Positions 1 through 64,000 of a stretch of DNA of 64,000 nt are shown one piece after another. The notes under the pieces are model-generated. The model saw nothing but the letters and a program-made list of their open reading frames with translations, made no database searches and had not been told where the DNA came from. Both the position numbers and the translations under genes were made by a program. Each line of letters opens with the position of its first letter. Position 1 is the first letter of the stretch. The DNA comes from Hexactinellida sp. DTS-2022 (Eukaryota > Porifera > Hexactinellida): positions 3,968,001 to 4,032,000 of the forward strand of contig JAPNXP010000006.1 in NCBI GenBank assembly GCA_028753945.1, written 5' to 3'.

Positions 1-895
1 TCGTGTAAGATTATCTTAATTACGCGAAAATTATTATAGCAAAAAATAAACTATAACAAAAAAAACATACTCCATCCAGTCTGTTACAGATATGTAGAAT
101 GTTAGAAATCATAGTTATAACAAAAAAGCTGCAAAAATGACTTATCAACTTGTAGCATCTGTAAAATGCGATATACTAACAAGTCTGTTAAGACAGACGG
201 GTAAACTAATAGAAATGTAAATAAGGTTTCATCTAGGCGCGTAATTTTTATGGAATTTTTTATGTGCGGAAAAATTAAGAGATACTCCCATTAGACGTAA
301 TACAAAATGAGTAATATAAGCGTGTAGAAATTGTGACTAATAATAATCAGGAAATGACAGTTTGGCTTAAAATAGTTTCGGTTAATAGATTTCTCCGCTT
401 AATCGGGTCAAAGCAACCTGATCCCGAGGTGACTCTATTAAGCGGAGTCGACTGTAATTCAGCTCATTAATTGAGCTGTCAACTCATTCAAAAAAAAGTT
501 GATTCTGCCAACTCAAAACGAGTTGATACAGACCTGTAATCTATATTATTATACTCGATTGTTGTGCGTTGTTTGTGTGTTTGTCCGGATTGTATTAAAG
601 TGATGGGGGAATAGAAACCGTACTTATAATTGAGATAGAAGCTAACTTCCAAATGTTATAATAGGTAAACAAGTATGCTGAACACGAATTTATAGTATAT
701 GTACATGTGAACATTTGTTGTTGTTGTTGTTGTTTTTGTTTACAAAAAGAGGTAAACACACAAACACGTATTTTAAAATTCAAGATGAACTAAGAGTATC
801 TAACTTCCAAATGTTATAATAGGTAAACAAGTATGCTAATTACGAAAACCGAAGGGCTCGTAAATATATAAATCATAACCCGATTATATTCTGAC
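1..895. other. Left flank, repeat remnants inside VPS18 intron
   Basis: No exon was recognised here; it should be intron 5 of VPS18, whose remaining exons lie beyond the left edge. It holds a dispersed repeat at about 235-320 (related copies near 54390-54470 and 61695-61770), the 3' half of a family-F element at about 346-454 ending in GGAGTCGACTG, and a repeat with a TTG microsatellite at about 655-790. Confidence 0.6.
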
Positions 896-3800
896 CTCTT
901 CAAAAGATATAGAAGTCTGTGCATAACATTCAGCCGCTTCGTTAAACATAGAACCTTTGAAATAACTCTCTGCTTGCGCTCTATTAACTCTGTCCATTTG
1001 ATATGTATTTATCTAAAACAAGTAATAAATTAATGTAATTTAAAATGTAATTTAAAATGTAATTTTCAGGAACTGGAAAGTTCATTTTAAACTGAGCCAC
1101 TAAATAGTAGCCTGCCTAGTAAAATTCACCTTTTCGAAGCCAGGTTTTTATATTGAAAAGGTGTTTGCCAATATATATATTAATAAGCCCAATAATAAAT
1201 CCAGTAGATTCTCGTTAATACTAACATCAGGGGACCGTCGAAATTTTTGTTAGTATCATCAGTAAATTCGTACTAACCGGAGTCACTTACATGCATTTGT
1301 ATAGGCTAGGGGAATTAAACCTTGTACTCATTCGCCTTATAAGTGTTGTACTAACGAGAGTCTACTGTACATTATATCACATACAATGACCCTATATTTA
1401 CCCTGCAATATCTCTTAGCAGTATCATAGTCTCCTTTCTCAAGGTAACATCTCCACACATCTCTAATCTCATTCTGAATGGAATACCGATTAAAGTTCTT
1501 TTCACTGTACAGCCATACATCACCTGTCATTGGGTCACGGCACATTCCTAAATAAATAAACCGTATGTATACAGTCAGTGTATTATAGACAGTGGATGCC
1601 GGTTATAAGCACATCGTCGGGAACTGCACTTAATGTGCTTATAACCGGCATGTTCTTATAACCATCATATATTATATAGGGTATATGGCAACCGTTTTCA
1701 AACATAGTGTGCTTATATCCGACATCTACTGTACAGCCATTTGTAAATACGCTCTTAATCCTGGTCTGATCCAATTTTCATACGTCTAAATCACAAATTA
1801 ATGTTACGGTATAGGAGAAATCCAAATTTTTCGCGCTCCTAAATTCAAATTTTCCAAAAACCATGCTACAAAAGGACTCCTGGTTAATTCCTTGTATACA
1901 GTAGATACCGGATATAAGAACACCGGTTATAAGAACATTCTACTGGAAAACGGTTGCCATATACCCTGTAAAATTTATGCCGGTTATAAGAACACTATAT
2001 GCAGTTCCCGACGAAGTTCTTATATCCGGTATCCACTGTAGTATATGTTGGAAACAATAAAGTAGTGGAATATAATCGTTAATTATGGGAGATTTCAGTA
2101 GAACCTCGTTGATACGAATACCAACGGACGGTAAAATTTGTTCGCTTTATCCGGAGTTCGTATTAACCGGAGTAATAGCCATTGAATAGCCATTGTAGGG
2201 ACCTGATTTTGTGGAACTGTTTGTTCGTCAAATTCGTACTAACGAGGTTCTACTGTAGTTAGAAGACATATAATTATTGAATAATAGGAAACCTTTAATA
2301 TTAACAGATCTGTGTGAGACATTATCTTGAAATACAATCTGTAAGTTTAGTAACGAAACAGCTTCAAATCTGTCTCTGAATGCAAGAATGCAATGGAATT
2401 CTGTCATACAAATGTATAGGGGATATGAGTCTAAGTTCTGTCGATTTATCTAGAAGAAAATATCGATTAATATCATGTTGTAAAGTAATTAAAGTAATTA
2501 AGCAATTAAGTAATTAGCATTTTTATTAGGTTTAACATGGAGTAATATAATTAGTAGCTCTCGTTAATACGAACTCGGAAAGATTAATTATCATTAAGGA
2601 ATACAAGGTTTATTTCTTCTAACCTATAAAAATGCATGTAAGTGATTCCGGTTAACACGAATTCTCGATAATACGAACAAATTTTGACGGTCCCCTAGTG
2701 TTCATATTAACGAGAGTCTACTGTAATATTAATACGTCTTATACAGTTGTGTTCGCGTAATAGCAAGTCGAAATTTGCACGAAATCTGTTGGCTAATATG
2801 CGAATTTGCTATTAGAGGAACAAAATTAATATTAAATGCTCGCTTTGGGACTGAAAATAACTTGCTAATAGAGCAATATTGCTATTAGATCAATTGTTAT
2901 TTGGCGAACACCACTATCCGATTAGTCTTACTTTATTTCCATGCAAAGAATTAGTTAGAAAAAAAAAACCGGTTTCGATTATAATATTTATAGACCAATT
3001 GCAATTGCTATTAGGCAAACACTGTATAACTTATGTGTATTACCTGTTTGTGTTGTATTAGCTCACAGTCAATAGTTACACTCTTCGCATCTCTGTTAGA
3101 GAAATCCAAATTCCCAAAGTATACTCCGGCACCTGTTAACCAAGCGAATTTCCGTGGCACATCCCTTGGAGTGGGGGCCCAAGTACAAAAGTTAGAATAT
3201 GACAATGTACCTGGGATTTCATGGAAAGCTAAAGGCCGGTTGGAAAACAAACCGGCGTACATTGGGGAATCGTTAAGAACATCTCCAATGAACTGGAATA
3301 TACGGTTAGGTGTGGTTACAATGGAAATAAAGCGACGCTTATCATTCTCGAATGGCTGTAGTAACAGACCTAATAGAATACAGTATATAGTAGGAATTAG
3401 TGATAACTTAAATTTAATTTTTACAATAAAAACGCAGGAAATTTGTCAGTTTTGACCAATCCGTGGAAAGGAGGAAATAAAGATTTTTACAAATTTTTAC
3501 AAATTAAGTTCAATAAAATTTCTCAAAATGAAATTACCGGAATTTTGAAAATACAAAATGAAATGGAATTTACCTCAGTATAAAATAGTTATTTGAGGAC
3601 TTATAGGGAAAATAGGTAATACAATAGAACTTCGTTAGTACGAACACCAGGGGACAATCAAAATTCGTTCGCCTTTTCCATAATTCGTATTAAGTTACTA
3701 TTAACCAATATCATTTGTATTGAAAAGGCTTTGAAAGGGACTGAAATAGTGTTCGTATTAACCAAAATTTCGTATTGTTCTAACGAGGTTCTACTGTAAT

Positions 3801-4551
3801 TGTTATAATATAAATTTGCTAACTTACCAGTCACTTTCTCTGTTTTCTCTACATCTACCACATGTAATTCTTTCACATATTTTTCCAAAGCACCTCCACC
3901 TGAAATCTGTTTTTTCAAAGCCTTCATTAACTCTTCATTTTGTGGCTCTATTTCAGTTTCTAAAATAGTCCCCTTATTTGTTCCTAACACAATAGGATGA
4001 GTAGTTTGGTCAGTAGGTTCACGATTTGGACACCATGCAATACTTTCTATAAACACTTGTCTAAGTTTACTCAAATGTTTTAATTTCTTACTTCCTTTTC
4101 CACCTTCAAGATAATAATTCTCTCCTGCATTTGTTGATATTATAACATGTTGCCCGGTCGGGTCTTGAAATATTTTCGCAACTTTATCATCTGGCGATGC
4201 GGTTTTTTTCGGTAATTCAACAGGTGTGTTTGTTTTCTTCCGCAAATCATATTGCCATATTTGGTGACCTTGTACATAAACAACTTTTTCATCACTAACA
4301 GTAACATGACTTATCTGTTCTTCAAGTTTAGTGACATTGAATGTTTTCATTTTTTTAAAAATAGGTTGTTCGGCATTACTAATATCACTACCTTTTCTAT
4401 CACGACCTAAATTCCCTACATTTTGACCTGAAAGGTCTTGTGAACGGCGAAATGGATCGCTATACCCTGGCCCGCCAAACCCTGTTCTTCTGGTGCCTTG
4501 ATAAACCTGTGATTGTTGGAATTGATCGAATAAACCTAATTCCTGAGTCAT
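896..4551 (-). CDS. VPS18: VPS18, HOPS/CORVET core subunit (5' part, 5 exons)
   Basis: Vps18/Pep3 is a core subunit of the HOPS and CORVET tethering complexes that bring late endosomes and lysosomes together. Five exons were joined: 3828-4551, 3044-3369, 2293-2437, 1402-1547 and 896-1012. They total 1458 nt (486 codons) with matching phases. Family landmarks are GQHVIIST, ENYYLEGG and VLGTNKGTI in exon 1, then RRFISIVTTPNRIFQFIG, LTQ-like MTEFHCIL, TGDVWLYSEKN and RDVWRCYLEKGDYDTAKRYC. Together these are the N-terminal beta-propeller and the start of the alpha-solenoid (AQAESYFKGSMFNEAAECYA). The ATG at 4549-4551 gives MTQELGLF; an in-frame ATG at 4602 is possible but its 17 extra residues look unconserved. 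The C-terminal solenoid and RING lie off the left edge. The family assignment is secure; splice sites are inferred. Confidence 0.93.
1202..1367. repeat. Family B MITE in VPS18 intron 4
   Basis: Starts CAGTAGATTCTCGTTAATAC and ends GAGAGTCTACTG, imperfect terminal inverted repeats. The interior carries repeated TATTAACCGGAGT-type motifs and an AGGGGACCGTC core. Confidence 0.75.
1590..2038. repeat. Composite D-R1-D repeat in VPS18 intron 3
   Basis: Two family-D elements (1590-1731 and 1899-2038, TIRs CAGTGGATGCCGGTTATAAG and CAGTAGATACCGGATATAAG) flank a copy of the dispersed repeat R1 (about 1736-1895, containing CTGGTCTGATCCAATTTTC). The same D plus R1 association recurs at 40870-41225, so this may be one compound element rather than three independent insertions. 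Confidence 0.65.
2096..2255. repeat. Family A variant MITE
   Basis: Begins CAGTAGAACCTCGTTGATAC and ends AACGAGGTTCTACTG. Its interior (CATTGAATAGCCAT, GGGACCTGATTTTGTGG) is shared with the copy at 50362-50542, which defines a subfamily distinct from the usual A interior. Confidence 0.75.
2552..3024. repeat. Family B then family C elements back to back
   Basis: A degenerate family-B element occupies about 2552-2723. A family-C element (2744-3024; start CAGTTGTGTTCGCGTAATAG) follows 20 bp later. The C copy is interrupted by a family-K fragment near 2950-2990 (AAACCGGTTTCGATTA). It ends 20 bp from the 5' splice site of VPS18 exon 2. Confidence 0.6.
3622..3796. repeat. Family A MITE in VPS18 intron 1
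   Basis: Start CAATAGAACTTCGTTAGTAC, end AACGAGGTTCTACTG. It ends 32 bp from the donor of VPS18 exon 1. Confidence 0.75.
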
Positions 4552-4613
4552 CTTTGTATCACTATGTAATTTGAGTGTGCTAATATTTATACAAGGGGAC
4601 ATGGGATATTATA

Positions 4614-4968
4614 TAGTGGTGTACGCTTAATAGCAAGTGCTATAATTATAGCAAAATATACAGTAGAACCTCGTTAGTATAAACAAGGTTAATATGAACA
4701 CTATTTCAGTCCCATTCAAAGCCTTTTCAATACAAATTATATTGGTTAATACGAATTCCGGATAAGGCGAACGCATTTTCAATTTTCACGGTCCCCTGGT
4801 GTTCTTACTAACTAGGTTCTACTGTATATATGTTGCTCTATTAACAAGTTATTTTCAGTCCCCAAGCGAGCATTTAATGTTACTAATTCTGTTCCTCTAA
4901 TAGCAAGCTCGCCTATTAGCAAGCAAATTTCATGCAAAATGCGACTTGCTATTATGCAAACACCATTG
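4614..4968. repeat. Family C MITE with nested family A MITE
   Basis: The outer element has C-type ends (AGTGGTGTACGCTTAATAGC and its inverse) and the internal CAGTCCCCAAGCGAGCATTT block. It is split at 4661-4824 by a complete family-A element (CAGTAGAACCTCGTTAGTAT to GGTTCTACTG) flanked by TA on both sides. A therefore moved after C was already present. Confidence 0.85.
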
Positions 4969-7900
4969 ATATGAATAATAAGATAACACTTGAATATAAC
5001 GTTATTTCTATATTACGGGAATTAATTCTATAATGGTCAATGCCATTTCTAATGGAATTTCGGGCACAGCGAAGGTCATTTTTAATAATTCACCTTTACA
5101 AACCGTTTTTTATGAAAAGGTTAAAATATAAGTAAACGATCCTAATTTTGAGAAAATTGTAATTATTCTCTATATCTCATAAGCCAACTAGCATACCATT
5201 AGCCAGTATGCGTAGTTATGCAATAATTGTCTATCCAAACACACATTAATTGAGTTAATATTTAAATTTTGCACATTATCATAGGAAAAGTATTTTGAAT
5301 GATATCTATTATAATACGTATATCATAAGCACATCAATTCTGTCAATTGATTTATGCAGATTGTATAGTGTTATCTGAAATAACTAACTCTAATCTTTAT
5401 ATGCTAACAAGATTCTAATTAAATTATAATTAACTTGTTAAAGCTGGACAATCGTATATCTTTATATTGAGTAGCCTGTAGATAATTAGTACCTTGAAAA
5501 ATGGTTGATTAATTGAAATGCTATATGGATTTACATAAAAATTCCATTAAGAACTGCTTTAATTTGGAATTAATTAAAAAAGACATAGTAAGTGTTCACC
5601 TAGCTAATATATCTAATCCCTTTACGTTGTAATGGAGTTAATAATATTCCTTATTATGCGTCTGTTTGTCGGTTAATCGATCAAAAATTTGGTTATTTTA
5701 GCCCAAATTTGGGTTAATTGGCTCAATGTTCATTTACTCAAATCAATTTTTACGATTAATCAAGTCAATAGTACTATTTGGTTAATTACAGTAAAACCTC
5801 AATAAGTGAACACCTCCAAAATATGAACATTTTTCCTCGGTCCCAAATTTTCCCCATTGCTTTAGTTTAGACACACATTATGATAAATCATGAAAAGTGA
5901 ACACCTCTCAAAAGTGAACGTTTTTGCTGGTCCGTAGGGTGTTCACTTTCTAAAGGTTTTACTGTATACAAAAGTACATAATTTATAACACTTATTATTT
6001 GACTCTATTCCTGAGAAAATAAAAGGTTACGCTTTTTTGGTCATTATGTAATAAAAAGGATGGTCTGTCACACATTGGGTATTAAACCCACCCCTCCACT
6101 TGGAAGCGTTACGTAACATTTGACGACTTTATATTACCAGAAATTAATGATGTTAGTTATATAGGCACTCCCAAATAGAAATTCTGCTATTACGAACTGA
6201 ATAAAAACTATATGCAACTGTACTATGCAATTGCAGCTGTATGAATGCAACAGGGTAAACTCTATTATTTAATGGAACACCTTTGAGTTCAATAATCTCC
6301 GCCTAACCATATACTTCTGTCTTTTTTCAAAGATTGACTGAGTTGTATACATAAATATAATATAATAAATTGGAGTCATATCAAAGTTTACAACAAACAT
6401 GATAAAATACACTCCTCAACAAAGGGATAATTCAATTGATCTCAAACAGCACTAAGTTCAACATAGGTTTATAAATTCAATTGAACAAGGGTGGTTAGTA
6501 TAAAGATTAAAGGCGAAATAATGTCTAATAGAAGTGGATTAATACTATTGCATACATACCACTTTCTGGTGAGAGTATTAAAATTAAGCAATAAAAGGAT
6601 GGCCATAACAAAAGGTATATAGTACTAGAATACAAAGTATTTTAATAGAAATTGAATAAGAACATATCAGGTTTTATAATACGTTTGTCTCGAAGGAATT
6701 ATAACTAATATAACTACATACATGAACAAGTGTGTATGCTTGTTTACTAACAGATTTATGTTATGTCGTAGACTAGTTAACTTGTGCATTGAATATGTAT
6801 AGTTGTAGATTTTAGATGTTTGTGGCGATTCATACAATCATGCAGCTTGGCAGACTTATAATTAAGCTATTAATTAACACCTGTGAATAAATTTGATTTG
6901 TGGCCAGTAATAATGCAAATTTAGTAGAACCTCGTAAGTTTGAACTTAAGTGGACCGTCAAAATACGTTCGCTTTATCCGGAATTCGTATTAACAATATC
7001 ATTTGTATTGAAAAGGCTTTGAAGCTGAAATAGTGTTCGTATTAATTAACAGGAATATCCTATTAACCGTGTTCGTACAATCGAGGTTCTATTGTAGACT
7101 CACGTTAATAAGAACACCAAGGGACCAAATAAATTTGGTCATATTATCCGAAATTGGTATCAACCAGATTATAAGTCAGATGGGCATTTGGACTAAATAG
7201 TTAATTCTTTGCTAAATATTTTGGTCCATTAGGAATTTTCATAATAAGCAGCCTAAGTGTAAAATAAATATACGTACAATGGTTAAGATGGCTTGGTAAT
7301 AAGCAACATGATTAAACAAATAAAATCCCAAAGAAATTGACCTAGACATAAAATAATTAACTTCATTACATCTCCATTAAATTATTGAAACACAAATCAA
7401 CTCACAGACAGAATAAACCTACGTATTATAAGCACTTTCTCCAATCATAATCCAGGAACTAATAACATGTACGTAGTATGATGGGCAGTAGCTTGCATCT
7501 GATTAAATTAGCACAATTATATACTAGCAACTTGTACCAAAGGTACAAACGAATAAAGAATAGACCATCTTGAAGTAATTGATGCTAATTAGATCTCATC
7601 TATTACAAGTACCATGCCATGATGAGAATAGGAATTAAGATTAAACAGTCAGGAATCAAGATAATGTCTTAGCTTGGTACATTAATGTATTACCATATCA
7701 AGAACGCCCTATTTATTTGCTTACATAGATTAATACTAGCCCACCAGGTGTTTTGCCATTCCTACCCAGCAAATACACGTGAATTTAATAATAAATTGAA
7801 ATTATATACAAAAAGGTTGTATTATATTTGGATCATATTTCAAGGCTGGTGGTACTCAATGTGATAAACTATCTGACTCCATAGAATGCCAATTAGTAAC

Positions 7901-8774
7901 TTGAATAATTAACAAATAAAAGCAGTAATAAAATTTAGAATATTTTTGGGTCATATTGAGTGGGTATATTTATTAAAGAATTGAATAATTAGACATGTGA
8001 TAACATTTGTGAGTAATATGAACTTATTAACAGCAGTCCATTAATTTATTAAGATAACATTTCGTCTGTTAATTACATCTACTTATATTTCAATTTAAAA
8101 TATAGTCGAACATCGTTAGTAGTTAGTACGAACACCAGAACAGTAAAAATGTTTTCGCCTTATCCCGAATGCGAATTTTAATACTAAATAAGCACTCTAT
8201 ATAAACATTTTCACCATCCCAAAGTTAATACTGTGGTCGATAATAGTAGTAAAGTTGAAATTTGTACGAAATTTGCTTGCTAATAAACTTAATTTTAACA
8301 ATAAATGCTCGCTTTGGGATGAATTTACCTGTTAATACATCAATAATGCTATTAGGTGATTGTACTTCTATTTTAGGTCAAATGTTACTTGTAGGAATTT
8401 ATATTTACGATCCAATCAATACAAACTCATGGTGTTGTCTAAAAATAGTAAACGAATATTTGTTCAATCATTTCGATTCTACTATTATTTCAGCCCGAAA
8501 CAATATACTACCCTAAACAAAAGCGGAAATAGTTAAGTATATAAATAACCAAATAGTATTATAAGCTGCATTTGTAGTATAAAATCAAACAATACACCTA
8601 GTCGACCTATATAGGAACAACATAGAGAGTTTATACCGTAAGTGTGTACAGAGCAGAGTTAAAGTTAAAAACATTTCTATACATGAGAGAGAGAGAGAGT
8701 ATCTAGTATATGTTACATTCAAACAGTTTGCTAGTAAAAAGAACAAATTAATTAATGAAAAATATATATTCTCA
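4969..8774. other. Intergenic: DOCK 3' flank to VPS18 5' flank
   Basis: No coding exon was recognised on either strand. It contains a family-J element (5789-5964), a family-A element (about 6922-7094) followed directly by a B-like half, A remnants at about 8105-8220, a degenerate family-C element at about 8225-8370, and a short GA run near 8686-8700. The VPS18 promoter should lie just above 4552; no core promoter motif was convincing. Confidence 0.5.
5789..5964. repeat. Family J MITE
   Basis: TIRs CAGTAAAACCTCAATAAGTG and its complement (CACTTTCTAAAGGTTTTACTG), TA-flanked. It repeats the subterminal motif AGTGAACACC internally and carries a CGGTCCC core. Only one copy was seen. Confidence 0.75.
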
Positions 8775-11700
8775 TTAAGGAAAGCGTCTAGGTCGGTTTG
8801 GTACGGGTGGAGGTTCCTTTTGTGGAAGAGGTGGAGGTGTTTGAATTTGATTTACAATTTGTTCGGAAGAACTTTCTTTACGTGGTGGTATTATAGGCGG
8901 AGATGATTGGTTATTTGTTGTATTGCTTGTTTTGCGGAGTTTATTGAGACTTGATCTTCTCATGGATGGTTGTATTGCATTGTGATGTACTGTGTTATGA
9001 GGTGGGACTTCTGGTAAGGAATTATTGCTTGTTGAAATAGGTGGGCTCTATAGATGTAATAGATGTCGGATATAAGCACACCGGTTATAAGAATATATCG
9101 GATATAAGAACACTATGTTGGAAAAACGGTTGCCATATGTGTATTCCTTATCCGGAATTTGTATTAACCGGTGTCATTTGTATTGAAAAGTTTTGAAAGG
9201 GACTGAAATAGTGTACAAATTTTCAGGAATTACTAATAACTGTGTACGTATAAACTAAGTTATACTGTATATGGTAATACAGTAAATCATGTTATAATAA
9301 TGAAGTTTGATATACGAAATAACCGCTTATAAATATTCTCCAGACGGTAATGTAATTGATTTTTTCTGCTTATATCAAACTTCGCTATAACGAGAGTATC
9401 AAATGAATTATAGATACCAATTTATTCAAAATTTTCAGGTGCTGAGACTATTATCCTAACAACGCGTCTGAACAGAAGGAATGGACAGTAGGATTCACAA
9501 GTCAGGATAATATCAATGGATAATTAATACAACTAATATGTAAATTATGCATTAAGATAAATCCTAGATTAATCATCCAGATAATGTAACCACGAATAAT
9601 ATATACAGTAGACTCTCGTTATAAGAACAGGGTACGAATAAGACGAAATATCAGTTATACTATAATTCCCCTAGCCTATACAAATGACTGTTTGTAACTC
9701 TGGTAAATAATAACTTTGGGATAATGCAAACAATATTCGACGGTCTCCTGGTGTTCGTATTAACGATAATTTACTGTACAAACTATCAAAATTATCAGGT
9801 GCTGAGATTAATATCTTAACAACGCATCTGAACAGAAGGAATTGATAAAATTTGAATGTTTTAGGATACAATCGAATACTACCAATGGAGAGTTAACAAA
9901 TAATGAATTCTTAGTATTCGTAATATCGGTAAATACTGTACCAGGTATATCGTAGATTAGCCATCTAGATAATGGAACCACAAATACAGTGTAGGACGAA
10001 CACCAGGGTACCGTAAAAATGTGTTCACCTTATCCGGAATTCGTATTAACAATATTATTTGTATTGAAAAAGCTTTGAAGGGACTGAATTAGTATTCGTA
10101 TTAACCGGAAATTCGTATAACCAATGTCATTTGTATTGAAAGGCTTTGAAGGGACTGAATTAGTGTTCGTATTATCCAATATCAATTGTATTGAAAGGCT
10201 TTGAAGGGACTGAATTAGTGTTCGTATTATCCAATATCAATTGTATTGAAAAGGCTTTGAAGGAGACTGAATTAGTGTTCGTATAACCGCAATTTCGTAT
10301 TAATCGTGTTTATACTAACTAAGTTCTACTGTACTGCAATATGCCTATCGTATTTCTGTTATAAAACTCGCCTCAAAATACCGCATGTCTGCAGCTGCAA
10401 CTGAATAAGCTCTGGAATTTCTCTGAGTGACAGGTGGAGATTCCGAGCTGAGAGATTGGAACATATCTAGTTTCTCAGAACTCGAGGTTCTGGTTACTTT
10501 CTTAGGGACAGGAGGAGGAGGTGCGTTCCTCCTTGACGGCGGTTGTGGGCCATTGGAATGTGCTGTGAATGGAGTAGGCATCATTGGAGGTAGAGTCTTC
10601 ATTTCATCTAACATTAAATAATCTTGGTGTTCTGGTAGCAGTCTAAATTGTTCAGAAAATAAATAAAAAGTAGCATTGATTTAAACGGTAAATGCAGTAA
10701 ACCGGGTTTTTTCTAACCCCAGGTTTTTCTGACAAGTAATTGATTTTTCTAACTATCTATTTATTATAAATGTGCTAAAATTCAAATTTTGTTGTATCTT
10801 AAAACGATTTATTCTAACTATCGAATTAGTTTTAATTTATTTCCATGCAAATAATTCGAATTTTGTTGTGGTGTTTGCCTAATAGCAATTGCTTTAAGAG
10901 TAATAATATTGCTCTATTAACAAGAAATTTCCCAAGCGAGTATTTAATGTTAATTCTGTTCCTATAATAGCAAGTTCGCCTATTAGCAAGCAAATTTCGT
11001 GCAAAATGCGAATTGCTATTACGCGAACACCACTTTATTTGGAAATGTTAAGCCAGAACAGATAATAAGTTTACATAATAAACTCAATTGTTTAATAATC
11101 TGAAAGAATCATGGAAAGTATTCGAGTGATGTATTTATGAGATCACAACAATATAACAGTTGCAAAGAGACAGACAAACTAAACACTGTCAGGGTTGCCA
11201 AATGACACAGGAATTGAATATTTATTATATACAGTCGACTCCACTTAATAGAAGCACCTCGGGACCAGGTTGCTTTGACCCGATTATGCGAGAAATCTAT
11301 TAACCGAAAATATTTTAAGCCAAACTGTCATTCCGTCCTATAAATCATGTGAAAATTTGGTGGCTCTATTAAGCGGAGTTGACTGTATTTGATGTTTTTC
11401 GGGAAAATCAAATCATTGATTTGAATGAACATAACTCAAATTGTATAAAAGTTATTCAATAGCGAATTGTGCAGTAAATATACTTTGCAAAAATACGTCG
11501 AAATAATTACGATTTAAATAGATTTCGCCCTTTTCAAATAGTAAAATCTACATTAAATCAATTGATTCTAATTTGTTTTTTAAATCATTGTTTTACAATT
11601 CCAGCCATGGGTATTCCAATGGGATGGAATGGGAATTTTGTAAAAAAAATCCTTGGGAATGCCCATGGGAATTCTATGGCAGTACTATAAAAATTATATG

Positions 11701-14700
11701 ATAATTCTGTGGAAAATCAATGAGAATTGCAAAGTATATGGGAAACTTGTGGCAACTATATGGGAATTTGATGGGAACCCTGTGATGATTTTGTGGGAAA
11801 TCAATAGGAATTCTATAGAAATTCTATGACAACTCTATAGGAATTCTGTGAAAATATATGGGAATTCCAGGGGAACCTGCAAGTGAAAGAGGACATTCGA
11901 TAAACTCACAAATATGTAAACACTTACCTCTCGTCTGTAATAACGTCTAGGTCAGTTGAGCTCGAAATACTCTGATTCGTGTCATCACTTTGTAGACTTG
12001 CTTTGGAATTTCTATTTTGCCAAATGACAGGCTCAGAGAAAACAGCTTGAGGAGATGGTTTTCTTAAAATCTGTTTATTAGATTCACGAATGCATTCATA
12101 ATTATCGTCTGTATTTATATTGTCATCATGGCTAGTGCAGTTACCAGTGGATAGTGAGGTAGGTATAGGGGGCAGGGGAAGATTAATGATACTCGAATGG
12201 TCCTACATACAAGGTAGATTATATAAATAGTAAAAATATATTTAAAAAAATACTATATACAGTGAACTCCCGTTATAACCAAGTCGGATACACCGAAGTA
12301 ACCGCTTATAACGAAGTCAATGGTCCAAAAATCCTCCTATCTTATTACATTATTAAAACTTTGGTTACAACGAAATGGATATAACGAAATTCCGCTTATA
12401 ACGAAGTCATTTAAATCCCATATAGCCTCTAATCTTACTCCGGTTATAACGAAATCCGATTACAACGAAATTCAACTTGTAATGATCTCTTTTAAAATCG
12501 AACTCCGCTTATAATGAAATGATACTACGGTCCCGAGCACTTCGTTATAACGGGAGTTGACTGTATAACTAACTTGGGAATCAAGGGTAGAAAGATGATG
12601 TGAACTGAGAGTATTCTGTTTCTTTGGAATAGCAGGTGGATCCGATACAGATACAGTCTGTTGATTTCGAGTTTTGGGTTTAGTCTTCAAAATATTACCG
12701 CCTAAATATAGGAAATTGGGGATTATTGTATATTAATTGAAATTGAGCAAACAAACAAACAAACAATCAAACAATCAAACAATCAAACAAACAAACAAAC
12801 AAACGAACGAACGAACGAACAAACAAACAAACAAATAAACAAACGAACGAACGAACGAACGAACAAACAAACAAACAAACAAACAAACAAACAAACAGAC
12901 AGACAAACAAACAAACAAACAAACAAACAAACAAGTTTACCGTCCGTTGATGTTCGTATTAACGAGGTTCTACTGTAACTAAATATTATCTACCTAACGA
13001 TTTAAAATTCATAAGTTTCTTTCTGGGACTCTTTTTATCGTGAGAGGGAGAAGAGGGAGGAGACAGACGTCCAAAGCTAGGCGACAACCTATCATTGTAC
13101 CCGTCAATATCCGCGAATTCGCGAGATGTACGTATGTCGGTTGATACGAATAGACTCTGTGTGAAGGTAGATGAGTCATCAGTCATATTTGGTAACGGAT
13201 GAGTGCCTATAATACAATGTTAATTTGTACAGTATTAACAGTATAGTACTAGTAGATACCGGATATAAGAACTTCGGTTATAAGAACATTATATTGGTAA
13301 ACGGTTTCTATATACCCTGTATAATTTATGCCGGTTATAAGAACACTATATGCAATTCCCAACGATATTCTTGTATCCGGCCTATAATACAACGGGTATT
13401 ATAGGTAAACAAGTAGGATGAACACGAATTTCGCATTTATAAAGTTATAATATTAATATTTGTTGTGTTGTTGTTTACACAAATAGGTAAACAAATTAAT
13501 GAAATTCAAAATCAACCTAGAAGTTAGCTTTCAACGGGTATAATAGGTAAACAAGTATGCTAAACACGAATTTCGCATTCAAAAATTTAGAATGTGAAAA
13601 ACAATTTAAACCTATGGAATACTTGCCCAACCGATTTATTCAAACTATTGGTTTCTCTTACTTTATTTTCATGAAAAGAATTGGTTAGAAAACCCCGGTT
13701 TCGACTGTGTATTCAGTTACAACCATGTATTAATAACTAACGGAGAAACAATACAAATAAACATATTCAAACCCACCTATTGTCTTTTCCATGTCTAAAT
13801 TGAATGGGGGAGTTGGCTCACGTTTACCAAACACATCTCTCTCAAGCTTAATAAAGCAAGTCTCCATCTTCTCATGAAACGGCTTCAAATCTTCACCAAC
13901 TCTTTGACTATGAATTAACAAGCCTTCACGTAACACTTCGATTTGATCCACAATAAGTATATTCAGTTGTTGTACAAAGTCGTTATGTTCAGGATGCTCA
14001 ATCAAATAGTTATCGTTAAAAAATGCCTAAATACAAATAGTAGATTATTTACCATTAGTTTCCTCCCAAATTCTTAGGGGTTTTTATTGGCAACATTGAC
14101 TATAGTATAAATATACAAGCCTTTCCAATCGTATATACAGTGGTGTTCGTGAAATTGCAAGTCGCGTTTTGCACGAAATTTGCTTGCTAATAGTGGAACA
14201 GAATTAACATTAAATGTTCGCTTGGAGACTGAAAATAATAGAGCAATATTTCTATATTAGAGCAATTGCTATTAATTATTCATATATACAGTAGTGTTCG
14301 CATAATAGAAATTCGCATTTTGCACGAAATTTGCTTGCCAATAGGCGAACTTGCTATTAGAGGAATAAAATTACCGATAGTCTAATCTATTTACGTATAA
14401 GGTTTCGTTAGTGAAATAGTAGTTAAAGCAAAACGAACAAAAAATATGTTCTATATATATTCTCACCTTTTGGTAGTTACTAATCCCACCCATCACAGCT
14501 GCATCAATAACTCCATTCAAAGCCATACTAAGTGGACTTATACTGAGACTTGTTGATCCTTCTTTATACTTGTTAATTAGACTGTATATCTCTTTGTTTT
14601 TGAAATCTACTGTCTGTAAAGCGTTCTCGAGAGGGCTTATGCTGACCTAATAAAGTGAAAGTAATTAACACACAACAATCAAGTACAGTAGAACCTCTTT

Positions 14701-17700
14701 AGTAAGTACACCAGGGGACAGTCAAAATGTATACTCATCCGAAATTCATATTAACCAGTGTCAACGGTCCCCTGGTATTCGTACTAACGAGGTTCTACTG
14801 TACGTATAATATTGACCAGGTTAATAACAAACTACCTTGCTATAAGATACAATTTCTGACCATTTAAGAATGCCTGGAAATTCATCTTTCGTTGTGAAAT
14901 TAGTTCTCTCAATCCACATACTAGCAAACTCATTATCTTTATCCTTCTTACCAACATGGTACGCCTTATTGTATATGAAATTCATAACAGAATTTCCTTT
15001 GTAATATTCAGCCACTTTCTCAGGCACCAGTTTGCCTTTGAATAAGAAGAATTCTTGTGGAATAGGTTCTACGGCGTATATTTGTAGATGCATGCCTTCT
15101 GAATTCAGAATGACGTCATCGGGTAAATTCGTTGTAGACATGAGCTATATATAGTATGGGATCAAGTAAAGTTTTTCTGTGTCGACTATAGTATTTGTCC
15201 TGATCATAATTTTTCTTTTGGAGGCACTTTTAATCAACCAACGACCAAAATGTAGTGCCTCCAAAGGACAAGCTTTCGGCACAGCTGTAATTTTAGATTT
15301 TTTGTATTGAGTCAGGTTGTTATATTATGAATATTCAAGAAACGAAAAATTGTGTTCATAATAGAGATATAGTTATCCCAATATTCAAGCTAAACTAAAA
15401 AAATTCGGTTTTTCGAAATTTCGATACACCACAGCCCAATCCAATCAAAACTCAAATGCATTCAGGATAATTTAAGTTACGTTCTATAAAAGTTCGATTA
15501 ATATAAACCTATGTATAATATATTTAGAGCCTGGGGATACCAATAAGAGAACTGTACATTAATTATATCATAGATATCATACCAAAATTTGAATCTTTAT
15601 AAGTTTATAAGTTTATAAGTGTATTCTACATATGAAGTGATGTAGAAAACCATCGGTAGATTATACCAACACTCTAAGGTAAATACAAATATGACTTCAA
15701 CAAGTTTGAAGTATTTTCACATAAACTGTCGAAACATATGTGACCTAATACAATGAAATAGTGAACTATTTCTAAGTAATAAATAAAGAATTTATCGTCA
15801 TTTATCAAGTTAAAATCGTCCGTTGGAAATACTGATAAGTACACAAACAATGACAATATCAACAATTAGCAGTCATAAAAATAAACGAAGAATTGTCGTC
15901 AACTTAAGATTAAAATAAATTATTTTTAAGAAACCTCTTATTACAAGACATTTATAGGAAACAAGTGATAATTGAGAAATCAAAAAAATATAATGATTAC
16001 CTGGGCACTGGGGAATTCTTCCTGCATTTTGCTCATAAAATCGTTAAGCTTTTCATATTCATTGCCTTGATATACAAAAGATTTGTTCTACAAAAGATAT
16101 ACATTAGAACTCAGTTATAACGTATCAGGATTAGTAAATAGTAAGTACTAATTTTATTAACCAAATATATAAAGCAGTATGTATTTCTAAGTAGGTAAAC
16201 TCGGTTAGTACGTACACTCGGATAATACGTATAGCAGTAGAACCTCGTTAAGACGAACACGGTTAATACGAAATTCCGGTAAATACGAACACTATTTCAG
16301 TCTTCATGAAATTATTTTCAATATGAATAATATTGGTTAATACGAATTTCGGATGAGGCGAACGCATTTTTACGGCCCCTTGGTTTCGCAATAAATAACA
16401 AAGTTCTAGGGGTACGTTATAACCGAGTTCTACTGTATATGATAATATAATAGGATGTCTGAAAAATCGATACAAATGCCATTAATATTACAATAAAGAC
16501 TTTGAAATGAACTGAAATAGTGTTCGTATTAACCGGAGTTTCGTATTATCCGTGTTAATACTAACGATGTTCTACTGTATACTGAACGTGAATTGAAAAT
16601 TGTTGTTCGAAATTGTTGTTGGTTAATGCGAATCCAATTAATTTATGGAAACATCAGATAATGGTGGTATGAAATTACGTAGCTGATATAATGAAAAGAG
16701 AACTGCACCGAGACAGGCTGAATTGAATCAAGGAAATTGGTAAGCGATAAGCTACATACTTTACAATGAACTTTCTTTCACAATGGACATTGACAGGTGT
16801 AAAGTCATTATTCAGATTAGTGTAGACATGAAAACATAAGATGTTGCATCATAAGTTTCCAATGATAAACAACAAAACATTTGTAAGACAAGTTGTCTGT
16901 CTACATGTTCAGGTCTTGTTGTTATATTAAATTGAGACTGCTAATTACGAATTGTGAAAATCACCATTTTCGCCCGGGATTTTAAATTGAAAAAGCGTTG
17001 ACCGATATACTATAGTAAACCCAATTAATTGATACATACATTCAAGGTTATTTGATTTACATCATTTATTTTCAATGCCAATTTAATTTTAGATTTACTT
17101 CAGCAAAGTCTCACCTATGATAGATAGGGACGGTTCAAATGCTACGTAATACTTCCAATGGAAATGGTTAACCAATGTGTGATATACCATACTTTTTGCA
17201 TTTGTAAAATGGTCAAAAACGTGATGGGAGGGGTATATAATTTTGGGGAATTTGTATCATGTAACGTTTGAACGACCAATTAATTATAAAATATGTAGAA
17301 TTAGAATCAATCAACAGTGGAAAATTATTAATTCATTCCGTTAACTAGTTAGTCAGCTGCATACTTTAGGAAATAAACTTTTCTAATTTAATAAATCAGT
17401 ATTGAGAAATGCAAATGTTTAAGACATCCATTATAAGGTTGGCTAAGGTTTCATTAACATAGTTTGACCAGACAATAGCGTATCATGATTATTCGTTGGA
17501 ATAACACCTGGGAGTTCAATACTATCAACTAAAGGTCCTGGAAAGCCAAAAAATCACATTTGGTTACTCCAACTTTTCGTATATTTAAGTGTCAATTAGC
17601 TAGCATATGTGAAAAGTTAATTCTATCTCCATATGAATAGAAGCATTAAGATGGGTAACGGAAAACAATTAACTAAACAAATGACATAATATATTTCAAT

Positions 17701-20700
17701 AGGTTAATTGTTTAGGATAACAATAAGGAATGAATAAGGTTAATGAAATGTGAATCGAACGAGAGTTATGGAAAACACATGTAAATATTTTAGATTTGTA
17801 AGGAATCTAACATTTGATTGTATTTGTGAATGGTAAACATACTGGATTCAAAAATGTAAATTTTGAAAGGAAAATGTAAATTTTTGAATGGAAAATGTAA
17901 ATTCTTTGATAACAAATTTGATTAAATTTTTTAGAAGTAAAATAATGGTTTAAAAATATACATATCGGGATTCATTTTCAGTGACTTTTCATAATATTAT
18001 CCTTCAGATTAATACAGTATAATTTACAAATAACTAACCCGTAGAAAAAGAGGGTAACCTTTTCCAAAAAATCCTGCTTTAAAGTAAGCTCTTGGGAATC
18101 TAAGTTCTTGAATAATTTTAACATAGAACTTGGCTTGTGTTTGCTAAAAAAGTTACAAACAAAGGTTAAAATAATCAACTAATATTTGCGAGTTGATTTA
18201 CGGGATATATTTAACTCACAAGAATCTCGCTTAGCTTGAAATATTCAAACGTTTCTTCTTCATATTGTTTGCCCAACTCCTTGCATAAGATTATACCCAT
18301 TTCCCATGCCTAATAGAAATTATACATAGTTGGTCCTTGGGTAGCAAAAATGTGAAAATACAAGTGAAGCCGAAATATGTCTTTTAAAAGCATTTACAAA
18401 TTCAATGTTTCATTGAAGTTGACATGTAAAATTAAATTTGAATAAAATTTATATACAAATTCAGATGTTTATGTTAATTTGTTACAAATTTAAGATTGAA
18501 TGTAAGACTGAAATATATTTGCAAATTCAATGTTCATAATAAGTTGGCTTACAAGATTAAAATTGAATATAAAAGTGAAAATATTTACAAATTCAATATT
18601 AATGGTAAATTGTCTTACAAAATTAAATTTGAATATAAATTTTTGTAATAGTGTTACCTTTCCTTTGTCGAAATACTCAATTGCTCGTTTCAATATGAAT
18701 TCTTTTCTGTCACGCTCTTTCTCCGACTGATAAACACTTTCCATCGGTGGCAATAAAGCATCTGTCCACTAACCAGTACAGAGTAAAATGCAATTATAAA
18801 CTACAATAGAACAATTTAAGTTCTGAGAATTTAAAATGTTTCAGTCAAAGTTCACAGCTCTGATAAATTTCTGCGAAATTCGTCAGTTTATGGCTTACAA
18901 GGAAACATATGAAGAAGCTTAAAAATGGTGTATAATGTATTGTTAGACGATCAACAATGTATACACGAAATCACCGATCATTTTCCTTGGAAGGCTAACT
19001 GTTATAATTACCATATAAATTACTGTTAATATCAATTATGTAGTATAAATACTATAGTACAATTTTGAGCAATTTAAATAGAAGTGGTATAAATGCAATT
19101 AATATTAAGATTACGATTTCTGTTGTAGTTATTATATTAATTTGCGTAAATTTAATTCTGGTACCTAATTGAAATAAATATTATTTCAAATATGGCTTGG
19201 GATTTCTATCTATTACTCATCGAAATAACTACATTATGTAACACTACCTATGTAGTATTGAATCGCTTTAAATAAGCTAGACATCTGTCAATATTATAGT
19301 CTAAGTATTTCAAGTCATTAGTACACTAAATAATTTTAGTAATAAACTGTGAAAGGACTTAATTCCTAAGTATTCAAATTATTCCTTTCGTAACCATCTT
19401 TTTACATCGAAGACCTTGGCGACCCAATGGTGAAGATTTATGTAAAAAAAGACTTTGCCTTAAAATTTCATTGGAAAAGGTGTTGGATGATATAAAGTAT
19501 TTCCTCTTATCATATAAGCCTTTAAATTTAGATAATACGTATTAATCGAATTAAATCTATTTTCAAGCTTTTTAGAAAATTAGTAAAAACCTAAATCTAA
19601 TAGCCCATATATAATCTAATTGAGTTCTGTATTAATTAAATACTAAATTCACTTAATTCACAAAATAAGTACGCCTCTTTTCATAGGAATGTATTTAATT
19701 AGAAAACTAATTTAAGATTTAAGTTGAATTAATTGAAATAAATTCATACAATTAATCGTATGGCATAATTAATTAATTCCAAAAACCCCCAATGAATCAC
19801 TGTAATGTAAGTGCCAATATAACTCTATAAACCAATTCATGAATTAATTTGAATGTTCTGTATAAAAACTCGAATCAAATACTATCAAAATACCACATAA
19901 TGATAATGATGTGTGAAAGATAAGAAATAGCTAATTAGATGAAATTAGAAATGCTATAATGCACTTAGTGTAACTTGATTTACATTGCTTAATTAGATTG
20001 GAAATTAGCAATATTCAGGATACTAATTAAATGGATTTTAATATAGAAATCATGCGAGTAAAGATATGAGTGTAATCTATCAATGAAATCAACTTGTTAA
20101 TGAAGAGCATTTTTCTTCAGATTCCAATTTAATAATTTCAATGGAATTTGTATTATTCCAAGTGCATTTATGGAGAAAAGCCGTCCAAACGTTAACTTAA
20201 TTAATTAATTAACTTAAGTAACGCTTCCAAGGAGGGATGGTGGCCCCGGGCAGGGATAGTAAAAAAATGAATTTATTTAAATAAAATCAAAATCAAAAAT
20301 CAATGGATTTAAAGTAGATTTCTACTACTTGAAAATGGCGAAACGTATTTAAATCGTAGTTATTCGACGTAATATTACATAGTATATTCACTACCCAATT
20401 AGCAATTTAAAAGCTTCTATAAATTTTGAGTTATGTTAGTTCAAATCAATGATTTATATTTCTCGAAAACATCTAATAAATATTTAATTTTCAATCCCTG
20501 AATTGGGGTGCTAATTTGAACGGTCACTTAGCATTAAATTTCAGGTCACATAGGGAGTGTCAAAATATGATTCAATCAAATTCTGTATACTATACAGTGG
20601 TGTTCGCCTAATAGCAATTTCTCTAATAGCAAATATTATATTGCTTTATTAGCAAGTTATCTTCACATTCTTCAGTCCCCAAGCGAGCATTTAATGTTAA

Positions 20701-23700
20701 TTCTGTTCCTCTAATAATAAGTCCGCCAATTAATTAGAAAGCAAATTTCATGCAAAATGCTACTTTATATTACGCGAACACAATTGTTTGGTAGAAGATT
20801 TTTAAAAACTTTTGTGTTAGTTAGTTACTTAGTATGGCAGATATAATTTCACATACTTATGCTATATATTAACACGAGCTGAAAGATTGAGTGATTTAAT
20901 TAATGAATTGATTGGTAAGCCCAGTTGACGTTACATATTTGTGATAGATAATAACAGAAGGTATACATGTATACACTGATAAATAATGCTAATTTAAGCA
21001 TGTCTGAATTGATCATAAAAAGAGGCGGGGAATTAGTTGGAAAATCATTTTCGAGGATTTTAAATTAAATTGCAAAGTAAATATTTTTCAGATAAACGTT
21101 AGATATTTGATATTATTAGTAACCAGAAGGGTTAAATGGAATTTGGCGTGTCCAATGAACAAATGTAATTGACATAAGTGGTGTAATATTATGGGCAGAC
21201 GAGAAGAGATTACACAATAGATATACTTTATTATTGAAGATTAAGGATAGTATTATAAGTATGGTATATACCAAATAAAGTGCTCGTTTGTATGGTAATG
21301 TGAACCAAATGAGATGTTAACTGATTACAAGTATTCTGGTATGGTTTGTGAAATGATAGTGATTTCTCTATTACTTGTATTTAGTATTTTTGCGAACGCA
21401 AATAAAGATTTTGAATTCGATGGATTGGAATTAAGACAGGAAGTTGATGAGCAGTTTAACATTGAGATTCTTGGGGGAAATAATTCGAGTTTGGACTTTG
21501 ATATTTTGATTATTGTTCGTAGCCAACCTGGGAGTTACCATAAACAACGTTTGAAATTATTCGAATTAAATTTAAAACAACAAATTAATGGAGAAAATAA
21601 TGTTATTTTCGCGATTATCCGCATTCACGAGGTAGAAAAATTTGTGTCTGGAAGTTGGACCATACTTTCACTACTGCAACAACAATACCATGTGATATAC
21701 CGAGCGAAATGGATACTCATTTGTGAGGATTCAACTCGTCTTAATCTATCAGAAATAGCCTTATTTCTTTCAGTAAAAGATCATGCTACGCCCCAATACT
21801 TTGGGCATTGTCTGCGAGATAAAGAGCCTGTTATAATACATCACTTTGGACCACGGATAACTGATTTACATTTGTTTGATTATCCATTATTCGCTTCCGG
21901 GTTTATTTTAAGCAAATCCCTTGTAAGATATATTGCTAGCTTCGATCTAGATGATAAAACAATCGCACATACTAGTATTGATATTTCGCATGAAATAGCA
22001 GTGCTGATTTTTGCGAAATTAAAAGTTAGATTAAGTTGTTTAAAAATGTTTTGTGTTGAAAAAAATGAAGATTGTATGAGTTGGGTTGATTTGGAAATAA
22101 ACACAGGTTGTCGTGAAAATAAATTTAATTTAGATGATTTGAGTATCGCGGTTAAAACACATGCTGGCAATTATAAAACTAGGATACCAATCCTACAAAA
22201 AACATGGCTTAATGATGCAATAAATGTAACGAAATTCTACACACATTCTCTTGAGGAAACGAATGGATTTAATGGGAAAATAAATTTCATTGATGTTGGG
22301 TTTGCTAATACTGGGGGTGGTCATTGTGAAAAGTTACTTTTCATAATGAAAAGTTTTTATCATACAGAAAACTCGACTTGGTTAGCTGTAGTTGATGATG
22401 ATACTTTCATTAATATTAAGAGGTTAGGAGAAATCCTATCGTGTCATGAAGTTGGAAAAGAAGCGATAATCCTTGGAGAGAAATACGGTTTTTCACAGAT
22501 AAACGGACAAGGTTACCCGTTCATAACTGGAGGTGGGGGTATTATAATGAATAGGAAAGCAGTTGGAAAGTTTATAAAAGCAAATGTATACTGTGCAGCT
22601 AGAACTCCAGACGATATGTGGTTAGGAATGTTTGGTAATGCGTATGGTATAACGTTTCTAAATTATCCAAATTTCCATCAATCAACGGTTGATAGTTACC
22701 ATAAGGATTATATTAGGTGCTATAAAGCCGTGTCATACCATAGGTTAAGGTCTGTTAGGGAATATGAAGAATCTCTCATGGATTATTAATTAATTTAAAG
22801 TGTAAAGGTATTTAACAATGTTTTTGAAAGTGATTTCTTGTAATTATAAATATGTGTGTTGAAGGAGTACTATAGTTATTCCTAACTATTTTGTATATAT
22901 TTTTGCCTTTTGTAATGATAGTCTTTGAATGGTGCATATTGTAATAACTGTAATGAACGAATGGCAATTTCCCAAGATATTGGGTTGTTTGATCAAATAT
23001 TTGTATTTGGCATTTTATTTCCTAAAAAGCCAAGATTAGTTTTTGGGATTCTGCCAAAGCCATGGATTAGAAATGAAATAATTTAAAATGAAAACACTAT
23101 TTATATTGGAATAGATTAGTTTTTGATAGAATGAGAAATTGTGGCAATAAATTAGGCTAATTTAGTGTACTTAAACACATTTTATTTTTCGGGAAATATT
23201 GGAGCTTTATAAAATTATCATAGTTAACATTAATTGTATAGAAAAAATAAATCGTCCTAATCTACTATAGATAACCTATTGATAATTCAATTATATTTTC
23301 CTTTTGGCTATAAATGGCATAATTATGATTATTTATTGTCTGCTCATCATTGAATATCTACAATATAGAGACATAACTATATGTCATAAGGTAGTATCCA
23401 TCAACCGATTGAAAACATCCTTTAGAATAATAGACTGTAATATAATAGGGAATTAAGGGACATTGACAGGTTTATACAAGTATATCGTATAACTGTGAAA
23501 TACTCATACCTAGGTTACAATGGGTGATTAGTATTCTTCAATTCAGAGAATGAAGCCAATATTAAGTTGATTCGTCCTTTGACAAAGTTGAAGTATTTTC
23601 CAATAGATTAACACAGTATGACTTAAACATTCTTTAAATTATTTAGGAGATAAATGAAGGTATTAACTTAGATTGTGCATCTTCAATGTTTCGAGGAAAC

Positions 23701-26700
23701 CAGTTATTTAAAGTAATCTTACAATATACGCTGATGGTAATAAAATTATATTTAGTCCCGTAAGTATCAGAAAAGGAAGAATTAATTTAATCCTAGTTTG
23801 GGCAACAAAATAGATAATTTTCAATCCACAACTATACTGATACTAGTTGTTAATATAGTACTTCTTAATGACATTTTTGAATTAAGTTCTGAAATTGAAT
23901 AAGGCTGAAAAAACAGGGTCATTATAGGATTTCAAACAAACTAACTGTTTAGTAAAGAACTGTTAATATTATGTAAATAGTTTGATGAGAAACCTGTTTT
24001 TAAATTGAATAAATAGGAAAACATAAACTGTGATGTTATCTTTCAGAGATGTAATTATGTTATATGTCAATATCTAGTTATTGAAAGGTAGTCTATATTT
24101 ATCTCTAGTAGAAATTTGGTTTTAAATTGCAAATGTAAAAAGTTCATCCAAGGAAAATACTATGGTGTGTTCTGTTCAATAATACCTTAAGCTTTAAGGA
24201 GAAAAGATCGATTAAATGTCATTAAATGAACTAACTTATAGTTCAACTGAACAATAGACTCTCGTTAATACGAACACCAAGGGACCGTCCAAAACTGTTC
24301 GTATTATAATGAATATTGTATTAACCGGAGTCACTTGCCGAATTGTATAGACTAGGGGAAGTAAACCTTGATTCCTTAACCGATATTTCGCCTTATCAGT
24401 ATTCGTATAATAACAGTACAGTAAATTCCGGTGTATAACGAAGTCAGATATAACGAAATGGAGATTTTCCCCTAGAACATTAAATGCATTAATTAATACC
24501 CGCTTATAACGAATATCCGGATATAACGAAGGAATTTACAGGTCCCAAGTACTTCGTTATAACGAGAGTTCATGTATACTATGTACTTCGTTATACAGTG
24601 GATGCCGGTTATAAGAACTTCGTCGGGAACTGCATATAATGTTCTTATAAGTTATAACCGACATCTACTGTAATGAGAATTCACTGTATATTGCTATAAT
24701 ATATAACTTGACTGGCATTCTTAATTAAAAAACACATAAAACACACCTCCAACATGTCTGAGTATAGCAACAAGGAATTTGCAGCTTCGCAATAGTTCTG
24801 AGCATCTTCGTGTATGTCAAACAGTTTGTGGATATATCTGATGTACACGTTAAGATGGTCTATCTCTTTATAGAAATTCTAAAACAGGAATAATATATAT
24901 CATATCATCATAATTATCAATGATCTACAGTAGAACCTCGTTAGTACGAACATGGTTAATACGAACACTAATCCAGTCACCTTCAAAATAATTTCAATAC
25001 AAATGACATAAGTTAATACGAATTTCGGATAAGGCGAACGCATTTTGAAGGTCCCCTGGTGTTCGTACTAACGAGGTTCTACTGTACTTAAATTAGTGCG
25101 AGAAATTATTGTAGAATTTCAGTAGGAATCGGCCAACACCTTTTCTAATGCAATTTTCAGGAACTTCAAAAGTAGTTTTTTTTACCGTAAAATTTCACAA
25201 TTGCGAAGCTGGTTTTTTATATAGTAAAGGTGTTGGCTTTTGCCTGGTATACTATAATTTTACACAGTCTATAGATTTTAGTAAATTAATACTCGCAAAG
25301 AATAATTATTGAAATTTAAAGTCTTGGTACGGTTAAAGTAGTATAAATTACCATTAGGTTAACGATACATGACAAACGTTGGTTTCTATGCTCATCTCCA
25401 GGCTGGATATTTCTGAAATCTACCAATCTCTCCAATAGTTTTGTTATTTTATTAACCAGGGATAAGCTGTTGTTACTGAAATCATAATTAGCTTCTGCAT
25501 TACAAAGTTCAGTTAATCTAAAAATAAAAATAATCAATAAATGTCAGTTTTTTAAAAAAATGGTCAAAGGTTAGTTTAATAAATCTAACGTTTCACTGAA
25601 AACATTTGTGTATTCTTCATCACCACGACCCTCACTAACGAGCTCATCTAATTTATCCATAATTTCTTCTTCAATCTACAAATAATGTCAAATAACAAAT
25701 GGAAACTATAACTATAGTCAGGTTCTTTTATTATGAACATTCAAGGGACCAAAAATTGTGTTCATAATAGAGAGATTTCATAATAAGCGAACTCAACTTA
25801 ATACAAACCCTATATAAGTTGTTAAATTGGGACCATAGGGCTTGTTCACAATAAAATCTTCATATTAAGCAGACCTGACTGTATATTGTGATTATTGTCC
25901 CAAAATAAAGCGGGTAAATAGAAACAATACAAATATTAGTTATGATTATGGCCTCTAAAAATTTATTTCCATATACGACTATTTGCACCAGCTTTGAGAA
26001 ATGGTGCGTAAATATTAGGTTTCTTACATACTATTGTTTGGTTCAAAAGTCTATTGATAAATGCATGTTTTTGCATCAGGTGCTTACACTTGCTAGACAG
26101 TACACTATCTGCTAGCAGCTGCTAATTAATTCGAACTTGTATGCAATATTCACACGTATGATTCCTCAAATAGTATAGCAAATTTATTGTAAATTTTATA
26201 TAAAATAGATTTAACAAATAATATTTTTTAACCGTTTGTAAAGTATCTGTTGCATCATACATTGTCTTCATAATATTATAGAAAACTGGAATAATCATTA
26301 TCCTCAGATCTAAAAATAACAACAACTAATGAATTAAGACATTTTATCTTGAAAAACAATATTTAATCGTTGTAAACTTACTTTTCTCTTTTACTAAAGA
26401 AATTTCCAAAAAAGAGTGAAGAATGTATGGGATGAAAAACTTTTGGTTTTCACCTAAGGAAAATGAAAAAAAAAACGTAAATCCGTGAATTTGTGGTCAA
26501 CCTCTGCAAAAAGGTAGACTTTGTAATAATAATATTAATTAATAACTAATAATAATATGAGTAATTTATGCTAATTTGCGAACATAAGCTGAAGACAAAA
26601 ATAGGCAAAATAGCGATGATTGTATTAACTTGGGATTGTCGTAATTTGAACTCAGACTAAGTAGAAATTAATTTTACTAGAAAACCAAAACAAGTGCGTT

Positions 26701-29700
26701 TACATTAGTCAATAGGTCAAACAGGTGTACATTCAAAATATGTAGTAAATCAATGAAATGAGTAAAATTAGTCAAATGCAACGAGGTATTAAATTTTAAT
26801 TAAGTTTAACACAATTAATAGTAAGATGAGATTATCTAAATCTATTACCTGTTTGTCCAAAGTCATTATTAGACAATTAATTTTGGTAATCACAATTATA
26901 ATTAATATAGCGAGAGATACGTAGGGCAAACTTGAAGATAGAATTTTCTTCAAAATGACATTGTTTTTCAAAAAAAGCTGATATTCAACTGTTTAACAGT
27001 CAATTGTATATATTTGGAATATTAAATTCAGATTCTCATAGAATTTAGTTAGAATTAATGAATAATGCAATAAAATATTTTGGGATATTTATTTTGAACA
27101 CCGGTCAAGATATGTATACGTACATAATAAAACTTGGCCAGCCATATAGACTAAGTTGTAGTTGATTAAAATTATGACTTCAAAACATACTAATTTATGA
27201 TGAATTATGCAGAAAACACAAAACAATGTGTATTACATCATGATAACATATGCTGTGTATTTGTACATAGATGGATTAGAGTAGTAAACAATGCAATGTA
27301 AAGAATTGCTTCAACAATAGTGTGAATATCCAGACGATAATAATCTATTTTGTATAAGCAGAAGGCGAATTTAATAAAGTGATTGGATAAGCAAAAGTCG
27401 CTCTGTTTACATCTGTTTGCAAACATAAATTTAGTGAAGATTTTACAATTGAAAATTTGTACATTTCTATTATATTATTTTCTGCTTAGGGGACATAATA
27501 ATCTGTCAATATAGATAACAATAGTATCTGAACAGTGTTAATAGATTATGAATTGACTAAGGTTTCCTATCAGTAATTGATGTAAAATATATAAAGGAGT
27601 TCCCAATATTGCAGGGTTGCATTAATATTTTAGATATAGTTTGATAAGGAATGGTATAGAATTGCAGGTGCAGAGTTGCTATCTATTCAGGTGTTAATGC
27701 AATTATAGTGTTATGTCTAACAAATTCGGAATTGATTGTAAGGAGATGAATTACCCTTGGTGGATTAATTTGAATAATTTATGGGAAATAATTATGAAAA
27801 TTTATAGGCAAGATATTTAGAATAGTTTAGTATCTATATAATCATAATTTTATGCCGGCTACTAAAGGAATACTAAATGAATAAAGTCTAAAGGAATAAA
27901 GTCATAAATTGGGTACCGTATTGCTTCGAATAAGCACCCAGCGCTTATTGTTTTGGTGGGACAAATTTATCCTAAAATATTTTTGAAAAATCAGAAAATA
28001 ATATTTTGGTGGTTTATAATGGTTCTCAACGACATTATACATACTGTAGTTGCCAAAGTCAAAGTAATTACATTCCAGTTATCAACTAATGTGTCTTAAT
28101 TTGATCATACAAATTAACGAGAGTTTACTGTAGTGAGAATAATTGATACAAAGGGAAATACTATTAAAGTGTAGAATGGACAACCTGGAATTAAAGCAGT
28201 AATTTATTGCAATAAATTGGATTAATTACCAGTTGCTAGACTCACTTACTCACCTAACAAACTCCATTTTGCTAGAATATCCCTTGCCATTACAATCCGC
28301 ATATCGCCATACCTAAAATACAAATAAATTACAGGACTACGTCAACTGGTATATAGGGAAATTATTGAGAAAATAAGGTTGAAATTATAATTATATAAAA
28401 AACTTACTTATATTTCGGCCAACATTCTCAATACAGTAGAACTCGGTTATAACGTATTTCGGCTTAGTACGTACTAATTTATTTAACCAAGTTTAGAAAG
28501 CTGTTACTATGTACACTCGGATAATACGTACTTATTTTACTTTCCCGAGGGGTACGTTATAACCGATTCTACTGTATATAACCCGGCTTCGCAAAAATTT
28601 TAAATTATAAAAAAGTGTTGACCGATATATAAGTAATTCATAATATAAATGTGCACATAACTAACATGTTAAGGAATTTTAATCGTTTGATTTCTCCATA
28701 AGTCTCTAGTTGCAGAGATCGGTGAGTTATGAATCTTGTTGCGAGATCGAAATAGTCTTTCCAAAGCTATTTGTGAGCATAATTAATTTAATGAAAAAAT
28801 TCATGATAAATCAAAAAAGAAATATATTCGTGTATAAGGAATATTTTTACGAAAATAGTGGTTTATAAGTACAAAGTACAAGTTGTACAATCAGTAGTAA
28901 ACATATCCATTGATAAAAACTGTCGCAATTTTCACACTGTGTTCATTAGAATTTTAAACAAGTTTATGCTAAGCAAATTAAATAATTTGGCAATTGATTA
29001 GTTAAGTAGAACAGATGTGCCAGATTAAGAAAATATAATTGCAAAAATTAGGGATTTTAGCATTTATACTATTGGCTTAAAGTAATTTAAATAAAAATGT
29101 AATACGAGTACAAATAATGTTATATTTCAAGAAGTTAATTGAAAATTTAATACTAGTAAGATAGTACATCTATTTTCAGGTATTTAGCCAAATAAATCCA
29201 AGGAAAACTTAGAAATTTCTCCAAAAAAATCCCAAATTACAGGGAAATCTAGGGATTTTAGTATGTTAATACTCTCCTAAAATGAAAAAATCTTGGTTTA
29301 CTTTCTAAAGGTCAATTTTTAACTGTGAAAAACTGACTTTTCTCAGTGCTTGAATTTAGTGTTATAAAATTGAGCTCTATAAGTTATTTCTTTTATCATT
29401 TGTAAGTATGTAACACGGTACAATAAGTGAAACAAACCATTTCATCAAAAAACTTGTTCGTCCTGAATCTAAGTTGCATTGACATGTTCATAATGGCTTT
29501 GAGAATAACTCTGTTTTGTGTGAGATACATGAATGTCCAGTCTCTTGGATAAATCTCGTTTTTAACGAGCATTAGAAATAACTTGAAGCAAGAAGATAGC
29601 ATATTCTATAGGAGAGAATACAATAGAGTTTCGGTAATATTAACATTAGGGGACCGACAGAATTTGTTCGTATTATCCGGAAATTAATATTAACCGAAGT

Positions 29701-32700
29701 CAAGGATTGACATCGAATTTCCGGATGGCAAAAATATCGAATTTTTTATAATTATACTATATTATAGTATAATTATACGCATAATTATAACTACACGTAG
29801 TTAGGGGCTGAAAATATTTAGTGAGACAGTGGGGAAATTATATTTTGGTCCCAATTTTTTTTTAATTGCGAGGAAGATATATTTACGATAATTTCTATTT
29901 AAAATTAATTGTAAGTATTTTCACATCTCAATTCTTTAGGATAATGACAATTGAACAAAAATATTGGTGGGCTAATTTTCAAACGCCCCCAATTGACATA
30001 TATGATTGTTATTGATGAACTAAGAATTAAATGTCCCTAAGTATACACAAATGAAAAGCTCTATTAAACTCCAATATAATTCTACAATTGCTGTTTTAAA
30101 TCAGTCCAAATGTTGTTGCCTACATTTTGATAACAATTTAGTAATTATGAATTAATGCATTATTAATTCACGCATCTGTCGTGCGTGGAACGGAAATCTA
30201 TGACTTTGCAATTCATTTTCTAATTATTTTATAATAATCCAAATTAAAAAGTGATTAAATAGCCTCAAGGCTAATAGTTAAATGCATGCAAAAATAAATA
30301 TGCAAAAAAATCAAAATTTGCTGGCAAGAAATGATTGAGATGACTTAAAATTAAAAGTACAAATTTGGAAAAAAATTCTAGGTCAATTTTTAACTCCAGG
30401 TACCAAAAACATGTCCATAATAAAGGAATTTCTAAAATCAAATTGTGAGAAAATTCAGCATAACCATGTAGGCGTAGCCAAACTTGAAGAAAACGGGGAA
30501 TTTCTATATTAATCCCACTAAAATTCAGGAATTGTAATCATCCTTTATTATTTGTTTGAATTACAGTACACTAATCCGAATGGGAGATACAAAAATATTT
30601 TTCTAATAAAAGTGTGTAAAATCTTAAATATAGTTATGGAAGTTAACTAATAAGTCTCAGACAAGTATTTAATAGTGCACTAATTAAAAAGGTTTCGATC
30701 ACTTTGGTTCGGATTATCGAGGTTTTCATTCAATAGATGCCAATAGAAAATGTATTACTTTACTTATCCGAACGAATTCACTAATCGGAACAGAAATTAT
30801 TGAATCAGAACACCTCTGTTCGGATTAGCGAGGGTCTTTTGTATAAAGTAATGTTAAGTTAACATGTTTCTGGGCAAACTTAACTAAATTTGGATATACA
30901 AACATTATATAATGGGATTCAGTTAAACCGACATTTTTTCTATTCCAACGAGTGGCAAATTATGCAGGTTTACTAAAATAATAAAATTCTAAATAAATAA
31001 ATATTAAATTCAGTAAATGAAGGTTTTTACTTTGAACCTAGAATAAGGTGACAGCAATGTTATAAAATAACGAATTTAATTCAAAGAATTTTAAATTATT
31101 AATGTACGAACCACAAATTTTATCAGCCATTCTTCATAGTGTTGAGGTTGCATAATATCGAGTAATCCAAGCAAGTTAGAGAGATTAGTACCCTACAAAT
31201 ATAATTCAGGATAAAGTACAAATAAATGATTGGGGTTTGCAAAATGTTTATAGATATTTACAATATGTAAATACAAAAAGGATTTCTCAAATTGTGTTAC
31301 ATGAAATATCCACTAATTAGTAAATGAATAATCAAATAAAATCCATTAAATATTCTAGTTGATTTTTTAGAATTAAGTAGTAGTGATAAATTTTTAATCA
31401 TATTTTTATCAAAAATTTAGTTACCTAAATAGTAAAACTATTTCTGATTAATCAAATAAACAACATTAAAATCCGTAGAAATTAGTATAGAAAAATTAGA
31501 AAATCCATGTAACTCACAGCTGTTTCCAAATTTGCTGCTACAGCATGGTGATCATAAGAATTACAAAACTCCATCGTTGGTGCTAGAAGTTCTAGAACTG
31601 TTTGACTAATATCTCTATCTGTCAACGGCTACAAGGAAAAGCAAATATTAAACTAAATTCAGGACAATGGATAAGAGGGGGATTATATTTCAATAAAATG
31701 GATGAGGAAAATCTAAAATTGAACCTGTGAAAAACGGCTACATAAGGAGTTGGTAAAAAATGGCCGTTATATACAGGTGACCGATATATACAGAATAAAA
31801 TAATATGGGAAATATATTCTAAGTGGCCGTTATAGACAAGTTTACTATATTTCAATAAGACTATGGATAAGAAAGATCACTGCTTACAAATGTTTTGCTT
31901 TGTAAACAATGCACTAGAGATGCTACAACTTCTATAGTCTTCTTAATGCAAAGTTGGTTCATAAGGTGAAGTGAGAGAATTCGTGTGATTATAGGTAGTA
32001 ACACATTCCTAGCATCTAATGAGATATAATCAATAACATATAATACATGACAATACCATGGAAGTGAAAGATGGAAAATGCATCATAAACCTAATCAAAC
32101 TCTTCCATAAATGTAATACAAAATGGTACTAAATACTAATATACCTTCTAATGTAATTTCAGGCACTTGAAAGTTCATTTTAACATTAAAAATTCACTAT
32201 TGCGAATCAAATTCTATGTTTTTTGGAAAGGTGTTGGTTAAGTAAGTCCTCAAAAATCGTTTAAAATCAAAATAATGGTCAAATCACTCTTGATATAATA
32301 CTGACAATTCCTATTACCTGAATCTAACATTATCTGTATTGAAGACTTGAGAATATTTTCGATAAAAATAAGTCGGGCTTCGTATATCATATTCTGACTA
32401 ATGTTAGTACTTCTGTCAACGTAGCTGTCCACGAAACTAGCAGCCCAATCTCTATAAAACGACAGGAAATTGTAAAAATAGGAAATTTGGGATTTATCTG
32501 ATTTATTAATGTAGAGTAAACTCCCGTTAAACGAATTTCAAACAAACCATCATTTATTTCGTTATAAGCGGAATAAAATATTGAATTTACCTGTTGAGAA
32601 ATACAGTAGAACCTCGTTAGTTAAAAATAGAATTTCGGGTTAATATGTACACTATTTCAATCCCCCCTTCAAAGCCTTTTCAATACAAATAACACTGGTT

Positions 32701-35700
32701 AATACGAATCGGATAAGGAGTATACATTTTGACGGTCCCTTGGTGTATGTACTAACGAGTTCTACTGTATATTAACTTCGTTATAAGGAAGTATATTTCG
32801 ATATACCCGATTTTATTATAACAGGAGTTTACTGTACTATAGGTCTACATACGCTATGTCTCGTTTGGTTGCATCTTTAACTTCTAACAATACAGGAAAT
32901 ACGGAGCAAAAATTCTTTAACGCTTCTGCCTATAAGAATAATTAAAACTGAAATAACAATTCAAAAAGTGAAATTGTAATTGCATATAACAGTGGAGTTT
33001 GCTTATTAGCAACTCCCCTATTAGCAATAATATTGCTTTATTAGCAACCGCTTTTCGGGTCCCAAGCGTGATAATACTGTTAATTCCATTCCCCTATTAG
33101 CAACCATATTTAGTGGCAAACACGGGTTGCTATTAAGCGAACTCACTATACATTGAATTTTGTTAAGAAATACAGTAGAATCCGCTTAATCACAACAAAT
33201 CTATAAGAAAAGGACCAACAACAATACTTCCTCAGTAAATTGGAACCACTACTAACTGTTAACATTTTCTTTGAAATTTAATGTAAATCGGTTCAAAATT
33301 ACCCATTACTAATAATACCATTTAAATCGTGCCTTATTTAGTGTATATCGGCCAACACTTTGTATTATGTATAAAAATTTAGTTTAGCTAAGGGGAATCT
33401 TTGATTTTAAGTATTTCCTTAAAATTAATAGGTTGTAAAATAAGCATTCATAAACACCTGTCCTTTGATAACTCCAGGCCTTTGAGGTCCCTCAGCCAAA
33501 CCCATCATAAAGTGCAGAGAATTCAGTGCATTTTCAATAAACAACTTATGTCCATACTGCTTTTTAGGTGCCATCCTATTGATTAACTTGAAAAGTATTA
33601 CAGACATACAAATACCAGAATTCCTACCTAATTTGTAATTTCTGTGACTGTACAATAAACTTAAATAAATACTCCAAAGCCTAAGGGATACAATAAAATA
33701 TGTTAACCGAATACAGACTATAATAGAATAGTTCTTTATTCCTTACAGACATGGTGTGCCATAAAGTTTCCATAGTAGTGAACTCCTGTCCCTCAACAAT
33801 GTTCTGGAAAGATGACTTCTTAGAAAAATCTTCCAAAAGTATCCTAAAATGGCGAATTTTATGGAATCTTTGCATTTGTATTTATAAACTGACAGTTCAA
33901 AATGGCACTATGATATTATTCAAAATGTATATAAAAGGCACCCATATCAAAATATCTCGTTACAACTGCACTATAAATTCAAATGGAATGTAACAATAAT
34001 TAGGCTGGGTAGGAAGCTTGCTTTTAGGGGTTCCCTATGTCAGTAATGGCACCTACCCTTGGGAAGGTCTGAGATAAAGGCAATCACTCACTACCAGTGT
34101 GCCTCTTTAACGAGAGGGTGGGTAAACAGAAATGGGCCTGGATTAGTGGCTATAGTGGAAGAAGCTACTTTCGGGTTGCTGACACTAATGCTGCTAATTC
34201 ATGGTTGAGACATTGCCCATGGCTAGCTATTGAGTTCGATAAGCAAGGTACTGTAGGTTAATATCTACGGTATAACTCAATTCAGACTACTCTCCTTCCC
34301 AGCCACATTTTTTTTGCAAAAAAATCAATTTTACTGACAGCATTTTCTTATGATAAGTTGATAGATAACTTGTCCATTTCTAGACCAGGTTTTCTTACAG
34401 TAGAATGGTTATAATGTTGAATTAGTACATACTACTATTTTTAACCAAGTTTATAAAGCAGTATGTAATTTTATGCAGGGTAAACTCGGTTAGTACGTAC
34501 TTATTTTCCATTAGTACGTACTTATTTTCCGTATATATGGGTTTTTATAGACCGTCTACATATAAGGAAGCTCTTTCTTACTTACGGAGGCACTATTAGT
34601 CAACCAGCAAAATGTAGTGCCTCCAAAGGAAAATGCTGTCGGCACAGCTGTAATTTTAGATTTTCTATTTCTATATTTTGAAGTAAATAACTTACCGGTG
34701 CACTGAAGATGCTGAAAAATGGCTCTCAATATACTCGTCTAGTACAGTTTTGAATTGATTATACTTTTTGTCAGTTAACAGATGCAATATTTTGACCTAA
34801 AATAAGGAATTTGGTATAAAATGTGTTTTAAAATGACTCTATTCAAATATGGCATGAACTTACAATTGCATTAAATACAAGTCCTTGTATATTTTCTGTT
34901 GTTTCAGGTTCAATTAGTATAATGAACAAATTGTCAAATATATCTCTCATGAACTAGAGATAAATAAAATAATATAAACCTTGAAAAATAGTTTAGGATC
35001 TAAAGAAATTGTTGGACAAACCTTTATTATTTCTTGTCCACTAACAAGACATAAATTCTTTAGTAATTCAGTCAAATCTTTACGCTTTTCACGCCATTTT
35101 AGAAACGACATTACACTCACTAAATAACAGAAATAATAATCAATAATTTTAGTCAGGTCTGCTTATTGTGAACAATTTTTCGTCTGCTTAATATGGAAAT
35201 TTTTTATTTTGAACAAGCTCTATGGTCTCAATTAAATAACATACATAGGGTTTGTATTAAGCTGAGTTCACTTATTATGAAGTCTCTCGATTATGAACAC
35301 AATTTTTGGTCCCTTGAATGTTCATAATAAAAGAACCTACTGTATTTTGCAATACCAAATTATAGCGAATTTTCGAAAAAATAAATTTTTCGATTCGCTT
35401 CTAAAGGGAAATTGTAAAACTTTGTGTATAACCTGTTTGAGTTAGATTGGTAGATACAGTCATTGTTTGTACAACGAATGTTTCATTTGGAGATAGCTTG
35501 GTATTGAGCTGATCTTTGGGATATGGATTGGTTTTATGAGGCTCTCCTCTGTAAGATGGAAGCGCTAAGTAAGAGAAAGCCTGACTCCACTTATCATCAT
35601 CTACCTATATTCAGTGTACGGATCAGGGTGTATTACACTCAGAAAACCAACATTTTAAGTGTAGAAAAATCATCATCTTAAGTATAAAAATCATTATTTT

Positions 35701-38700
35701 AAGGGTTAAAAATTGTCATTTAAGTGTAAACTATTTCAGTCCCCTTCAAAGCCATTTTAATACAAACGACAGCAGTTGATACGAATTTCGGACACATTTT
35801 TAAGGTCCCATGGTGTATGTATTAACGAGGTTCTATTGTACATTTTTATGATCCCATTTAAAGCCTTTTAATCCATAAAAACTGCTTATTAATTTCGAAT
35901 AAACTCGCCAGTTTTCTTATATTAAAATACTAACACTATCAAACAGTACTAAGTTATAAGTACCCTGTATAGGTTAATTGCCCACATGTCATCTTTAATC
36001 ATTGTATCGTCCTGATTAGTCAAGCGAAGAAAACCGTAGGCAAAAGGTCTATCTAAATCCTTTTTAGCGTTCTCTAAGGAAATGTCCAAAGTAAATATAA
36101 CAGTAATTTCCTATTAACCTTAATATGATGACAAACAATTGATATTTATACAATTTTTATAAGGTAAATTCCTTGTTACTACATTAGTTGTTAGGGAGTA
36201 ACCAATTAATTATCCAGGAGCGCGAGACGCTCCTTTTGGAGTATGAATTATGGAAAATTTGAATTTGAAAATAATTTGGAATCCTCTCCTATACCACTAC
36301 ATTAATTTGAGATTTAGGCGTATTAAAATTGGATCAGACCAGGATTAGGAGCGTATTTACAAATGGTTGTGTAATACACTGGGTGTAACTCTGTAGAATT
36401 TAATAATACACTTACTTGTTTGCTCATAGGAACGAACATGTCTGAATACAAACCTCAGATGACTGTGTTTGAATATATTATTTGACATGGGTATGTTAAC
36501 CTACAAAATTCATTATATAGTAAACATTCTTGCTTCAGCATACATACTAATACAAGCGCTACTATAAGTTAGAATCTACAAAAAGGTAAACGTAATTGTA
36601 AAGTTTGTATTGAAGAAGGGTCATATTTGTATTCAATAACAAACTAATATTTTCATTCATCTTTAAAATTGTGTAAGAAATGAAATATAATAATTTGCCT
36701 GAAATATTTATTTGTTTATCAACAAATGCGAGTTGCAAGCAAGGATTAATTAAATAAAAAATACATTAATTAACTTACTCTCATAATTTCATCGAATCGT
36801 GGTGTATTTGTGTGATAGTAAATAACTGATGAACATAAATCAGACGCTTCTTCGCCTTCACCATATTGAATTGCTTTCTAACCAAAATATTTGTGCAATT
36901 ATACTGTATAACTTACCTGTATATGGAATGTAGAATATTAGAGTGGAATACTATAAATAATGCAGAGGCCTTTGGTATGTAATAAAACTTGATAAATGCA
37001 AACTTTTGAACTCACTTCAATTTTTTCTCCTCTACCATCGAGAACTGATACGGCTACTTCGACATTACGAGCAGATTTCTTATTTCCTAATAATAATAAT
37101 AGAAATGAAATTATTGCCTAATAATAATAGAAATTAAATTATTGCCTAATATAATAGAAATGTAACTATTTCCTAATAATAATACAAAATGTAATTACAG
37201 TCAACATCCGTTAATTCGAACCTTGAAGGGAAAATAAATTTGGTGAATTAGCGAATTTTCGAATTATCGAACAGATATTGTATGGGAGGGACTTCCAAGG
37301 GGAAAATAAATTTGTTTGAATTAGTGAAAGTTCGAATTAACGGGTATTCGAATTAACGGTTGTCGATTGTACTAAATACAGGCAAGTCTGCTTATTGTGA
37401 CAATTTTGTTTCTGATTATTATGAAAACTTTTTATTATGAACAAGTCCTATGGTTTCAATTTAACAAATTACATAAGGTTTGTTTTAAGTTGAGTTCGCA
37501 TATTATGAAGTCTCTCTATTATGAACACAATTTTGCTCCCTTGAATGCATTCAGTAATTAGTATACATTATTTCCCAGAATAAGCGGCGGGTCAATAAAA
37601 ATGACATTTGTACGATAAAAATAATATCATTAGTTTGATAACTTAAGTGTAATTATTTTATTTAGATAATTTCGGTATGTTTACTGATGCTAATAACAAT
37701 TAAATCCAACTAAATATTATCTGGATTTTCAAAAATTTGAGGGTAAATTTGGGCAATGAAAACAATAAGCAACAGGGGAAATAATGTATAAGATTAGTGT
37801 TAATTATAATAAATAGAGACTCAAATAAACAAATTTCAATTTATTTTAGTGAAAATATGAATAATCTTACCTTTCTCAAACTCCCCTCGTAACAAGGAGA
37901 TATACATGTGATTACGTACGAGACCTAACAAACAAATTGAAAATAATAAAACATTGAATTACAGTGAACCTCGTTAATACGAACACCAGACCGTCAAAAT
38001 GTGTACTCCTTATCCTGAATTCGTATTAACCAATATCATTTGTATTCAAAAGTCTTTTAATGGAGACTGAAATAGTGTTCGTACTAACGAGGTTCTACTG
38101 TATAAGCCAACACCTTTTTTAATGTAATTTCCAGGCATTGGCAAGATAACTTTTTAACATTAAAAAATTCACCTTTGTGAAGCATAAATAGCACTCAATT
38201 TAATAAAATAAATACCTGGTAAAATTACTTCAGGAAATCCAAGCTTAGGAACATAAGCCACATCTTTTGTTAAGAGATGAGGGAAAGTCTCTAACAACTA
38301 AAATAACAGTTTTTGGAATGTAAATACAGTCAGGTCTGCTTATTGTGAACAATTTTCGTATGCTTAATATGAAGGTTTTATATTGTGAACAAGCCCTATA
38401 ATCCAAATTTAACAACTTACATAAGGTTTGTATACAAAACTTAAAACAATTGTATTAAGTTGAATTCGCTTATTATGAAATATCTCTATTATGAACACAA
38501 TTTTTAGTCCCTTGAATGTTCATAATAAAAGAACCTGACTGTATATACATACTACCTAATCCATTTAATTAATATATTACCTTATGTAAATCTCCTTCAA
38601 GAGACTTGAGGCTAATACGAACTGATTGGTTAATTACTCCAGGAACTAAACACATATAAATAAACTAAATTTAATATGAAACTGAAATATATGAATTGTA

Positions 38701-41700
38701 CTACCTATACTCGGTGAATTCAAGTCTTTTTCTTTTTTCAAATGTTTCTTGATTAAATCTTCATGCATTGTAGCAAACAACAGTTCATTACTAAAATGTA
38801 ATTGCAATTGTAAGTATTGCATATACAGTCAACTCCGCTTAATCGGGTCACTTGGGTGGAAATATATTTTGACCCAATTAAAAGAAATTATACCATTTTG
38901 AGGGTATAACTATTTATTATATACGTATGCTACTAGAGTATGAATAGATACATGTATACTATACTACATAATATAAATACTTTTACACTCGTAATTTGAT
39001 ATAATTGACAGAATTTTGACCAGATTAACCGAAATTTTACCAAATTGAATGAAAATATTTTGTACTAGCTTCTATTGACATGATTTTGTTCCTGGAAATT
39101 TGCCCATTACCAGTGACTCCATTAAGCGGAGTTGAAAATATACATAGTTAAGTTATGAGATGTTAAATTGTACTAGATTATTCAAATTCAAATTTTCACA
39201 AGTTGCATTATAATAATTTAGTTTGCTATTCCATGAAATGAAGAAATGGCAAATTCATAAACTATAAAAAGGTTTTGCACTTAAATAACTGGAGTGACTT
39301 GTATGCATTTGTATAGGCTAGGGAATTAACTTTGTACTCCTTAACCGATATTTCGCCTTATCCGTGTTCCTAATAACAAGAGTCTACTGTATATATACGT
39401 AATTAGATAAATAAATATACTCTTTTGTTGTAGGAATATGAATGACAATTTCGTAAGTTCTCTCAAGATCCTCTAGAAATGAATTCTGTTCGGTTCGTTT
39501 GGCTTTCAGAATATTATCCAAAGGTAGAACTACATAATATTAGGTACAAATAATACATAATTTAACTTGCGAAGGTTTAATAAATGCGCTTTTTCTCACC
39601 TCCATTGCCGAAAGGACGCCTGCAAGCAAAACTAATATTGGATACTTGTCGACCAGATTTCTCCAACATTCTACCTAACAATTAATTAATAAAATATTTA
39701 GCAATTAACTTTTGGTATTTAGAAATGCAAAATATAAAGCATTTATAATACAAATATTATTACTAATCTCATTTAAATTTTCTATAAAAATTGGGCTCAC
39801 TTATATATCAGCCTACATCTTTTCAATTAAAAATAAAAGGTTAATTTGGGAGTAAAAAATGACTTTGCCAGTATCTAAAAATTACATCAGAAAGGTCTTG
39901 GCTGATACACAAATAATTTCATTAAAATATTATAGGTTAACTACTGCATACCTCTTCTCACTATCCTAACAACCAAATAGAGATCTTTCAGTAACTCTAA
40001 TGGTCCCACATCCTAATATAAAACAAATTAATTATACTAGTTGTCAATAGTAAATACAGTCAATATCCGAAATTTCGAACTCTCAATGGAAAATAAACTA
40101 GTGGAAAATTTAACTAGTACACTAGATGTTTTCGGATTACAAAGGTTTGGCTAACTTTGGTTCGGATTATCGAGGTTCTGAAAATTAATACTTCACTAAT
40201 CCGAATGAATTCACTAATCGGATTATAATTTTTTTAATCAAACACCTCTGTTCGGATTAGCGAGGGTCTATTGTAATAAGAATTAACGGATGTTGATTGC
40301 ATATAGGAACATACCATGAAAAGCATAGGAGATATTTTAACTGGCATTTGGTCTGAACCTTGGAAACCTAATCCATGTTTCCCCATCTCAGAGTAGTAGT
40401 ATTCACTGAAAATAACAAACATTCAAATAACATAGATATGTTATAAACACATACATTCGATATTCTGGTATGAATAATATGAAGTTTTTCGTCTGCTTGA
40501 TATGAAAAACTTTTTATTATGAACAAGCCCTATGGTCCCAATTTAACAACTTACATAGGGTTTGTATTATGTTGAGTTCGCTTATTATGAAGTCTCTCTC
40601 TATTATGAACACAATTTTGGTCCCTTAAATATTCATAATAAAGAACCTGACTGTAATAGCTATGGTATATCACCGTTACTAAGCACTTACCTGATAAATT
40701 TAGAAGATTGGTGATTGTATAACGAAATTAGAATTTCAGAATCTTCCTTTACAAAACAGCTGTATTGCTTCAACACAACATATATGTGGTTTGGAGTTAA
40801 TACACTACGCATCACATGCTCTTTGGAATTAACAGTCCCTGTACGTGACTATATAAGGAGTTGTTAATACAGTGGATGCCGATTATAAGCACATCGTCGG
40901 GAACTGGATTTAATGTTCTTATAATCGGCATAATTTATATAGGGTATATGGCAAACGTTTTCTAACATAGTGTTCTTATATCCGAAATGTTCTTATAACC
41001 GGTGTGCTTATATCCGACATCTACTGTATATATATAATAAGCAAGGAATTATCCAGGAGCGCGATACGCTCCTTTTGGTGTATGATTTTAGGAAAATATT
41101 AATTAGTAGCGCGAAAATTTGGATTTTCTCCTATACCGTAACAATAATTAGTGTTTAGAAGTATGAAAATTGGATCAGACCAGGATTAGGAGCGTAATTA
41201 CAAATTACTGTATAATACACTTATAATAAGTGAAGGTATTTCCCGTTTTTATTTGGTAGCTTTATCCAGGGTTATACGTATAGGGATAGGGCATTTATAT
41301 TTGCTTAGAGATATTTTAATAAAATTCTACAGTTGTGTTCGCCTAAAGCAATTACTCTATTAACAAGTTATTTTGATGTTAATTTTGTTCCTCTAATAGC
41401 AAGTTCGCCTATTAGCAAGCAATTTCGTGCAAAATGTGATTTTCTATTACACAAACGCCACCGTTTTTAGTAATACAATACAGGTGATGATAATATTAGG
41501 TGAGTTCATTTTTACTTTGGATAATACAAAATAGAAGCCAATTTCAAATGTTGGATAATTTAACTTACTCGAATTCGTTGTGATACATTATCGTTGATCC
41601 GTAAATGCTATAAAGAGATAATTGAAATAAATAACTAATATAAATGACACATTAATTGGGAGTAACTCACAGTTTTAAAGAGTTGTATCGAACTTGTATT

Positions 41701-43575
41701 GTTGATTTGTAAGAAATCTCCTTCTTCAGATTTGGGCAATAAATCCAAACCTAATTTCCTATAAACGGACATCAATAACGATTGTATAGTCTAAAATACA
41801 GTAGAACCTCGTTTGTAGGAACACCAAGGGACCGTAAAAAGTGTTCGCCTTATTAGGAATTCTTATAAACCTGTGTCATTTGTATTAAAAGGCTTTGAAG
41901 TGGACTGAAATAGTGTTCGCCTTATCCGGAAATTGTATTAACAGTGTTCGTACTAACGAGGTTCTACTGTATATAAGAACTCACCAATTCGTCCAATCTA
42001 TTTTTTCAGTCATTTTAAGTTTGATTTCTCGTAACTCATCCTACAGAGATCCAAAGCACTAATTATAGCAATTAATTCATCGTACTGTCGAAACCGGTTT
42101 TTCTAACCAATTATTTGCATGGAAATAAAGTAAGAAAAATCCAATAGTTATAATAAACCGATTGAGAATAAAACAAAATTGGAATTTTTTAAACATTTAG
42201 AAAAAGAATTTACTTATCCACCGATCATCGGCGTTTGTATTAAATAACCTGGCTAGTTTCTACCGATGGTGTTTTTTATAAACATAAAATAACAATCGGT
42301 GGATAAGTAAACTCTTAGAAAAAATAATTAGTTAGAAATCCGGTTTTGACTGTATTATGCACTAACTCACTGTAGAGTATGCTCCTTGAATGAACTTCCG
42401 TCTTTGAGAGATTAGCTCGAACATATTATTTGATATTATTTCAATCAAGTCATCTGACTAAAATATAGTCAGTTTTATTATACTTTTGAAGAGAGATGGA
42501 ATTTCAGTCGCAAAATAAAGGTAAACCAATGCCCATATATTTTAGCAAAACTTCATTATATAGACTTGAAATCTATCGAATATTTACAATTATTTGGATA
42601 GTAATGTACATAATGCCCAAAATATTAGATTGCTACTGTAATAATAAGAACTATTAAAACAAAGAAAGAAGAGTATTTACTTGAATCTATAACACATATA
42701 AAGTACTACATATAAACAAGTATATTATACGTATGTAATTTTTAATGTCTCTTAATTAGATTTAGGTGCAATTTAAAAATACTACGTATGTAGTATTATA
42801 CTGGTTGTTACCTGTTTCATTCTTTTAGATCCATAAAATATGTGTTTCTATAATACAACAAAATAAATCAATATAAACACAACAAAACGAAGATTTTTAG
42901 AAATTTACAAGATATTCTGTGTGCAGGTTATCTCTCCATTCTTTCAGAATTCCTATTAACTCCCAAGGCAGTTGGTCACCTTGTGCGATTACACGTTTGC
43001 CTTCCCTACAACATACAACGTTATATTTATATGAACAAAGTTTCCTATGCAATTACAGACTACAGTAGAACCTTGTTAATACGAACACCAGGGGACCGTC
43101 AAAATACGTTCACCTTATCCGGAATTCGTATTAACCAATGCCATTTGGATTCAAAAGGCTTTGAATGGGACTGAAATAGTGTTCGTATTAACCGTGTTCG
43201 TACTAACGAGGTTCTACTGTATAATATAATAATTACCCTTCTTGGATCGTAGTACTGTCTATCACATGAACATAAGAAGCAGGAAAAATTCCCTAAACAA
43301 TATTTATAACTGAATAATTTCAGATTTAATAATTCAATTGATTTTCTTACCTTTTCAGCTGGCTTTGTATACTCGTAACCTCGAAACCATCCTAATTAGA
43401 CAGGACATAGTTAATGTATGTAATTAGTGCTATTAGTATTAACGAACAAAATGAATAGAATTGCTGATATCCTAAATTCCTAATAGAATACCGGAATTTT
43501 GTTCCACAATCTCCATCTGAGCTCCCAGTGTGAGAGAGAGCTCGTATTGAGCTCTGGCTGTGAACGGGTATATCA
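8775..43575 (-). CDS. DOCK1: DOCK1/2/5-type Rac guanine-nucleotide exchange factor, 52 exons
   Basis: DOCK-A proteins work with ELMO at the plasma membrane to load GTP on Rac during engulfment, cell migration and myoblast fusion. From 5' to 3' the exons encode an SH3 domain, a helical N-terminal region, DHR1 (phospholipid-binding C2-like), a long alpha-helical middle, the catalytic DHR2, and a proline-rich tail. Joining 52 exons gives 6081 coding nt in one frame, about 2026 residues, slightly longer than vertebrate DOCK1. All adjacent phases match. The SH3 domain plus PxxP tail point to the DOCK1/2/5 branch. The initiator exon, expected upstream of 43575, was not identified. One join (31115 to 29605) appears to lack about ten residues present in DOCK1, so a tiny exon may be missing. 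The 18769-24746 intron hosts B3GLCT on the other strand. Exon lists are in the five region entries below. Confidence 0.93.
9046..10381. other. DOCK intron 51, MITE-filled
   Basis: It holds D fragments near 9055-9120, A remnants near 9140-9270, a G-like remnant near 9290-9400, a B element at about 9608-9777, and the expanded A element at 9987-10331. No exon was recognised. Confidence 0.55.
9987..10331. repeat. Family A MITE with internal tandem expansion
   Basis: The ends are family A (AACTAAGTTCTACTG at the right). The interior repeats a segment of about 60 bp four times between about 10035 and 10290 (CAATATCAATTGTATTGAAA, then GGCTTTGAAGGGACTGAATT, then AGTGTTCGTAT), making it about twice the usual A length. 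Confidence 0.75.
11232..11385. repeat. Family F MITE
   Basis: TIRs CAGTCGACTCCACTTAATAG and its inverse AGCGGAGTTGACTG, TA-flanked, with a CTCGGGACCAGG core. Other copies or parts: 346-454, about 38826-39134, 51118-51284, about 55795-55893 and 58612-58752. Confidence 0.8.
11600..11880. repeat. Degenerate short tandem repeat, GGGAATTCTATG type
   Basis: Roughly 15-20 imperfect units containing TGGGAATT or TATGGGAA follow one another. Similar short stretches occur at 56255-56285 and 63865-63925. No coding potential was seen. Confidence 0.55.
12260..12563. repeat. Family G MITE beside a DOCK splice donor
   Basis: TIRs CAGTGAACTCCCGTTATAAC and its inverse ATAACGGGAGTTGACTG. The interior repeats TATAACGAAAT/TATAACGAAGTC at least six times. 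It ends 11 bp from the donor of DOCK exon 12574-12701. Other copies: about 24418-24574, 32513-32834, about 47762-47916, about 56473-56641, 63159-63331. Confidence 0.8.
12744..12932. repeat. AAAC/AACG microsatellite
   Basis: About 190 bp of 4-bp units: CAAA runs interrupted by CAAT, CGAA and CAGA variants. It lies in the DOCK intron between exons 12994-13206 and 12574-12701. Confidence 0.95.
15145..16000. other. DOCK intron 44, with half of the TTGGAGGCAC hairpin element
   Basis: At about 15205-15320 lies a segment related to the centre of the 56968-57601 foldback: TTTGGAGGCACTTTT, a loop, then TAGTGCCTCCAAA and CACAGCTGTAATTTTAGATT. The rest shows no exon or recognised repeat. Confidence 0.55.
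16088..18038. other. DOCK intron 43 with nested H and A elements
   Basis: A family-H element (16102-16435, end GGTACGTTATAACCGAGTTC) is split by a family-A element (16235 to about 16408). A partial A element ends at about 16577. A dispersed repeat around 17135-17240 (ACTTCCAATGG, AACCAATGTGTGATAT) has relatives near 6060-6120, 20215-20245 and 47950-48010. No exon was seen in 16600-18038. Confidence 0.55.
18769..21313. other. DOCK intron 40, left part, upstream of B3GLCT
   Basis: AT-rich with no exon recognised. It contains a family-C element at 20595-20786 and a fragment of the GCTTCCAAGGAGGGATGG dispersed repeat near 20222. The B3GLCT promoter must lie here; a TATA-like GGTATATACC near 21262 is suggestive only. 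Confidence 0.5.
20595..20786. repeat. Family C MITE
   Basis: CAGTGGTGTTCGCCTAATAG at one end and CGCGAACACAATTG at the other, with CAGTCCCCAAGCGAGC inside. Further copies or parts: 2744-3024, 4614-4968, 10867-11034, 14138 to about 14275, 14289 to about 14368, about 41333-41465, 56291-56447, 58128-58345 and 63552-63852. Variants are at 33000-33147 and 49224-49318. Confidence 0.85.
21314..22789 (+). CDS. B3GLCT: Beta-1,3-glucosyltransferase B3GLCT, intronless, nested in DOCK intron
   Basis: B3GLCT (B3GALTL) is an ER enzyme that adds glucose to O-fucose on thrombospondin type 1 repeats and helps their folding. The 491-residue single ORF aligns along its length with the family. The N-terminal half has WTILSLLQQQYHVIY, ILICEDSTR, VIIHHFGP, YPLFASGF and HEIAVLIF. 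The C-terminal GT31 catalytic half has IAVKTHAGNYKTRIPILQKT, TGGGHCEKLLFI, the metal-binding VVDDDTF (Asp361-363), ILGEKYGF, YPFITGGGGI and RTPDDMWLG. A hydrophobic stretch near residues 11-29 (MIVISLLLVFSIFANA) is a signal peptide or anchor. Unlike the vertebrate protein, which ends in a KDEL-like REEL, this one ends in SLMDY, so ER retention must differ. Vertebrate B3GLCT has many introns; here there are none. AATAAA near 23143 could be the polyA signal. Confidence 0.95.
   Translation: MLTDYKYSGMVCEMIVISLLLVFSIFANANKDFEFDGLELRQEVDEQFNIEILGGNNSSLDFDILIIVRSQPGSYHKQRLKLFELNLKQQINGENNVIFAIIRIHEVEKFVSGSWTILSLLQQQYHVIYRAKWILICEDSTRLNLSEIALFLSVKDHATPQYFGHCLRDKEPVIIHHFGPRITDLHLFDYPLFASGFILSKSLVRYIASFDLDDKTIAHTSIDISHEIAVLIFAKLKVRLSCLKMFCVEKNEDCMSWVDLEINTGCRENKFNLDDLSIAVKTHAGNYKTRIPILQKTWLNDAINVTKFYTHSLEETNGFNGKINFIDVGFANTGGGHCEKLLFIMKSFYHTENSTWLAVVDDDTFINIKRLGEILSCHEVGKEAIILGEKYGFSQINGQGYPFITGGGGIIMNRKAVGKFIKANVYCAARTPDDMWLGMFGNAYGITFLNYPNFHQSTVDSYHKDYIRCYKAVSYHRLRSVREYEESLMDY
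22790..24746. other. DOCK intron 40, right part, downstream of B3GLCT
   Basis: AT-rich; no exon recognised. It ends in a cluster of MITEs: B (24252 to about 24411), G (about 24418-24574) and D (24596-24670), close to the donor of DOCK exon 24747-24878. Confidence 0.55.
24596..24670. repeat. Family D MITE, minimal copy
   Basis: A 75-bp near-palindrome: CAGTGGATGCCGGTTATAAG at one end, ATAACCGACATCTACTG at the other, with a CGTCGGGAACTGC core. Other copies: 1590-1731, 1899-2038, about 13251-13385, 40870-41026, 54875-54942, 55330 to about 55394, 62322-62401, 62783 to about 62848, about 63723-63822. Confidence 0.85.
24928..25084. repeat. Family A MITE in DOCK intron
   Basis: CAGTAGAACCTCGTTAGTAC to ACGAGGTTCTACTG, with AGGTCCCCTGG core. 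Confidence 0.85.
25132..25237. repeat. Family M inverted-repeat element
   Basis: Ends GCCAACACCTTTTCTAATG and AAAGGTGTTGGC, with internal TTTTCAGGAAC and GCGAAGCTGGTTTTTTAT. Related copies lie at about 1055-1175, 32140-32240 and 38102-38190, with remnants near 19450-19490 and 28575-28620. The ends are not CAGT, so this is a different lineage. Confidence 0.65.
26310..28253. other. DOCK intron 36, no recognised content
   Basis: AT-rich sequence with small random ORFs only. I saw no exon, no complete MITE and no RNA gene. Confidence 0.5.
28434..28574. repeat. Family H MITE
   Basis: CAGTAGAACTCGGTTATAAC and TACGTTATAACCGATTCTACTG ends, internal TAGTACGTAC motifs and TTCCCGAGGGG core. Relatives: 16102-16435 (nested), about 34395-34520, about 58995-59085, and the long foldback 56968-57601. 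Confidence 0.75.
29606..31114. other. DOCK intron 33, possibly hiding a tiny exon
   Basis: Alignment with DOCK1 suggests about ten residues missing between the flanking exons, equal to a roughly 30-nt exon. I could not find one. An I-like element lies at about 30690-30843 and a B-like half near 29620-29700. Confidence 0.4.
31735..31845. repeat. Short inverted-repeat element with GGCCGTTATATACA motif
   Basis: TGGCCGTTATATACAGGTGA and TGGCCGTTATAGACAAG occur about 70 bp apart, the pattern of MITE subterminal repeats. No second copy was noticed, so the borders are uncertain. Confidence 0.4.
32513..32834. repeat. Family G MITE with nested family A MITE
   Basis: The outer G element (AAACTCCCGTTAAACG to CAGGAGTTTACTG) is interrupted at 32604-32766 by a complete A element (CAGTAGAACCTCGTTAG to CGAGTTCTACTG). 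Confidence 0.75.
34005..34320. other. GC-richer island in DOCK intron, unclassified element
   Basis: About 310 bp noticeably richer in GC than its surroundings. It is bounded by GGCTGGGTAGGAAG and CTCCTTCCCAGCC, an imperfect terminal inverted repeat. It contains TGGCTATAGTGG, which resembles a pol III box A, and GAGTTCGATAAGC, a weak box B, about 80 bp apart. A T-run follows. It could be a SINE, a non-autonomous DNA element or an intronic ncRNA. No protein reading was recognised. Confidence 0.4.
34580..34675. repeat. Partial copy of the TTGGAGGCAC hairpin element
   Basis: ACGGAGGCACTA, loop, TAGTGCCTCCAAAGG and GTCGGCACAGCTGTAATTTT match the centre and one arm of the foldback at 56968-57601 and the segment at 15205-15320. 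It follows an H-like element at about 34395-34520. Confidence 0.7.
35150..35343. repeat. Family E MITE
   Basis: AGTCAGGTCTGCTTATTGTG at one end and TCATAATAAAAGAACCTACTG at the other. The interior has repeated TTATTATGAAC motifs and TTGGTCCCTTGAATG. Other copies: about 25716-25881, about 37380-37545, 38327-38541, about 40480-40653, about 46952-47112, 49461-49654, and halves within 51040-51500. Confidence 0.85.
36190..36390. repeat. Dispersed repeat R1
   Basis: A segment of about 190 bp containing ATCCAGGAGCGCGAGACGCT, TTTCTCCTATACC-like and ATTGGATCAGACCAGGATTA. It recurs at about 41044-41225 (same strand) and about 1736-1895 (opposite strand), with short tails at 55398-55440 and 62848-62890. 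Termini are unclear. Confidence 0.7.
37198..37369. repeat. Family I MITE
   Basis: CAGTCAACATCCGTTAATTC and GAATTAACGGTTGTCGATTG ends, internal TTCGAATTA repeats. A related but rearranged element lies at about 40057-40273. Confidence 0.75.
37962..38100. repeat. Family A MITE
   Basis: CAGTGAACCTCGTTAATACG to CTAACGAGGTTCTACTG. A family-M element follows immediately (38102-38190). Confidence 0.8.
40870..41225. repeat. Family D MITE followed by R1
   Basis: D at 40870-41026 (CAGTGGATGCCGATTATAAG to CGACATCTACTG) starts 22 bp upstream of the acceptor of DOCK exon 40691-40848. R1 follows at about 41044-41225. Confidence 0.75.
41799..41969. repeat. Family A MITE in a small DOCK intron
   Basis: CAGTAGAACCTCGTTTGTAG to ACGAGGTTCTACTG. 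It takes up most of the 226-bp intron and ends 16 bp from the donor of exon 41985-42040's neighbour boundary at 41985. Confidence 0.8.
42085..42352. repeat. Family K MITE carrying a hairpin insert
   Basis: Ends CTGTCGAAACCGGTTTTTCT and AGAAATCCGGTTTTGACTG. Between about 42213 and 42317 it carries an inverted repeat (TTTACTTATCCACCGATCAT and ATCGGTGGATAAGTAAAC), related to the hairpin at 59290-59412. K fragments also occur near 2950, 10690 and 13620-13705. Confidence 0.65.
43063..43219. repeat. Family A MITE, reference copy
   Basis: CAGTAGAACCTTGTTAATAC to ACGAGGTTCTACTG, TA on both sides, CCAGGGGACCGTC core. The interior repeats CGTATTAACC and carries TTTGGATTCAAAAGGCTTTG. Family A is the most abundant family. 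Further copies: 14686-14800, 47153-47256, 48064-48204, 57895-58032, 59095-59223, 60607-60770, 62416-62588, 62595-62768, and others listed separately. Confidence 0.9.
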
Positions 43576-43691
43576 CTACAGAGATATTACATGCATAAGC
43601 TACAGTATATGCCGGATATAAGAACAGTTTGAGTGGATATTACAAATTCATTTTACATACATAAGTTACAGTAGATGCCGGATATAAGAAC

Positions 43692-43968
43692 AGTTTGAAT
43701 GAATAATACAAATTCATTTTGAATGGAAATACCAAATCCATTTTGAATGGAAATTACAAATCCAGTTTGAATGGAAATTACAAATCCAGTTTGAATGGAA
43801 ATTACAAATTCAGTTTGAATGGAAATTACAAATCCAGTTTGAATGGAAATTACAAATCCAGTTTGAGTGGAAATTACAAATTCATTTTGAGTGAAAATTA
43901 CAAATTCACATTGAATGGAAATTACTAATCCAGTTTGAATGGAAATTACAAGTCTAGTTTAAGTGGAA
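43692..43968. repeat. 24-bp minisatellite
   Basis: About eleven imperfect copies of a 24-bp unit containing TTTGAATGGAAATTACAAAT. Since 24 is a multiple of three, one plus-strand frame stays open by chance and reads as repeating NGNYKSSL. There is no reason to think it is translated. It lies just upstream of the first recognised DOCK exon. Confidence 0.95.
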
Positions 43969-44328
43969 TTATCAAATTACCGAGTGCAATCTGCCGTGTG
44001 TGGTGAGTAGGAGCCCATCCCGTTCTGTGCATAGACATCAGCTAATACACACGGTACAGCAACAATAATATACTACATAGACTCTCGTTAATACAACACG
44101 AATATGGCGAAATATCGGTTAATGAGTACAAGGTTTAATTCCCCTAGTATACATACAAATGCATGTAAGTGACTCCGGTTAATTTGAATTTCCGGATAAC
44201 GATCAAATTTAGACGATCCCCTGGTGTCCATATTAAAGAGAGTCTACTCTTAGAAGCTATTATTAAAATTCAGGTCATGCTTATTTGTAAATAAAGTTGG
44301 CAACTTTCGATTATAAACAAACAACATA

Positions 44329-44503
44329 CAGTAGACTTTCATTAATACGAACAATAGGGGATCATTGAAATTTGTCCATATTATCCGGAATTTCGTATTA
44401 ACCGGAGTCACTTGCATGCATCTGTATAGGCTAGGGGAATTAAACCTTGTACTCCTTACTCGACATTTAGCCTTATCCGTGTTCCTATTAACGAGGGCTA
44501 TTG
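44329..44503. repeat. Family B MITE, reference copy
   Basis: CAGTAGACTTTCATTAATAC at the left, AACGAGGGCTATTG at the right, interior AACCGGAGTCACTTGCATGC and GGCTAGGGGAATTAAACCTT. Other copies: 1202-1367, about 2552-2723, about 9608-9777, about 24252-24411, about 39290-39391, about 44072-44246, about 45099-45260. Confidence 0.8.
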
Positions 44504-44525
44504 TACTATGTATTTTTGTTTAAAC

Positions 44526-44665
44526 CAGTGATTCCCAACCTTTTTCAACCGTGGACCACCTATAGCAAATATTAGACATTATGTGGACCCCCTCTCATTG
44601 ACTGTAATATTGATTTTCTTGTGGACCCCCTATTGTCGTCCGTGGCCCCAGGTTGGGAACCACTG
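44526..44665. mobile_element. Non-autonomous hAT-like element with 8-bp TSD
   Basis: A 140-bp element with ends CAGTGATTCCCAACCT and AGGTTGGGAACCACTG. It is flanked by GTTTAAAC (44518-44525) and GATTAAAC (44666-44673), an 8-bp duplication with one mismatch, as expected for hAT elements. The interior repeats GTGGACCCCCT. Confidence 0.85.
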
Positions 44666-45934
44666 GATTAAACAAACAACATATGATTCATAATAAAATA
44701 AACAAATGTCTATCGATTCAATTGGGATAAAACTAGAAGCCAATTCAATATAAACTATCAAATTACAAAACCTATCTTGTATGAATATTTACAGTAATTT
44801 ATCCGTAAAAACATGGTATTCACATACAATATATATTTCCAATCTATTCATAGTTGTTTATATAAAGCCAATAAATATTGTAAACGAATGCCTACCTCGC
44901 GACCTTTGTACTGGGGGCAAAATTGAAACCAGCACAATCAATACAAATGCATGTTATATGTTATATTGGCTTATCATGTAAGCTAAAGAGTTTTTAGGTT
45001 TCTCAAATTTGATTTAAACATTCCTGCTACTTTTCAGTTTTGGAACAATAACGGTGTTTATTAGAGGCCATTGTATAAATACATAAATATTCTTTACAGT
45101 AAACTCTCGTTAACGAACACGGATAAAGTGAAAATCGGTAAGGTTTAATTCCCCTAACCTATATAAATGCATGTAAGTGACTTCGGTTAAAACAAATTTT
45201 CAGGTTATAAGAACAAATTTCAAAGGTCGCCTGGTGTTCCTATTAACGAGAGTCTACTATACTACTATAAGAATTAAATCAAGATTTCAGCGGTTTTTGT
45301 AAAGAACAATATGTAGGCCTTTTATACAGTAGTGAAAGCACTCTAATAAGGGAATTATTTTAGATTGAATATACATATATAGATAGTAATTATAGAAAAT
45401 TACTAATCACATATTTGTTTGGCTGTTTATCAATACAGTATTAATAATTAATTTAACTGGCATTAATAATTTGCTCATTATAATTACCCATCATACACAA
45501 TATTTTTCAGAATTTTATAAGAATATCGGAATTTCAAATTGTTAAACTGACTGTAATTGTATAAATTTAAACTCGAACTACAGACTAACAAATGAATAAA
45601 CAAATACAAAATACTAATTTCTGATATAGTATTTCAATATACAGTATTTACTCGAATAGTAAGTACTAGCCTATAGGCAATTATTGTTTTTTTCTCCATT
45701 TTTGGGACCAATTTTTTTAGGAAATTTCGAGAGTATCACATTTGAATTTTGTATACAATTTATTTATAATAGTTGGTTGATAATCGTATTGAGACTTGTA
45801 TTTGATTAAGATGCTTATTCCGGGCAGCTATAATAACTTTTAATTTGTTACTATTCGAGTATATACGATATAGTGTGAATTAAACTACTAGATAGCTATA
45901 TAATTGTGAATAGATCGGCAATATAGTATATAAT

Positions 45935-48900
45935 CTACTTAACACAGTTTATAGGAGGAAGTGCTATTGCCTCAAGTTTAAATTCCTTTTGTAGACAAGA
46001 CACTATAACTCTAACTGGAGTGAATAACTTCAGTTCTTCATTGAAAGGTTCCCCATCAGTTTTCCAAGAAATCTTAAGTTTTTGCGGACATGAATTCTTA
46101 TTGTATTCAAAACTAACTGCGTATCCTTCCATTACAATACGTTCACAATACACGCGAACTTCAATGCCTATTCTTGTCAGCATTACATCAAAAGAACTAT
46201 CAAGCACTTTCATAATTCTACCATTCTCCTCAATAGGAACAGTGCTATGTAGAAAATAAGCAAAAAACAACATATTGCATTGCAAACTCGCTTTTTTAGC
46301 CATAAGTTTACTCTCATTACATTCTTCAGGAATGACGTCATATTCTACATCTTCTATTTCCAAAGCAGGTCCCTGGTTAATAGCAGCCGCCAATTGTCTA
46401 TGTACTATTAAATCTGGATACCTCCTTATAGGGGAAGTGTAGTGAGTGTAAAGCTTAAAATTCAGTGCGTAATGTAATGAATCAAGGCCTTCTTTAAGTC
46501 GTGTGTATTTTGCTAATGCCATTGGTATTGCACATAGATTTGATAGGATACAAATCTCGTCTGTATCATGTTTTTCTGAGAAAGTATTTAGTGCTTTCAT
46601 AATACCCCCAGCACTTGTAATATCGATTGGAATATTGTAGTCTTTACATATTTTAAAAAGCTTGGTGTCAAGTTTATATTGTGAGGGTGTGGGGTGTATT
46701 CTGATCATTGCATGCTCCGGATAATGAGTAGCTAACTTCTGAGCTATTAGCTTGTTAGCTAACAGCATGAACTCTTCTATTAGGAAGTGGCTTGTGTGAC
46801 GGATATAAGGACCAAAACCTATTAGGATATATATAAATACTAAATAAATGAGATACATTCAGTATACATTGGAGAAATTTCATATTTGATTATGAACAAT
46901 TATTAAAGGAAATTTCAATATGACAATTACCCAAAGATTTTGGAAAATTACAGTTAGGTTTGCTTAATATGAACACTTTTTATTATGAACAAGCCCTATG
47001 GTCCCAATTTACAACTTACATAGAGCTTGTATCAAGTTGAGTTCGCTTTAAATGAAATCTCGATTTACTATGAAATGGTCCCTTGAATGTTCATAATAAA
47101 ATAACCTGACTTTCTACCTATATTACCTTTTGTTCTATATTACCCATATATGCAGTAGAACCTCGTTAATACGTACATACACGGTTAATATGAATTCCGG
47201 ACATGGTGAACACATTTTGACGGTCGCCTGGTGTTCGTACTAACGAAGTTCTACTGTAACTCACCCATTGGATCGCCTGTTTCTGGGTTTAAAGAAAAGG
47301 ACAGTTTTACTTTCTGTAATATTAAAGACCCATTTTGTATCCGTAACTCTCTCAATTTCATTGCCAACAAATTCAAATTGAGTAAAGATTCAACAATTTT
47401 ATCAACCGGTTGTCCACGTATATTTTTCTGTAAAACTTCTTTCCAATCTTCATTTACATTCTGTATTACATCACCAGCCAATTCATAATGCATTTTATAG
47501 CAAGATCGTATAACAGTACGTCCGTACCATATATCAAATGGTTCACAACTATTGCTATTCATTTTAAACACAACTGAAAGAGCCAATCTATCTACATTAG
47601 GATTCAAACTGCATAGCTTGTCAGCTAACTGTTCAGGTAGCATTCGTATAACCCTGTGTGTTAGGTATATACTGGTGCCTCGCTTCCTCGATTCTAAGTC
47701 TAAATAGAAGTTTGTTAATTAATAGGAAATAGGGCTTATTTATACAGTAATAAACATTATAAAGTAAACTCTCGTTATAACGAAGTGCTTGGGTCCTGTA
47801 AATTCCTTCGTTATATCCGAATATTCGTTATAAGCGGATGGTAATAATTCATTTAGTGCTCTGGGGGGAAATGTCAATTTCGTTATAACTGACTAAGATA
47901 TAATGGGAGTTTACTGTATATTAATAGGATTTAGAAATGGGGTCATTCAAACGGTACGAAAAGCTTCCAAAGGAGGAACCAATGTGTGACATAAAATCTT
48001 TTTTGTATTACAAACAACGGCTGCAATACAGTACAACTCCGCATTGGAAATAGAATGTAACTACAGCAGAACCTCGTTAATAAGTACACCAAGGGATCGT
48101 AAAATTAGTTCTCCTTAACAGTATGATTTGTATTTAAAAGGTGTTCGTATCAACCGGAATTTGTATTAACCATGTTCGACGTTCGTACTAACGAGGTTCT
48201 ACTGTAATTCGTTTAAACATTTTATGAAGTCACAAGGTTACATACCCAAAGCAGAATTCTCCTTAACAAAGTAGCTAACATCCGCAATATGCACTCCAAC
48301 TTCAAACGTATCTGAATCTATCTTCTTACAATGCAGGGCATCATCAATATCCCTAGCAGTAGATGGGTCTATTGTGAATATACATTCGTTTGTAAGGTCA
48401 CGTCTCGATTTATATTCCTCTGCTGGAATATTCCATTCGTTATTAGGAAGACAGTTAAGGGAATCTTGTGTGAAATCATCACCATGTGTAATGTCATTTT
48501 CTATTAGGAGAGCTGTTATTTGGATATCGAGATTACTCCAATCACCAAGACAGTATATTAAGTCGCCATTTGCATAAGGGGAATCAACCTAGGGGTATAT
48601 ACATTGTAATAAATCAACAGGGAATTAAGGTAAATATAGGTATATAGCATAGCATTAAAACACACGAATAGCCTGGGCCTGGGGTCCAAGGTATAAATAG
48701 AAAAAAACACTTTCGTTTTCACTTAAATTGGCAACAAAGATAGTATTTAATGGGAGAACTGAGCTTTGTATAACATATCTCTCTAACTATTAAGTAGGGC
48801 TGAAACTAATATACCGAATATTCGAATATTCGTTCGTTTAGAAAAAGGTTCGTTCGTTACATTTCGAATATTAATTTCAGCCCTACTATTAAGTACCTTC

Positions 48901-50135
48901 CAATCCGTAATCTTGACAGCAAATATAGAGGAATCATACTTGCGTTTATCCTCTACATAATCAGCTGGGCACTGTGCTAAAGGCACCAATATTCGCGGCA
49001 GTCTAGACTCCCTAGGAGAGAATAACACTATACCTAAGTTAGCATCAAATCTCTTTAGAAACCCTACAGTGTTTCTACTGTGCTTCTTCTGACTGATGGC
49101 CACTACTCTACCCATTCTCTGTTGGGATAGTTCGTTGAAGTAGGGAGTAGAATCTGTGTCTGGGTTATGGGGAATGTCTAGAAATAGCAACCTAATAACC
49201 AACCACGAATAACAATTCATATACAGTGGAATTGCTTTATTAGCAACTCGCATTTTGCATGAAATTGGGTTGCTGCAATGTTGCTAATAGGGGAGTTGCT
49301 TATAAAGCAATTCCACTGTATACTCTATTAGTAAAGAGGCAGTTGTAACAGGTTTTTTCTTTCCCTTAGTTTTGTTATATGTATTTCAGAAGACATTTTA
49401 TCTAATGCTTGTAAAGTCAATAACATGATTTGAAAACTTCCATTAAATGCAAGTACTTTACAGTCAGGTCAGCTTATTGTGAACAATTTTTCGTTTGCTT
49501 AATATGAAAAACTTTTATTATGAACAGGCCCTATGGTCCAAATTTAACAACTTACATAGGGTTTGTATTAAGTTGAATAAGCTTATTATGAAGTCGCTCT
49601 ATTATTAACACAATTATTGGTCCCTTGAATGTTCATAATAAAAGAACCTGACTGGATAAATATTAATTAGAAAATCCTACACATTCCTATTATCACTCTG
49701 CATTGAGAGAATATTTACTTTACTATAGTAGCTATTAGCTAACATAAGTTACAGTATTAACAAGGTAAAGAAATGTATAATTTCAATAGATAAATTTACT
49801 TAACTAATCAGTACTAAGTTTAGATTAGGTATTGCAGGTGTAAAGTAAGGTAGAGAATACAAATTTAAATATTCATAGAATATTTGAGAGCAATAAATTA
49901 GATAAATATGCGATAAACTTTGACAGTATTTCAAATTCATAATTAGTAAAATGTTTTGTGTGATAAAATAATGTATTTTGAGATTTTTGTTGCGTTTACT
50001 GGATTGGTGATGAACATGATAAACAATCAGAGGTTTGTAATTATTAATTTAATTGTGTTATACTATTATAGAATGTTTAAATTCAGAGTGATTGTTCTTT
50101 CGAATTTCGCATTTATAAATTTATAATATTAATAT

Positions 50136-50166
<31 letters not shown>

Positions 50167-52476
50167 CACAAAATAGGTAAACAAATTAATGAAACTTACA
50201 CCGATCTGTCGTAAAGCGACAGATCGGAAAAACTTTTGCTGAAAAACTTTCAGAAAAACTTTTGCTCCTTAACCGATATTTCAGAAAAACTTTAGCTCCT
50301 TAACCGATATTTCGTCTTACCCATGTGCGTATTAACGAGGTTTACTGTATTTAACCTAATACAGTAGAACCTCGTTAATACGACACCAACGGACGGTGAA
50401 ATTTGTTCGCTTTATCCGGAGTTCGTATTAACCGGAGTAATTAATACCCATTGAATAGCCATCGTAGGGACCTGATTTTGTGGAACTGTTTGTCCGTCTT
50501 ATCCGGAAATTCGTATTAACCGTGTTCGTACTAACGAGGTTCTTAATACGAATTCCAATAAGGTGAACGCAATTTTACAAGCCCCTGGTGTTCGTATTAA
50601 CCAATTAATTACTTATTAACAAAAAAGTATTTCTATTAACTTCTAATAGTAAATTCTGTTACTGCGAAAATTTAACACAATTAAGCGTACTCGACTAATA
50701 ACACTAAACTTACAATAAGAATCTTCTAGAACTTCTACCACTACAATATCAGAGGGCAATGCTCTATTCCTATTAGTGCCCAGAATAAGTATATCTCTTT
50801 CATCCACTGGACTGTACACAAAACCTTGTTCATAATTCCTCTGATTAATATGGAACGGTCCCTTGAAGTATTTACCATTCTTTATACCTTGTTCAGCTTC
50901 CGCTGGTGTAATATATTCATTCATTGGAGGGTCTAACTTCTTGCCTAGGATACTAAGGGTGTCTTTGTTTAATGGCTTTGAAATAATATCAAGTTTGGAT
51001 AATGTCTCTGCAACTGTTTCACCTATAAATGATAATATTATTAATCATAGTATGTTTGGTCCCTTGAATGTTTTCATAATAAAAAGAACCTGACTGTAAA
51101 TAACAAACAAGCAAATACAGTCGACTCCGCTTAATAGAGTCACCTCGGGACCAGGTTATTTTGACCCGATTAAGCGAAGAAATCTTTAACCGAAAATATT
51201 TTAAGCCAAATGTAATTCGGTCCTATAAATCCTGTGAAATTTTGACCCCATTAAGCGGAGAAATCTATTAAGCGGAGTCGACTGTATTTGCTTGTTTGTT
51301 ATTTACAGTCAAATTCATTTATTATGAACATTCAAGGGACCAAAAATTGTGTTCATACTAGAGATACTTCATAATAAGCGAACTCAACTTAATACAAACC
51401 CTATGTAAGTTGTTAAATTGGGACCATAGGGCTTGTTCGCAATAAAGTTTTAAATTAAACAGACGAAAAAATTTCGCAATAAGCAGACCTAACTGTCTTA
51501 TCATTTCGGGTGGGTTTATTGTAAACAATCTTCCGTATGCTTAATATGAAAAAAAAAATTATTATGAAGAAATGGTCCTAACGAGAGTTCTATTGTACTG
51601 GTTCCTACCTTCGCTTGTCTCTATTTTAACATCTGTTGTTTTCAATGTAGATTGACTTTGCCCTACATTAGCCTGTATCTTTTCAACAGTAGGAATCTGA
51701 TCTTCATTAACATTTGTAATCTCAGGATCACTATTCTTATCTCTTTGCCTAAACTTTCTACCCTGTCTAGACCCACGTTTTCTTGAATCCCTTGATTTAG
51801 GTGGACAATCTGACCTATTTTTAGCCTGTGGATGGTTAACTGGTTCCATGTATTGTGATACGAATCTGTGTGTATTAGGGTACCTCACACCTGGGCCGTA
51901 AGGTACAGGTCCGTTTGAATAGTTAGGTCGTGGTGTGTAATCTATGTAGGGTTGTTGTATGGCATTTATTGGTGGTAGGATTTCCCCTGCTGGAGCTTCT
52001 CTTTGTGCTAATTGTGTAATCTGTAAAACCCACGCAAGGCTTGTATGCGCTAATACCTTAGTTATTGCTTGTAGTAGCTCAATTAGCGATGAGTCCTTAT
52101 TCCATTCATAAAATACTGAATATTCTATTTTGAATGTGTCTGGATTATAGAATGGTTGGAAATATTGGTCAGGAATAGATAAATCAGTCATTGTAACATC
52201 AGGTGCTTGTAATGGATAATCTCTATCCAACCATAAGTGTATTAGGAATGAAGGAATTCCTTCGCTCTGTAGAGAAGTAAAGCCAGGGCCAGACACCTGT
52301 GCTAGCTTGTATTCTACACTGTTTTTCTCAACAGTGGATAGGTGTAGTTTGAAATTAGAGAAAGTTTGTAGTAGGCATACGCAATGTTGTATTAGAGTAT
52401 CTGGTTGGGAATATGAGAGGTCTGATAATTGCTTTTTGGCTTTCTCTAATTCAGTTTCTTGATTTGAGACGTTCAT
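45935..52476 (-). CDS. DIS3L2: DIS3L2 3'-5' exoribonuclease with N-terminal UEV-like domain
   Basis: DIS3L2 degrades oligouridylated RNAs from the 3' end in the cytoplasm without the exosome. Six exons (51609-52476, 50714-51022, 48897-49177, 48246-48588, 47265-47699, 45935-46818) join in frame to 3120 nt, 1039 residues plus stop; the human protein is about 885. Exons 2-3 encode cold-shock domains (YITPAEAEQGIKNGKYFKG, NRALPSDIVVVEVLEDSY, VVAISQKKHSRNTVGFLKRF). Exons 4-6 encode the RNB domain with the catalytic acidic cluster DPSTARDIDDAL (about residues 560-571), GVHIADVSYFV, MLPEQLADKLCSLNP, EEFMLLANKLIAQKL and YTHYTSPIRRYPDLIVHR. A C-terminal S1-type region follows. There is no PIN domain and no N-terminal CR3 motif, so it is DIS3L2 rather than DIS3 or DIS3L. 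Exon 1 is unusual and described separately. Confidence 0.94.
46952..47256. repeat. Family E and family A elements in DIS3L2 intron 5
   Basis: E at about 46952-47112 and A at 47153-47256. The A element (GCAGTAGAACCTCGTTAATA to CGAAGTTCTACTG) ends 9 bp from the exon 5 donor at 47265. Confidence 0.75.
47762..48204. repeat. Family G and family A elements in DIS3L2 intron 4
   Basis: G at about 47762-47916 (TATAACGAAGTGCTTGGGTC, TATAATGGGAGTTTACTG) and A at 48064-48204 (CAGCAGAACCTCGTTAATAA, ACGAGGTTCTACTG). Between them, about 47950-48010, is a fragment of the AGCTTCCAAAGGAGG dispersed repeat. Confidence 0.7.
48795..48885. mobile_element. hAT-like MITE at the DIS3L2 exon 3 splice donor
   Basis: A 91-bp element with ends TAGGGCTGAAACTAATA and TTAATTTCAGCCCTA and palindromic CGAATATTCG inside. 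It is flanked by CTATTAAG at 48787-48794 and again at 48886-48893, a perfect 8-bp duplication typical of hAT. The inner duplication overlaps the intron start, so the donor reads AAG|GTACTTAATAG and the element begins 11 bp inside the intron. A related fragment lies near 53195-53252. Confidence 0.85.
49178..50713. other. DIS3L2 intron 2, repeats
   Basis: It contains a short C-variant near-palindrome (49224-49318, CAGTGGAATTGCTTTATTAG), a family-E element (49461-49654), a TTG-microsatellite repeat (about 50090-50196) and an A variant (50362-50542) like that at 2096-2255. No exon was recognised. Confidence 0.65.
50090..50196. repeat. Dispersed repeat with internal TTG microsatellite
   Basis: AATTTCGCATTTATAAATTT, then nine or so TTG units, then TTTACACAAAATAGGTAAAC. 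The same order occurs at about 13415-13510 and about 655-790, so the microsatellite belongs to a dispersed element. Confidence 0.75.
51040..51500. repeat. Composite palindrome E-F-E in DIS3L2 intron 1
   Basis: A family-F element (51118-51284) is flanked on both sides by the same 21-bp spacer in opposite orientation (TAAATAACAAACAAGCAAAT and its complement) and then by family-E ends in opposite orientation (half copy at 51040-51097, near-complete at about 51305-51500). The whole is a palindrome of about 460 bp. Confidence 0.8.
51609..52476 (-). other. DIS3L2 exon 1: UEV/RWD-like domain plus basic linker
   Basis: The ATG at 52474-52476 opens 289 residues. Residues about 25-150 resemble UEV domains (catalytically dead E2 ubiquitin-conjugase folds, as in TSG101/VPS23): IPSFLIHLWLDRDYPLQAP matches the strand-turn-PxxPP region, and VFYEWNKDSSLIELLQAITK matches the Hx-W...LxxLIQ helix region. 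No E2 cysteine was evident. Residues about 200-290 are a polar, basic linker (SRKRGSRQGRKFRQRD), similar in composition to the N terminus of other DIS3L2 proteins. The exon ends in phase 1 at GAAG|GTAGG; exon 2 starts ATAG|GTGAAACAG in the matching phase with no stop before the cold-shock region. The fold assignment is by eye and needs a profile search. Confidence 0.68.
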
Positions 52477-52802
52477 TGACACTCTTATGATTCTAATAAG
52501 CTTTGTGTTATTGATTATTAAATAAGTATTAAAAAGTTTACATGCATCAAATAATAAAAATTCGTGTTTACGCATAGAACAAAAAAATCCAATTCTTCAA
52601 AATAAGTATAATATAAGTTACCATATACATACGTATAAAGATTATTATAAAATATTGTCCATTTTATGAAAAACATGCAAAAAACATGCAAAAAACATAC
52701 AGATCTAATTGTACTAATTCCAAATAGTGATTGCAATAGTTGTAATAGTTAGTTAGCAGAAAACTACTTGAGAAGCATGCCATCTAAGTAGACAGAATGT
52801 AG

Positions 52803-55800
52803 TTAGAATTTGAATGTTAGTAAGTAACGAATTCTGTTCTGGCTCTCTTTGTAGATCAGGTATTCGCTCTGAGGGAAAAAAGAATCCGAGTAATCGCTTT
52901 GATCGATTGCCTTTCCCTGGGGTACAGTCACATCTCGACCATCAAGTTTTATCTTTACATCGTGTTTCATATCTACGAAGTCAATATGCAAAAACATTAT
53001 TAGATTATAAATTATACTCGTTTACTCTCTTGGACAACAACATAATTTTTGTGAAGAATGGAGAAATCGTAAATATATAATATATTCCTGCCTAAACTAG
53101 CTGAATAGCTAACTTATGTCTAATACACACTTTGCAACAAAACACTATTTCCACTGTATTTTGAGCTTAAAATTTGATCAAATGTTTAATAATCAAAACG
53201 AACGAATATTCAAATATTCGTTCGTTACATTTCGAATGCTCATTTCAGCCCTAGAGGAAGGAGTCCATCATAGCTCACCTGGCTCAGTTCTTCCTCTAGC
53301 TACTACACTGTCATACCCATCTGGTGCTTTCCAGAGACTACAATCCATTTGTGTAATAGTATGCTCTTTCCCGAGAGCAACTTCGTTTAAGAACATTATC
53401 CCAATATTCTTACTTGAAGTGTCAACTAAAATAAATAATGGTTTAATAGAAATATTTTGACAGACATAACGTTGCATTTTTGGAAAAAATCTTAAATTTT
53501 AAGTTTTAGAAATTGTATTAAGTAATTACAGGTAAAATGAAGTTTTATATATTCCCCAGACCGGAATTGAAATTGAAGAAATTCAATGTCAGATATTTTT
53601 TCAGTTGGAGAAGAATACATTTCACTTAGTTAGTTACATTTAGAGTTTAAGAAAAAGTACATTTCAGTTACAGTTTAAAGTTTAGTTTAGAAGTTTAGAA
53701 AAAAGCTAAAATCAATTTCAGTTGGATTTCAGTTACAGTTTAATTTCAGTTTCAGTTCGCAGCACTACTTACACAACGAAGTGTAATTTATGCCCCCCTT
53801 AAGAATTTACATATCCCAGATTGCCCCCCTTGCTTGCAAATCCTGTATGAAACACAGCAATTCATACCAAAACAAGTAGATAAAATGTGTTCAGAAGCAA
53901 AGTATATTCCCTTTCCAACCCAGCCGCCTGAATGTGGCATAATCCTGAGTCCGTCTTTGACAATAGCAGCCACAACAGCAAGATTAGTACCGTGCCATAA
54001 CAATTTCCTATTCTCTAATTTGTCGTGTAGTTTGCTACGCGCAAAAGCAGAGTGTCTGTAAACTTTCCAAATATTCTGAATAACAGGACCTCGACCGGAC
54101 CAACTTGTACCCTTTGTATTGTTTGTATAAGTCTCTATGATCTATAAGAAATTGGTAACACATTGTATAGTAAGAATTAATAATACCAAATCTGGAAATT
54201 CATTGTAAATTAATTGAGTAAATATGCAATATGTACATAATAGGTGCACGAAATTATATACTACGTAGTAGGGAAATTCTGTATTCAGTAATTGTATTTC
54301 GTGTTTGATTCCAATATACGTACGTAATTATATCAGGGAAGTACTCTAATTATATTATAATTGTGCTTAATCAGGGGTTCATCAATTCAAGGCGCGCAAA
54401 TTTGAAGGAATTTTTCTAGGCTTGCGAAAATTGAGAGATACTCCCATAGACGTAATACAAATTGAATAATTGTGAGCAAGTAGCTTGTGAGCACGTTCAA
54501 ATAAAATTTCAAAAGAAATTTTGGCTGGATGAAAGCCTGGTGCCAATATAACTTAATATTTATTTTTGTATTACAAAATTGTCCAAGAAGAAGTGTGACA
54601 TAGGGAAAGGGTGTATAATCTTCATGGAATTTTCGATACGAACGTTTGAACTTCACTTAATTAACAGGAATATTTGTGCAAAGACCGATTAACTCACTTT
54701 GTACATATTTGATGATGGCTCTAACAACTCTAAATCAGTTTTCAAAAGTCCGTAATTAACATCTGCCGGATGTGGAACCTCGTCTAAACTCTCATAAGCC
54801 TTGTCTTTATCTTTTTGCATAGCTAGGGCCAGTTCAATATCTCCAAGTACCTGTATACTAGGAATTGTGCATTACAGTAGATGCCGGATATAAGAACATT
54901 ATATGCAGTTCCCGACGATGTTCTTAAAACCGGCATCCACTGTATATAGCAAACTACAGTAGAACCTCGTTAGCACCTACACGGTTAGTACGAAATTCCG
55001 GTTAATACGAACACTATTCCATTCCCCTTCAAGACATTTTCAATACAAATGATAATAGTTAATACGAATTCCGGATAAGGCGAACGCATTTTGACGGTCC
55101 CCTGGTGTTCGTACTAACGAAGTTATACTGTACATACAGTATAACCTCGTCAATAGGAACACCAGGGAACCGTCAAAATGCGTTCGCCTTATCCAGAATT
55201 GGTATTAACTATTATCATTTGTATTGAAAATGTCTTGAAGGGGAATGAAATAGCGTTCGTATTAGCCGAGTTTCGTATTAACCGTGTAGGTGCTAACGAG
55301 GTTCTACGTGTACTGTAGTTTGCTATATACAGTGGATGTCGGTTATAAGAACATCGTCGGGAACTGCATATAATGTTCTTATATCCAGCATGTTTAGATC
55401 AGACAAAGACCAGGTATATATAAATGGCAGTATAATACACTGATTCAACTGACCATTAGCATATCTTTCTTCTTTTGGAGTGCTTCGGCATTGTTTATAC
55501 TGGGAGGGCGCTGACGACCAAAATCGTGAGGAATAATTGTAAAAAAGTTGGAGCTAAACTCCATGAGTTTACCGGTTTTATTCGCATTCAGTTCGGCTTC
55601 AATTTTCTCCAAAATATCAAAACCTTTAGCAATCTGTCCCTTACTCAGTTTTCCTAACGGCATCTTCTTTACATCTAAATTAGTGAGGATAAAAAGTAAT
55701 TTAAAAAAAGGAAATATGGTAATTCCATGAAATAAAATTTATTTCGGTTTACGTATTTGTCGGCTAGCCGACATAAAAGGAATTCATCCAAAATTGAACG

Positions 55801-58800
55801 AATTAGAGGAAAAACTGTAATTCCGTCCTATGAAATTTTGACCCCATTAAGCGGAGAAATATATTAACTGGTGGCTCTATTAAGCGGAGTCGACTGTAAT
55901 TCCAATTTCTTTTCAGTTAATAAATCTTTCGATATACAAGTCTCTACCTATGTCAAAGCTCTTCATCGCGTTGTTGAACATGTCGTTGTCAAAGATGAGT
56001 TCTACCAGCTCTTGTGTTGTTATATCCAAGCAACAAGCTTTCACCTTTTTCGGTCTGGTATCTGATTGTGTGTCCATAACAATTATCTTAAGAAAAGGTA
56101 AATACTATTTAGTATAGAGTGGTGTTAGCCTAAGAGCAATTGCTCTAATAGCAAGTAATTTCAGTCCCCAATACAAGCGAGCATTTATTGTAACGCCATA
56201 AACACAAGCTACAATGCTAAATCGATATTAAATTATTATTTATTTGGCAGGGTTGTGGTGGCAATTCCAAGGGGAATTCGGTGGAAATTACAGTGGTGTT
56301 CGCGTATTAGCAAGTCGCATTTTGCACTAAATTTGCTTGCTAATAGGCGAACTTGCCATTAAACTAGCAGAATTAACATTAAATGTTCGCTTTGGGACTG
56401 AATATAACTTGCTAATGGAGCAATTGCTACGAGGCGAACACAATTGTATACGGAAATATTTCCGGAATTATATGATAACCCCGTTATAACGAAGTCTGAT
56501 ATAACGAAATAACCGCTCATAACGTTATGGATATTATCCCCCGGCACTAAATGCATTAATTATTATCCGCTTATAACGAATAATTGGATATAACAAAGGA
56601 ATTTACAGGTCCCAAGCACTTCTGTATAACGAGAGTTCACTGTACTTACGGTTATGTCTGACCAAATGATAATTATTGTAACATTTTACAGCAACCCACC
56701 TCCTCATCAGAATCTACTAAATCTAGCAGTGTATACTTCCCAGCTACAGCTGTAAAGTTATCTCGTTCGTCCCAATTATTCCGAGTCTTATCTTTGAATT
56801 TCTTAGCAAATTCCTTCTCTGCTGCGTCCTGTTTGACGAATGGACCTTTCATTGCATTCTGTCCGTCTTCTCCCTAAAACAGAACAGTAGCTATGGTATG
56901 CAATCGATTTCCTTTTAATAGCACTGTTTGTCAGATAGGAATTTTGAAAATGGGATGAAATAAATTACAGTTGAACTCGGTTATAACGTACCTGGGTTAG
57001 TACTGTTATATAACAGTTTACCTACCTCTATTACTCTAACCATAATTAATCAGGGGTACTCTCTATCAATGACGGTTTACTTACCATCTTTGTTATGGCT
57101 CCTCACTTTATACTTCCTATAGTCGAAATCGGGGTTTTTGATAACGTTTTTTTTGTCTCATCGTTTTTTTGTCTTCAATCCTTGTATAGATTGTTTTAGT
57201 TTTCGTACAAATTCCATTATAAAAAATCTAAAATTACACCTGTGCCGACAGCATGTTCCTTGGAGGCACTATCATTCCACCAACCACCAAAATATAGTGC
57301 CTCCAAAAGAACATGCTGTGGGCACAGGTGTAATTTTAGATTTTTTATAATGGAATTGTACGATAAATAAAACAATCTATACAAGGATTGAAGACAAAAA
57401 AAAACGATGAGACAAAAAAAACAGGTATCAAAATCTCGATATCGACTATAGGAAGTATAAAGTGAGGAGCCATAACAAAGACGGTAAGTAAACCGTCATG
57501 GATAGAAAGTACCCCTGATTAATCATGGTTATCGTAATAGAGGTAAATAATCCGTTATAATAACAGTACTTACTCAGGTACGTTATAACCGAGGTCTACT
57601 GTATAACGGGAATTAAGTGTACGCATAATCACTTACAACTCGACCCCATCTGCTCCACACGTAGAAGTGAAGCCAACTCTGCAGAAGTTGTATGACGTAA
57701 TACTTGTTGTTATTGACTCCTAAATTCGTCTGATTCAACATACAATCCCAGTCTTCGACAACCACATAGGAAGTCGGGTCTGGAACTTTTTTGTCAACTT
57801 TTCGTTGTGAAAGAGATTTTTTCTTCTTCGTAGCTAAATTAATTATAAACAAAATAAAAATTGAAAATATAATACGTATATTGTGTATCACGTATAGTAG
57901 AACCTCGTTAATACGATCACTATCAGTCCCCTTCAAAGCCTTTCATTACAATTGATATTGGTTAATACGAATTCCTGATAAGGCGAACGAATTTTAACGG
58001 GCCCTGGTGTTCGTACGAACGAGGTTCTACTGTATAATACGTTATTCGGAAGGGAGGATTAACGTACTACACAAATTAGATATTTTCTATTAAAGTAAGA
58101 GGAAGTCCCTTCATAATAGATTATTTACAGTGGTGTTCCCCTATTATAAATAGCAATTCTCTAATAGCAATAAATCTTGCCCTATTAGCAAGTTATATTA
58201 GTCCCCAAGGGAGCATTTAATGTTAATTCTATTCCTCTATTCAAAATTCGACTTGCTATTAGAGGAACAGAATTAATATTAAATGCTCGCTTGGGGACTG
58301 AAAATACTTGCTATTAGAGCAGTTACTACTACGATAATTTCACTGTATATATACCATCTTGCGCCTGCAATAATTCCTTTGCTTTCTGGAATTCAGTCTG
58401 TTCAGGTTCTTTCTTTACTTTCTTAGGCTTAGGAGCTGTGTCTCCCTCTTCCTCTTCCAGAGCCTCTTTGAGACGCTCTATTAACTCAGCCTTCTGACCT
58501 GTGGTCTCCAAGCCTAATTGTAGTGACAGTTGATAAAAATCATGATTTAAGAAAAACAAAAAAACGAATTTTTTACCCTAATTTTATTCAGAATAACCTA
58601 ATTTGGACTCTTTTTGCATAATTTTTGACCTGGTTAACCGAAATTTGACCCAATTAACCGAAATTTGACCCAATTAACCGAAAATATTTGTGTCAGCTTA
58701 TAGTAGCATGATTTTGTTCCTGGAAAATGACCCATTAAGCGAAGTTGATTGTAATTAATAATAATAAAATCCAAGATTTTGTGATTAGCTAGAGTTGGAA

Positions 58801-58953
58801 ACGGTTAATCTTACCTCTCTCCTCAAGTGCTTGCTTTATCTTTGGGACAGTTAGTTTAGAAAGATCGGTTTGTTCCTCTTCCATTGCAGTGGTTGCTCCT
58901 TTTGTTGTCTTTGTTGCGACACTTTTAGTGGCGGCTTTTCTCCGTGGTGGCAT
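52803..58953 (-). CDS. PARP3: PARP3-like ADP-ribosyltransferase, copy 1 (10 exons), altered NAD site
   Basis: PARP3 is a DNA-break-activated mono-ADP-ribosyltransferase of the nucleus. Exons 58815-58953, 58355-58513, 57637-57833, 56700-56873, 55948-56086, 55454-55674, 54698-54850, 53868-54141, 53279-53425 and 52803-52972 total 1773 nt (590 residues plus stop), all in phase. Domains: SAP (about 31-65, LTVPKIKQALEERGLETTGQ), WGR (about 117-225, NNNKYYVIQLLQ, SRWGRV, KTRNNWDERDNF), helical regulatory domain (about 235-345, MPLGKLSKGQIAKGFDILEK), and ART catalytic domain. The H-Y-E triad is present (LLWHGTN, GIYFAS, FLNEVALG). However GGR is GGW, and the conserved SKSAGY-type loop reads ILSTCF, so the tyrosine that stacks on nicotinamide is Phe. 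It may be impaired or specialised. The C terminus (SEYLIYKESQNRIRYLL) matches PARP3 best. Confidence 0.92.
54875..55394. repeat. Composite palindrome D-A-A-D in PARP copy 1 intron 6
   Basis: Two family-A elements in opposite order (54957-55130 and 55137-55315) are flanked by TATATAGCAAACTA and its complement, and then by family-D elements (54875-54942 and 55330 to about 55394). The matching arrangement is present in PARP copy 2 at 62322-62848, so it predates the duplication. Confidence 0.85.
55795..55893. repeat. Family F fragment specific to PARP copy 1
   Basis: Carries CCATTAAGCGGAGAAAT and ends AGCGGAGTCGACTG next to exon 5. The equivalent intron of copy 2 has instead a family-G element at 63159-63331, so at least one of these insertions (or a loss) happened after the duplication. 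Confidence 0.7.
56117..56641. repeat. Family C and G elements in PARP copy 1 intron 4
   Basis: A partial C (about 56117-56200), a fuller C (56291-56447, CAGTGGTGTTCGCGTATTAG to GCGAACACAATTG) and a G (about 56473-56641) occupy this intron. Confidence 0.7.
56968..57601. mobile_element. 634-bp foldback element with family H ends
   Basis: A near-perfect long inverted repeat filling most of PARP copy 1 intron 3. Ends are CAGTTGAACTCGGTTATAAC and ACGTTATAACCGAGGTCTACTG. The arms match over about 290 bp each, including TTATGGCTCCTCACTTTATA and its complement. The centre carries CTTGGAGGCACTA, a loop of about 25 nt, TAGTGCCTCCAAAAG, then GTGTAATTTTAGATTTTT. The arm-centre unit also occurs alone at 15205-15320 and 34580-34675. 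No ORF of note. Confidence 0.88.
58128..58345. repeat. Family C MITE in PARP copy 1 intron 2
   Basis: CAGTGGTGTTCCCCTATTAT to TAATTTCACTG; ends 10 bp from the exon 2 donor at 58355. Confidence 0.75.
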
Positions 58954-59885
58954 GGTTAGTAAAATAAATAATAACTTTCTAATCGAAAATAATATAGTAT
59001 AACTCGGTTATATCGTCCCCTTGGGAATAGAAAATAAGTACATATTATCCGAGTGTAACTAATAAGTTACTAACCGAGTTGAAATTACATAGTACAGTAG
59101 AACCTCGTTAGTACGAACACCAGGGGATCATCAAAATGTGTTCGCCTTATCCGGAATTCGTATCAATATTATCATTTGTATTGAAAAGACTGAAATAGTG
59201 TTCGTACTAACGAGGTTCTACTGTACATATGTACTGCTTTATAAACTTGGTTAAAACTTAAATAAAGTAGGAGTTTACTTATCCAGCGATCATCGGCGTT
59301 TGTATTAAAAAACCTGGCTACTTTCTACCGATTGATTTTTTATATTCATAAAAAACACCATCGGTAGAAACTAGCCAGGTTTTTTAATACAAACGCCGAT
59401 GATCGGTGCCACTGCTACCGATGATCATTGTATAAAGTAAATTCATAAAGTATTATGTGCTAAGCCGAATTATACTACTTTTATACAGTTTAGAACTTGA
59501 TATACTACGTGTCTTAGTTATACAGTTATATCTCCTAGCGACAATAAATATAACTTGGAATGTGGTCGTTACTTATAACGTAATCAAAATTAATTTTGTG
59601 GCAATCATTATGAAACCAACGTAGCATAAATAATGTAACAGCATTTCATGTACTAACAGCGTTATCAAGTATTGTAGCTACAATGTAATGAGTAAACCGA
59701 ACATGATTGTGACAAAAATATTGAAGTCAACAGAATAACGATATTGACTTGTGGATTATGTATAATCCACAAGTCGAATAAATCTCTTGTTGATATGAAT
59801 ACGATGTAGGGCATTCAAGAATCTAACAAACTTAACGATAAGATTATAGTATTTTAGTTATTACCTACTCACTTAAACCAAATAG
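58954..59885. other. 5' flank of PARP copy 1 up to the duplication junction
   Basis: It holds an H-like element (about 58995-59085), a family-A element (59095-59223) and the hairpin (59290-59412). The promoter must be here; no clear core motif was seen. The sequence from 59886 on is the start of the second repeat unit. Confidence 0.6.
59290..59412. repeat. Hairpin element with 50-bp arms
   Basis: The arm TCATCGGCGTTTGTATTAAA, then CCTGGCTACTTTCTACCGAT, is repeated in inverse after a loop of about 20 nt. One arm (GATCATCGGCGTTTGTATTA, CCTGGCTAGTTTCTACCGAT) also occurs inside the K element at 42213-42317, so this is a small family. Confidence 0.85.
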
Positions 59886-60200
59886 TACCTTAGTTATTGC
59901 TTGTAGTAGCTGAATTAGCGATGAGTCCTTATTCCATTCATAAAATACTGAATATTATATTTTGAACGTGTCTGGATTATAGAATGGTTGGAAATATTGA
60001 TCAGGAATAGATAAATCAGTCATTGTAACATCAGGTGCTTGTAATGGATAATCTCTATCCAACCATAAGTGTATTAGGAATGAAGGAATTCCTTCACTCT
60101 GTAGAGAAGTAAAGCCAGGGCCAGACACCTGTGCTAGCTTGTATTCTACACTGTTTTTATCTCAACAGTTGATAGGTATAAATTTAGCTGAAAATCTAGA
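59886..60200 (-). pseudogene. Truncated duplicate of DIS3L2 exon 1 (UEV domain)
   Basis: 59886 to about 60167 is closely similar to 52054-52343 of DIS3L2 exon 1. The coding strand loses the end of the exon (the duplication breakpoint is inside the exon) and also its start: copy 2 jumps from about 60170 to sequence matching about 52555, which removes the ATG. It has no splice donor and no start, so it is non-functional debris marking the tandem duplication junction. Confidence 0.88.
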
Positions 60201-60420
60201 AAATTCGTGTTTAGGCAGGAACAAAAAAAAACAATTCTTCAAAACAAGTATAATATAAGTAACCAAGTACATTATAAAGATTATTATAAAATATTGTCCA
60301 TTTTATGAAAAACATGCAAAAAAGATACAGTAATTCCTAATATAGTGATTGCAATAATTGTAATAGTTAGTTAGCAGAAAACTACTTGAGAAGCATGCAA
60401 TCTAAGTAGACAGAATGTAG

Positions 60421-63400
60421 TTATAATTGGAATGTTAGTAGGTAACGAATTCTGTTCTGGCTCTCTTTGTAGATCAGGTATTCGCTCTGACCGAAATTAG
60501 AATTCGAGTAATCGCTTTGATTGATTGCCTTTCCCTGGGGTACAGTCACATCTCGACCATCAAGTTTTATCTTTACATCTTTTTTCAAATCTACAAAAGT
60601 TAATACAGTATAACGTCTAGTATGACACTGTTAAACACGAAATTCCAGTTAATTAGCACTATTTCAGCCTTTACAAGCCTTTCCAATATAAATGCTATTG
60701 ATTAATACGAATTTCGGATAAGGCGAACGCATTTTGAAGTCCCTGTGTTCGTACTAACGAGGTTCTACTGTACTGTAATATATATGTGATTTACTGTAAT
60801 TATAAAGAAGAAAATATCCATCATAACTCACCTGGTTCAGTTCTTCCTCTAGCTACTACACTGTCATAACTACCAGGTGCTTTCTTGAGACTACTGTCGT
60901 CTTTTGTAATAGTATGCTCTTTCCCGAGAGCAACTTCGTTTAAGAACATTATCCCAATATTCTTACTTGAAGGACGAACTAAAATAAACAAAATTCCAAA
61001 TAATTATTAGGCAAATATAGCGCATTTTTGGGAAAAGTAAGTAATTTCAGTTAGAATGAAGTTTTATATATTACCCAGACAGATAAATAGTTGATTTATT
61101 TCCTTAAAACATGGAAAAATTTAAGTTATGTTCATCAAATCAACGAGTTATATTTCTCGAAAAAATCAAATAAATCATTAATTTTCAATCCGTAGCAAAC
61201 AATTCATACCATAGCCAGCAGATTTCGCTTGTTCAGAAGCAAAGTATATTCCCCTTCCAACTCTCCCGCCTGAATGTGGCATTATTCTGAGTCCGTCTTT
61301 GAGAATAGCTGCCACAACAGCAACATTAGTACCGTGCCATAACAATTTCCTATTCTCTAATTTGTCGTGTAGTTTGTAACGCGAAAAAGCAAGATGTCTG
61401 TTAACTTTCCAAATATTCTGAATAACAGGAGCACCTCTACCGAAGATCCCAGTTGAATACTTTGTATTGTTTGTATAGGTCTCTAGAATCTATAAGAAGT
61501 TGGTAACACATGGTAAAGTAAGAATTAATAATTATTACCAAATCGAACAGCGGAAATTCATTGTAAGTTAATTGAGTAATAGCTATATAAGTGTAAATAT
61601 ATAGTAGGGAATTCTGTATTCAGTAGTTGTATTTCGTGTTTGATTCCAATATACTTAATTATATTAGGTTCCAATCAGGATATCATCAAGACGTGTAAAT
61701 TTGAAGGGAATTTTTCTAGGCGCGAAAATCGAGAGATGCTCTCAAGGCGTAAACAAATTGAGGAATTTGCGGAGATAAGCAAGATCAAACTAAATCTAGG
61801 TGAACTGAAATTTTTGGCTTGATGAAAGCCTGGTTCCAATAGAACTTATGGGATTTTATTACTTACTTATCCAATAGAACTTAATAGTAAAATTTTATTA
61901 CTTACTTATCCAATAGAACTTATTACTTACTTATCCAAATAACTTAATAGTAAAATTTTATTACTTACTTATCCATTAGAACTTACTAGTAAAATTTTAT
62001 TACTTACTTATCCAATACTTACTTATCCAATAGAACTTATTACTTACTTATCCAACTTATTACTCAAATTTTCATGGAATATGCGTTACGTACGTTTGAA
62101 CTGCCCTTAATTAACAGGAATATTTGTGCAAAGACCGATTAACTCACTTTGTACACATCTGATGATGGCTCTAACAATTCTAAGTCAGTCTTTAAAAGTC
62201 CGTAATTAACATCAAATGGATGTGGAACCTCTTCTAGGCTTTCGTGACCCTTGTCTTTATCTTTTTGCATAGCTAGGGCCAGTTCAATATCTCCAAGTAC
62301 CTGTATAGGAATTGTGTATTACAGTAGATGCCGGATATAAGAACATGCTAAGCAATATTATATGCAGTTCCCGACGATGTTCTTATAACCGGCATCCACT
62401 GTATATAGAAAAATACAGTAGAACCTCGTTAGTACAAGCACTGTTAATACGAAATTCTGGTTATTACGAACACTATTATAGTCCCCTTCAAAGCCTTTCA
62501 ATACAAATGATATTAGTGAATACGAATTCCGGATAAGGCGAACATTTTTTGACGGTCCCCTGGTGTTCGTACTAACGAAGTTCTACTGTACATACAGTAT
62601 AACTTCATTAATAGGAACACCAGGGGATCGCCAAAACGTGTTCGCCTTATCCGGAATTCGTATTAACCGGTGTCGTTTGTATTGAAAAGGCTTTGAAGGG
62701 GACTAAAATAGTGTTCGTAATAACCAGAATTTCGTATTAACAGTGCTTGTACTAACGAGGTTCTACTGTAGTTTGCTATATACAGTGGATGCCGGTTATA
62801 AGAACATCGTCGGGAACTGCATATAATGTTCTTATATCCAGCATGTTTAGATCAGACCAGGTATATATAAATGGCAGTATAATACACTGATTCCAACTGA
62901 CCATTAGCATATCTTTCTTCTGTTGGAGAGCTTCGGCATTGTTTATAGAGGGAGGGCGCTGACGACCAAAATCGTGGGGAATAATTGTAAAAAAATTGGA
63001 GCTAAACTCCATGAGTTTACCGGTTTTATTCGCATTCAGTTCGGCTTCAATTTTCTCCAAAATATCAAAACCTTTAGCAATCTGTCCCTTACTCAGTTTT
63101 CCTAACGGCATTTTCTTTACATCTAAATTAGTGAGTAAAATAAGTAAGGACTTACTTATAGTGAACTCCCGTTATAACGAAGTGCTTGGGACCTGTAAAT
63201 TCCTTCGTTATATCCAGATATTCATTATAAGCGGATAATAATAAATGAATTTAGTGCTCTGGGGGAAATCTCCATTTTATTATAAGCGGTTATTTTGTTA
63301 TATCCGACTTCATTATAACGGGAGTCGTCTGTAATTCCAATTTCTTTTCAGTTATTAAGTCTCTCGGTATACAAGTCTCTACCTATGTCAAAGCTCTTCA

Positions 63401-64000
63401 TCGCGTTGTTGAACATGTCGTTGTCAAAGATTAGTTTTACCAGCTCTTGTGTTGTTTTATCCAAGCAACAAGCTTTCACCTTTTTCGGTTTGGCATCTGT
63501 TTGTGTGTCCATAGGCACGATTATCTTAAGAAAAGATGAATATTTAGTATTCAGTGGTATTCGGCTAAATACCAAGTAATTTCAGTCCCAAGCGAGCATT
63601 TATTGTTAACTATGTCCCTCTAATAGTAAGTTTGCCTATTCTAAAGCAAATTTAGTGCAAAATGTGACTTGCTATTATGCGAACACCATTATAATTTCCA
63701 CAGAATTCGATGGAAATTACCAGAACTGCATATAATGTTCTTATAACCGACATAAATTATATAGGGGTGGGTATACGGCAAACATTTTCCAGTAGAATGT
63801 TCTTATATCCGGCATCTACTGTAGAGCAATTGCTATTAGGCGAACACCACTGTATATGGAGATTTTCTCCGGAATTCTATGATAATTCTATGGGAATTAT
63901 ATGGCAATTCTCACAAAAATCCTGTGGTAATACAGACCGATTGGGAACTCCCATAATATCGCTATATCATTTATAACAACCTACCTCCTCCTCATCAGAA
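60421..64000 (-). CDS. PARP3: PARP3-like ADP-ribosyltransferase, copy 2 (3' seven exons, partial)
   Basis: Exons 63985-64000 (partial), 63383-63524, 62902-63122, 62148-62300, 61210-61489, 60832-60978 and 60421-60590 correspond one to one with exons 4-10 of copy 1, with the same phases. They cover the end of the WGR exon, the regulatory domain (MPLGKLSKGQIAKG, nearly identical) and the whole ART domain. The active site is canonical: LLWHGTNVAVVAAIL, HSGGRVGRGIYFASE, the loop QAKSAGY, and FLNEVALGKEHTI with the catalytic Glu. The C terminus is NFGQSEYLIYKESQNRIRYLL then FQL and TAA. The 5' exons (SAP, most of WGR) lie off the right edge. All visible exons are open, so it is probably a working gene and the more conservative of the pair. 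Confidence 0.93.
60607..60770. repeat. Family A MITE specific to PARP copy 2
   Basis: CAGTATAACGTCTAGTATGA to CGAGGTTCTACTG in the last intron. The equivalent intron of copy 1 lacks it and instead holds a hAT-like fragment near 53195-53252. Confidence 0.75.
61855..62066. repeat. Short tandem repeat, TTACTTACTTATCCAATAGA type
   Basis: About six irregular copies of a unit of 25-45 bp built from TTATTACTTACTTATCCAAT and AGAACTTAATAGTAAAATTT. Absent from the matching intron of PARP copy 1, so it expanded after duplication. Confidence 0.85.
62322..62848. repeat. Composite palindrome D-A-A-D in PARP copy 2 intron
   Basis: D (62322-62401), A (62416-62588), A (62595-62768), D (62783 to about 62848), with a TATATAG spacer pair. 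It is orthologous in position to 54875-55394. Confidence 0.85.
63552..63852. repeat. Family C MITE with nested family D
   Basis: C-type ends (CAGTGGTATTCGGCTAAATA and GGCGAACACCACTG) enclose a D-like segment at about 63723-63822 (GAACTGCATATAATGTTCTT, CCGGCATCTACTG). Confidence 0.7.

Follow-up and report, generated by a model that had tools for sequence, protein, structure and literature searches.

A UEV-type domain probably fused to the exoribonuclease DIS3L2 in a glass sponge genome

The window analyzed here is a 64,000-nucleotide stretch of the genome of Hexactinellida sp. DTS-2022 (contig JAPNXP010000006.1). On its minus strand we predict a gene of six exons, with a spliced length of 3,120 nt, encoding a protein of 1,039 residues with a single stop at the end (Table 1). 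All five introns of the gene are of the GT-AG type and their phases agree; exons 3–6 were set by homology combined with splice signals. Exon 1 begins with the ATG at 52476 and contains 289 codons and one additional base, ending at the donor GAAG/GTAGGA, while exon 2 starts at 51022, immediately after its acceptor (TTATAG/GTGAAAC). The original prediction was that a 289-residue exon is joined in phase to DIS3L2, with donor GAAG/GTAGG and acceptor ATAG/GTGAAAC. The in-phase join was confirmed, since the two exons flank a GT-AG intron of phase 1 (51023–51608) and the phases agree, and both splice signals were found where they had been placed. The accompanying claim that no stop lies between the exons is correct for the spliced message; in the unspliced message, a stop codon is reached at 51562–51564 after 15 codons, and this codon sits inside a repeat.

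Table 1. Predicted exons of the UEV-DIS3L2 gene, its first intron, and associated elements within the window
Feature	Coordinates	Strand	Description	Basis
Exon 1	51609..52476	-	UEV-like domain (~residues 20-150), then Pro-rich and basic linker (~165-289)	ORF, translation, Pfam, profile
Intron 1	51023..51608	-	586 nt, GTAGGA...TTATAG, phase 1, packed with nested high-copy repeats	
Nested inverted-repeat elements, MITE-like by eye	51036..51568	.	Nearly all of intron 1	Local blastn, genome search
Exon 2	50714..51022	-	DIS3L2 start (CSD1); 32 coding-like codons before sole in-frame ATG	Rrp44_CSD1 E=3.2e-7, coding score
Exon 3	48897..49177	-	DIS3L2 cold-shock region (CSD2)	Homology, OB_Dis3
Exon 4	48246..48588	-	RNB domain start, DPSTARDIDDAL motif intact	
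Exon 5	47265..47699	-	Middle of RNB domain	
Exon 6	45935..46818	-	Last part of RNB, Dis3l2 C-terminal domain, terminal stop	
UEV exon pseudo-copy, shortened	59883..60180	-	Alignable ~codons 34-142; flanked by two PARP-like genes in tandem	

Exons 2–6 encode a complete DIS3L2. When the PDB was searched by sequence, the best matches were the DIS3L2 chains 8E29 (E = 7e-150) and 4PMW (E = 2.9e-149), which we take to be human and mouse DIS3L2, respectively; DIS3L2 scored 504 bits, versus 298 bits for RRP44 and 255 bits for DIS3L1. Four Pfam families exceeded their cut-offs in the 1,039-aa model: RNB (308.1 bits), OB_Dis3 (75 bits), Dis3l2_C_term (48.9 bits) and Rrp44_CSD1 (27 bits). Two others were under theirs, namely Rrp44_S1 (18.8 bits, cut-off 23) and CSD2 (15.1 bits, cut-off 26.2). 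As in 8E29 and 4PMW, cold-shock, RNB and C-terminal domains are present, arranged in the DIS3L2 order, and the PIN family was not found among the seven Pfam families retrieved from the 1,039-aa model at E<=1. The exonuclease motif DPSTARDIDDAL was judged intact by eye, and the protein is predicted to act as an exonuclease on uridylated RNA. RNB matches were obtained at two places in the genome, the present locus and a single-exon ORF of 958 aa on contig 2, which by eye was taken for DIS3. The predicted sponge protein differs from these DIS3L2 chains at its N-terminus: the match to 8E29 starts at residue 41 of the latter, whereas the sponge protein has about 310 residues before this point, including the UEV-type domain. 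Human DIS3L2 begins with a basic tail, and a basic stretch of exon 1 (residues 219–247) may stand in for it. DIS3L2 is described as having lost an N-terminal extension that its relatives possess, and as acting independently of the exosome (PMC4598762).

Next, we sought to determine the identity of the domain encoded by exon 1. In a Pfam search with residues 1–168, UEV ranked first (E = 0.0075, 16.6 bits against a cut-off of 27), with exon residues 29–141 aligned to profile positions 2–114 of 121, so that 113/121 positions were spanned; the second match was UQ_con, likewise under its cut-off. With the whole of exon 1, the UEV score was 14.5 bits (E = 0.033), again under the cut-off of 27. Exon 1 was not listed by a genome-wide search with the UEV profile, and UEV was absent from the seven Pfam families found at E<=1 in the full 1,039-aa model. 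Exon 1 alone retrieved just three chance matches from the PDB sequences (E of 0.16 or worse). When a profile was made of two sequences, exon 1 and its paralogue on contig 2, the TSG101 UEV ranked first in the PDB, with a best E of 0.001: the first 7 of 18 distinct PDB sequences were TSG101 (E = 0.001–0.026), and the next match, at 0.23, was unrelated. Exon 1 is alignable with the TSG101 UEV over nearly the whole domain. From these sequence comparisons, we conclude that the first ~165 residues of exon 1 constitute a divergent UEV/UBC-type domain. The UEV/RWD-like fold proposed originally is thereby supported as UEV/UBC-type by the paralogue and the two-sequence profile, with the exon alone scoring under the Pfam UEV cut-off. 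The only cysteines of exon 1 are at positions 32, 34 and 224, of which Cys32 and Cys34 are near the domain start. Since the domain has no E2-type catalytic cysteine, it should bind rather than conjugate.

Structure prediction was attempted for the same exon. With the 289-aa exon as one sequence, AlphaFold reached a mean pLDDT of 40.6 and the model was not used; a four-row alignment gave a poor model with a mean pLDDT of 50.4. In a Foldseek search with the latter, the best 50 of 625 matches were all E2/UEV entries, where in some complexes the E2/UEV chain was judged by length; none of the matches of this low-confidence model had E<=0.001, TM values were ~0.3, and the rmsd was 12–17 A. The lack of a structural match to UEV/RWD, named originally as a refuting outcome, did not arise among the best 50 of 625 matches, but the model that retrieved them is of low confidence.

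When the genome was searched with exon 1, the exon itself was recovered along with a shortened copy located ~7.4 kb upstream; contig 2 yielded a relative, and contig 6 matched weakly. The contig 2 relative (E = 1.1e-21 and 29% identity in this search; 30% identical across the domain, with a start resembling that of exon 1) combines a UEV domain with Pro/Gln-rich sequence; unlike the gene described here, it is a stand-alone, single-exon gene for 461 aa with no nuclease attached. Its domain alone scored 36.6 bits with Pfam UEV, over the cut-off of 27, while the full-length paralogue had no Pfam UEV match at E<=10, which we ascribe to the HMMER bias filter acting on a Pro/Gln-rich protein. Downstream of this gene lies a kinase-like gene, SCYL3-like by eye, for which Pfam support is weak (18.6 bits, cut-off 23.1). 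On contig 6, at about 3540–4900 of the minus strand, a UEV and Pro/Gln-rich gene of the contig 2 type appears by eye to be broken by frameshifts and stops. The genome contains a separate TSG101-like gene on contig 12 (named by eye; UEV, 68.1 bits) and, on contig 4, a separate ORF of 360 aa with a Mod_r score of 55.7 bits and, by eye, a UEV-like front, as in VPS37A. VPS37A is likewise a larger protein that starts with a divergent UEV-like domain (PMC11748760). An origin of exon 1 from VPS37A was considered and rejected, as the genome encodes this Mod_r protein, UEV-like front included, at a separate place.

The shortened copy of the UEV exon differs from it at 15 of 326 aligned bases. The differences, which are uninformative as to selection, fall on codon positions 1, 2 and 3 in the numbers 5/4/6; seven are silent and eight are not. 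The copy accompanies a tandem duplication of a PARP gene, with units at 52557–59249 and 60200–64000, the second running past the window end. The duplicated gene has a PARP catalytic domain (65.7 bits, 53791–54141) and a SAP domain (28.2 bits, 58332–58577). The larger aligned pieces of the duplication are 76–90% identical, versus 96.6% between the pseudo-copy and the live exon. The higher identity of the pseudo-copy would be accounted for by gene conversion or by its insertion at a later time.

Several properties of the assembly as a whole are in line with glass sponges. A genome profile search, run without a responding control, gave no match to Wnt; homeodomain matches numbered 16, and several long single-exon ORFs were present. 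The glass sponges Aphrocallistes vastus and Oopsacas minuta are both reported to be without Wnt, and single-exon genes or transcripts are listed as 12,409/19,578 in the former and 9,872/16,340 in the latter (PMC10282587; PMC10280926). Of four contig ends viewed, three carry, by eye and in the stretches shown, satellite DNA in tandem units of about 200 bp, and the fourth reads N there.

We estimate at about 0.78 the probability that the UEV exon and DIS3L2 form one gene encoding a fused protein. The composition of intron 1 bears on this reading. Local blastn repeat matches extend from 51036 to about 51505 and over 51516–51568, and a genome-wide search with the intron 1 stretch gave 4,202 first-look candidates, 40 of which were scored, with 76 matches. 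Short nested inverted repeats of very high copy number also occupy other introns and spacers (e.g., 49460–49662). The non-repeat remainder of intron 1 is roughly 60–80 nt. The introns of the TSG101-like gene are 48 and 53 nt long, and one of them has the identical GTAGGA donor. Intron 1 probably measured well below 100 nt in the ancestral gene and expanded afterwards as repeats inserted into it. Because nearly all of the intron consists of repeats, scant non-repeat DNA remains that could accommodate a promoter along with an independent 3' end.

Coding signal was compared on both sides of this intron. The 32 codons of exon 2 that precede its ATG had a coding score of 0.159 bits/codon, versus 0.080 after the ATG, while the 15 read-through codons after the exon 1 donor scored -0.08. 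The background consisted of 96-base stretches from both strands of window positions 1–45,900. Only 379 of 91,608 such stretches (0.4%), or 379 of the 10,345 that were stop-free, were as open and coding-like as the 32 codons; since this background may contain genes, the comparison is conservative. It supersedes a less strict first test with a small non-coding sample, in which an equally high score was reached by 0/1,872 random windows free of stops and by 3.8% of 2,229 stop-free cases among letter shuffles. The alignment to human DIS3L2 begins ten residues ahead of the exon 2 ATG.

If no fusion exists, the UEV exon may be a gene of its own that ends at 51562, with DIS3L2 as a second gene starting from the ATG near 50922 under its own promoter. 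The contig 2 paralogue resembles such a stand-alone single-exon UEV gene, a start codon is present near the onset of DIS3L2 conservation, and the hexamer AATAAA occurs twice beyond the unspliced stop, 1.4 occurrences being expected in intron 1. However, that stop falls within a repeat, and no coding-like signal is seen over the 15 codons leading to it from the donor. Non-repeat DNA that could supply a promoter and a 3' end is scant, and the codons before the ATG are coding-like, with ten of them aligning with human DIS3L2. The pre-ATG coding signal and the repeat location of the stop also speak against the two transcript outcomes named originally as refuting the fusion, a UEV exon ending in its own 3' UTR and DIS3L2 mRNAs starting at that ATG. 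The phases also match, as they would in one of three cases by chance. We consider two genes unlikely. The little non-repeat room in intron 1 also weighs against the notion that DIS3L2 has another short first coding exon, which escaped detection, with an optional or unrelated UEV exon. Short first exons are generally invisible to homology searches, but upstream of the UEV exon the PARP-like gene, with its stop codon at 52803–52805, is just ~330 nt away, and of the alternatives we hold this one to be the least probable.

A further alternative is an operon, in which a single pre-mRNA would carry UEV followed by DIS3L2 and a spliced leader would be trans-spliced at the 51022 acceptor. The coding-like codons ahead of the exon 2 ATG argue against trans-splicing here, as does the usable cis donor at 51608. 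A spliced leader is known in the glass sponge A. vastus, where it is reported on 4% of long reads (PMC10282587), yet leaders are on few reads even in that species; an operon seems quite improbable. A UEV-DIS3L2 join was also sought elsewhere: 49 pattern matches were obtained in viral contigs and 61 in genome contigs, with 0 confirmed in each case, and neither the viral nor the prokaryotic collection was expected to show it. The combination was not found in print by a literature search that had most subscription papers outside its reach, an absence that is weak evidence.

For the fused protein that we favor, the alignment with TSG101 informs on possible ligands. The residues aligned with TSG101 Tyr63 and Tyr68, which we take to be PTAP pocket residues, are Gln70 and Pro75, and exon 1 has no Tyr between Tyr56 and Tyr87. 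As these tyrosines are absent, a PTAP ligand is unlikely, and the suggestion that the domain binds PTAP-type ligands was not supported. Of two residues presumably on the ubiquitin surface of TSG101, Trp75 is kept as Trp82 and the place of Phe88 is taken by Thr95; the remaining TSG101-type ubiquitin contacts are unrecognisable in the exon 1 domain. The sponge domain is like the UEV of TSG101 (ESCRT-I) in belonging to an E2-like family without the catalytic Cys and in having an equivalent of Trp75, and unlike it in the loss of the PTAP-pocket tyrosines and in its protein context. An inhibitor study places TSG101 Trp75 within the binding site of a compound that disturbs ubiquitin binding (PMC5680296). 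That the exon 1 domain reads ubiquitin is a minority hypothesis.

Herein, we propose how the two parts may work together. The UEV-type domain, a catalytically dead E2 fold, would be an N-terminal extra on the DIS3L2 exoribonuclease, attached via the Pro-rich and basic linker, and both parts would be translated together. The domain would be the docking arm through which the exonuclease reaches a partner, for which a ubiquitin-like protein, or an ESCRT-type or other ligand, is a candidate, while the basic linker would help to hold RNA. Judged from sequence features, a docking arm is the likeliest role, with ubiquitin or a ubiquitin-like protein as one candidate partner. A more specific scheme, in which the UEV recognizes ubiquitin or a ubiquitin-like tag carried by a ribonucleoprotein or membrane and DIS3L2 is thereby brought to the uridylated RNA at that site, is conceivable but doubtful. 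If true, a ubiquitin-reading UEV-DIS3L2 would be a direct covalent link of protein tagging to RNA decay in a single animal protein. A UEV-type arm on DIS3L2 would point to a path of recruitment for which other animals would have to rely on contact between separate proteins. Fused domains often hint at partners that interact elsewhere, and the fusion raises the question of whether TSG101-type proteins or ubiquitin contact DIS3L2 in other animals.
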